Shown here piece after piece: positions 1 through 49,263 of a DNA stretch of 49,263 nt (positions are counted from its first letter, which is position 1; every line of letters starts with the position of its first letter). The stretch lies in contig NZ_JALEGG010000090.1 in assembly GCF_022763525.1 (NCBI RefSeq), forward strand, positions 1 through 49,263, in the 5' to 3' direction. The DNA is from Acidovorax sp. (GTDB lineage: Bacteria > Pseudomonadota > Gammaproteobacteria > Burkholderiales > Burkholderiaceae_C). Under the pieces are notes generated by a model, which searched no databases, was not told where the DNA came from, and saw only the letters and a list, made by a program, of their open reading frames with translations. Position numbers and translations under genes: made by a program.

Positions 1-1425
1 ATGGACGTGGAAGAGGCCATTCGCGGCAACCCCATCGACGCGGTCGTGCTGCTGGTGGGCTGCGACAAGACCACGCCCGCGCTGCTGATGGGCGCGGCCA
101 GCTGCGATGTGCCGGCCATCGTGGTCACGGGCGGCCCCATGCTCAACGGCAAGCTCGACGGCAAGGACATCGGTTCGGGCACCGCCGTATGGCGCCTGCA
201 CGAATCGTTGAAAGCCGGCGAGATCAACGAGCACCAGTTCTTCGCGGCCGAGGCCGGCATGTCACGCTCCGCCGGCACCTGCAACACCATGGGCACGGCC
301 AGCACCATGGCCTGCATGGCCGAGTCGCTGGGCACATCACTGCCGCACAACGCAGCCATCCCGGCAGTGGACTCGCGCCGGTATGTGCTGGCCCACATGT
401 CGGGCAAGCGCATTGTGGAGATGGCACACGAAGGGCTCACGCTCTCCAAGATCCTGACCCGCGAGGCGTTCGAGAACGCCATCCGCACCAACGCCGCCAT
501 CGGCGGCTCGACCAACGCGGTCATCCACCTCAAGGCCATCGCAGGCCGCATCGGCGTGCAGTTGGACCTGGAGGACTGGACGCGCATCGGGCGCGGCACA
601 CCCACGCTGGTGGACCTGCAGCCCTCGGGCCGCTTCCTGATGGAAGAGTTCTACTACGCGGGCGGCCTGCCCGCCGTGCTGCGCCGCCTGGGCGAGAACG
701 GCCTGCTGCCCCACCCCAACGCCCTCACCGTCAACGGCAAGAGCCTGTGGGACAACGTGCGCGAAGCCCCGCAATACAACGACGAGGTGATCCGCCCGAT
801 CAGCAACCCGCTGATTGCCGACGGTGGCATCTGCATCCTGCGCGGCAACCTGGCACCGCGGGGCGCCGTGCTCAAGCCCTCGGCCGCGTCGCCGGAACTG
901 CTCAAGCACCGGGGCCGCGCCGTGGTGTTCGAGAACCTGGAGCACTACAAGGAGCGCATCGTCGATGAAAACCTGGACATCGACGCCAGCTGCGTGATGG
1001 TGCTCAAGAACTGCGGCCCCAAGGGCTACCCCGGCATGGCCGAGGTGGGCAACATGGGCCTGCCGCCCAAGCTGCTGCGCCAGGGCGTGAAGGACATGGT
1101 GCGCATCTCCGATGCTCGCATGAGTGGCACGGCCTACGGTACCGTGGTGCTGCACGTGGCACCCGAGGCGGCTGCCGGCGGCCCGCTGGCCACCGTGCGC
1201 GACGGCGACTACATCGAGCTGGATTGCGAGAACGGCCGGTTGCACCTGGACATCAGCGACGAGGAACTGGCCGCGCGCCTGGCGGCGCTGGACAACACCG
1301 ATCAGGGCGGGCGCGGCGGCTACCGGCGGCTGTATGTGGACCATGTGCTGCAGGCGGACGACGGCTGCGACTTCGACTTCCTGGTGGGTTGCCGGGGAGC
1401 TGCGGTGCCTCGCCATTCACATTGA
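1..1425 (+). CDS. IlvD/Edd family dehydratase (sugar-acid dehydratase, L-arabonate dehydratase-like), 5' truncated by window
   Basis: Motifs VGCDKTTPALLMG, SAGTCNTMGTASTMA, GGSTNAVIHL and C-terminal DFLVGCRGAAVPRHSH; the family N-terminus is missing, so the true start lies before position 1. Confidence 0.93.
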   Translation: MDVEEAIRGNPIDAVVLLVGCDKTTPALLMGAASCDVPAIVVTGGPMLNGKLDGKDIGSGTAVWRLHESLKAGEINEHQFFAAEAGMSRSAGTCNTMGTASTMACMAESLGTSLPHNAAIPAVDSRRYVLAHMSGKRIVEMAHEGLTLSKILTREAFENAIRTNAAIGGSTNAVIHLKAIAGRIGVQLDLEDWTRIGRGTPTLVDLQPSGRFLMEEFYYAGGLPAVLRRLGENGLLPHPNALTVNGKSLWDNVREAPQYNDEVIRPISNPLIADGGICILRGNLAPRGAVLKPSAASPELLKHRGRAVVFENLEHYKERIVDENLDIDASCVMVLKNCGPKGYPGMAEVGNMGLPPKLLRQGVKDMVRISDARMSGTAYGTVVLHVAPEAAAGGPLATVRDGDYIELDCENGRLHLDISDEELAARLAALDNTDQGGRGGYRRLYVDHVLQADDGCDFDFLVGCRGAAVPRHSH

Positions 1426-1481
1426 TGTGGAACACCCCCCTGAGGCGCTTCGCGCCTGCCACAGAAGCATGCTACAAGTTC

Positions 1482-1523
1482 GATAGCTGTCAGCGCTTTA
1501 CAGATAAGCGCTAGAGCCATATT
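1482..1523 (+). repeat. Dispersed ~45-60 nt repeat, copy A
   Basis: GATAGCTGTCAGCGCTTTACAGATAAGCGCTAGAGCCATATTT. Confidence 0.6.
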
Positions 1524-1550
1524 TCTCTTCAGTATTTTCTGAAACCCGCC

Positions 1551-2489
1551 ATGCCAGCCACTCACTCCCTCCAGAACCCTCGCTACCGAGGCATCTTCCC
1601 CGTGGTGCCCACCACCTTCCACGAAGACGGCACGCTCGACCTCGACAGCCAGAAGCGCTGCCTCGACTTCATGATCGATGCGGGCGTGGATGGCGTCTGC
1701 ATCCTGGCTAACTTCTCCGAGCAGTTCTCGCTGTCGGATGCGGAGCGCGAGGTTCTCACCCGCACATCGCTGGAGCATGTGGCAGGCCGTGTGCCCGTCA
1801 TCGTCACCACCACCCACTATGGCACGCGCGTGTGTGCCGAGCGCAGCCGCGCCGCGCAGGCCATGGGCGCGGCCATGGTGATGATCATGCCGCCCTACCA
1901 CGGCGCCACCTTCCGCGTGCCCGAGGCGCAGATCTACGAGTTCTATGCCCGTGTGTCCGACGCGATCCGCATTCCGATCATGGTGCAGGACGCGCCCGCC
2001 AGTGGCACCGTGCTGTCGGCACCGTTCCTCGCGCGCATGGCGCAGGAGATCGAGAACCTGGCCTACTTCAAGATCGAAGTGCCCGGCGCCGCCAGCAAGC
2101 TGCGCGAGCTGATCCGCCTGGGCGGCGACGCGATTGAAGGCCCGTGGGATGGCGAAGAAGCCGTCACCCTGCTGGCCGACCTGGATGCCGGCGCCACCGG
2201 CGCGATGACAGGCGGCGCGTTCCCCGACGGTATCCGCCCCATCATCGAGGCGCACCGCCAGGGCGACATGGACCAGGCGTTTGCGCTCTACCAGCGCTGG
2301 TTGCCCCTCATCAACCACGAAAACCGCCAGGGCGGCATCCTCACGGCCAAAGCGCTGATGAAGGAAGGCGGCGTGATCGCGTGCGAGGCAGGCCGCCACC
2401 CCTTCCCCCCCATGCACCCCGAGGTGCGGCGCGGCCTGATCGATATCGCGCGGCGGCTGGACCCGCTGGTGCTGCGCTGGGCCAGATAA
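1551..2489 (+). CDS. Dihydrodipicolinate synthase (DapA) family protein, possible 2-keto-3-deoxy-sugar-acid dehydratase/aldolase
   Basis: N-terminal YRGIFPVVPTTFHEDGTLDL, DapA-type TIM barrel, Lys in YFKIEVPG; adjacent to sugar-acid genes. Confidence 0.88.
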   Translation: MPATHSLQNPRYRGIFPVVPTTFHEDGTLDLDSQKRCLDFMIDAGVDGVCILANFSEQFSLSDAEREVLTRTSLEHVAGRVPVIVTTTHYGTRVCAERSRAAQAMGAAMVMIMPPYHGATFRVPEAQIYEFYARVSDAIRIPIMVQDAPASGTVLSAPFLARMAQEIENLAYFKIEVPGAASKLRELIRLGGDAIEGPWDGEEAVTLLADLDAGATGAMTGGAFPDGIRPIIEAHRQGDMDQAFALYQRWLPLINHENRQGGILTAKALMKEGGVIACEAGRHPFPPMHPEVRRGLIDIARRLDPLVLRWAR

Positions 2490-2496
2490 GCAGGCT

Positions 2497-3540
2497 ATGG
2501 CCGACACCGCCGACCTCTCAGGCACCAGCCTGGTCGCCCTGGACTGGGGCACGAGCGCGCTGCGCGCCTTCCGCATGGATACCCGCGGCCACGTGCTGGA
2601 AACCCGGCACCGTCCCTGGGGCATTATGAACTTGCCCCCTGCGATCAACGGCACTGCGGATCCCGAACCTGGCGCGGCCTTTGAACGCGCACTGCAAGAC
2701 ACCTGCGGCGACTGGCTGGCCGCCACACCCGGCCTGCCTCTGCTGGCCTGCGGCATGGTGGGCAGCGCCCAGGGCTGGCGCGAGGCCAAGTACCTGCCGA
2801 CGCCCACCTCGCTCGATGCACTGGCGCGGGGCCTGACGCTGGTGGAGCGGCGCGACGGTCCGCCGCTGCACATCGTGCCGGGCCTGTTGCAGCAAGGCGC
2901 GCTGCCCAACGTGATGCGCGGCGAAGAAACCCAGGTGCTGGGCGTGCTGGCGGGCCTTGCGCTGCCTGCGGATGCGCCCGTGCTCATCGGCCTGCCCGGC
3001 ACCCACAGCAAATGGGTGCTGGCACGCCGGGGTCGCATCGAACAGTTCCACACCTTCATGACCGGCGAGGTGTTTGCCGCACTGCGCGGCCACACGATTC
3101 TGGGCAAGACCATGCAGGCCGCAGCGGCACCCGACGACGATGCCTTTGCGCGCGGGCTGGAGGTGGCGCGGGGCAGCGATGCCGCGCTGGGACTGCTCTC
3201 GCACATCTTCAGCACCCGCACGCTGGGGCTGACCGGCGCGCTGGCGCCTACCGCGCAAGCGGACTACCTCTCGGGCCTGCTAATCGGGTACGAGGTGGCC
3301 AGTCTGAGCCGCGTGCAGGGTCAAACCCCAACAACACCACCAACGCTGGTGCTCTGCGGCGAGCCCGACCTGTGCCGCCGCTACGCCATCGCGCTGCAGA
3401 CCTACGGCTTTGCCGCCCCCACCATCGCCACGCAAGCCACGGCCATCGGGCTGTGGCAGATCGCGCTGGCGGCAGGGCTGGTCGTTGCGCCAGCCCCCTC
3501 CTCCTCACACCCCTTCACCGCCGGGAGTCTGGCCGCATGA
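2497..3540 (+). CDS. dgoK: 2-dehydro-3-deoxygalactonokinase
   Basis: VALDWGTSALRAFRMD, ACGMVGSAQGWREA, GLPGTHSKWV; overlaps dgoA start by ATGA. Confidence 0.92.
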   Translation: MADTADLSGTSLVALDWGTSALRAFRMDTRGHVLETRHRPWGIMNLPPAINGTADPEPGAAFERALQDTCGDWLAATPGLPLLACGMVGSAQGWREAKYLPTPTSLDALARGLTLVERRDGPPLHIVPGLLQQGALPNVMRGEETQVLGVLAGLALPADAPVLIGLPGTHSKWVLARRGRIEQFHTFMTGEVFAALRGHTILGKTMQAAAAPDDDAFARGLEVARGSDAALGLLSHIFSTRTLGLTGALAPTAQADYLSGLLIGYEVASLSRVQGQTPTTPPTLVLCGEPDLCRRYAIALQTYGFAAPTIATQATAIGLWQIALAAGLVVAPAPSSSHPFTAGSLAA

Positions 3541-4196
3541 ACCCCATCGACAAAGCCCTGTTCCACATCCTGCAGCGCTGCGGGCTCATCGCCATCCTGC
3601 GCGGCGTGCAGCCGCACGAGGTGGTGGCCATCGGCCATGCGTTGTACGACGCAGGGTTTCGCATCATCGAAGTGCCGCTCAACTCCCCCGAGCCGCTGGC
3701 CAGCATCCGCGCGCTGCGCGATGCACTGCCCGCCGACTGCCTCGTGGGTGCAGGCACGGTGCTCTCCATCGATGCCGTGGCCGATGTGGCCGCAGCCGGT
3801 GGGCAGATCATCGTCATGCCCCACAGCGACCCCGACGTGATCCGCGCGGCCCGCGCCGCCGGCATGGCCTGCGCGCCCGGCGTGGCCACGCTGACCGAGG
3901 CCTATGCCGCGCTGGCAGCGGGCGCCAACATGCTCAAGCTGTTCCCTGCCGAGGCGCTGCCGCCCCATGTGCTCAAGGCCTGGCGCGCCGTCATCACGCC
4001 GCCCATGGCACTGGTGCCCGTGGGCGGCATCGTGCCCGAGAGCATTGCCCCTTATGCGGCAGCGGGCGCCAGCGGCTTTGGCCTGGGCTCGGCCCTGTAC
4101 CGGCCCGGTGACCAGGCCCCCGAGGTGGCACACAAAGCCGCGGCGTTTGCGCGGGCGTGGCAGGCGTCGTTTGGAACCGCGCCCGCCACTGCCTGA
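3537..4196 (+). CDS. dgoA: 2-dehydro-3-deoxy-6-phosphogalactonate aldolase
   Basis: CGLIAILRGVQPHEV, FRIIEVPLNSPEPLASI, GAGTVLS, MLKLFPAEALPP; ATG overlaps dgoK stop. Confidence 0.92.
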   Translation: MNPIDKALFHILQRCGLIAILRGVQPHEVVAIGHALYDAGFRIIEVPLNSPEPLASIRALRDALPADCLVGAGTVLSIDAVADVAAAGGQIIVMPHSDPDVIRAARAAGMACAPGVATLTEAYAALAAGANMLKLFPAEALPPHVLKAWRAVITPPMALVPVGGIVPESIAPYAAAGASGFGLGSALYRPGDQAPEVAHKAAAFARAWQASFGTAPATA

Positions 4197-4253
4197 ACTG
4201 CCCCCTACTCGCTCCAGACAACCCAGCATTTCTGAACCGACTGCCCAGCCCCC

Positions 4254-5402
4254 ATGAAGATCACCCGACTCACTACGTTCATCGTCCCGCCGCGCTGGTG
4301 CTTCCTCAAAATCGAAACCGACGAAGGCATCACCGGCTGGGGTGAGCCCGTGCTGGAGGGCCGCGCCCACACCGTGGCGGCTGCGGTCGATGAACTGGCC
4401 GACTACCTCGTTGGCAAAGACCCGCGCCACATCGAAGACCACTGGACCGTGCTGTACCGGGGCGGCTTTTACCGGGGCGGCGGCGTGCACATGAGCGCAC
4501 TGGCCGGGATCGACCAGGCCCTGTGGGACATCAAGGGCAAGGCGTTGGGCGTGCCCGTGTCCGAGCTGCTGGGGGGCAATGTCCGCAGCCACATCAAGGT
4601 CTACAGCTGGATCGGCGGAGACCGCCCCAGCGAGACGGCGGCCGCTGCCCAGGCCGCCGTGGCACGCGGCTTCACGGCCGTGAAGATGAACGGCACCGAA
4701 GAAGTGCAGTACGTGGACAGCTACGACAAGGTGGAACGCTGCCTGCAGAACGTGGCCGCCGTACGCGAGGCCGTGGGGCCGAACGTGGGGATTGGCGTGG
4801 ACTTTCACGGCCGCGTGCACCGGCCCATGGCCAAGGTGCTGGTCAAGGAGCTGGAGCCCTACAAGCTCATGTTCATCGAAGAGCCCGTGCTGAGCGAACA
4901 CGAAGAGGCGCTGAAGGAAATCGCCCGCATCTCGTCCACCCCCATCGCCCTGGGCGAGCGGCTGTACTCCCGCTGGGACTTCAAGCGCGTGCTGCACGAA
5001 GGCTACGCCGACATCATCCAGCCCGACCCCTCACACGCAGGCGGCATCACCGAAACCCGCAAGATCGCCAGCATGGCCGAGGCCTACGACGTGGCCCTGG
5101 CCCTGCACTGCCCGCTGGGGCCCATTGCCTTGGCGGCCAACCTGCAGCTGGACGCCGTTTGCTACAACGCCTTCATCCAGGAACAGAGCCTGGGCATCCA
5201 CTACAACCAGGCCAATGACTTGATGGACTATATGTCCAACCCCGAGGTGTTTGCGTACCAGGACGGCATGGTGGCCATCCCCACCGGGCCGGGGCTAGGC
5301 ATTGAGGTGAACGAAGACTATGTGCGCGAGCGGGCGCAGGAGGGACACCGGTGGAGGAACCCCGTGTGGCGACATCGGGACGGGAGTTTTGCGGAGTGGT
5401 GA
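4254..5402 (+). CDS. dgoD: D-galactonate dehydratase (enolase superfamily)
   Basis: [81 protein letters not shown]. Confidence 0.95.
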
Positions 5403-5643
5403 AGCCGCCAGGCAGCTGCTGAGGATTCTCTGCCGGTTCTATTTTTGACACTGCGGCCGCTTCAAACCCACAGTCAACACGGCGAATCGAAACCTCTGTT
5501 TGCACTCTTTCAGAAGGAGCACGACGCCTATCGTGATTTTGATCGTGAGTTTGCAAGCCGTGTCCGTTGTCCTCGCGATGGGTGCGGCTATGCCGCTGGG
5601 CGCTTTTCAATCGACACACCGGACCCCTCTGGTCTTTTGGAGA

Positions 5644-6588
5644 TCAGCCCACGCCGTCCTTCTCCTGCCCGCTGCCCGACCGAAGCAGCCAATCGCGAAA
5701 CTTCTGCAGCGGAGCGAAATCACCTTTCCATGAGGGCTGGCGCAGATAGTAGGCGTTAGCCGCTGTCCAGCTCAAACGCGAAAGCTGAACAAGTTGCCCC
5801 GAACCAACGGCCCCATGCGCCACATACTGCGGAAGCAAGGCCACGCCAATTCCAGCGATCGCTCCATTCAATGCCATCGACAAAAGGTCGTAGACCGGGC
5901 CGCCATGCATTTGGCGCGGGTCCAACTCAGCATTGGGGAACGCGGTCGCCATCCAGCCCGGCCACGCCTCCTGCACCGTAGTGTGCCGGATCAGAGGCTC
6001 GTTCCCCAGCAGGCTTAGCAGTGCGTCCGGCGCGAGCTGTCGAGCCCTTGCCTTCATGTAACGGCGCGCCACGGATGGAGCTGCATAGGGCTGCAACTTC
6101 AAATCCAACACTCTGTCCGCAATGATGTCCCCCGATGCTCCAGAGCAGAACTCGATGGACGCGTCGTGCGGGGAAGCTCGAAAGTCCACTGGGCCGATCT
6201 TGGTGGAAAGATTCAACGTGACCTCAGGATGCGCGGACACGAACGAAGCGAGACGCGGCATGAGCCAGTAAGAGGCAAAACTCGAAGCGACCGAAAGGTT
6301 CAAGGTTCCTCCTCGTCCCTTGTTTGTCAAAACTTCCTGGGTCGCGCGCTCAATCTGTCTCAGCGCCATGGCGACTTGGTCTAGATAGCCGCGACCGACT
6401 GCGGTGAGTTCCAGCCCCGCCCGTCGCCGCGTGAACAGCCGAATCCCAAGCATTTCTTCCAAGCCGATCACCTGATGGCTCACTGCACCCTGAGAAAGAT
6501 GCACCTCCTGGGCTGCGCGCGTGAAGCTTGCCAGCCGTGCGCTGGCTTCGAAGCACCTCAGGGACATCAAAGACGGAAGAGAAGTCAT
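5644..6588 (-). CDS. LysR family transcriptional regulator
   Basis: N-terminal HTH LRCFEASARLASFTRAAQEVHLSQGAVSHQVIGLEEMLGIRLFTRR; divergent from the D-amino-acid cluster. Confidence 0.93.
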   Translation of the reverse strand: MTSLPSLMSLRCFEASARLASFTRAAQEVHLSQGAVSHQVIGLEEMLGIRLFTRRRAGLELTAVGRGYLDQVAMALRQIERATQEVLTNKGRGGTLNLSVASSFASYWLMPRLASFVSAHPEVTLNLSTKIGPVDFRASPHDASIEFCSGASGDIIADRVLDLKLQPYAAPSVARRYMKARARQLAPDALLSLLGNEPLIRHTTVQEAWPGWMATAFPNAELDPRQMHGGPVYDLLSMALNGAIAGIGVALLPQYVAHGAVGSGQLVQLSRLSWTAANAYYLRQPSWKGDFAPLQKFRDWLLRSGSGQEKDGVG

Positions 6589-6684
6589 ATGCGGAAAATT
6601 GATGCGATATCTAAAACAATTCGATTGTGACTGAGTTATTCAAGGCAATAAAGTTGCTTCACCCGCAATGAGGAGCAATCTTCC

Positions 6685-7683
6685 ATGAATACTTTCAATA
6701 CAACCAACTTTCCCCGTCGTCGGGCGCTTGAGCGACTGGCGGTCGGGGCTGCCGCCATCGCGGCGCCTGCCCTGGGCCGTGCGGACGCCTGGCCATCGCG
6801 GCCCATCAAGCTGGTGGTTCCTTCCGCCGCAGGCGGCACGCCTGATCTCATCTGTCGCGTTCTGGCCGCCGAACTCGGCCCCGCCATCGGTCAATCAATC
6901 GTGATCGACAACAAACCCGGCGCAGGCGGCAACATTGGTATGCAGGAGGTATTCAGAGCGCAAGGCGATGGTTACACGCTGGGCTACGGCAACGTGGTGA
7001 CGCTCGCGATCAACCGACACTTGTATGCGAAGCTCCCGTATGACCCGGACGAACTCACCGGGGTCGCTCTGATCGGAACCGTGCAGAACGCGCTGATGGT
7101 GCGAAACACTCTGCCGGTGAAGACAGTCCAGGAACTCGTGGCGTATGCAAGGCAAAACCCAGGCAAGCTATCCATGGGGTCGGCGGGCAACGGAACGACG
7201 GGACATCTGGGCGGCGAGCTGTTCAAGTCACTGACCGGGACATTCATGACGCACGTGCCCTACCGGGGCAGTCCGAACGCCCTGAACGATCTGATGGCCG
7301 GGACCATCGACGTCATGTTTGACAACCTTTCGTCCTGTGGCCCGCATATACGGTCGCAGCGTGTGCGCGCTCTTGGTGTGAGCGGCGCGCGCCGCTCTCC
7401 CTACTTTCCTAGCCTGCCGACCATTCAGGAGGCGGGGGTGAAGGGATACGAAACCACGGCGTGGGGCGGCATCGTCGGGCCCAAAAACCTGCCCAAAGAC
7501 ATCACCGCGCGGCTGAATGCGGAAATCAACAGGATCCTCTCCATCCCAGCGATCCGGGAGAAATACAAGGACCTGGCTTTTGAGACCATGGCGTCCACGT
7601 CCAACCTCATCATGACGATGGCAAAGCTTGAAAGCACGCAGTGGGGGGATGTGATCAAGCGCTCTGGTGCGAGGGTCGACTAA
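6685..7683 (+). CDS. Bug/TctC-type tripartite tricarboxylate transporter substrate-binding protein
   Basis: Signal-like N-terminus, WPSRPIKLVVPSAAGGTPDLICRVLA, IDNKPGAGGNIG, MTHVPYRGSPNALNDLMAGTIDVMFDN. Confidence 0.93.
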   Translation: MNTFNTTNFPRRRALERLAVGAAAIAAPALGRADAWPSRPIKLVVPSAAGGTPDLICRVLAAELGPAIGQSIVIDNKPGAGGNIGMQEVFRAQGDGYTLGYGNVVTLAINRHLYAKLPYDPDELTGVALIGTVQNALMVRNTLPVKTVQELVAYARQNPGKLSMGSAGNGTTGHLGGELFKSLTGTFMTHVPYRGSPNALNDLMAGTIDVMFDNLSSCGPHIRSQRVRALGVSGARRSPYFPSLPTIQEAGVKGYETTAWGGIVGPKNLPKDITARLNAEINRILSIPAIREKYKDLAFETMASTSNLIMTMAKLESTQWGDVIKRSGARVD

Positions 7684-9116
7684 TGGGTGACCCTAGTTCT
7701 CCCCTGCTGATCCGTGGCGCCGAGGTGGTGGACGGCACTGGTGCTCCGCGCGTGCGCTCCGACGTACTGCTGCAAGGCGATACCGTCGTGGCAGTTGCAC
7801 CACCTGGTCAGCTAACTGCGCCCAGGGAGATGGACGCCAGCGGCAAGATCCTGTGCCCCGGGTTCATCGACACGCACTCGCACGACGACGCATTGGTGCT
7901 TGAGCGGCGCATTCCACACCCCAAGTTGATGCAAGGCGTGACGACGGTCGTGACCGGAAACTGCGGCATCAGCTTGGCTCCGCTGGTGACGCAACATCCG
8001 CCCGCACCGCTGGACCTGCTGGGCCCGGACAGCTATCGCTTCCCCAGCTTTCGCGCTTATCTGGACGCGCTCGACAATGCGCGCCCGGCCCTGAACGTGG
8101 TGCCGCTGGTGGGCCACAACACGTTGCGGGTAGCCCACCTTGCTGACTGGCGCGTGCCTGCAACCGCAGAAGAAACCGAGTGCATGCGCCGTGGGGTAGC
8201 GCACGCGATGGATGACGGGGCCTTTGGCCTCTCCACTGGCGTTTTCTACCCGCCCTCGCGAGCGGCAGGCACGGATGAACTGCTGGCGGTGTGCGGGCCT
8301 GTGGGTGAACGCAACGGCATTGTGGCGATGCACATCCGGGACGAAGGCGACCAGATCGACGCAGCGCTGAAGGAGGCTCTCGATGTGGGAGCCATGGCTG
8401 GCGTGCGGCTTGTTCTGTCGCATCACAAGGTTGTGGGAAGCAAGAACTTCGGTCGCACGCGCCACACGCTTCGCGCGGTCGACATCGCCGCTCGCACGCA
8501 AGCGGTCTGCCTGGACTGCTACCCCTACGAAGCGTCGTCCACGATGCTGTCGCCCGCCAAGGCCGCCGCTACAGGCCATGTACTGATCAGCTGGTCGAAG
8601 CCGCATCCCGAATGTGCAGGCCGGACGCTGGAGTCGATCGCGCGGGATTGGAATGTGGGACTCGAGGAAGCTGCGACACGCCTTCTGCCTGGCGGGGCGA
8701 TCTACTTTGGCATGTCGACCGAAGACGTGGACCGGGTATTGGCGCACCCTCTCACGATGGTGGGCTCCGACGGTTTGCCGCACGATGCTCGCCCCCACCC
8801 TCGGCTGTGGGGAACCTTTCCGCGCGTGCTGTCGCACTACGTTCGCGAACGCCGGCTACTGACACTGGAGGAAGCCGTCCGAAAGATGACGGGCTTGCCG
8901 GCCCAGCGCTTCGGTCTGGCCCAGCGGGGGACGGTGGCTGTTGGCCATGTCGCCGATCTGGTGCTGTTCGATCCAGAGGCAGTGGAAGACCGGGCGCGCT
9001 ACGAGAACCCGCAAGCCCCGCCCGCAGGCATCCATGCCGTTTTCGTGAACGGCAAGCTGGCCATGCAGAACGGGCAAGTCCTGGAAAGCCACGCAGGACG
9101 CCGACTCACCCCTTAG
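7683..9116 (+). CDS. N-acyl-D-amino-acid deacylase (D-aminoacylase) family amidohydrolase
   Basis: LIRGAEVVDGTGAPRVRSDVLLQGD, CPGFIDTHSHDD, GVTTVVTGNCGISLAP, VGSDGLPHDARPHPRLWGTFPRVL; ATG overlaps preceding stop. Confidence 0.88.
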   Translation: MGDPSSPLLIRGAEVVDGTGAPRVRSDVLLQGDTVVAVAPPGQLTAPREMDASGKILCPGFIDTHSHDDALVLERRIPHPKLMQGVTTVVTGNCGISLAPLVTQHPPAPLDLLGPDSYRFPSFRAYLDALDNARPALNVVPLVGHNTLRVAHLADWRVPATAEETECMRRGVAHAMDDGAFGLSTGVFYPPSRAAGTDELLAVCGPVGERNGIVAMHIRDEGDQIDAALKEALDVGAMAGVRLVLSHHKVVGSKNFGRTRHTLRAVDIAARTQAVCLDCYPYEASSTMLSPAKAAATGHVLISWSKPHPECAGRTLESIARDWNVGLEEAATRLLPGGAIYFGMSTEDVDRVLAHPLTMVGSDGLPHDARPHPRLWGTFPRVLSHYVRERRLLTLEEAVRKMTGLPAQRFGLAQRGTVAVGHVADLVLFDPEAVEDRARYENPQAPPAGIHAVFVNGKLAMQNGQVLESHAGRRLTP

Positions 9117-9130
9117 ATGACAACAACACC

Positions 9131-10063
9131 GTGAACATTCTGAACGACGCGCAGGTGAGCAACCTGCTGGACTATGAAGGAACTGAAGATGCTTTGGTTT
9201 CCGCCTTTGGCGACCTCGGCCGATCGCAGGCCCAGGCCATGGTCCGCAGTCGCGTGGACTGCGGACCAGTCAAGCTCAGCGCCATGGGCGCCATCTGGCT
9301 TCGGCACCAAATTGCGGCCGTGAAATGCTACCCGACCATCGAGGGCCGTTTTGCTTTCGCATTGAACCTCTTCGACTTGCATCGCAACGAACTCGTCGCA
9401 GTGCTGCCGGGCACTGAGATCACCCGGTTCCGCACCGCCGCGATGGCGCGCTTGGCCGCACGGGCGGCCTGCCAGGGCGTGCCCGAGATCGCGTGCATAT
9501 TCGGCTTCGGGACCATTGGCCGAAGCATCGGTGCCGCTCTCGATGGCGCCCTACCCATGCAGGAGCTTCACATTGTGGACCCCGCGGTGGACGCGCAACT
9601 GCTTGCATCCATGCAGCCAGCCTTCAAATGTCGCTTGAAGATCGCCAGCGTCGATAGCGTTGAGCGCTCGGGCCTCGTCATCACGGCCACCCGGTCAAAA
9701 ACTCCGGTGTTCAACGGAAAGCGGCTGGCTCCCGGCACGACGGTGATCGCCATGGGGACCAGCTTGCCCAATGGCAGCGAGCTGGATGAAACCACACTGT
9801 GTCGCGCAGCACGGGTCGTCGTCGAATGGAAACCACAGAGCATTTCAGAAGCCGGCGAGGTAGTGCTGGGACTGAAGTGTGGTGCCCTGTCGCCTGACCG
9901 CCTCGTGGATCTTCCCGAACTGTTGACAGGACGCGCCAACTGGCGGGAGTCATCGTCAGACATCGTGGTATTCAAGTCGGTGGGGATCGGCCTCGCGGAC
10001 CTGGCTGCGGCTTGGCTGGCTTGTGCGCGCCATAAGGCCGCGGCTCGAAGGGAAACGGTATGA
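9131..10063 (+). CDS. Ornithine cyclodeaminase/mu-crystallin family protein
   Basis: GTG start; TEITRFRTAAMARLAARA, IFGFGTIGRSIGAAL, VITATRSKTPVF typical of the OCD family. Confidence 0.82.
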   Translation: MNILNDAQVSNLLDYEGTEDALVSAFGDLGRSQAQAMVRSRVDCGPVKLSAMGAIWLRHQIAAVKCYPTIEGRFAFALNLFDLHRNELVAVLPGTEITRFRTAAMARLAARAACQGVPEIACIFGFGTIGRSIGAALDGALPMQELHIVDPAVDAQLLASMQPAFKCRLKIASVDSVERSGLVITATRSKTPVFNGKRLAPGTTVIAMGTSLPNGSELDETTLCRAARVVVEWKPQSISEAGEVVLGLKCGALSPDRLVDLPELLTGRANWRESSSDIVVFKSVGIGLADLAAAWLACARHKAAARRETV

Positions 10064-11283
10064 AAGTCTGCGTCATCGGGGCTGGCGTGATTGGCTGCGC
10101 AACGGCCTATACCCTGCAGAAGGCGGGACACGAGGTGACGGTGGTGGATGCCGCTTCTGCGGCCGGCACGGAAACCAGCTTCGCCAACGGTGGCCAACTG
10201 AGCTACAGCTATGTGGAACCTTTCGCGAGCCCATCAACGTTTTTCAGCTTGCCACGGTACCTGTTTGGCGCAAGCAGCCCCGTGCGCTTTCGTTTGCAGG
10301 CGGACACCCGACAGTGGCTGTGGGGTGCAAGGTTCCTATGGGCATGTCGGCGCAAGCGAACATTGGCCGGTACAAACGCGCTGCTTGCGCTGGCGCAGGA
10401 GAGCCGGGCTGCGCTTGAAAGTTGGATGAATGAGGGCGAGCTTGCGTTCAATTTCGCCCGCAATGGCAAGCTTGTTTTGTGCCCAGACGCGCGCGTTCTC
10501 GCCAGCCAGGCGGCGCAGGTGGCCGCCCAAGCACATGCCGGCGTGCGGCAGGAATTGCTTAACCGCGACGAGTGCGTGGCCAGAGAACCCGCGCTACGGC
10601 ACTATGCGTCCCGCTTCGCCGGCGGTGTATGGACGCCGACCGAATGCGTGGGGGACTCTCACCTGTATTGCCAGGCTCTGGAGGGCGCCGCCAGAGCCCG
10701 CGGAGCCCGCTTTGTATACGGCTCGGAGGTGCGCAGGATAGTTCAGCGCCATGGACGGGCACGCGCCGCAGTCACTGCGGCAGGCGAGGTGGAAGCGGAC
10801 GCGTTTGTCCTTTGCGCAGGGGTTGGCGGCCGCGGGTTGGCGGCCTCCCTTGGCGAGCGACTCCCCATCTACCCCATCAAGGGCTACAGCGTCACACTGG
10901 CAATGCGTCCCGATAGCCCGCCTCCCACCGTCAGTGTGACCGACCTTTCCCGAAAGATGGTGCTCGCTCCACTCGGCGGCAGATTGCGCGTTGCAGCGAT
11001 GGCGGAAGTGGTCGGCTACAGCCGCGATGTCCCATCGGAGCGGGTGGACCAAATGCTGGACGCAGTGGAGACGATCTATCCCGGCCTCTGCTTGCGGGAA
11101 GACACGGCTCCCTGGGCAGGCCTGCGGCCCGCAACGCCGGATTCAGTGCCCATCGTGCGTCGATCGCGTGTACCCAACGCAGTGCTGAACCTTGGCCATG
11201 GCGGATTGGGATTCACCCTGGCTGCAGGCAGTGCAATGCGTGTCGCTCACCTGCTGGGCGAGCCCGCAAGGGATTGCGCATGA
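10060..11283 (+). CDS. FAD-dependent D-amino-acid dehydrogenase/oxidase (DadA-like)
   Basis: MKVCVIGAGVIGCATAYTLQKAGHEVTVVD Rossmann motif, TSFANGGQLSYSYVEPFA, GLRPATPDSVPIV, NLGHGGLGFTLAAGSA; 4-bp overlap with upstream gene. Confidence 0.9.
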   Translation: MKVCVIGAGVIGCATAYTLQKAGHEVTVVDAASAAGTETSFANGGQLSYSYVEPFASPSTFFSLPRYLFGASSPVRFRLQADTRQWLWGARFLWACRRKRTLAGTNALLALAQESRAALESWMNEGELAFNFARNGKLVLCPDARVLASQAAQVAAQAHAGVRQELLNRDECVAREPALRHYASRFAGGVWTPTECVGDSHLYCQALEGAARARGARFVYGSEVRRIVQRHGRARAAVTAAGEVEADAFVLCAGVGGRGLAASLGERLPIYPIKGYSVTLAMRPDSPPPTVSVTDLSRKMVLAPLGGRLRVAAMAEVVGYSRDVPSERVDQMLDAVETIYPGLCLREDTAPWAGLRPATPDSVPIVRRSRVPNAVLNLGHGGLGFTLAAGSAMRVAHLLGEPARDCA

Positions 11284-12218
11284 CACGAAAACTGAAGATC
11301 GCAGCGGCGCAACTCGGCCCCATCCAGCGTAGCGACACGCGTAGCGACGCCACGCGCAGACTGGTCGAACTACTGCGCGAAGCCCATGCGGTGGGAGCCA
11401 GGTTCGTGGTTTTTCCTGAGCTGGCCTTTACCACCTTCTTTCCGCGCTGGTGGCTGGACGCCCAGGACGAAGTTGATCGCCTGTACTTCGAGGAGGCAAT
11501 GCCATCCGCAGAAACCATGCCGCTGTTTGACGAGGCGCGCAGGCTGTCGGTCGGGTTCTCGATCGGATACGCCGAAAAGGTCGTAGACGCAAATGGCGAG
11601 ATTCGGCGCTTTAACACCTCCATTCTTGTCAGCCCCGATGGCCGAATTGCCGGCAAATACCGCAAGATCCATTTGCCGGGCCACGCCGAATACAAACCCG
11701 ATGCGCCGTTTCAACACCTGGAAAAGAAGTACTTCGAAGTCGGTGACCTTGGATTTCGAGTCTGGCAATACATGAACGCAGCCGTGGGCATGTTGATCTG
11801 CAATGATCGCCGCTGGCCTGAAGCTTTCAGGGTGCTCGCTCTGAAGGGAGCCGAGCTGGTCACGCTGGGCTACAACACGCCCGCCGAGAACCTGCACTAC
11901 GCCGAGCCGGAGCCGCTGCGGGTGCATCACCACCTCATCATGGCGCAGGCGATGGCCTACCAGAATGCCACCTGGCTGGTGGAAACGGCCAAGTGTGGGC
12001 GGGAAGATGGCTTCAGGATGTTTGGCCATTCTCTGATCGTGGCGCCGACTGGCGAAATCGTGGCGAAGACGCTCACGGAAGAGGACGAGGTGGCCTCGTT
12101 CGACTGCGATCTGGACATGGCAGCTAACTTGAAGCGAACCATGTTTGACTTTGCACGACACCGCAGACCTGAGCACTACGGACTTCTTGTCCAACCTTCA
12201 GCAAACACAAGCCCGTGA
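11280..12218 (+). CDS. N-carbamoyl-D-amino-acid hydrolase (nitrilase superfamily)
   Basis: FVVFPELAFTTFFPRWW, GKYRKIHLPGHAEY, PFQHLEKKYFEVGDLGF, ICNDRRWPEAFRVLALKGAEL (E-K-C triad) resemble D-carbamoylases. Confidence 0.9.
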   Translation: MTRKLKIAAAQLGPIQRSDTRSDATRRLVELLREAHAVGARFVVFPELAFTTFFPRWWLDAQDEVDRLYFEEAMPSAETMPLFDEARRLSVGFSIGYAEKVVDANGEIRRFNTSILVSPDGRIAGKYRKIHLPGHAEYKPDAPFQHLEKKYFEVGDLGFRVWQYMNAAVGMLICNDRRWPEAFRVLALKGAELVTLGYNTPAENLHYAEPEPLRVHHHLIMAQAMAYQNATWLVETAKCGREDGFRMFGHSLIVAPTGEIVAKTLTEEDEVASFDCDLDMAANLKRTMFDFARHRRPEHYGLLVQPSANTSP

Positions 12219-12248
12219 GGGGAGCACTGGGTGGTGCGCGGCCATTTC

Positions 12249-12270
12249 ATACTGTGATTAAAATCAGTAT
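12249..12270. promoter_or_regulatory. Candidate LexA/SOS box ATACTG-N10-CAGTAT
   Basis: TACTGTGATTAAAATCAGTA compared with the E. coli SOS consensus TACTGTATATATATACAGTA; 6-bp perfect arms, 25 nt upstream of the 12295 ATG. Confidence 0.72.
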
Positions 12271-12294
12271 TCTTACCACCCCGCCCTCGCTCAT

Positions 12295-13185
12295 ATGACG
12301 GCGCCCGCATCCGAGACGTTGGCCTCTACACCTGCCCAGCTCAGCCGCTTTCACCGCACCCGCCTGATGCAGATCTGGCGCTCGGCGGGGTGGCCGTGCA
12401 AGGATGGGTTGGAGATTGACCTGCTGGCTGCGGGCCTGATCAGTTTGCACACAGCACCCGATGGTTGCGAAACCCTACGCCTCACCGACGAAGGCATCCG
12501 CACGTTGGCGCAGGCCCGACAGCGCGGCGTGCGGGCGCTGAGCCTGCACGACCGGCTTGGGCAAAAGTTTGCGGCGCAGTTGCTGGCTTCGGGGCGCATC
12601 GTGTGGACCGAACTGTCACTGCGCGCGGTGATCGACACCGTGCCGATGGGGGATGTGGTGCCGCCTGCGGCCACGGCCGATACACCCACCAACACCGCGC
12701 CCGCCATGGCGCCGCTGTGGGCCGAAGATGACCACGCCCCTGCTGCCCGCGCCGCTGCCAATGTGTGGCGCATGGCCCGGCCCGATCTGTTCTCGGTGCG
12801 CAATACCTCGGTGCCCGCCTACCTGCAGCCCATGGTGCACGAGGTGAAGGCGAGCCGGGCCGACCTGCTGTCGGACCTGCGGCACGACGCCAAGCGGCAG
12901 GCCTATCAGTGGCTGTGCGAGGAGTGTTACTACGTCTTCCCGGCAGGCATTGCCGAGCCTGATGAAATCCCCGAGCACTTCGGCATCTGGGTGCTGCATG
13001 GCAGCGTGGAGGATGGCCGCTTCGAGTTGTTGCGCCCTGCGCGGCACAACCGCTGCACGCTGCCCTTTTCGGTGTGGATGGCGCTGTGCAAGGCACCGCC
13101 GCTGCGCAGCGAGGACGAGCTGGCCCAGGCCCACCTGGGCGAGCCCCCCGCCGCTGCCGCTGGCAGCCCCGACGCCGCGCCATGA
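12295..13185 (+). CDS. Putative DNA-repair protein: N-terminal wHTH-like region plus PD-(D/E)XK nuclease-like domain (MmcB-like)
   Basis: ARPDLFSVRNTSVPAYLQPMVHEVKASRADLLSDLRHDAKRQAYQW (D...ExK-type motif); overlaps the helicase gene by ATGA. Confidence 0.6.
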   Translation: MTAPASETLASTPAQLSRFHRTRLMQIWRSAGWPCKDGLEIDLLAAGLISLHTAPDGCETLRLTDEGIRTLAQARQRGVRALSLHDRLGQKFAAQLLASGRIVWTELSLRAVIDTVPMGDVVPPAATADTPTNTAPAMAPLWAEDDHAPAARAAANVWRMARPDLFSVRNTSVPAYLQPMVHEVKASRADLLSDLRHDAKRQAYQWLCEECYYVFPAGIAEPDEIPEHFGIWVLHGSVEDGRFELLRPARHNRCTLPFSVWMALCKAPPLRSEDELAQAHLGEPPAAAAGSPDAAP

Positions 13186-15527
13186 CCTACACCGTGGCAG
13201 TGCGCGAGCTGTGCGAGTTCACCGCCAAGCAGGGCGACCTGGACCTGCGCTTCACACCCGCGCCCACCGCGCTGGAAGGCATAGCGGGCCACGCCGTGGC
13301 TGCATCGCGCCGCGGCGCGGGCTACCGCACCGAGGTGGCGCTGAACGGCAGCTACCAGAGCCTGCTCGTGCGCGGCCGGGCCGATGGCTACGACCCCGCC
13401 CAGCGGCGCATCGATGAGGTCAAGACGTTCAAGGGCCAGCTGGACCGCCAGCCGGCATCGCACCGTCACCTGCACTGGGCGCAGGCCAAGGTGTATGGCT
13501 GGCTGCTGTGCGAGCAGGAGCAGCTGGCGCACATCGACGTGGCCCTGGTGTATCTGGACGTGGGCACGCAGCAAGAGACGGTGCTCACCGAACGCTGCAG
13601 CGCGGCTGACCTACGCCAGCACTTCGAGACCCAGTGCCAGCGCTTCATTGCCTGGGCCGAACAACAGCTGGCCCACCGAGCCGCCCGCGATGCGGCATTG
13701 GCCACGTTGGCGTTTCCATTCGGCGGCTTTCGTACCGGCCAGCGCCCACTGGCCGAGGCCGTGTACAAGGCCGCGGTGGCGGGCCGCTGCCTGCTGGCCC
13801 AGGCGCCCACGGGCATTGGCAAGACCATGGGCACGCTGTTTCCGCTGCTCAAGGCAGCGCCCACGCAGCGCATCGACAAGGTGTTCTTTCTGGCCGCCAA
13901 AACCTCGGGGCGGCAGATGGCGCTGGATGCGCTGGCGCGCCTGTCAGACAGCGCACCGGCGCTGCCCCTGCGCGTGCTGGAGTTGGTGGCGCGTGACAAG
14001 GCGTGTGAACACCCCGATAAAGCCTGCCACGGCGAATCCTGCCCGCTGGCCCGGGGCTTTTACGACCGCCTGCCCGCCGCCCGCGCCGCAGCCTTGGCCT
14101 CCACCGGCGCTGGCCACCCCGCCCCCGCCCTGCAACAAGCCCGCGTGCGTGAGGTAGCGCTGCAGCACGATGTCTGCCCCTACTACCTGAGCCAGGAGCT
14201 GGCCCGCTGGGCCGACGTGGTGGTGGGCGACTACAACTATTACTTTGACCTGGGCGGGCTCCTGCATGGCTTGGCCCAGGCCAACCAGTGGCGCACGGCG
14301 CTGCTGGTGGACGAGGCGCACAACCTGGTGGAACGCGGCCGCAAGATGTTCACCGCCGAGCTGCAGCCCGCCGCCTTGGCCCAGGCCCGCAGCAGCGCCA
14401 CCGCCGCGCAGCATGCGCCGGTGAAGAAGGCGCTGGACAAGGTGCGCCGCGTCTGGGTGGCGCTGGACAAGGCGCAAACCGCGCCATATACGGTGCTGAG
14501 CGAATTCCCCGACAAGCTGATGGCCGCGCTGCAGCAGTGCACCACCACGCTCACCGAACACTTCACCGACCACCCCACGGAGCCCGATGCCGCGCTGCAG
14601 GCGTTCTATTTCGACGCGCTGCACCTGCAGCGCATGGCCGACCTGCTGGACGCGCATTCGATGGTGGACATCACCCGGCCGGACCAGCCCTCGGCGCGCG
14701 GAGGCGCCAAGGCCAGCAAGGCCGGCGATTCGGTGGTCTGCATCCGCAACGTGGTGCCCGCCCCGTTCCTGCAGCCCCGGCTGGCCGCTGCGCACACCGG
14801 CACCTTGTTCTCCGCCACGCTGCAGCCCGCGCACTACTACGCGGACCTTCTGGGCCTGCCGCAAGATCATGTTTGGCTGGACGCCGAATCGCCCTTCGAA
14901 GCCAAACAGCTTCAGGTGCGGGTGGCGCACCACATCTCCACACGCTACGCCGACCGCCGAGCGTCCCTGGCCCCCATTGGGGCGCTGATCGCCCGGCAGT
15001 TTCGCGCCCGGCCCGGCAACTATCTTGCGTTTTTCAGCAGCTACGAGTACCTGCAGCAGGTGGCCGAACTGTTTTCCCAGCAGCACCCCGACGTGCCGCA
15101 CTGGTGCCAGTCGCGCCGCATGCGCGAGGACGAGCAGCGCGCGTTTTTGGACCGCTTTACCGAAACAAGCCAGGGCGTGACCTTTGCGGTGCTGGGCGGT
15201 GCATTTGCCGAGGGGATCGACCTGCCCGGCCAGCGGCTGATCGGGGCCTTTGTGGCCACCCTGGGCCTGCCGCAGATCAACCCGGTCAACGAAGAGATCC
15301 GCCAACGCATGCAAGCCCTGTTTGGCGCGGGCTACACCTACACGTATCTCTACCCCGGTCTGCAGAAGGTGGTGCAGGCCGCCGGCCGCGTGATACGCAC
15401 GCCCACTGATGAAGGCGTGGTGCATTTGATGGATGAGCGCTTTGCCAGCGCCGAGCTGCGCCCGCTGCTGCCCACGTGGTGGCAGGCATCCAGTGCCCCT
15501 TGCAGCGTTGATCCAGTCAAAACTTGA
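13182..15527 (+). CDS. PD-(D/E)XK nuclease-ATP-dependent DNA helicase fusion (DinG/XPD/Rad3 superfamily)
   Basis: N-terminal GRADGYDPAQRRIDEVKTFKG...HWAQAKVYGWLL (Cas4/RecB-nuclease-like); Walker A QAPTGIGKTMGTLFPLL; DEAH in VDEAHNLVERGRKMF; cysteines CEHPDKACHGESCPL...CPYY resembling an XPD Fe-S cluster; AAGRVIRTPTDEG motif VI. Confidence 0.87.
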   Translation: MTYTVAVRELCEFTAKQGDLDLRFTPAPTALEGIAGHAVAASRRGAGYRTEVALNGSYQSLLVRGRADGYDPAQRRIDEVKTFKGQLDRQPASHRHLHWAQAKVYGWLLCEQEQLAHIDVALVYLDVGTQQETVLTERCSAADLRQHFETQCQRFIAWAEQQLAHRAARDAALATLAFPFGGFRTGQRPLAEAVYKAAVAGRCLLAQAPTGIGKTMGTLFPLLKAAPTQRIDKVFFLAAKTSGRQMALDALARLSDSAPALPLRVLELVARDKACEHPDKACHGESCPLARGFYDRLPAARAAALASTGAGHPAPALQQARVREVALQHDVCPYYLSQELARWADVVVGDYNYYFDLGGLLHGLAQANQWRTALLVDEAHNLVERGRKMFTAELQPAALAQARSSATAAQHAPVKKALDKVRRVWVALDKAQTAPYTVLSEFPDKLMAALQQCTTTLTEHFTDHPTEPDAALQAFYFDALHLQRMADLLDAHSMVDITRPDQPSARGGAKASKAGDSVVCIRNVVPAPFLQPRLAAAHTGTLFSATLQPAHYYADLLGLPQDHVWLDAESPFEAKQLQVRVAHHISTRYADRRASLAPIGALIARQFRARPGNYLAFFSSYEYLQQVAELFSQQHPDVPHWCQSRRMREDEQRAFLDRFTETSQGVTFAVLGGAFAEGIDLPGQRLIGAFVATLGLPQINPVNEEIRQRMQALFGAGYTYTYLYPGLQKVVQAAGRVIRTPTDEGVVHLMDERFASAELRPLLPTWWQASSAPCSVDPVKT

Positions 15528-15635
15528 CATCCATCAAGCCTGCCGTGTGGCACTGCCCCGCACAATGACTACCTGGGCCCGGTCCAGATCGTGGCCGACC
15601 GCGACATCCACTCACTACTCAAGCCTCACCCGCCG

Positions 15636-16157
15636 ATGCCCCTGCTCTCGATACCTCGGACCTGGTGGGCCGCCATCTGCCTCCTGCCTCTGCTGGGCTG
15701 CAGCCAGCAGGCGCCCGGCGGGCCGGCGCAGAAGGCGTTCGATGCCCTCGTGGTGTCGTGTACGCAATTCATTGCAGCACGCGAACCCTATCTGCGGCCA
15801 GGTTCTGGCGGCGAATGGATCAAGACCGGCTACAGCCCGGCGCAAGTGCAATCCGAGGTGACCCGTACCGAATCGGCCGTCACCCCTTACGTCGCCAAGA
15901 TCGTCATCAAGGACAACGAGGCCCAGGCCACGGCCACTACGGAGGCAGCGGCCCGAGCCGTGCCGCTGACGCCAGCACACTTGCTGTCCAACCGCACGCA
16001 CACCTTCATCTACCGCTTTGATGGCCAGCAGTGGCATTGGCAAAACGGACAGAAGCTGACCAAGATCCCGGGTCAGCGCGACGCCATCACTTCGCTGGCG
16101 CTGGCGGACATCTCCGGACCGAGCCCGAGGGGCTTTGCGGGCTGTCTGCCTCGCTGA
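15636..16157 (+). CDS. Putative lipoprotein of unknown function
   Basis: Signal peptide with lipobox LLGC (CLLPLLGCSQQ); the ORF-track start at 15591 would place 15 aa before the signal peptide. Confidence 0.55.
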   Translation: MPLLSIPRTWWAAICLLPLLGCSQQAPGGPAQKAFDALVVSCTQFIAAREPYLRPGSGGEWIKTGYSPAQVQSEVTRTESAVTPYVAKIVIKDNEAQATATTEAAARAVPLTPAHLLSNRTHTFIYRFDGQQWHWQNGQKLTKIPGQRDAITSLALADISGPSPRGFAGCLPR

Positions 16158-16220
16158 TGAGTCCCGCGTTGAGGCGTACGGGGGGCGGTCCAAGGTAAGC
16201 GCGGAGACGCGGCGCGTGCC

Positions 16221-17411
16221 TTACCACGCGGCTTTGTCCCCCTGCAGCGCCCGCCGCGCCAATAGAAAGGTGGCGGCGTTCCAGCTCTGGCCAGCCATCC
16301 CCATGGGTGCAAGGTTGCGGCCGTGAAACCACTCGGTAAAGCGCCACTCGTCCAGGGCGTTCACCTGCGCGAGCTTCACCAGCTCGCTCCATGCCACCGT
16401 ACGCAGGCCCAGCTTGGCCAGGGCCATCACCCAGAATCCACCCACAAAGGGCCAGATGCCGCCGTTGTGATACTGGTGCACCAGGTTCTGCCGGTGTCGT
16501 CCCATGTAGGCACGCCACAGCCCGTGCGCCTCGGAAAGAGGATGCAGCACCACACGCACGGGATACGGGTCGTGCGCGTGCGCGGCGCCGATGGCCTTGA
16601 CGATGCGGTGGGCCAGGGGCCTGTCCGCCAGGCCGCACTGGATGGCCAGAAGGTTCCCGAACACATCACCCTCATCACCCACCACGGCGAGATTCACGAA
16701 GCTCAGGTACAGGTCAAGGTCGCGGCGGCCACGGCGGGCATAGTGCTGCAGCAGCCGCGCCCGGTGGTACTCGTGCAGATCCCGCTGAAAGGGGTTGAAC
16801 AGGTGGTTGAAGTGATTGCAGGTGTCTTCCGCCTGCGGCAGCGCGAAGCGCCGTTTCACCTCAAACCACAGTGCGTTGGTGTAGAGCACGTAGCCCGAGC
16901 GCGGCATGATGTCCGCCCAATCGCTGGCCTCGTTCTGCTGCAGCAGGCGAAAGTGCTGGTGTTCCTGGGCCAACAGCCAATGGATGGCACGGGCGATGGA
17001 ATCCGCCCAGTGCTCGGGGGCCACAGTGCCGTGCCGGCGCACATGGTCCACCGCGATCAGCCACCACAGCGTGGCATCAATGCAGCCGAGGTACCAGAAA
17101 TCCGCATCCTGCCCCTCGGGGTCCACGTACTTCGGGATCTGTCCATTCGCAGCCTGCTGCGCAGCCAATGCGTCAAGGCTGGCCACAGCGCCTTCTTCCA
17201 GCGAACGCACGCCGCTACCGCACATTGCCATCACGCAGATGGCGGCATCGCGGCCAAAGATGCGCGTGTAGCGCCGCGCAATGGCAGCCTTGGTGGGCTT
17301 GGCAGCCAGGATGCCGTGCGGTGTGAGGTTGTTTTCCAGCAGTGCCAGGGATGCTTGGGTGCAGGCATCGACCAGCGCGATGGAAGAGTTATCAAGAGGG
17401 TGTTCGGGCAT
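16221..17411 (-). CDS. Glycoside hydrolase, glycogen-debranching/neutral-invertase-like (alpha/alpha toroid)
   Basis: RYTRIFGRDAAI, ASDWADIMPRSGYVLYTNALWFEVKRR, YHNGGIWPFVGGFWV, EWFHG; likely start MPEHPLDNSS. Confidence 0.75.
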   Translation of the reverse strand: MPEHPLDNSSIALVDACTQASLALLENNLTPHGILAAKPTKAAIARRYTRIFGRDAAICVMAMCGSGVRSLEEGAVASLDALAAQQAANGQIPKYVDPEGQDADFWYLGCIDATLWWLIAVDHVRRHGTVAPEHWADSIARAIHWLLAQEHQHFRLLQQNEASDWADIMPRSGYVLYTNALWFEVKRRFALPQAEDTCNHFNHLFNPFQRDLHEYHRARLLQHYARRGRRDLDLYLSFVNLAVVGDEGDVFGNLLAIQCGLADRPLAHRIVKAIGAAHAHDPYPVRVVLHPLSEAHGLWRAYMGRHRQNLVHQYHNGGIWPFVGGFWVMALAKLGLRTVAWSELVKLAQVNALDEWRFTEWFHGRNLAPMGMAGQSWNAATFLLARRALQGDKAAW

Positions 17412-17691
17412 GGCGGTCAGGCACGTGGCCAGCTTGCAACGGGCTGCGTGCCTGGGCCGGGCAGCAATCGGTAGGGGGGCCCAGGCCAGCAAACCCTTGG
17501 AACAACGTTCCCGTCAGGCTAACGCGAGAACCGCGGTGTGACCAGACTTCCCGCAATACCCGCAGGGATTACCTCTTGTGACGACTGAACACTTTCCCCT
17601 TGCGCGAAATTGCGATAGGGCACGCAACGTGCTGCGCTCAAGCGTGCCGGGCACTACCACTGCTCACAGCAGCAAGTGGCGGTGGGCCTGG

Positions 17692-18753
17692 TTACAGCGC
17701 GGGGTCGCGCAGCTCCCAGCGAATCGCGTCGATGGCCTGCAACACCTCGGGCGTGAGTGTCGTGCCCCAGGCGGCCAAGTCTTCGTCGAGCTGTGCCAGC
17801 GAGGTCACGCCGATGATGGTGCTGGCCACCTGCCACTTGGTGTAGCAGAACGCCAGCGCCATCTGGGTGGGTGTCATGCCGTTGTCGCGGGCCAGCTGGT
17901 TGTAGCGGCGCGATGCGGCCAGCGCCTCGGGGCGACCCCAGCGCTGCTTGCGCACCGATTCGTAACTCGCGATGCGAGCGCCCTTGGGCGCTGACGGGCC
18001 GGTGATTCCGCTCTCATCGTACTTGCCGGTAAGCAGGCCGAAACCGAGGGGCGAATACGCCAGCAACGACACGTTCAGGCGATGACAGGTTTCATCCAGG
18101 CCGTTTTCCCACGTGCGGTTGATCAGGCAATAGGGGTTCTGCACCGTGGCTACGCGCGGCAGGCCGTGTTGCTCGGCCAGGCGCACGAACTCGTGCACGC
18201 CGTAAGGAGTTTCGTTCGAGAGGCCGATGTGGCGCACCTTGCCCGCCTTGACCAGCCCCGCCAGGGCTTCGAGCTGTTCGTGAATCGGGGTGGCGGAGGT
18301 CTCCTTGGCGGGGTCGTAGTACAGCGTGCCAAACGCGGGCACGTGGCGCTCGGGCCAGTGGATCTGGTAGAGGTCGATCACATCGGTCTGCAGACGGCGC
18401 AGGCTGCCTTCGCAAGAGGCAACGATGTCCGCGGCGGACATGCCCTTGTTCTCGCGCACCCACGGCATGCCGCGCGATGGGCCTGCCACCTTGGTGGCCA
18501 CCACCAGCTTCTGGCGGGCTCCAGGATTCTTGGCAAACCAGTTGCCGATGATGGTCTCGGTAGATCCGCAGGTCTCGGCTTTCGCTGGCACCGAGTACAT
18601 CTCCGCGGTGTCGATGAAGTTCACGCCGCGCTCCAGCGAACGGCTGAGGATGGCATGCGAATCGGCTTCATTGACCTGCTCACCGAAGGTCATGGTGCCA
18701 AGGCAAATGGGGGTAACGTGCAGGTCGCTGGTGCCGAGCTGGATTTTTTGCAT
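17692..18753 (-). CDS. Aldo/keto reductase (Tas-like)
   Basis: MQKIQLGTSDLHVTPICLGTMTFGEQVNEADSHAIL, FIDTAEMYSVP, IDLYQIHWPER. Confidence 0.93.
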   Translation of the reverse strand: MQKIQLGTSDLHVTPICLGTMTFGEQVNEADSHAILSRSLERGVNFIDTAEMYSVPAKAETCGSTETIIGNWFAKNPGARQKLVVATKVAGPSRGMPWVRENKGMSAADIVASCEGSLRRLQTDVIDLYQIHWPERHVPAFGTLYYDPAKETSATPIHEQLEALAGLVKAGKVRHIGLSNETPYGVHEFVRLAEQHGLPRVATVQNPYCLINRTWENGLDETCHRLNVSLLAYSPLGFGLLTGKYDESGITGPSAPKGARIASYESVRKQRWGRPEALAASRRYNQLARDNGMTPTQMALAFCYTKWQVASTIIGVTSLAQLDEDLAAWGTTLTPEVLQAIDAIRWELRDPAL

Positions 18754-18833
18754 AGGGTGGAAGATGGACTACAAGCAAGGAAGGGACTGCGCAGAATAAT
18801 GGATTTCGCCCCATTGCGCAGAGCCCCGCCCCC

Positions 18834-19631
18834 ATGCCCGAAGGCCCTTCCCTCGTCATCCTGCGTGAGCAGACCGCCGCCTTTGCGGGCCGCACGATCG
18901 CGCGGGTAGAAGGCAACACCTCCATCGACAAGAACCGGCTGGTGGGCCAGCGCATCGTGGCCCTGCGCACCTGGGGCAAGCACTTTCTGGTGGAGATGCC
19001 CACGTTCAGCCTGCGCATCCACTTCCTTCTTTTTGGCAGCTACCGCATCAACGAACGCAAGGACGCCGTGCCACGCCTGAGCCTGCAGTTCGATGGGGGT
19101 GATGAGATCAACGTCTATACATGCTCGGTCAAGTTCATCGAGGAGCCCCTGGACCAGGTCTACGACTGGCAGGCCGACGTGATGTCGGATGCCTGGAGCC
19201 CCGCGCTCGCGCTTCAGCGCTTGCGGGCAGCGCCGGGCACTCTGGTCTGTGACGCACTGCTCGACCAGAACGTGTTTGCGGGCGTGGGCAACATCATCAA
19301 GAACGAAGTGCTGTACCGCATCCGTGTGCATCCGCTGTCTGCCGTTGGCGCCCTGCCCGCGCCCAAGCTGCGCGAGCTGGTGCGCGAGGCGCGGCAGTAC
19401 AGCTTTGATTTTCTCGAATGGAAAAAAGCGTTTGTGCTCAAGCAGCATTGGCTGGCGCACCGACAATCCATCTGCCAGCGCTGCGATCTGCCGCTGACCA
19501 AGGCCACCTTCGGCCAAACGAAGCGCAAGGCGTACTTCTGCGCCCATTGCCAAAGTCTTTACGGGGACGAGGGCAGGCCGTGCGCAACGCCAAAGCGCCA
19601 GCGTGCAGCCAGCCTCAGGCCGCCGACGTGA
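18834..19631 (+). CDS. Fpg/Nei family DNA glycosylase (endonuclease VIII-like)
   Basis: MPEGPSLVI N-terminus, LDQNVFAGVGNIIKNEVLYRIRVHPLS H2TH, C-terminal zinc finger CQRCDLPL...CAHCQ. Confidence 0.9.
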   Translation: MPEGPSLVILREQTAAFAGRTIARVEGNTSIDKNRLVGQRIVALRTWGKHFLVEMPTFSLRIHFLLFGSYRINERKDAVPRLSLQFDGGDEINVYTCSVKFIEEPLDQVYDWQADVMSDAWSPALALQRLRAAPGTLVCDALLDQNVFAGVGNIIKNEVLYRIRVHPLSAVGALPAPKLRELVREARQYSFDFLEWKKAFVLKQHWLAHRQSICQRCDLPLTKATFGQTKRKAYFCAHCQSLYGDEGRPCATPKRQRAASLRPPT

Positions 19632-19719
19632 AACGCACCTTATGCACCCATCCGCGGAGTGCCTGGCTTTGTCCCTGCCTTGACTGACGGGGCGGTCGAG
19701 GCTGCTGAATAATTGCCGC

Positions 19720-20640
19720 ATGTACCAACCGCAGCGCGCCTTCCGCACCGAATTCGTCCGTATCCGCACCCTGAACTACCACGTTCGCCTTTGGGGCGAA
19801 GGCTCGCCAGGCACGCCGCCTCTGGTGCTGGCCCACGGGTGGATGGATGTAGGAGCTTCCTATCAATTCATGGTGGACGCCTTCAACGAGGCATTTGCGC
19901 GAGGCCGGCAAATCATTGCGCCGGACTGGCGGGGGTTCGGCCTCTCCTCCCTGTCGGCGCCTTGCGACCACTATCAGTTTGCAGACTACCTGGCCGACCT
20001 GGACCAGTTGCTGGACCACTATGCGGGCAGCACGCCCGTGGACCTGGTAGGCCACAGCATGGGCGGCAACGTGGCCATGATGTATGCCGGCGTGCGCCCG
20101 GAGCGCATCCGGCGGCTGGTCAACCTGGAAGGCTTCGGCCTGCCCGCCACCCGCCCCTCGCAAGCACCGCGCCGCTACGCCCAGTGGATTGACGAGATCC
20201 GCAAGCTCGAGCGAGGGGAAATGGCCCTGAAGGCCTACAGCGATTCGACCGGCGTGGCCCAGCGCCTGATGAAAACCAACCGCCGCCTCACCGAAGACAA
20301 GGCCCAGTGGCTTGCACAGCATTGGGCCCATCCCAACGCGCAAGGCCAGTGGGAGATTCTCGGCGATCCCGCCCACAAGATCACCAGCGCCCAGCTGTTT
20401 CGCGTGGACGAAGCCCTGGCGTTGTACGAAGCCATCACCGCCCCCGTGCTGGCGGTGGAAGCCAGCGACGACAGCTTGGGCCAATGGTGGGCGGGCAAGT
20501 ACGCGCTGGATGAGTACCACCAGCGGCTGACCCACGTGCGCGACTGCCGCATCGCTGTAGTGCAGGACGCAGGGCACATGCTGCACCATGACCAGCCCGT
20601 GCAGTTGGCGCAGCTGATCGAGCGGTTTTTGGCCGCGTAG
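19720..20640 (+). CDS. Alpha/beta hydrolase
   Basis: LVLAHGWMDVGASYQFMVDAF, VDLVGHSMGGNVAMMYAGVRPERI (GHSMGG elbow), DAGHMLHHDQP. Confidence 0.93.
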   Translation: MYQPQRAFRTEFVRIRTLNYHVRLWGEGSPGTPPLVLAHGWMDVGASYQFMVDAFNEAFARGRQIIAPDWRGFGLSSLSAPCDHYQFADYLADLDQLLDHYAGSTPVDLVGHSMGGNVAMMYAGVRPERIRRLVNLEGFGLPATRPSQAPRRYAQWIDEIRKLERGEMALKAYSDSTGVAQRLMKTNRRLTEDKAQWLAQHWAHPNAQGQWEILGDPAHKITSAQLFRVDEALALYEAITAPVLAVEASDDSLGQWWAGKYALDEYHQRLTHVRDCRIAVVQDAGHMLHHDQPVQLAQLIERFLAA

Positions 20641-20653
20641 CCCCAGAACTTAG

Positions 20654-20710
20654 TAAAAATCGGCCGTCGCGCTTGTCCATCCAGCGACAGAAGCTACCAA
20701 ATTTATAGCA
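20654..20710 (-). repeat. Dispersed repeat, copy F (degenerate)
   Basis: Minus strand TGCTATAAATTTGGTAGCTTCTGTCGCTGGATGGACAAGCGCGACGGCCGATTTTTAC. Confidence 0.55.
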
Positions 20711-20832
20711 CTCTGCTCCGCGCGGGCTGGCGCGGGCGTACCAACGGTTCCCGCTGGGGGCATTGCCGGGACGAATCGGCATCCCATGAGAAAATCGTGG
20801 GTTACTCCACAGAACACACAGGACAGAACACC

Positions 20833-21937
20833 ATGGACGCAGAACGCATCAACCTCATTGGCACGACCCTCGAAGACCTGGCTCAGCGCACGCAAGAGTT
20901 ACGGAGGTATCTTTGACTTCGATGCCAAATTCGAACGCCTGCGCACGGTAAACGCATCGCTGGAAGACCCGGCGGTCTGGAACGACCCGAAAAAGGCCCA
21001 GGAACTGGGCAAGGAACAGAAATCGCTCTCCAGCGTGGTTGTCACGCTGGACAAGCTCACGCGCGAGCTGGCCGACAACGCCGAGCTGTACGAGATGAGC
21101 AAGGAGGAAGGCGACGAAGCCGGCCTGCTCACCATCGAGGCCGAAACCGCCAAGCTGCGCCCGCTGATCGAAGAGCTGGAATTCCGCCGCATGTTCAGTA
21201 ATGAGGCCGACCCGCTGAATTGCTTCGTGGACATCCAGGCCGGCGCGGGCGGCACCGAGGCCTGCGACTGGGCCGGCATGCTGCTGCGCCAGTACCTCAA
21301 GTACGCTGAACGCAAGGGCTTCAAGGCTACGGTTGAGGATGAAACCCCCGGCGACGTGGCCGGCATCAAGAGCGCCACCATCAAGATCGAAGGCGAATAC
21401 GCCTACGGCCTGCTGCGCACCGAAACCGGTGTGCACCGCCTGGTGCGCAAGAGCCCGTTTGACAGCTCGGGGGGACGCCACACCTCGTTCGCGTCGCTGT
21501 TCGTATACCCTGAGATCGACGACTCGATCGAGATCAACATCAACCCGGCCGACGTGCGCACCGACACCTTCCGCGCCTCCGGCGCGGGCGGCCAGCACAT
21601 CAACAAGACCGACTCGGCCGTGCGCCTCACGCACATCCCCACTGGCATCGTGGTGCAGTGCCAGGACGGCCGCAGCCAGCACAGCAACCGCGACGTGGCA
21701 TGGCAGCGCCTGCGCAGCCGCCTGTATGACTACGAACTGCGTAAGCGCCAGGAAGAGCAGCAGAAACTGGAAGACACCAAGACCGACGTGGGCTGGGGCC
21801 ACCAGATCCGCTCGTACGTGCTGGACAACAGCCGCATCAAGGACCTGCGCACCAACGTCGAAGTCTCGGCCACGCAAAAGGTGCTGGACGGCGACCTGGA
21901 CGTGTTCATCGAAGCCTCGCTCAAGCAGGGCGTGTAA
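20833..21937 (+). CDS. prfB: Peptide chain release factor 2, programmed +1 frameshift: join(20833..20913,20915..21937)
   Basis: Zero-frame [27 protein letters not shown] then CTT TGA C with GGAGG upstream; +1 frame continues DFDAKFERL...[22 protein letters not shown]. Confidence 0.96.
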
Positions 21938-21940
21938 CCG

Positions 21941-22624
21941 ATGACGGCCCGCACCGACGCCATCATCTTCGACATGGATGGCACCATGATCGATTCCATG
22001 CCTTGGCACGCGCGTGCATGGGTCGAGTTTGCACGCCGCCACGGCATGGACATCGACGTGCCCGACCTCATGGCCCGCACCACGGGCAAGAACGGCACCG
22101 AATGCATCGTGGAGCTGCTGGGCCGCCCTGTTTCGCAGGACGAGGCCGACGCGCTCACGCATGAGAAGGAAACCATCTACCGTGAGCTGTTCGCCCCCCG
22201 CTTCGCCGAGGTGGCGGGCTTTCGGCAGTTTGCAGCGCAGGTGCATTCGCGCGGGTTGAAGGTGGCAGTAGGCACGGCGGGCGACATCGGCAACGTGGAG
22301 TTTGCGCTGGGCCACCTGGCCCTGACACCCGCACCGCTGGCCATCGTACGCGGCGACGAGGGACTGCCCGGCAAGCCGCAGCCCGCCATCTTCCTTGAAG
22401 CCGCGCGCCGTGTCGCGGCCGACCCGGCCCATTGCATCGTTTTTGAAGACGCCCCCTTTGGCATTGAGGCCGCCCGCCGCGCGGGCATGCGCGCCGTGGC
22501 CATCTGCAGCACCCACACACCCGAGCAATTGGCCGGGCCGCATGTGCTTGCCGCCGTGCGCGACTACACCGAACTCATGAACACCGACTTTCTGGAGAGC
22601 ATCCATGTTGCAGCAACTGCATAG
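21941..22624 (+). CDS. HAD-superfamily hydrolase (beta-phosphoglucomutase-like)
   Basis: AIIFDMDGTMIDSMPWHARAW, GTAGDIGNVEFAL, HCIVFEDAPFGIEAARRAGM. Confidence 0.9.
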   Translation: MTARTDAIIFDMDGTMIDSMPWHARAWVEFARRHGMDIDVPDLMARTTGKNGTECIVELLGRPVSQDEADALTHEKETIYRELFAPRFAEVAGFRQFAAQVHSRGLKVAVGTAGDIGNVEFALGHLALTPAPLAIVRGDEGLPGKPQPAIFLEAARRVAADPAHCIVFEDAPFGIEAARRAGMRAVAICSTHTPEQLAGPHVLAAVRDYTELMNTDFLESIHVAATA

Positions 22625-25364
22625 CGCAGACGGCAGTGCCGACGGCGCAGGCCAGCCCATCGCCATCCGCCGCGAGGACTACACGGCCCCGGCCTACTGG
22701 ATCGACAGTGTCGAGCTCACCTTCGACCTGGACCCCGCCAAGACCCGCGTGCTCAACCGCATGTCCCTGCGCCGCAACCCCGATGTGGCCGCGCAGCCGC
22801 TCAAGCTCGATGGCGATGAATTGAACCTGGCGCGCGTACTGGTCAACGGCCAGGGCACTTCGTTCAAGATGGAAGGCTCCCGCCTGGTTCTGGAGAACCT
22901 GCCCGAAGGACCCGAGCCCTTTGCACTGGAGATCTTCACCACCTGCTGCCCCGCCAAGAACACGCAGCTCATGGGCCTGTACGTGAGCCAGGGCACGTTT
23001 TTCACGCAATGCGAGGCCGAGGGCTTCCGCCGCATCACCTACTTCCTGGACCGTCCCGATGTGATGGCCAGCTACACCGTCTTGCTGCGCGCCGACAAGG
23101 CGCAGTACCCCGTGCTGCTTTCCAACGGCAACCTGGTAGACAGCGGCGAGCTCGAAGACGGGCGCCATTTCGCCAAATGGGTCGATCCGCACAAGAAGCC
23201 GTGCTACCTCTTCGCCCTGGTGGCCGGCAAGCTGGTGGCGCGCGAACAGAAGATCCGCACCCGCGCTGGCACCGACCATCTGCTGCAGGTCTATGTGCGC
23301 CCTGGCGACTTGGGCAAGACCGAGCACGCGATGAACTCGCTGATGGCCAGCATTGCGTGGGACGAGGCCCGCTTTGGCCTACCGCTTGATCTGGAGCGCT
23401 TCATGATCGTCGCCACCAGCGACTTCAACATGGGCGCGATGGAAAACAAGGGCCTGAACATCTTCAACACGAAGTACGTGCTGGCCAGCGAAGCCACTGC
23501 CACAGACACTGACTTCGCCAATATCGAAAGCGTGGTGGGCCACGAGTACTTCCACAACTGGACAGGCAACCGCGTGACCTGCCGCGACTGGTTCCAGCTG
23601 AGCCTGAAGGAAGGCCTCACCGTTTTCCGCGACCAGGAATTCAGCATGGACCTGGCGGGCAGCCCCTCGGCCCGCGCCGTCAAGCGCATCGAGGATGTGC
23701 GCGTGCTGCGCACCGCCCAGTTCCCGGAAGACGCCGGCCCCATGGCCCACCCGGTGCGGCCGGATAGCTACGTCGAGATCAACAACTTCTACACCGTCAC
23801 CATCTACGAAAAGGGTGCCGAGGTGGTGCGCATGCAGCACAACCTGGTGGGCCGCGAAGGGTTCGCCAAGGGCATGAAGCTGTACTTCGAGCGCCACGAC
23901 GGCCAGGCCGTGACCTGTGACGACTTCGTGCAGGCCATTGCCGACGCCAACCCCGCAAGCCCCTTGGCGCAGCACCTGCAGCAGTTCAAGCGCTGGTACA
24001 GCCAGGCTGGCACACCCCGCGTGCGCGCCACGGGCCGCTACGACGCCGCCACGCGGTGCTATGCGCTCACGCTGACCCAAAGCTGCGCCTCCACGCCCGG
24101 CCAGAGCGAGAAGCTGCCTTTTGTCATCCCGGTGGACCTGGGCCTGATCGACGCCACCACCGGAGCGGCCCTGCCCCTGCAGCTGTCGGGCGAAGGCTCT
24201 GCGGACGGTGCCGCCGCGCCCACCTCGCGCGTGGTCGTGCTCACCGAGGCATCGCAGACGCTGACCTTCACCAACCTGGACGCCGAACCCGTGCCCTCGC
24301 TGCTGCGGGGTTTCAGCGCCCCCGTGGTGCTGGACATCGACTACACCGACGACCAGTTGCTGACCTTGCTGGCCCACGACGCGGACGCCTTCAACCGCTG
24401 GGAAGCCGGCCAGCGTCTCGCTCTTCGGATTGCTATCGATAAGATAGCTGGAAGCGCTCAACAGACAAGCGCTGGCAGCCATTTTGACGACCACATCCTG
24501 CCCAGCGGCTTTGTCGACGCCATGCGGGCCGTGCTGCGCAACCCGGCGCTGGACGCAGCCTTCAAGGAACTGGTGCTCACGCTCCCCTCCGAAACCTACA
24601 TTGCCGAGCAGCTGGACGTGGTGGATCCCCAGCGCATCCACACCGTGCGCGAAGCCATGCGCGAGCAACTTGCGCTGGCGCTGCAGGCTGACTGGGAATG
24701 GGCCTGGGAACAACACCAGGACACGGGCGGCTACAGCCCCGATCCGATTTCGTCTGGCCGCCGTGCGCTCAGCGGCCTGGCACTGCACATGCTGTGCATC
24801 GCTGCCCAGAAAGCGGGGGACGCAGTCTGGCCCGGCAAGGCCTACCAGCGTTTCAAGGACGCCGCCAACATGACCGACCGCTTCAACGCGCTCTCGGCCC
24901 TGGTGGTCAGCGGCAGCCCACTAGCCGCCCCCGCCCTCGCCCGCTTCCACGCGCTGTTCAAGGACGAACCCCTGGTCATCGACAAATGGTTTGCCCTGCA
25001 GGCCGGCGCGCCCGACCGGGGCGGCAATGTGCTGCCTGCGGTGCGCCAGCTCCTGCAGCACCCCGACTTCAGCCTCAAGAATCCCAACCGCGCACGCAGC
25101 GTGATCTTCAGCTACTGCAGCGGCAACCCCGGCGCCTTCCACCGAGCCGACGCCGCAGGGTATGTGTTCTGGAGCGATCGCGTGGCAGAGCTGGACGCCA
25201 TCAACCCGCAGGTGGCCGCTCGCCTGGCGCGCGCGCTGGACCGCTGGAAGAAGCTGGCCGAACCCTGGCGCACGTCCGCGCGCGAGGCCATCGCCCGCAT
25301 CGCCGCCCGCCCCACTCTCTCCAACGACGTGCGCGAGGTTGTCACCCGCGCGCTGGCCGACTGA
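22605..25364 (+). CDS. pepN: Aminopeptidase N (M1 metallopeptidase)
   Basis: [49 protein letters not shown] (HExxH-x18-E). Confidence 0.97.
24431..24486 (+). repeat. Dispersed repeat, copy B, in frame inside pepN
   Basis: TGCTATCGATAAGATAGCTGGAAGCGCTCAACAGACAAGCGCTGGCAGCCATTTTG. Confidence 0.6.
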
Positions 25365-25386
25365 TTTTCACGAAAGAGATCCATCC

Positions 25387-26394
25387 ATGACGAAGCGCAT
25401 CAGCCTCACCCGCTACCTCGTTGAGCAACAACGGGTGGACGGCCTCATCCCCTCGCAGCTGCGCCTGCTGCTCGAAGTGGTGGCCCGTGCCTGCAAGAGC
25501 ATCAGCCATGCCGTGAACAAGGGCGCCCTGGGCGGCGTGCTGGGCGCTGCAGGCAGCGAGAACGTGCAGGGCGAAATCCAGAAGAAGCTGGACATCATCG
25601 CCAACGAGGTGCTGATTGAAGCCAACGAATGGGGCGGCCACCTTGCGGCCATGGCGTCCGAGGAAATGGACGGCATCTACCTCGTCCCCAACCGTTACCC
25701 GCAGGGCGAGTACCTGCTGCTGTTCGACCCCCTGGACGGCTCCTCCAACATCGATGTCAACGTCAGCATCGGCACCATCTTCAGCGTGCTCAAGAAGCCC
25801 GACGACGACCGCGGCGTGGAGGCCGGCGACTTCTTGCAGCCCGGCACCGCGCAGGTGGCAGCAGGCTACTGCATCTACGGCCCGCAGACCACGCTGGTGC
25901 TGACCGTGGGCGACGGCGTGGCCATGTTCACGCTCGACCGCGAGCAAGGCTCCTTCGTGCTGACCGAGGAGAACGTGCGCATTCCCGAAGACACCAAGGA
26001 ATTCGCCATCAACATGAGCAACATGCGCCACTGGGATGCCCCTGTGAAGCGCTACATCGACGAATGCCTGCAAGGCACGGAAGGCCCGCGCGGCAAAGAC
26101 TTCAACATGCGCTGGATCGCCAGCATGGTGGCCGACGTGCACCGCATCCTGACCCGCGGCGGCATCTTCATGTACCCCTGGGACAAGCGCGAACCCAACA
26201 AGCCCGGCAAACTGCGCCTGATGTACGAAGCCAACCCCATGGGCTGGCTGGTGGAGCAAGCCGGCGGCGCTGCTACCAACGGCAAGCAACGCATCCTGGA
26301 GATCCAGCCCACCCAGTTGCACGAACGCGTGAGCGTCATCCTGGGCTCAAAAAATGAAGTAGAGCGCGTGACGAGCTATCATTCCGCGCTATAA
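25387..26394 (+). CDS. fbp: Class I fructose-1,6-bisphosphatase
   Basis: [55 protein letters not shown]. Confidence 0.97.
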
Positions 26395-26395
26395 T
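26390..26395 (+). promoter_or_regulatory. Candidate -10 box (TATAAT) for tRNA-Thr, overlapping the fbp stop codon
   Basis: TATAAT 12 nt upstream of the tRNA; -35-like GTGACG 16 bp upstream. Confidence 0.55.
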
Positions 26396-26406
26396 TTGAG
26401 GCTTAC

Positions 26407-26482
26407 GCCGGTGTAGCTCAGTCGGTAGAGCAGCTCATTCGTAATGAGAAGGTCGGGTGTTCGATTCATCTCTCCGGCACCA
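26407..26482 (+). tRNA. tRNA-Thr(CGT)
   Basis: 76-nt cloverleaf, anticodon loop TTCGTAA, encoded CCA; closely resembles E. coli thrW. Confidence 0.95.
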
Positions 26483-26486
26483 AATG

Positions 26487-26520
26487 AAAAGCCCTGATTC
26501 GCAAGAGTCAGGGCTTTTTT
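26487..26520 (+). terminator. Rho-independent terminator after tRNA-Thr
   Basis: AAAAGCCCTGA TTCGCAAGAG TCAGGGCTTTTTT. Confidence 0.9.
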
Positions 26521-26692
26521 CATGGCCAGCGCACGGGTGCTTGCCCCCCTCTCTTCCATGGCCTTGAGAGGCGGCATTTCACCAGTTCCACAACAATTGG
26601 CGGAGTGTCTTGTCTGTGCGCCATCAGGACGTGCCTGTGCCAAGCCCTCAGCGCCATTGCGGTGCACACCTTCTGGCCATCAGTCGCAGAAC

Positions 26693-28009
26693 TCATGCGG
26701 ACTTGTCCCCCCGGCGGCTCTGGTTCGCAAAGGCCAGGTCGGGCAGCGCCAGCGTCGCCTCGGCCACCTCGAGCAGACGGCGGTTTTGGTCCATTGAGGT
26801 CTTTTGCAACACGCGAAAGGCAACCTCTTCGTTCATGCCAAGCCGCGCCATCAGCACCCCCTTGGCACGTTCGATGATCTTGCGCTCATTGAGCGCGCGG
26901 CGCGCGGCCTCCAGCTCCGCCTCCATGCTGGCCATGCGCACCGACTGTGCCCGCAGGAGTTCCATGAGAGAGGTCGCCTCGGCGCCGTGTGGCCCGTTGT
27001 CGGACGCCGCGGCGGCAGGCTCCATCGCCATGTCAAAAAAGCGGTCGACGGCGTGCGTACGTTGTGGCGGGTTGTCGCGCAACCCACGCAGCAAGCCTTG
27101 CGAGTCCTGCAGTTCTTTCTCGGAGGAAAGGATGAGGGCCGCACAATCCTCCCGCAGGCAGCGGACCAGTTCGACCTGCAACTGCCACAGCGCAGTGATG
27201 CGTTCGGTGCAGACGTCAAACCACAGGTCGCTCAGGTTGCTGTCCAGCGCAGCCCCAGGGCGCACCACGCACAGGGTTCGCCGCAGGCGCTCGAGTTGGG
27301 CAATCGCGGGTACCAGCTGTTGCTGCTGTTGTTCCCAGCGCGCGCGCAACGGCGGATCGGCAAACTCGGTGAACACGCGCAGACTGCGCTCTTGCGCGTC
27401 AATGAGGTGCAGCACACGCTGTTGGTGCGCTTCGCTGCCCTGTCCCGATGCGTAGAGCAAGGCACCCATCGCCCGCTCCTGGCCCGCCTCCTCCTGGGCC
27501 TGGACCAAGTGCAGCAGGGCCACCAACTGTCGGGACACGCTGGGCAGACCGGCAGCGTCGGCCACATGGAAGACCAGCTCGATCAGCCCGGCGATCAAGT
27601 GGCTGAACGCCGCGACAGAGTCGTGCGCCGTCATCGCATGCTTGTCGATCTGGCTGCGCAGCGCCGGCAGCGAGTCCAGCCCCAGCAGCACCCACGCCAT
27701 CAGCGAGAGGGCTTTAGCTGTGGCGCCCTGTTCAGGTTCCAGATGCCGCGCAAACTCTTCCCTGAGCTTGGACTCCAGTGCGCAGACTTCCTGCACTACG
27801 CTGGCGCGCAACTCAGCGAACCGTTGCGCATTGGACGCCAGGTAGGCACCCGAGGCGCCCCGTTCCCGCTGAAGGCCCTCGATCAATTGGCCGACCACGT
27901 CCACCAAAATGGCACGATCGGCCAGATGGCGCACAGCGTCAATCTCGAGCCGGCGTGATCGCAGGACAAGGTTGGAAACGGTCAGGGGTGCGAGGGCCAC
28001 GTCGGGCAT
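26693..28009 (-). CDS. NIT (nitrate/nitrite-sensing) + ANTAR RNA-binding antiterminator (NasR-like)
   Basis: N-terminal QLIEGLQRERGASGAYLAS (NIT-type), C-terminal ALNERKIIERAKGVLMARLGMNEEVAFRVLQKTSMDQNRRLLEVAEATL (ANTAR). Confidence 0.9.
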   Translation of the reverse strand: MPDVALAPLTVSNLVLRSRRLEIDAVRHLADRAILVDVVGQLIEGLQRERGASGAYLASNAQRFAELRASVVQEVCALESKLREEFARHLEPEQGATAKALSLMAWVLLGLDSLPALRSQIDKHAMTAHDSVAAFSHLIAGLIELVFHVADAAGLPSVSRQLVALLHLVQAQEEAGQERAMGALLYASGQGSEAHQQRVLHLIDAQERSLRVFTEFADPPLRARWEQQQQQLVPAIAQLERLRRTLCVVRPGAALDSNLSDLWFDVCTERITALWQLQVELVRCLREDCAALILSSEKELQDSQGLLRGLRDNPPQRTHAVDRFFDMAMEPAAAASDNGPHGAEATSLMELLRAQSVRMASMEAELEAARRALNERKIIERAKGVLMARLGMNEEVAFRVLQKTSMDQNRRLLEVAEATLALPDLAFANQSRRGDKSA

Positions 28010-28090
28010 ATCATTTCTCCAGGGCTCGATCTCGCTGATGCTACCGCCGGCCACTCACTCGCCACGCCTCGCTCAGTGCTTTTCCCAGCA

Positions 28091-28468
28091 TCACACCATC
28101 GCCACCTGGACTCGCCCACCATCCGCACGCACGCCGTGGGCGCGCACGGAGTGCTCAGGCAACTCGAGGCACTCCCCCGTGCGCAGGTCGAAGTGGTTCT
28201 TGTACAGCGGCGAGGCAACCACAATGCGCCCCCCCAGGTTGCCGATCAGCCCGCGCGAGAGCACGCTGGCCCCAGATTTCGGATCCACGTTGTCGATGGC
28301 AAAGAACTGGTCGTCGCTCGTGCGGAAGACCGCGACGTGCTGGCCAGCCACCAAGGCGCAAACGCCTGTACCCGGCAGGATGTCATCGACCGTGCAGATG
28401 TCGGTCCACAGGGGATGCGTGCTGCTCAACAAAAGTGCACTCATGTTCTCTCCTTCTTCTTTGCTCAT
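28091..28468 (-). CDS. nirD: Nitrite reductase (NADH) small subunit
   Basis: WTDICTVDDILPGTGVCALVAGQHVAVFRTSDDQFFAIDNVDPKSGASVLSRGLIG; Rieske-like NirD; 4-bp overlap with nirB. Confidence 0.95.
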   Translation of the reverse strand: MSKEEGENMSALLLSSTHPLWTDICTVDDILPGTGVCALVAGQHVAVFRTSDDQFFAIDNVDPKSGASVLSRGLIGNLGGRIVVASPLYKNHFDLRTGECLELPEHSVRAHGVRADGGRVQVAMV

Positions 28469-31002
28469 GCTGCCTGGCGGATGGGAATGACCTTGGCCTG
28501 GCTGCGCTCCTCCGCGCGCGCAGGGCGAATCTGCCCACGCTCTTCGACAAAAAGCAGGTTTTCATCGGCCTTGTCGCTGTTCACGAACGAGCGGAAGCGC
28601 TTGCGCGTCTCTGGGTCGGTCACGGCCGTCTTCCACTCGCACTGGTAGCTATCCACCACCTGCTGCATCTGGGCTTCAAGCTCAGCGCACAGGCCCAGAC
28701 TGTCCTTTTGCAGTACGTCCTGAAGGTAGGCCAAACCGCCTTCCAGGTTCTCTCGCCAGGTGCTGGTGCGCTGAAGCCGGTCTGCCGTGCGCACGTAGAA
28801 CATCAACACGCGGTCGATCAGGCGCACCAACGCCTCCTTCGTCAGGTCGGACGCGAACAACTCGGCGTGGCGGGGCTTCATGCCGCCGTTGCCGCAGATG
28901 TAGAGGTTCCAGCCCTCTTCGGTCGCGATCACACCGATGTCCTTGCCTTGCGCCTCGGCGCACTCGCGCGTACAGCCAGACACGCCGAACTTGATCTTGT
29001 GAGGTGCCCGCAAGCCCTTGTAGCGGTTCTCCAACTCCACGGCCAGTCCGACGCTGTCCTGCACACCATAGCGGCACCAAGTTGAGCCCACGCAGCTTTT
29101 GACAGTGCGCAGCGACTTGCCGTACGCATGGCCCGACTCGAAACCTGCGGCGATCAGCTCTTCCCAGATCAGTGGCAGTTGCTCCACCCGCGCGCCAAAC
29201 ATGTCCACGCGCGCGCCGCCGGTGACCTTGGTGTACAGGCCGTACTTCTTGGCCACCTGCCCCACGGCGATCAGGCCGTCGGGCGTGACTTCGCCGCCGG
29301 GCATGCGCGGCACCACCGAATACGTGCCATCCTTCTGGATGTTGCCCAGGTAGTAGTCGTTGCTGTCTTGCAGGCCCGCCAGTTCCTTCTTGAGCACGAA
29401 CTCGTTCCAGCACGAAGCAAACACACTGGCCGCCACGGGCTTGCAGATATCGCAGCCCATGCCGGTGCCATGTTTGGCCAGCAGGTCCTCAAAATTCTTG
29501 ATCTGGCCCACGCGCACCAGGTGATAGACCTCCTGGCGCGAATAAGCGAAGTGCTCGCAGATATGGTTGTTCACGGCCATGCCGCGGCGCGCCATCTCGG
29601 CTTTCATGACCTGGGTGACCAGGGGTACGCAACCGCCACAAGTCGCTCCGGCCTTGGTGCACGCCTTGACATCGGCGATGGTGCAAGCACCCTCGCCCAC
29701 GGCGGCGCAAATACCGCCCTTGGTGACGTTGTTGCACGAGCAGATCTGTGCAGAGTCGGGCAGCGCGTCCACGCCCAGGCCGGGCTTGGCCTTGCCATCG
29801 CTGGACGGGAAGATCAAGAACTCGGGGTCTTCCGGCAGCGTGATGCCATTGAGCGCCATCTGCAGCAGGGTGCCGTATTCCGCCGCATCGCCGATGAGCA
29901 CGGCGCCCAGCAGCTGCTTGCCGTCCTCGCTGATGACGATCTTCTTGTAGACCTGGCGGCGCTCGTCCACGTACTGGCAGGTGCGGCTGTGGGGCGTCTT
30001 GCCGTGGGCGTCGCCGATGCTGGCAACATCTACACCCATGAGCTTGAGCTTCGTGCTCATGTCCGCGCCAACAAAGGCCGCGTCGGCATCGCCCGCAATG
30101 TGGCGTGCGGCCACGCGGGCCATGTCGTAGCCGGGTGCCACCAAGCCGAAAGTCTGCTCGTTCCAAGAAGCGCATTCGCCAATGGCATACACGTTGTGGT
30201 CACTGGTGCGGCAAGCACTGTCGATGGCCACGCCACCGCGCGGGCCGATGGCCAGCACGCACTGGCGGGCCAACTCATCGCGCGGGCGGATGCCGGCGGA
30301 GAACACGATCATGTCGGTCTCCAGCCAGGAGCCGTCGGCAAACACCATGCGGTGCCGCGCCCGGGCCCCATCGGTGATCTCTTGCGTATTGCGGCCAGTG
30401 TGCACCTGCACGCCCAGTTCCTCAATCTTGGCGCGCAGCACGCGGCCACCGCCTTCATCCACCTGCACAGCCATCAGCCGCGGCGCGAACTCCACCACAT
30501 GGGTTTCCAGGCCCATGTCGCGCAGTGCCTTGGCGCATTCCAGGCCCAGCAGCCCACCGCCCACCACCACGCCTGTCTTGGACTTGGCGCCGGAGGCCAG
30601 CATGGCCTCCAGATCCTCGATGGTGCGATAGACGAAGCAGTGTTCACGGTCGCGCCCCGGAACCTGGGGCACAAAAGGATTGGAGCCTGTGGCGAGCACC
30701 AGCTTGTCATAGCTGAGCACCTCGCCATCCGCGGTGGTGACGGTGCGGCTGCGCCGGTCGATGGCCGCAGCACGGGTGGAGAGCCGCAGCGAAAAACCCG
30801 TTCGCTCAAAAAAGCCGGGCTCCACCAGCGAGAGGTCATCTGCGGCCTTGCCACTGAAGAACTCGGAAAGATGGACCCGGTCGTAGGCGGCACGCGGCTC
30901 TTCGCACAGCACGGTCACTTCCACATCGGACAGACCGGTGTCGGCAAGACTTTCGAGGAACTTTTGGCCTACCATGCCGTGGCCGATAAGAACGATTTTC
31001 AT
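28465..31002 (-). CDS. nirB: Nitrite reductase (NADH) large subunit
   Basis: MKIVLIGHGMVGQKFLESL; BFD CSCNNVTKG; KIKFGVSGCTRECAEAQGKDIGVIATEEGWNLYICGNGG siroheme/4Fe-4S motif. Confidence 0.96.
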   Translation of the reverse strand: MKIVLIGHGMVGQKFLESLADTGLSDVEVTVLCEEPRAAYDRVHLSEFFSGKAADDLSLVEPGFFERTGFSLRLSTRAAAIDRRSRTVTTADGEVLSYDKLVLATGSNPFVPQVPGRDREHCFVYRTIEDLEAMLASGAKSKTGVVVGGGLLGLECAKALRDMGLETHVVEFAPRLMAVQVDEGGGRVLRAKIEELGVQVHTGRNTQEITDGARARHRMVFADGSWLETDMIVFSAGIRPRDELARQCVLAIGPRGGVAIDSACRTSDHNVYAIGECASWNEQTFGLVAPGYDMARVAARHIAGDADAAFVGADMSTKLKLMGVDVASIGDAHGKTPHSRTCQYVDERRQVYKKIVISEDGKQLLGAVLIGDAAEYGTLLQMALNGITLPEDPEFLIFPSSDGKAKPGLGVDALPDSAQICSCNNVTKGGICAAVGEGACTIADVKACTKAGATCGGCVPLVTQVMKAEMARRGMAVNNHICEHFAYSRQEVYHLVRVGQIKNFEDLLAKHGTGMGCDICKPVAASVFASCWNEFVLKKELAGLQDSNDYYLGNIQKDGTYSVVPRMPGGEVTPDGLIAVGQVAKKYGLYTKVTGGARVDMFGARVEQLPLIWEELIAAGFESGHAYGKSLRTVKSCVGSTWCRYGVQDSVGLAVELENRYKGLRAPHKIKFGVSGCTRECAEAQGKDIGVIATEEGWNLYICGNGGMKPRHAELFASDLTKEALVRLIDRVLMFYVRTADRLQRTSTWRENLEGGLAYLQDVLQKDSLGLCAELEAQMQQVVDSYQCEWKTAVTDPETRKRFRSFVNSDKADENLLFVEERGQIRPARAEERSQAKVIPIRQAA

Positions 31003-31154
31003 GCGGGATCTCCTGCAAGGGATCCGGCCATCTCGAAGGGCAGGTGAGAATGCCGTGCGTCGCCCCTTCACGGAGGCAATCAACGCAGCGCATCCTCCGC
31101 GATGGCACGGCGGGGATGGAACGAGCCAGCGAGGAGGAACACATCCTTCCTAGC

Positions 31155-31214
31155 CGGGGTTCCGCCATCATTAGCGGAGGGATCGAACCGTCCACGGGCA
31201 GCCTCACCCATGGA
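31155..31214 (-). promoter_or_regulatory. Tandem hexaloop hairpins (candidate ANTAR target) in the nirB leader
   Basis: Minus strand: GTCCATGGGT-GAGGCT-GCCCGTGGAC, then 11 nt, then TCCGCT-AATGAT-GGCGGA. Confidence 0.62.
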
Positions 31215-31228
31215 CGTACTCGGAAGAT

Positions 31229-31244
31229 CGCAAATTCCGTGCCG
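31229..31244 (-). promoter_or_regulatory. Candidate sigma54 -24/-12 promoter for nirBD
   Basis: Minus strand CGGCACGGAATTTGCG compared with TGGCACG-N4-TTGCW; GG-N10-GC spacing. Confidence 0.65.
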
Positions 31245-31253
31245 CACCATTCC

Positions 31254-31270
31254 TGCACCTTCGCGGCGCA
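31254..31270 (-). promoter_or_regulatory. Candidate NtrC-type site
   Basis: Minus strand TGCGCC-GCGAA-GGTGCA compared with TGCACC-N5-GGTGCA (one mismatch in the arms). Confidence 0.45.
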
Positions 31271-31518
31271 CGCAGATGCATGGATGACTCCCAGCCGTTC
31301 GATGACCTGCTTTCCATACTGGCGACCGCCTCAAGGCGGTGCAGCGCGTCACCAAAGCTGGGCGAAGGATGGTCCTCCCGCCGTCATCCCGGCATCTTTT
31401 TGCTTGCAAAGGATTCCGGCTGCGGCAGACTGCCTGCACAGAAGTGACCAGAACTCCGCGGCCGCTCCGGCTGTTCCCAGCGCCGCCCGTGGAGATTCCC
31501 TTCCCCAGGAGCTAGAAG

Positions 31519-31722
31519 ATGAGTGTCGAACGACGGACCACCAACGACCGCCGCAGTGGACAAGACAGACGCAAGAAGGAGGATGGCCCACCGGCGGGCT
31601 ACGAGCGTCGGCGCGCCGTGGAACCTCGGCAACCGGAGCTTACCGAGCTACACCTCAGCGAGGAAGAACTCCGGGCGTTGGGATTCATGCCGGGCGCGTC
31701 CGGCTCGAAAAATTCCAATTGA
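31519..31722 (+). CDS. Small charged protein of unknown function (67 aa, repeated xRR motifs)
   Basis: MSVERRTTNDRRSGQDRRKKEDGPPAGYERRR; preceded by CCAGGAGCTAGAAG (SD-like). Confidence 0.55.
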   Translation: MSVERRTTNDRRSGQDRRKKEDGPPAGYERRRAVEPRQPELTELHLSEEELRALGFMPGASGSKNSN

Positions 31723-31799
31723 ACGCATGGAGCAAGCGCCTGCCGGCTGCCTGCACAATGCACAGGTTGGGCCAACGCCAACCGATTCACCAATGCCGA

Positions 31800-32099
31800 T
31801 CAGCCGGCCTGCAATGTGAGCAGTCGATGCGCCACCATGTCGAGTGCTGGCCGCGTGATCCCTTGCTTGTCCGTCCATACCCGGGGTGTCAGGCTTCCGG
31901 CCAGAGCTACCGAATCCCCATCGCGCAATTGGTGAAGGCCACTGCACACGCTCGCTTCAAAGGCGATCACGTTCACGAACAACATTTCGGCTTCTGCCGT
32001 GCTGGCGCGGACTTTGGCCACGGAGAAAGGCCGCCCTGTCTTGTCGGTACGTTGTTCGCAGTCGCCGTAAAGGCGACCCGCCACGAGTCCATCGATCAT
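31800..32099 (-). CDS. SSB-like OB-fold single-stranded DNA-binding protein, short form
   Basis: MIDGLVAGRLYGDCEQRTDKTGRPFSVAKVRASTAEAEMLFVNVIAFEASVCSGLHQLRDGDSVALAGSLTPRVWTDKQGITRPALDMVA. Confidence 0.7.
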   Translation of the reverse strand: MIDGLVAGRLYGDCEQRTDKTGRPFSVAKVRASTAEAEMLFVNVIAFEASVCSGLHQLRDGDSVALAGSLTPRVWTDKQGITRPALDMVAHRLLTLQAG

Positions 32100-32178
32100 T
32101 GAATCCCTTCGCCCAGCGGGCAAGTCGGCCATGCAGCCCAACGGTGCAACCCAGGCCGCCAAATCGGCTGCTGCAAGC

Positions 32179-32210
32179 AAAAAAGCCCAGAACCTTTCGG
32201 TTCTGGGCTC
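32179..32210 (-). terminator. Rho-independent terminator after tRNA-Pro
   Basis: Minus strand AGCCCAGAACC-GAAA-GGTTCTGGGCTTTTTT. Confidence 0.9.
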
Positions 32211-32220
32211 TTGCTATCAA

Positions 32221-32297
32221 TGGTCGGCGTGGCGGGATTCGAACTCGCGACCCCTTGCACCCCATGCAAGTGCGCTACCAGGCTGCGCTACACGCCG
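32221..32297 (-). tRNA. tRNA-Pro(GGG)
   Basis: 77-nt cloverleaf, CTTGC-ATGGGGT-GCAAG anticodon arm, encoded CCA. Confidence 0.95.
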
Positions 32298-32327
32298 ACA
32301 AGACTTAGATTATATGCACAAAAAAGG

Positions 32328-32777
32328 TCACCCCGGAGAAAGTAGCGCACGAATTTCAAATAATTCTTTGCGCATGGCATTGGAGTCCAGCGCGAGCCCT
32401 TTCGCATCAATGGAAAGATCTCGCGCGTTGTCCACCAGCATGCTCGGTGGCTCGACCCACTCCCCCTCAGAATGAGCGCCGTCCATGCCACCATCCGCCT
32501 GTGCATCGGCACGGCCCGCGTGGACCAGCTCTTGAAGCCGGTTGCGCGCACCGCTGATCGTGAAACCCTGGTCATACAGCAAATCCCGGATGCGCCGGAT
32601 CATGAGCACCTCGTGGTGCTGGTAATAGCGCCGGTTGCCGCGCCGCTTCATGGGCCGCAACTGCGTGAACTCCTGTTCCCAATAGCGCAAGACATGCGGC
32701 TTCACGCCACACAGCTCCGCTACCTCACCAATCGTGAAGTACCGCTTGGCAGGAATGGAAGGAAGGGTGGTGCCCAT
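32328..32777 (-). CDS. MerR family transcriptional regulator
   Basis: KRYFTIGEVAELCGVKPHVLRYWEQEFTQLRPMKRRGNRRYYQHHEVLMIRRIRDLLYDQGFTI. Confidence 0.93.
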   Translation of the reverse strand: MGTTLPSIPAKRYFTIGEVAELCGVKPHVLRYWEQEFTQLRPMKRRGNRRYYQHHEVLMIRRIRDLLYDQGFTISGARNRLQELVHAGRADAQADGGMDGAHSEGEWVEPPSMLVDNARDLSIDAKGLALDSNAMRKELFEIRALLSPG

Positions 32778-32874
32778 GGAATCGGGATTCAGACGGGAAA
32801 GCCGACAAGGGTACTGCAGACGCGGTCATCCCGCCAGCCGCAGCCGCCAAATAGGACACAAAATCGGTACATAG

Positions 32875-33225
32875 TTACCCTGCGGCCGAGGTCTGGATCT
32901 GCTCCTTGAGCTTGCTGCTGGCATGGAAAGTCACCACCCGGCGCGCCTTGATGGGAATGGCTTCGCCGGTGCGCGGATTGCGCCCCGGGCGTGGCGCCTT
33001 CGTACGGATCTGGAAATTCCCAAACCCCGACAGCTTGACATCCTTGCCCTCAACGAGGCTTTGCGCAATCAGATCAAAGAATGCGTCAATCATGTCTTTG
33101 GACTCGCGCTTGTTCAAACCGATCTGGTCGAACAGCAGATCGGCCAATTGCGCCTTCGTCAGTGCCGGGGTCTCCAGGCTTTCGACAGCAAATTCCATCA
33201 CTGCATCACTCCCCATCAAGCTCAT
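32875..33225 (-). CDS. ihfA: Integration host factor subunit alpha
   Basis: [32 protein letters not shown]...[39 protein letters not shown]. Confidence 0.95.
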
Positions 33226-33227
33226 CG

Positions 33228-35675
33228 TTAAATGCGCAGCCGCGCGCCTGTATCCTGGACCAGGCGTGCCACCACTGCCTGCACGGCAGCTTCAATCTCG
33301 GCCTCGGTCAAGGTAGCTTCATCACGGCCCAAGGTCAGGCGCACGGCCAAGCTCTTTTCTCCCGCAGCCAAGCCGCCCGCAGGGGCTTCTTCACCGGGAC
33401 GCAGTGCCTTGGGTCGGTACACGTCGAACAACACGGCCGAGCGCAACATGCCCGCGGGTGCTGCGGCGTGAACGGCGGCCATGATGTCAGCGTGCGTGAC
33501 ACGCTCTGCCACCACCACGGCCACATCGCGCTCCACGGCCTGGTGCTTGGCCACCGGCTTGAACTGCGGCACAGCGCGCTGCAGCACGGCATCAAGCTCG
33601 AGTTCGAACAAAACGGGCGCCTGGGGCAGGTCCCACGACTGGCGCCACTGGGGATGCAGCTCACCCACAAAGCCGATGGCGCGGCCGCCCACCATCACGC
33701 GCGCGCAGCGGCCCGGGTGCATGGCGGGATGCGTGGCAGCCTCGAAGGTGGGACGCAGCGGCGCGAGCATCGCCTCCACATCACCCTTCACATCGAAGAA
33801 GTCGATGGGCTGGTCCTTGCGGCCCCATTGCAGCGTGTCGGCCGCGCCATAGGCCAGGCCCGCCACGCGCATGGGCTGGTGGAACCCCTCCACCGTGGTG
33901 TCGGTGTTCTGCACGCTGGAATCGCGCAAGAACACGCGGCCCAGCTCGAACACGCGCACGCGCCCGGCCTTGCGGTCGAGGTTGAACTTGAGCACCTGCA
34001 GCAGCGAGCCCAGCAGTGTGGAGCGCATCACGCTCATCTGGCTGGCGATGGGGTTGAGCAGCTTGATGGGCGTGGCGTTGCCAGCCAGCTCGTGCTCCCA
34101 GCGCTCTTCCACAAAGCTGAAGTTGATGGTTTCCTGATAGCCCAGGCCGGCCAGCTGGCGGCGCACGGCAAACGGGCTGCGCGTGGCTTCGGGCGGCAGC
34201 TTGGGCGTGATTGGCGCCAGTGGCGGCGTGGTGGGCAGGTTGTTGTAGCCCACCATGCGGGCCACTTCTTCGATCAGGTCTTCTTCGATGGTGATATCGA
34301 AGCGGTACGAGGGCGGCGCGACGGTGAGCGTGCCATCGCCTTCCGTCACCGGCAGGCCCAGACCGCGCAGTGCATCGGCGCACTGTGCCTGCGTGAGCGG
34401 CATGCCGATGACCTTGGCCGCACGCGCCACGCGCAGCGTCACAGGCTGGGGCTTGGGCAGGTTCACCTGTTGGTCGTCCATGGAGCCGCAGGCAGTCTCG
34501 GGCGTGCCGCAGATGTCGATCACGAGCTGCGTGATGCGCTCGATGTGCTCCACCGTCAGGCTCGGGTCCACGCCGCGTTCAAAGCGGTGGCCAGCGTCGG
34601 TGGAGAAATTGAAGCGGCGCGAACGCCCCGCCACGGCCTTGGGCCACCAGAAGGCAGCTTCGATGTAGATGTGTTGGGTGTCGTCCGACACGGCCGTCGC
34701 ATCGCCGCCCATGATGCCAGCCAGCGACTCGACCTGGTTGTCGTCAGCAATCACGCCCACCTTCTCGTCCACCGTGATGGTGTTGCCGTTGAGCAGCTTG
34801 AGCTGCTCGCCGGGCTGGCCCCAGCGCACATCCAGCGTGCCGTGGATCTTGTCGAGGTCGAAGATGTGCGAAGGCCGGCCCAGCTCGAACATCACGTAGT
34901 TGGAGATGTCCACCAGTGGCGACACGCCGCGCTGCCCGCAGCGCGCCAGGCGATCCAGCATCCACTGCGGCGTGGCCGCGCGCGTGTTCACGTTGCGCAC
35001 GATGCGGCCCGAGAAACGACCGCACAGGTCGGGCGCGCTGATCTTCACGGGCAGCTTGTCATTCAGCGTGGGCTGCACGGCGGGGAACGACGGCTGCTTG
35101 AGCGGTGCGCCGGTCAACGCCGCCAGCTCGCGCGCGATGCCATACACGCTCAGGCAATGCGCCAGATTGGGCGTGAGCTTGAGCGTGAACAGCGTGTCGT
35201 CCAGATTCAGGTACGTGCGGATGTCCTGCCCCACAGGCGCGGAAGCATCCAGCTCCAGCAGGCCCCCGTGGTCTTCCGACAGCTTGAGCTCGCGCGCCGA
35301 GCACAGCATGCCCTGGCTTTCCACACCGCGCAGCTTGCCCACCTTGATGAGAAAGGGCTTGCCGTCGTCGCCGGGCGGCAGTTCCGCGCCGACCAGCGCG
35401 CACGGAACCTTGATGCCCACGCGCGCATTGGGCGCACCGCACACGATGTTGAGCAACGCGCCCTGCCCCACGTCTACCTGGCATACGCGCAGGCGGTCGG
35501 CGTCAGGATGCTGCACGGCCTCCTTGATCTCGCCCACGACGATCTTGGTAAAGGGCGGCGCCACGGGGCGCAGCTCTTCGACCTCCAGGCCCGCCATGGT
35601 GAGGGTATCGGCCAGCTCTTGCGTGCTCAGCGGGGGGTTGCAGAATTCGCGCAACCAGGACTCGGGGAATTGCAT
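33228..35675 (-). CDS. pheT: Phenylalanine-tRNA ligase beta subunit
   Basis: [35 protein letters not shown]; tRNA-binding, B3/B4, B5 and FDX-ACB regions; synteny with pheS/ihfA. Confidence 0.97.
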
Positions 35676-35715
35676 GGTGTAGAAACTCTTGTGCTCGAGG
35701 CGTTTGCTCTTGAAA

Positions 35716-35802
35716 AGATAGCTGCTTGCGCTTTTCGGGGCTTGGTTTCAGTATGAAACGGCTTTGAATTCCAATGAAATCAAGCGCTGGCAGCTCACTT
35801 TT
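35716..35802 (+). repeat. Dispersed repeat, copy C, split/expanded
   Basis: AAGATAGCTGCTTGCGCTTTT...AATCAAGCGCTGGCAGCTCACTTTTTTG. Confidence 0.5.
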
Positions 35803-35829
35803 TTGCTTGGCTGGGGCAGGTTGGCAGGG

Positions 35830-36882
35830 TCACTGAAACTGCGACAGGAAACGGATGTCGCCGTCAAAGAACACGCGCAGGTCATTCACGCCGTAGCGCA
35901 GCATGGTGAGGCGGTCGGGGCCCATGCCGAAGGCAAAGCCGATGTACTTTTCGGGGTCCAGCCCCATGTTGCGCACCACGTTGGGGTGCACTTGGCCGGA
36001 GCCGGCCACTTCCAGCCAGCGGCCGGCCAGCGGGCCAGTCTGGAACTGGATGTCGATCTCGGCGCTGGGCTCCGTGAAGGGGAAGAAGCTGGGCCTGAAA
36101 CGCAGCACCAGATCATCGCTTTCAAAGAAGGTGCGGCAGAAGTCGGTGAACACCACCTTCAGGTCCTTGAAGCTCACGTTCTCGCCAATCCACAGGCCCT
36201 CGCACTGGTGGAACATGGGCGAGTGCGTGGCGTCGCTGTCCACGCGGTAGGTGCGGCCCGGGGCGATCACACGGATCTCGGGCATGGCCTGGCCGGCGTC
36301 GAGCAGAGCGCGGTGCTTCTTCACATGCTGCACCGCATGGCGGATCTGCATCGGGCTGGTGTGCGTGCGCAGCAGGTTGGGGGCGGTGGCAGTGCCGCCC
36401 TCTACGTAGAAGGTGTCGTGCATGGAACGCGCGGGGTGATCTTCCGGCGTGTTCAGTGCGGTGAAGTTGAACCAGTCGGTCTCGATCTCGGGGCCCTGGG
36501 CCACGTCGAATCCCATCGAGCCGAAGATGCCCTCGATGCGCTCGAGCGTGAGCGACACGGGGTGCAGTCCGCCCTGCCCGCGCTGGCGGCCCGGCAGGCT
36601 CACGTCCAGCGCTTCGGCCTTGAGCTGGGCCTGCAGTTCGGCATCGGCCAGGGCTTGGCGGCGTGCCGTCAGCGCGCCTTCGATGGCCTGCTTGGCAAGG
36701 TTGATGGCTGCGCCGCGGGATTTTTTCTCCTCCACGGACAGCTGTGCCATGCCTTTCATGAGCTCGGTCACGCGGCCCGACTTGCCCAGAAACTGCGCTT
36801 TGGCGTTTTCCAGATCTGCAGGGGTGGCGCTTTGGGCGAACAACTGCGTCGCGCTCTCGACCAGGGAATCCAACTCGTTCAT
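35830..36882 (-). CDS. pheS: Phenylalanine-tRNA ligase alpha subunit
   Basis: [73 protein letters not shown]. Confidence 0.97.
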
Positions 36883-36896
36883 ACCGACTCTTTCAA

Positions 36897-36976
36897 GATT
36901 TACGCAAACAAGGACGCACAAGCAAGCAACATCTCCATGCGGCAAGCGTCTTGCCGGAACCTGCTTTGCGTAAATC
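36897..36976 (-). promoter_or_regulatory. pheS leader structure: 12-bp inverted repeat enclosing a 7-bp hairpin
   Basis: Minus strand GATTTACGCAAA (36976..36965)...TTTGCGTAAATC (36908..36897), enclosing CGGCAAG-ACG-CTTGCCG. Confidence 0.6.
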
Positions 36977-37002
36977 GTTCTTTATCGACTCGTGAAAATG
37001 AA

Positions 37003-37036
37003 CAAGGGCTAGCGCCTTTTCAAGCCCTAGCCCTTG
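37003..37036 (-). terminator. Strong hairpin between rplT and pheS (terminator- or attenuator-like)
   Basis: CAAGGGCTAG-14 nt-CTAGCCCTTG, followed on the minus strand by TTCATTTT. Confidence 0.5.
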
Positions 37037-37042
37037 CTGTTA

Positions 37043-37073
37043 TTGCGCAAGCAGCTATCAGAACGATAGCTGC
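37043..37073 (-). repeat. Dispersed repeat, copy D (partial)
   Basis: Minus strand AGCAGCTATCGTTCTGATAGCTGCTTGCGC. Confidence 0.5.
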
Positions 37074-37084
37074 TCATCGTGAAC

Positions 37085-37444
37085 TCAAGCAGCCAGCTTG
37101 GCCTTGACTTGCTCCACGATGCTGCCAAAGGCAGCCTTGTCGTGCACGGCGAGATCGGCCAGCATCTTGCGGTCGATCTCGATGGATGCCTTCTTCAGGC
37201 CGTTGGCGAACTGGCTGTAGGTCAGGCCCAGTTCACGAGCAGCGGCGTTGATACGGGCGATCCACAGCTGGCGGAACACGCGCTTCTTGGTGCGGCGGTC
37301 ACGGTAGGCATATTGCCCAGCCTTCATCACCGCCTGCTTGGCGATGCGGAAGACGTTACCGCGGCGACCACGGAAGCCCTTGGCAAGGGCGAGAACTTTC
37401 TTGTGACGGGCACGGGCCGTTACACCACGTTTGACGCGAGGCAT
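37085..37444 (-). CDS. rplT: 50S ribosomal protein L20
   Basis: [51 protein letters not shown]. Confidence 0.98.
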
Positions 37445-37469
37445 GTATGTACTCCTTGTTCGTCAGTTA

Positions 37470-37673
37470 TTACAGGCCAGCGCTGGGCAGCATTTGTGCG
37501 ATCGAGCCCATGTTGGTCTCATGCACATTCACTGCACCACGCAGGTGGCGCTTGTTCTTGGTGGTCTTCTTGGTCAAGATGTGACGCTTGAAGGCTTGAC
37601 CGCGCTTGACGGTGCCACCGGGACGAACGCGGAAACGTTTTTTCGCGCTGCTCTTGGTCTTCATTTTGGGCAT
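37470..37673 (-). CDS. rpmI: 50S ribosomal protein L35
   Basis: [46 protein letters not shown]. Confidence 0.97.
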
Positions 37674-37857
37674 GTGAATGCTCCTTCTTCATTGTGCTCG
37701 CGAGGCGTTTGCAAACCGATCTGCAAACTTGTTGGCCCCGAGCCACTTTTATCGAAAGACTTCCGCCTTTCGTTCGGCGGCGCCTGAGCGCCGCCTTTTG
37801 AGCGCCACGCCTTTGCGGACGCCGCACTCAAATCTCAATCACATCGACAACGCTGCC

Positions 37858-38460
37858 TCAGGCCGCGTTACCCGCCGACGAGGCGCTTTCTGCTGCAGGC
37901 TTTGCAGCCGCAGGCTTCTTCTTGCCAGGGGCAATCATCATGATCATCTGGCGGCCTTCCAACTTGGGGAACTGCTCGATGATGATGGAGTCGGCCAACT
38001 CGTCGCGGATACGATTGAGCAGCGCCAAACCCAGCTCCTGGTGCGTGATTTCACGGCCACGAAACCGCAGCGTAATCTTGCACTTGTCTCCATCCGCCAA
38101 AAACCGGCGGATGTTGCGCATCTTGATGTTGTAGTCGCCATCGTCCGTGCCCGGACGGAACTTGACTTCCTTGATCTCGATGACCGTCTGCTTGGCCTTG
38201 GCCTCGGCAGCACGCTTTTGCTCCTGGTACTTGAACTTGCCGTAGTCCATCAGGCGGCAAACCGGGGGGTTCGCCGTAGCGGCAATTTCCACCAAGTCCA
38301 CATCCAGCTCACCCGCCATGCGCAGGGCTTCCATCAGACTCACAACGCCCAGCGGCTCGTTGTCAGGACCGGAAAGACGAACTTCCGGAGCCATGATTTC
38401 ACGGTTCAGGCGGTGCTTGCGCTCTTCGCGCTGACGACGATCACGAAATTCAGTAGCGAT
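37858..38460 (-). CDS. infC: Translation initiation factor IF-3, predicted rare ATC start codon
   Basis: Frame extends upstream of the first ATG as (ATC)[30 protein letters not shown]-like AAGGAAG upstream of ATC; IF-3 C-terminus. Confidence 0.93.
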
Positions 38461-38547
38461 GGCTATCTTCCTTCAATCAAAACACTACAATACTTGTAGC
38501 AAATACCGCACACTTGGCAAGCGCCAAAGCAAGTTTTTGAACTCAAA

Positions 38548-40467
38548 TCAGGCTTTGGTGGCGATGTCTTGGGCGATCAACTCTGCGAACGCTTCGACGG
38601 ACATCACGCCGAGGTCACGATTGCCCCGGCCACGCACTGCGACGGCGCCAGCCGCCTTTTCCTTGTCGCCAGCGACGAGGATATAGGGCAGCTTTTGCAA
38701 CGAATGCTCACGTATTTTATACGTAATCTTCTCATTGCGCAGATCCGTCACCACCCTAAGGTCTTGATTCGGCAGCGCTTTTTGCAGTTTTGCGGCAATT
38801 TCGCGACAGTAATCGGCCTGTGCATCGGTAATGTTGAGCACCGCCACCTGCACCGGTGCCAGCCACACCGGGAACGCACCCGCATAGTGCTCGATCAGCA
38901 TGCCGATGAATCGTTCCATGCTGCCCACTGTGGCGCGATGCAGCATCAGCGGACGCTTGCGGCTTCCGTCCTCGGCCACGTACTCGGCATCCAGACGCTC
39001 GGGCAAATTGGGGTCGATCTGCATCGTGCCGCACTGCCACTGGCGGCCCAGCGCGTCCTTGAGGGTGTACTCGATCTTGGGACCATAAAACGCCCCCTCG
39101 CCTTCGGCGATTTCGAATTCACAGCCCGAATGGCGCAAGCCGTCCATCAGCGCCTTCTCTGCGCGATCCCACGCCTCGTCGGTTCCGATGCGCGCTTCGG
39201 GCCGCGTGGCCACCTTGTAGATGATGTCGGTGAAGCCGAAGTCCTTGTAGACCTTCTGCACCAGGGCCGTGTAGTTGGCGCACTCTTCCTGCACCTGCTC
39301 TTCGGTGCAGAAGATGTGGCCGTCATCCTGCGTGAAGCCGCGCACGCGCATGATGCCGTGCAGGCCGCCCGTAGGCTCATTGCGGTGGCAGGCGCCAAAT
39401 TCGCCATACCGCAGCGGCAGGTCACGGTAGCTCTTGATGCCCTGCTTGTAGATCAGGATGTGCCCAGGGCAGTTCATCGGCTTGAGCGCATAGTCGCGCT
39501 TTTCCGATTCGGTCGTGAACATGTTGTCGCGGTACTTGTCCCAATGGCCCGTCTTCTCCCACAAGCTCTTGTCCAGGATCTGAGGACCCTTGACCTCCTG
39601 GTACCCGTTGTCGCGGTACACGCGGCGCATGTACTGCTCCACCTCCTGCCACAGCGCCCAGCCCTTGGGGTGCCAGAACACCGTTCCGGGCGAATGCTCG
39701 TCCATGTGAAACAGGTCCAGTTCGCGGCCCAGCTTGCGGTGGTCGCGCTTTTCAGCCTCTTCCAGCATCGTCAGGTATTGCTGCAGCTCTTCCTTGGTAG
39801 CCCACGCGGTGCCGTACACGCGCTGCAGCATTTCATTGCGATGGTCCCCGCGCCAATAGGCACCAGCCACTTTCATCAACTTGAAATGCTTGAGCTTGCC
39901 CGTGCTGGGAACGTGCGGGCCACGGCACAGATCTTCGAAGTTGCCTTCGCGATACAGACTGACATCCTCATTGGTCGGGATGCTGGCGATGATCTCGGCC
40001 TTGTAGTTTTCACCCAGGCGTTTGAAGTACGCCACAGCCTCATCGCGTGGCAGCACGCGGCGCACCACAGGCTCATCCTTCGCAGCCAGTTCCCCCATGC
40101 GTTTCTCGATCGCTACCAGGTCTTCGGGCGTGAAAGGACGCTTGTACGCAAAGTCATAGAAGAAACCGTTCTCGATCACGGGGCCGATGGTCACTTGGGC
40201 GTCGGGGAACAGCTCCTTCACGGCATAGGCCAGCAAGTGCGCAGTGGAGTGGCGGATGACTTCCAGGCCATCAGGATCCTTGGCCGTGACGATAGACAGC
40301 GGGCTGTCGGCCGTGATCTGGTAGCTGGTGTCCACCACTTTGTCGCCGATCTTGCCCGCCAGCGCTGCCTTGGCCAGACCCGACCCGATGGATGCGGCCA
40401 CCTCGGCCACAGTGACGGGCCCCGGAAACTCGCGCTGCGAACCATCTGGAAGCGTGATATGGATCAT
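38548..40467 (-). CDS. thrS: Threonine-tRNA ligase
   Basis: TGS domain [55 protein letters not shown]. Confidence 0.98.
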
Positions 40468-40529
40468 GGACTCCTACTCTTTCTTTTCAATCAGTACGGA
40501 AGGGTGCGGGCACGCGCCAAGCCCAAAAC

Positions 40530-40557
40530 AAAAAAGCGCGGAACAGGTCCGCGCTTT
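40530..40557 (-). terminator. Intrinsic terminator/attenuator in the thrS leader
   Basis: Minus strand AAAGCGCGGA-CCTGT-TCCGCGCTTT-TTT: 10-bp perfect stem and U-tract upstream of the thrS start. Confidence 0.85.
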
Positions 40558-40599
40558 GGAGGGAGGTGTGCAATCTCGTGCAGGCGCGAACAGCCAGCC

Positions 40600-40641
40600 T
40601 CAGCGGCTGGTCAACATCTCCGATGTAGTTCGCGGTGTCAT
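40600..40641 (-). CDS. Candidate thrS leader peptide MTPRTTSEMLTSR (4 Thr in 13 aa)
   Basis: ATG ACA CCG CGA ACT ACA TCG GAG ATG TTG ACC AGC CGC TGA; AAAGG 10 nt upstream; ends 42 nt before the terminator stem. Confidence 0.72.
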   Translation of the reverse strand: MTPRTTSEMLTSR

Positions 40642-40703
40642 AACCAGATTGCCTTTCTCGCTCTTGTGCAGTGAATTTCCATGCATTTTAACCCCGCCGA
40701 AAG

Positions 40704-40732
40704 CAAAAAGCCCGAAGCAGGCGCTTCGGGCT
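40704..40732 (-). terminator. Rho-independent terminator after aceA
   Basis: Minus strand AGCCCGAAGCGCCTGCTTCGGGCTTTTTG. Confidence 0.88.
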
Positions 40733-40781
40733 AGACGTTCGGTGCAGTTGCGCCACACGAAGCAGCGCATGCCTGGAACGA

Positions 40782-42113
40782 TCAGTGGAACTGCTCTTCT
40801 TCGGTAGAACCCGTCAGCGCCTTCACGCTGGACGAGCCGCCCTGGATCACCGTGGTCACGTCGTCGAAGTAACCTGCGCCCACTTCCTGCTGGTGCGACA
40901 CGAAGGTGTAGCCCTTTTCGCGTGCTGCGAATTCGGGTTCCTGCACCATTTCGGTGTAGTGCTTCATGCCTTCGCCGCGGGCGTATGCATGGGCGAACTG
41001 GAAGGTGTTGAACCAGTTGATGTGAATGCCAGCCAGGGTGATGAACTGGTACTTGTAGCCCAGCGCGGACAGGTCTTCCTGGAACGAAGCAATCTGCTTG
41101 TCGTCCAGGTTCTTCTTCCAGTTGAAAGAAGGCGAGCAGTTGTACGAGAGCAGTTTGCCAGGGCATGCAGCGTGCACGGCCTGGGCGAACTCGCGGGCGA
41201 AGCCGATGTCCGGCACGCCGGTTTCGCACCACACCAGGTCGGCGTAGGGAGCGTAGGCGACACCACGGCTGATGGCTTGCTCCAGGCCATTCTTCACGCG
41301 GTAGAAGCCTTCTTGCGTGCGCTCGCCAGTCAGGAAGGGCTTGTCATTGGCGTCGTGATCGGACGTGATCAGGTTGGCAGCTTCGGCGTCGGTGCGAGCC
41401 AGCACGATGGTGGACACGCCCATCACGTCTGCAGCAAAGCGCGCGGCAATCAACTTTTCGCAGGCTTCTTGCGTAGGCACGAGGACCTTGCCGCCCATGT
41501 GGCCGCACTTCTTCACGGCAGCCAGTTGGTCTTCGAAATGCACGCCGGCTGCGCCTGCGGCGATCATGTTCTTCATCAGCTCGAAGGCATTCAGCACGCC
41601 GCCGAAACCGGCTTCAGCGTCCGCCACGATGGGCAGAAAGTAGTCGATGAATTCCTTGTCGCCGGGGTTGATGCCGCGGCCCCACTGGATTTCGTCAGCA
41701 CGCTTGAAGGTGTTGTTGATGCGACGGACCATGGTGGGCACCGAGTCGTACGCATACAGGGACTGGTCGGGGTACATCGTTTCAGACGTGTTGCCGTCTG
41801 CCGCGACTTGCCAGCCCGAAAGGTACACGGCTTCAAGGCCCGCCTTGGCCTGCTGCATGGCCTGGCCGGCGGAGATGGCGCCGAAGGCGTTCACATAGCC
41901 CTTCTTGGCGCCGCCATTGATCTTGTCCCACAGCTTCTCGGCACCACGCTTGGCCAGCGTGTATTCGATGGGCAGCGAGCCACGCAGGCGCACCACATCA
42001 GCTGCAGAGTAGCCGCGCTTCACACCCTTCCAACGGGGATTCTGGGCCCAGTCTTTTTCGAGGGCTGCAATTTGCTGTTCGCGGCTCAGTTGTTCATTGA
42101 GAGATTGGGGCAT
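40782..42113 (-). CDS. aceA: Isocitrate lyase
   Basis: [69 protein letters not shown]. Confidence 0.97.
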
Positions 42114-42174
42114 GAGATCACTCCAGAGGTTGGTTGAAACGCCGGGCTGCTGATGCGGCCCTTGGAGACAACTT

Positions 42175-42360
42175 TAAGTCTTCTATAAGACTTGCGCAAG
42201 CTCTTATGTCTTATACAAGAGATAAATTTTTCTCTTATAAATCAATAACTTGTTGTCCAATTTTCTCAATATGAGATCAAATTTTCCATATCGAGAAAAT
42301 TTGCGGCAATGCACAATGAGGCAAGTTTTGTATTGCGAAATTTTGATTTCGCATTGCAAA
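42175..42360 (-). promoter_or_regulatory. AT-rich aceA upstream region with several inverted repeats
   Basis: GTCTT-N4-AAGAC, CTTGCGCAAG, AAGAGA-N7-TCTCTT, ATTTTCTC...GAGAAAAT, GCAATGC...GCATTGC, TGCGAAAT-TTTG-ATTTCGCA. Confidence 0.5.
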
Positions 42361-42374
42361 ACAGCTGCTTGAGT

Positions 42375-42803
42375 TCATGGCCTGTCATTTGCCGCGGTGG
42401 CAATCGCCTTCATCCAATCCCCCTCTTTCACTCGCAGAGCGGGAATTGCGTACCGCGGATTGATCTCATACACAAGGCACTCCAGGCATTGGCCACCCAC
42501 ATTGACCGAAATCTGGCGCTTCACATATTCATCCGTCGGGTGAGCTCCCAGGTCCTCGATCTCATCCAGCGCCGGCTCGAGCGCGGGATCTATCGCGTAC
42601 ACCTCTCCCTGCACCCACTCGTTGCCGCCGAGCGTCATGCCGGGATAGGCCCCCAGGTGGTAGAGCGCCCCTCTCACTTGGGCAGCGCCGACGAACCGGG
42701 GCGGCGGATGCAACCGGTTGATGTCATTGATGCCTCCACGGCGCAGCGTGCCGTAGACAAAGACATGGCGCAGGGGACCAGAGGGCGGAATCTCGTCGAG
42801 CAT
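42375..42803 (-). CDS. Gamma-glutamylcyclotransferase-fold (YtfP/AIG2-like) protein
   Basis: RHVFVYGTLRRGGINDINRL, VQGEVYAID, LDEIEDLG; likely start MLDEIPPSG. Confidence 0.85.
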   Translation of the reverse strand: MLDEIPPSGPLRHVFVYGTLRRGGINDINRLHPPPRFVGAAQVRGALYHLGAYPGMTLGGNEWVQGEVYAIDPALEPALDEIEDLGAHPTDEYVKRQISVNVGGQCLECLVYEINPRYAIPALRVKEGDWMKAIATAANDRP

Positions 42804-42919
42804 GGGCTGCAGACTTTCTTCAACAATCCGACAATCGGTGCGCGCAGGGCGGGGTGACAGGCCAGTCCATTCCCCGGGCGGCCATAAACACATTGAGAGC
42901 CAGCCTATGGCGACCGACC

Positions 42920-43435
42920 CTACGCAGTCAGAGGCGTCGCGCTGATCACAATGCCGTCCGCGTCGGCATACAACCAGTCACCCGGGTGTACTGAAACGCC
43001 CTGGATTTGCACTGCCACATCGCGCTGCCCCTCCCCCCGGCGCTCGGTGGGCAGCGGCATCACGGCCAGTGCGCGGATGCCAACGCCCGCCTCCTTCAAC
43101 TCCGCCACGTCGCGCACGCAGCCATCCACCACAAGGCCGGCCCATCCGTTGCGCGCGGCGGCGGCCGCCAGATTGCCCCCTACCAACGCGCGGCGCAGCG
43201 AGCCGCCGCCGTCCACCACCAGAACCCTGCCCTCTCCGGGGGATTCCACCGCCGCTTTGACCTGTGTGTTGTCTTCGTGGCATTTGACCGTGCTGACCGG
43301 ACCAGCAAATGTTGCCCGACCGCCCAAGCTCTGAAAGACCGGGGGCAGCACACGAAATGCGCCGCCGGCCTCTGCCTTGTGCGCGTCGCAAAAATCGCAG
43401 GTGCTGAAGGGGGCTGGGGAGGCAGGAGTGGTCAT
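42920..43435 (-). CDS. rraA: RraA-like protein (regulator of RNase E activity / HMG aldolase family)
   Basis: GRATFAGPVSTVKCHEDNTQVKAAVESPGEGRVLVVDGGGSLRRALVGGNLAAAAARNGWAGLVVDGCVRDVAEL. Confidence 0.9.
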   Translation of the reverse strand: MTTPASPAPFSTCDFCDAHKAEAGGAFRVLPPVFQSLGGRATFAGPVSTVKCHEDNTQVKAAVESPGEGRVLVVDGGGSLRRALVGGNLAAAAARNGWAGLVVDGCVRDVAELKEAGVGIRALAVMPLPTERRGEGQRDVAVQIQGVSVHPGDWLYADADGIVISATPLTA

Positions 43436-43744
43436 TGCGAAAGGGCTTTCAGAACGAGGTCAATCGAGACAAATTTCCCTGGAGCGCATGTGCATCGCGG
43501 CCCAGGAGCTTGACGGACATTGTCGTCCAGCTCCAGGAAAAACGGCAGGCGCCAGCCCCTTTTGTCAAGGCTGGAGCGCCCTGGCACTGCCTTATCGGCC
43601 GCAGCAGGGCTCCACAGCTACAAATCGAGGCAAAAAAAGGTGTTTCTCCCTTGGAAACCCGTTTTTTTCCCATTAGCATCGGCCTGCCAGTGGGACAGCA
43701 TGGTTTTCGCTGGTGCAATTTACTTCCAACAAGGACAACCCAAC

Positions 43745-44065
43745 ATGGCAACTGCAAAAAAAGCTCCGGCAAAAACAGCCCCCGCAGCCAAGAAGGCTGA
43801 TGCCCCGGCCAAGAAGCGCACTCCCAACGCTGCTTTCATGAAGGCACTCACGCCCAGCCCCGCGCTGGCCGCCGTGGTGGGCTCGGCGCCGCTGCCACGC
43901 ACGGAGATCATCAGCAAGCTGTGGGTCTACATCAAGGCCAACAACCTGCAGGATGCCGCGAACAAGCGCAACATCAACGCAGACGCCAAGCTCAAGGAGC
44001 TGTTTGGCAAGCCCCAGGTCTCGATGTTTGAACTGGCCGGCCTGATCGGCAAGCACGTCAAGTAA
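43745..44065 (+). CDS. SWIB/MDM2 domain protein with Lys/Ala-rich N-terminal tail
   Basis: MATAKKAPAKTAPAAKKADAPAKK then LAAVVGSAPLPRTEIISKLWVYIKANNLQDAANKRNINADAKLKELFGKPQVSMFELAGLIGKHVK. Confidence 0.93.
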   Translation: MATAKKAPAKTAPAAKKADAPAKKRTPNAAFMKALTPSPALAAVVGSAPLPRTEIISKLWVYIKANNLQDAANKRNINADAKLKELFGKPQVSMFELAGLIGKHVK

Positions 44066-44090
44066 GTCAGCGTTTTGCGCCCAGGAAAGA

Positions 44091-44113
44091 AGCCGGCTCT
44101 GCCGGCTTTTTTT
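44091..44113 (+). terminator. Rho-independent terminator after the SWIB gene
   Basis: AGCCGGC-TCT-GCCGGCTTTTTTT. Confidence 0.9.
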
Positions 44114-44152
44114 CGTCTGGAGGGGATGAATTGTGGTTTCCAAACATCAATG

Positions 44153-44175
44153 CAAATGAGAATGACCCTCATTTG
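44153..44175. promoter_or_regulatory. Candidate Fur box
   Basis: CAAATGAG-AATGACC-CTCATTTG: perfect 8-bp arms upstream of the TonB-dependent receptor. Confidence 0.75.
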
Positions 44176-44298
44176 ATGTAACATAAAGCTGCACAAAGAT
44201 GCAGACCTTGTGAAGTCTTTCTCACCAGCGTCATCGCATCCCGCTCGCTTTCTGGCGCCGTAGGCGCTACCTGCACATCCCCATCGACGGAGGCCATC

Positions 44299-46584
44299 TT
44301 GGCAAAATCACGCGCTCAGCGCCGCAGCACCGCCCTGCGCAAAAACACATCCACCGCTCCAGCCGCTCTGGGCGCATCGCACGACAAAGCTCTCCTGCCC
44401 CTTGGCGCACTGATGCTGGCCGCATCCATGGGGGCCATGGCGCAAACGGGCCCTGCAGAGAAGACACTCGCGCCCGTGGTGGTCAAGGAGCGCGCCGAGG
44501 CCCCCGAGGGCAAAGACAGCGTGCGGGCCACCGAGACCACCATTGGCAAAGGCAAGCAGCAGTTGCGTGACATTCCCCAGTCGGTCACCGTGGTCACCGA
44601 GCGCCTCATCGACGACCGCAACCTCGACACCGTCAAGGAAGCCCTGAAGAACACCGCCGGCATAACCTTCCTGGCCGCTGAAGGCGGTGAGGAGGACATC
44701 CGCCTGCGCGGCTTTGCGCTGCAAAGCACGGGCGACATGTTCATCGACGGCATGCGCGACCCGGCGTTCTACGACCGCGACACTTTCAACCTGGACCGGG
44801 TCGAGTTGCTGCGCGGCTCGGCGTCGATGCTGTTTGGCCGCGGTTCCACTGGCGGTGCCGTGAACCAAGTCAGCAAGGCCCCCCGCCTGATCGACACGCA
44901 CCAAGTCGATCTGACGCTGGGCAGCCACCAATACCGCCGCATTACCGGCGACTTCAACATCCTCACCGGCGAGAACGCGGCCCTGCGCCTGAACGCGATG
45001 AGCACCACGGCCGACAACAACGGCGCAGGCAGCAGCATCGAAAAGAAGGGCATTGCAGGCACGTACGCCTTCGGCATCGGCACGCGCGATGAGTTCTCCG
45101 TGAGCTTGTACCACCTGGACAACAAGAACGGCATGAACTACGGCATGCCGTGGATCCGCCGCGGCCCCAACTCCCCCGTCAGCGACACCACCTTGCTGCC
45201 GCTGGATCCGAGGAACTACTACGGCGCGGCCAGCGATTACAACGCCGGTAGCGCAACGTTTGCCACCTTGGGCCACATCCATCGCTTTGATGGCGATGCG
45301 GAACTGAAGACCCAGTTGCGCGCGGGCCGCTTCGAACGCGACCAGCGCGCGGGCGCCGTGCGCTTGGCCCCGGCCGCCCAGCAACCCGGCGGTGTGGCCG
45401 CAACGCTGGAAAACTTTGGCCCAGCCACGCGCCTCACCCGTGGCACGCACCTGAAGATCCAGGACATGGACACGGTGCACCTGCAATCCGACTTCAGCAA
45501 GAAGTTCGAGGCACTAGGGTTCAAGCACGAACTGCTCGCCGGCGCCGACTTTGCGCATGAACAAAAGACCGTATACGCCGCGCGCAGCGCAGCGCAGGGC
45601 GGCGTGGACATGCCCAAGCCTCCCACAACGGTGGCCACACCCAACAGCGCTTCAGGCGTAACCGAAAGCAGCCGCGTGCTGCGCACTTCCAGCGACTTTG
45701 AAGCCAAGGGGTATGGTTTTTACGCCCAGGACCTGATCCAGGTTGCTCCGCACTGGAAGGTGTTGGTGGGCTTGCGCTACGACAACATGGACGGCAGCTA
45801 CAACACGTTCGGCATTCCCAATACCGCGCCTGGCCCGGTCACGACGGCGAGCTACCGCCAGAAGATTTCGGAATGGAGCAAGCGCGCGGGCGTGCTGTAC
45901 CAGCCGAACGACCTGCAGTCGTACCACTTCTCGTACGGCACATCGTTCAACACCTCGGGCGACACGTACTCGTACAGTGCCCAAACGGTGAACACCCCGC
46001 CCGAAGCCAGCCGCAACATCGAAATCGGCGCCAAGCTGGACTCGGCCGACAAGCGCTTCACCACACGCCTGGCTGTGTTCCATTCCACCAAGTACCGCGA
46101 GCGCAATACCGACCCGGACCTGAACATCGCCGTGCTGTCGGGCAAGCGCCATGCTGCGGGCGCCGAGATCGACATCACCGGTCGCCTCACGCCCCAGTGG
46201 GAGGTCTATGGGTCGTACATGTGGATGCCCAGCGCCAAGATCGATATCGGTGCTGAGGGTGCCGAAGGCCAGGGCTCACGCCCCTCGCTCACACCGCGCC
46301 ACAGCGGCACGGTGTGGACCACTTACCAGATCACGCCAGCCCTGCGTGTGGGTGGCGGCCTGAACTTCCGCAGCGCGCAGACACCCAACCGCAACCCCGG
46401 CTGGGAAGTGCCCGGCTACGTGACCGCAGACCTGATGGCAGAGTACGCCATCAGCGAGCGTTACACGATCAAGGCCAACCTGAGCAACGTGACGAACAAG
46501 CTCTACGCGGACTCCATCTACAGCGGCCACTACGTGCCTGGTGCAGGCCGCGTGTTCCAAGTCACGGCCAGCATCAAGTTCTGA
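44299..46584 (+). CDS. TonB-dependent siderophore receptor (Fiu-like), TTG start
   Basis: Plug KGKQQLRDIPQSVTVVTERLIDDRNLDTVKEALKNTAGITF, barrel C-terminus YTIKANLSNVTNKLYADSIYSGHYVPGAGRVFQVTASIKF; SD GGAGG. Confidence 0.95.
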   Translation: MAKSRAQRRSTALRKNTSTAPAALGASHDKALLPLGALMLAASMGAMAQTGPAEKTLAPVVVKERAEAPEGKDSVRATETTIGKGKQQLRDIPQSVTVVTERLIDDRNLDTVKEALKNTAGITFLAAEGGEEDIRLRGFALQSTGDMFIDGMRDPAFYDRDTFNLDRVELLRGSASMLFGRGSTGGAVNQVSKAPRLIDTHQVDLTLGSHQYRRITGDFNILTGENAALRLNAMSTTADNNGAGSSIEKKGIAGTYAFGIGTRDEFSVSLYHLDNKNGMNYGMPWIRRGPNSPVSDTTLLPLDPRNYYGAASDYNAGSATFATLGHIHRFDGDAELKTQLRAGRFERDQRAGAVRLAPAAQQPGGVAATLENFGPATRLTRGTHLKIQDMDTVHLQSDFSKKFEALGFKHELLAGADFAHEQKTVYAARSAAQGGVDMPKPPTTVATPNSASGVTESSRVLRTSSDFEAKGYGFYAQDLIQVAPHWKVLVGLRYDNMDGSYNTFGIPNTAPGPVTTASYRQKISEWSKRAGVLYQPNDLQSYHFSYGTSFNTSGDTYSYSAQTVNTPPEASRNIEIGAKLDSADKRFTTRLAVFHSTKYRERNTDPDLNIAVLSGKRHAAGAEIDITGRLTPQWEVYGSYMWMPSAKIDIGAEGAEGQGSRPSLTPRHSGTVWTTYQITPALRVGGGLNFRSAQTPNRNPGWEVPGYVTADLMAEYAISERYTIKANLSNVTNKLYADSIYSGHYVPGAGRVFQVTASIKF

Positions 46585-46614
46585 CCGGCATCACAACGTC
46601 TCTTCAAGGTATTC

Positions 46615-46642
46615 GCCGCCCCCTTATCGGGGCGGCTTTTTT
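46615..46642 (+). terminator. Rho-independent terminator after the receptor gene
   Basis: GCCGCCCC-CTTATC-GGGGCGGCTTTTTT. Confidence 0.9.
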
Positions 46643-46659
46643 GCTTTACAACCCACGCC

Positions 46660-47343
46660 ATGCTGCTCACGCTCCCGGATCTTCTCTCGCCAGCAGACCT
46701 GCAGACCGCCCGCCAGCTGCTGCGCAACGCCCCCTGGGCCGATGGCAAGGACAGCGCGGGCTCCCAGGCGCGCCAGGCCAAGAACAACGAACAACTGCCG
46801 CGCGACTGCGAAGCCGCCCAGCACATCTCGGCCCTGGTGATGGCGTCGCTGGACCGCAGCGCGCTGTTCCTGACCGCCACCCTGCCCAAGCGCGTATTTC
46901 CGCCGCGCATCAACCGCTACGGCGGCGGCGCCAACCACTATGGCGACCATGTGGACAGCGCCGTGCGCCAGATGGCCGACCGTCGCGAGCGCCTGCGCAC
47001 CGACATCTCTTGCACCGTGTTCCTGTCAGAGCCCGATGAATACGACGGCGGCGAGCTGTGCATCGACGACACCTTTGGCGAGCAGCGCGTCAAGCTGCCC
47101 GCAGGCCATGCGGTGATCTATCCCGGCACCAGCGTGCACCAGGTGCGCCCCGTCACCCGCGGCCACCGCATGGCCTGCTTCTTCTGGATTGAGAGCATGG
47201 TGCGCAGCGACGAGCAGCGGCGCCTGCTCTACAACATGGACATGGCTCTGCTGCGCCTGCGGCAGGAGCACGGCGAATCGCCCGAAACCGTGGCCTTGAC
47301 GGGCACGTACCACAACCTGCTGCGCATGTGGGCAGACACGTGA
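46660..47343 (+). CDS. PKHD-type Fe(II)/2-oxoglutarate hydroxylase (PiuC/YbiX family)
   Basis: [74 protein letters not shown]. Confidence 0.95.
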
Positions 47344-48473
47344 GCCCACCCGCCCCCGCCCCTCCCCCCGCGGTGCCGCCCAGCATCGTGACCTTGGCGG
47401 ACCACGAAACCCACGCCGCCACCCGCCTGGAACCCGGCGCCTGGGCCTACTTCAATGGGGCTGCGGCCGACGAGATCACGCTGGGTGCCAACCGCCGGGC
47501 CTGGGACCAGATCGGCCTGCTGCCCCGGGTGCTGCGCCCGCTGGCGGGCGGGCACACGCGCGTACAACTGCTGGGCCGCACGCTCGCCCACCCCATCCTG
47601 CTGGCGCCTGTAGCCTATCAGCGCATGGCCCACCCCGATGGCGAACTGGGTTCCGCCTATGCTGCAGCCGCCCTCGGGGCGGGCATGGTGCTGAGCACCC
47701 AGGCGAGCACCCGGCTGGAGGCCGTGGCCAATGCGGTCCGGGACGACGCAGGTCGTGGGCCACTGTGGTTCCAGCTGTATTTGCAGCACGATCGCGACTT
47801 CACCCGCGAACTGGTCGAACGGGCCGAGCGCGCGGGCTACGAAGCCCTGGTGCTGACGGTGGACGCCCCCTGCCACGGCGCACGCGACCGCGAGCGGCGG
47901 GCCGCATTCCGTCTGCCCGCGGGCGTCAGCGCGGCCAACTTGCTGGGCATGCTGCCCCCGCCGGAGGTCGCGCTGGCCCCCGGCCAGAGTGCCCTGTTCG
48001 ACGGCCTGCTGCACCACGCCCCCACCTGGGCCGACGTGCAGTGGCTGCAGTCCGTCACCCGGCTGCCCGTCCTGCTCAAGGGCGTGCTGCACCCGGACGA
48101 CGCCCGCGAGGCAGCGAGCCTGGGCGTGGCAGGACTCATCGTTTCCAACCACGGCGGGCGCACACTGGACACCACCCCCGCCACCGCCCGCCAGCTGCCA
48201 TTGGTGGTGGAGGCTGCCCGGGCCGTCCAGCCCACGATGCCTGTGCTGGTGGACGGGGGGATCCGGCGCGGCACCGATGTGCTCAAAGCCATGGCCCTGG
48301 GGGCGAGCGCCGTGCTGGTGGGGCGCCCCATCGTTCACGGCTTGGCCAACGCCGGAGCGGCCGGGGTGGCCCATGTGCTGCGGCTGCTGCGCGATGAGCT
48401 GGAGATCGCCATGGCGCTTACCGGCTGCGCCACATTGGCCGATGCATCCCCGGCGCTGCTAGTCCCGCGTTGA
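47340..48473 (+). CDS. FMN-dependent alpha-hydroxy-acid oxidase family protein, GTG start
   Basis: [94 protein letters not shown]; 4-bp overlap with piuC. Confidence 0.92.
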
Positions 48474-48522
48474 CACCTCGGGAGCGTCCTGATTGACCGC
48501 GTTGCCGGAAATGATTTATTGC

Positions 48523-48543
48523 AAATGCGATAGATTCGTATTT
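48523..48543. promoter_or_regulatory. Candidate Fur box upstream of bfd
   Basis: AAATGCGA-TAGAT-TCGTATTT (one mismatch in the inverted repeat). Confidence 0.55.
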
Positions 48544-48589
48544 ATAATGCGATCACTTCCTTCAACAGCCAGCCAAACTGCCTGCCGCC

Positions 48590-48862
48590 ATGATCGTCTG
48601 TGTCTGCCGCCGGATTTCCGACCGTGAAATTGCCCGCCACGCGCGTGCCGGCATGAGCTTTGACGAGATCCAGTTCGAACTGGGCGTAGCCACCCAATGC
48701 GGCTGCTGCGAAAGCTGCGCCCGCGATGTGGTCGCGCAATGCAGTGCGTCGAGCCCGGTGGCGGCCCTGCACAACGAAGCCGCGCCGCAGCCGATCCAGC
48801 TTGCCAGCTCCATTCTGGAAAGCAAGTCATGGAACTCCTCTCTACACTCGCAGGCAGCCTGA
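48590..48862 (+). CDS. bfd: Bacterioferritin-associated ferredoxin (BFD-like [2Fe-2S])
   Basis: MIVCVCRRISDREIARHARAGMSFDEIQFELGVATQCGCCESCARDV. Confidence 0.9.
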   Translation: MIVCVCRRISDREIARHARAGMSFDEIQFELGVATQCGCCESCARDVVAQCSASSPVAALHNEAAPQPIQLASSILESKSWNSSLHSQAA

Positions 48863-48903
48863 TCCTCGTCGCAGGCTCGGCCTGGTGGATCTTTCGCAAA
48901 TAA
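48829..48903 (+). CDS. Candidate 24-aa single-TM microprotein
   Basis: MELLSTLAGSLILVAGSAWWIFRK; SD-like GGAAAG 8 nt upstream; overlaps the 3' end of bfd in another frame. Confidence 0.45.
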   Translation: MELLSTLAGSLILVAGSAWWIFRK

Positions 48904-48910
48904 TTTAGGT

Positions 48911-48960
48911 CTTTTTGGCTTCTAGCGCTTGTCCAGCAAGCGCTGGCAGCTATCATTTTT
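48911..48960 (-). repeat. Dispersed repeat, copy E, abutting the tonB start codon
   Basis: Minus strand AAAAATGATAGCTGCCAGCGCTTGCTGGACAAGCGCTAGAAGCCAAAAAG, with perfect hairpin AGCGCTTG-CTGGA-CAAGCGCT. Confidence 0.65.
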
Positions 48961-49263
48961 ATGTCTCAGCCTGATCGTTTTGCCCCCCCTGGGGGCGTGA
49001 GCCGCAACGCCGTGATCGTGGGCTCCGTGGTGGCCTTGCATGTGGCGGGCATCTGGGCTCTGCAGTCCGGGCTGGTGCGCAAAGCTGCCGAGGTGATCGT
49101 GCCGGCGGAACTGCTGAGCGAATTCATCGCCCCGCCTGCCCCGCCCAAGGTCACTCCCCCGCCGCCCGCGCCCCCTCCGCCGCCCAAGCCGGCCCCCAAA
49201 GTGGCGCCCCGCCCCGCCCCCATGCCCGTGGCCATTGCAGACCCCAAGCCCGCACCCAACGCG
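48961..49263 (+). CDS. tonB: TonB energy transducer, 3' truncated by window
   Basis: Single N-terminal TM followed by a Pro-rich/Pro-Lys spacer (APPAPPKVTPPPPAPPPPPKPAPKVAPRPAP). Confidence 0.85.
   Translation, partial: MSQPDRFAPPGGVSRNAVIVGSVVALHVAGIWALQSGLVRKAAEVIVPAELLSEFIAPPAPPKVTPPPPAPPPPPKPAPKVAPRPAPMPVAIADPKPAPNA

Follow-up and report, generated by a model that had tools for sequence, protein, structure and literature searches.

The leader upstream of thrS in Acidovorax sp. is in all probability a leader-peptide transcription attenuator: its sequence, and that of its relatives, points to control of the threonyl-tRNA synthetase (ThrRS) gene through sensing of charged Thr-tRNA. The analysis computed the anatomy and conservation of this leader, its enrichment for threonine (Thr) codons, its terminator, and its competing complementarities, and scanned for an E. 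coli-type operator, which is absent. Attenuation was the reading offered in the initial annotation. Comparison with relatives now supports it through a conserved open reading frame (ORF), early Thr codons, the recurrence of Thr-run ORFs with terminators across the order Burkholderiales, and the missing operator.

The window, the whole 49,263-nucleotide stretch of DNA analysed, carries on its minus strand the genes aceA, thrS, infC, rpmI, rplT, pheS, and pheT, in that order. The thrS start codon is an ATG at 40467 (minus strand). The features relevant here, all on the minus strand, are:

40685..40690, minus strand: TAAAAT, a -10-like element and candidate leader promoter (from sequence; the -35 element is weak)
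40652..40659, minus strand: GAGAAAGG, putative leader ribosome-binding site (from sequence), about 10 nt before the ATG
40600..40641, minus strand: leader ORF MTPRTTSEMLTSR, 13 codons, four of them Thr (from sequence and family conservation)
40628..40634, minus strand: region 1, CGCGAAC, within codons 3-5 (7 bp with region 2)
40594..40610, minus strand: small hairpin around the stop codon, CCAGCC-GCTGA-GGCTGG (from folding)
40584..40591, minus strand: region 2, GTTCGCGC, partner of region 1 or region 3 (from complementarity)
40547..40554, minus strand: region 3, GCGCGGAC, inside the terminator 5' arm (from complementarity)
40527..40557, minus strand: intrinsic terminator with a 10-bp stem, a 5-nt CCUGU loop, and a U-tract (from a terminator scan)
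38548..40467, minus strand: thrS, threonyl-tRNA synthetase, the gene under putative control (TIGR00418, 723 bits)

The ORF reads ATG ACA CCG CGA ACT ACA TCG GAG ATG TTG ACC AGC CGC TGA, and matches base for base (40641..40600) the 13-codon frame with four Thr codons described initially. The three regions and their pairings were likewise reproduced: region 1 pairs perfectly with region 2 over 7 bp, and region 2 pairs with region 3 over 8 bp, including one G-U. A terminator with a U-tract had been placed ahead of the thrS ATG, and the scan recovered it, with the stem-loop alone at 40557..40533 and the U-tract tail beyond. The 151-nt leader has a folding energy of -57.0 kcal/mol, compared to -43.0 (sd 4.1) for shuffled sequences (z -3.4), and none of 200 shuffles did as well. 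No T-box or other Rfam family matched the leader at the gathering or a relaxed threshold; one match, to DUF805b, was taken as chance (10.9 bits, versus a gathering score of 35.6).

These elements suggest a model for control, in which ORF translation, ribosome stalling, termination, and read-through are the inferred steps. RNA polymerase would start near 40678 (minus strand), as judged from the -10-like element, and a ribosome would translate MTPRTTSEMLTSR. With Thr-tRNA plentiful, the ribosome would clear the early Thr codons, reach the stop codon, and depart; region 1 would then pair with region 2, the terminator (3:4) would form, and transcription would end before thrS. With Thr-tRNA short, the ribosome would stall at Thr codon 2, 5, or 6 with its footprint over region 1, leaving region 2 available to region 3. 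This would block the terminator and allow transcription of thrS, perhaps along with infC and genes further downstream.

The leader is strongly conserved in the Comamonadaceae. Among the thrS upstream regions of 110 loci (some species are represented twice), 95 contain the ORF motif, and 86 of these 95 have an upstream -10-like hexamer, which most often precedes the leader ATG by 49-50 nt. The spacing in the Acidovorax window, 49 nt, is the commonest. Most leaders also keep the ribosome-binding site. Codons 1-5 (ATG ACA CCG CGA ACT) are nearly invariant: among 87 distinct leaders, ATG and ACA at codon 2 are present in all 87; CCG at codon 3 and CGA at codon 4, in 86 each; and codon 5 is ACT or ACG throughout. 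Heterozygosity is 0.00-0.02 at codons 2-5, versus 0.65 in the pre-terminator spacer. Codon 14 is the stop in 66/87 leaders, and TGA, TAA, and TAG are all used. Conservation of frame, start, and stop position, with three different stop codons, is what the short ORF of a leader-peptide attenuator should exhibit, and suggests that the ORF is translated. Conservation of the hairpin around the stop codon is incomplete: depending on the position, 43-63 of 66 leaders are paired.

The motif is also specific to this locus. Of 101 family genomes, 72 contain the 18-mer GGTTATGACACCGCGAAC a single time each, and none contains its reversed control. All 30 copies whose position was checked lie on the same strand as thrS, 121-204 nt upstream; the 18-mer was not found elsewhere in the genomes. 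Within four genes of the window, ACA and ACT account for 3/100 and 4/100 of Thr codons, and CGA for 2/134 of Arg codons. Rare conserved codons are expected of an attenuator sensor. Since ACA, ACT, and CGA also contain region 1, sensor-codon and pairing reasons for their conservation are inseparable in this family.

Which of the Thr codons could act as sensors? With a footprint extending about 15 nt past the first base in the P site, a ribosome held at any of codons 2, 5, and 6 would lie over region 1, which spans ORF bases 8-14, whereas one held at codon 11 would already have passed it. This geometry makes codons 2 (ACA), 5 (ACT), and 6 (ACA) the likely sensors. Conservation fits: codons 2 and 5 are fixed as Thr; codon 6 is Thr in 69/87 leaders, through ACA, ACG, or ACC; and codon 11 is Thr in only 44/87. 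The initial proposal that a ribosome stalled at the Thr codons would mask region 1 is thus plausible for codons 2, 5, and 6, but not for codon 11.

The analysis also covered 87 dereplicated thrS upstream regions from families of the order other than the Comamonadaceae, without a motif anchor. Among small ATG ORFs in these regions, Thr is enriched at z 15.9, ahead of Met at 6.0 and Arg at 5.5, and its score in loci outside the order is 1.9. Enrichment for the cognate amino acid, as in leader-peptide attenuators, is thus present. Examples of the peptides are MSFRTTTTGTLNQG, MFKRTTTTRISR, MQLNRTTTTS, MFRTSTTTQS, MQRTSTKTITYLG, and MTPRTTTTICERR, and the Thr runs use synonymous codons. A rule requiring at least two Thr codons and an Arg-Thr-type anchor identified a Thr-rich ORF in 38/87 loci. 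About half of the loci have no recognised leader, which may have been lost or have gone unrecognised. Dropping four doubtful leaders and adding three with a single Thr gave a set of 37, from about 20 families. Each of the 37 has a terminator downstream, 21-62 nt from the stop codon; over all leaders examined, an intrinsic terminator lies behind the ORF in 130/132. The computable checks suggested in the initial annotation thus came out largely in its favour: leader ORF and early Thr codons are conserved in the family, and Thr-run ORFs with terminators recur across the order with different helix sequences.

Evidence for the competing pairings comes from two levels. Within the Comamonadaceae, 1:2 and 2:3 are found in nearly all standard leaders; Polaromonas leaders keep MTPRT and have no GTTCGCG region 2. 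Alignment of the three pairings, a check suggested by the initial annotation, found them conserved but showed no covariation: the core pairs of 1:2, 2:3, and the terminator are frozen in 66 leaders. Because these pairs never vary, covariation here speaks neither for nor against the pairings. At the order level, helices differ between families (TTCCGAA/TTCGGAA, GCACGAA/TTCGTGC, CGAACT/AGTTCG). Complementarity between spacer and terminator 5' arm (2:3) exceeds that of shuffled spacers (Stouffer -5.5, Fisher 9e-6), as does that between ORF and spacer (1:2; Stouffer -3.0, Fisher 9e-4), so both an antiterminator and a competing region 1 are detectable, as in a leader-peptide attenuator. Among the controls, the terminator 3' arm was not significant (p 0.11) and the reversed 5' arm was weakly so (p 0.03); part of the 2:3 signal is therefore compositional.

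We also used an equilibrium-type calculation with ribosome masks to fold the transcript at the stage when the 3' arm of the terminator has yet to emerge. For 93 family leaders, the mean predicted sequestration of region 3 was 0.43 with no ribosome, 0.78 with a Thr-stalled ribosome, and 0.75 with a ribosome at the stop codon. The corresponding order-level means, 0.55 (free), 0.60 (stalled), and 0.47 (stop), give a weak contrast. The model thus supports a difference between stalled and free ribosomes in the Comamonadaceae, but not between stalled and stop-codon ribosomes. To account for termination under plentiful Thr, it requires that the terminating ribosome be released so that 1:2 can re-form.

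One feature of the leader is more conserved than pairing would predict. Across the order, the codon pair CGA-ACU hardly varies, and it persists in leaders whose 1:2 pairing is undetectable. Pairing as the sole cause of this conservation was considered and found only partly supported (6/37 leaders at p<0.05, Fisher 0.005). It is conceivable, although we consider it rather doubtful, that CGA-ACU (in the Comamonadaceae, after ACA CCG) has a function of its own and that something besides pairing maintains it. It might, for example, be a site of programmed slowing or arrest, which could synchronize ribosome and polymerase or permit a sharp response to Thr-tRNA with only two Thr codons.

The same observations bear on the most durable of the alternatives, in which the ORF attenuates transcription without Thr specificity and reports either any slowing of translation or the slow reading of CGA, a rare Arg codon. 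Such a mechanism could account for the freezing of codons 2-5 as ACA CCG CGA ACT, with its rare codons; for the retention of CGA-ACU apart from 1:2 pairing; and for family leaders that have only two Thr codons, such as MTPRTQEISPLAL. It is nevertheless improbable: across the order it is Thr that stands out, far above Arg, and in runs of synonymous codons, and the leader directly precedes the gene whose product charges tRNA-Thr.

Less probable still is that the hairpin is a plain terminator of upstream transcription (from aceA here; in other families, from tRNA-Val) or stabilises the 5' end, with thrS not attenuated at all. Many order-level hairpins do directly follow a tRNA-Val gene with no ORF between, and in family members that have no ORF, the hairpin stays near the promoter. 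However, aceA has its own terminator (40732..40709, minus strand), a promoter-like element lies between that terminator and the leader, and the position of the ORF stop, the Thr enrichment, and the ORF-hairpin spacing would be left unexplained.

Fifteen of the 110 family loci (Limnohabitans, Serpentinimonas, and others) have no leader ORF, and most of these retain a terminator-like hairpin. In five of the Comamonadaceae examples (loci L030, L068, L072, L053, and L077), a GCGCGG hairpin is kept, with a -10-like hexamer 7-30 nt before it. Termination at a hairpin so near the transcription start is expected to be inefficient, and one deletion might in this way have taken away both sensor and terminator function in these lineages. 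In other families of the order (loci L112-L130 and L164-L277), thrS often lies right behind a tRNA-Val gene, whose sequence gives a GAC anticodon, and at several of these loci a terminator-like hairpin alone, with no ORF, separates the two. The window itself contains genes for a tRNA-Thr (CGT) and a tRNA-Pro (GGG), at 26407..26482 (plus strand) and 32221..32297 (minus strand).

We give little credence to the view that the leader is mainly a small RNA, released by termination and acting on other targets. Nucleotide conservation of codons 1-5 does exceed what pairing needs, but the conserved start, frame, and stop position, together with the Thr enrichment, point to translation. Least credible of all is translational autorepression by ThrRS in the E. 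coli manner: this is the described control of thrS in that organism, exerted through hairpins that mimic the anticodon arm of tRNA-Thr (PMC11088916), but a scan of the 120 nt preceding thrS for an anticodon-like U-N-G-U-R hairpin within 60 nt of the start codon (chance rate about 0.006), which found one in 18/28 loci of the class outside the order, found none in 110 family and 87 order-level loci, and we rejected such an operator at this locus on its absence from all 197.

Attenuation through the leader peptide is thus the reading we prefer, and it places the thrS leader among several known systems. Leader-peptide transcription attenuators control enterobacterial amino-acid operons as well as pheST (through pheM). 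With these the leader shares a short ORF rich in cognate codons, the alternative pairings 1:2, 2:3, and 3:4, and an intrinsic terminator before the gene; with pheM-pheST it also shares a tRNA synthetase as the target. It differs in amino acid, gene, and lineage (Thr, thrS, and Burkholderiales); in the few Thr codons of the Comamonadaceae version, with codons 2-5 frozen at the nucleotide level; and in the location of region 1 at the very start of the ORF. T-boxes respond to the charging state of tRNA and likewise govern a terminator ahead of tRNA synthetase genes; in this leader, the sensor would instead be a translated ORF. The E. coli thrS operator controls the same gene, but acts on translation initiation through its anticodon mimic.

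A Thr-dependent leader peptide, thrL, has been proposed upstream of thrS in Streptomyces lividans (PMC8079986). It belongs to a different phylum and has no sequence similarity to the leader described here; moreover, thrL (MKRVRPFLETTPGFVPAR) has a leaderless start and, according to its authors, no clear Rho-independent terminator (PMC8079986). The initial annotation, which pointed to no described Thr-peptide attenuator of thrS in betaproteobacteria, thus needs the Streptomyces proposal added to it; for the betaproteobacteria, the open-access literature that we searched yielded none. Nor does a survey of premature terminators describe one in its main text (PMC2965389). Leader-peptide attenuation is a classical mechanism; the Burkholderiales thrS case is one for which we found no description in the open-access literature.

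Two neighbouring genes deserve comment. No Phe-rich leader ORF was seen by eye between rplT and pheS (36880..37085, minus strand), and a pheM-like attenuator before pheS appears to be absent from the window; the same gap contains a hairpin, AAGGGCTAG...CTAGCCCTT, whose T-tract is weak. The infC gene apparently begins at a non-standard AUC (38458..38460, minus strand) that follows a GGAAG motif; the first in-frame ATG, at 38394, comes 22 codons later. In E. coli, the infC start codon is AUU.

Together, these results suggest that thrS in a large bacterial group is under a Thr leader-peptide attenuator, whereas gammaproteobacteria outside the order keep repression through a ThrRS operator. In the sampled loci, operator and Thr leader look mutually exclusive, and one thrS control system appears to replace the other within the order, which would make this a clear case of one regulatory mechanism swapped for another at a single gene. 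Conserved small ORFs before thrS, otherwise easily ignored or misannotated, thereby gain an explanation. Moreover, the rare-codon sensor of the Comamonadaceae, only two to three codons long, would be a useful test of the minimum number of codons that an attenuator requires. For the physiology of these bacteria, it is very probable that many members of the order raise ThrRS when charged Thr-tRNA runs short, instead of relying on self-repression as E. coli does.
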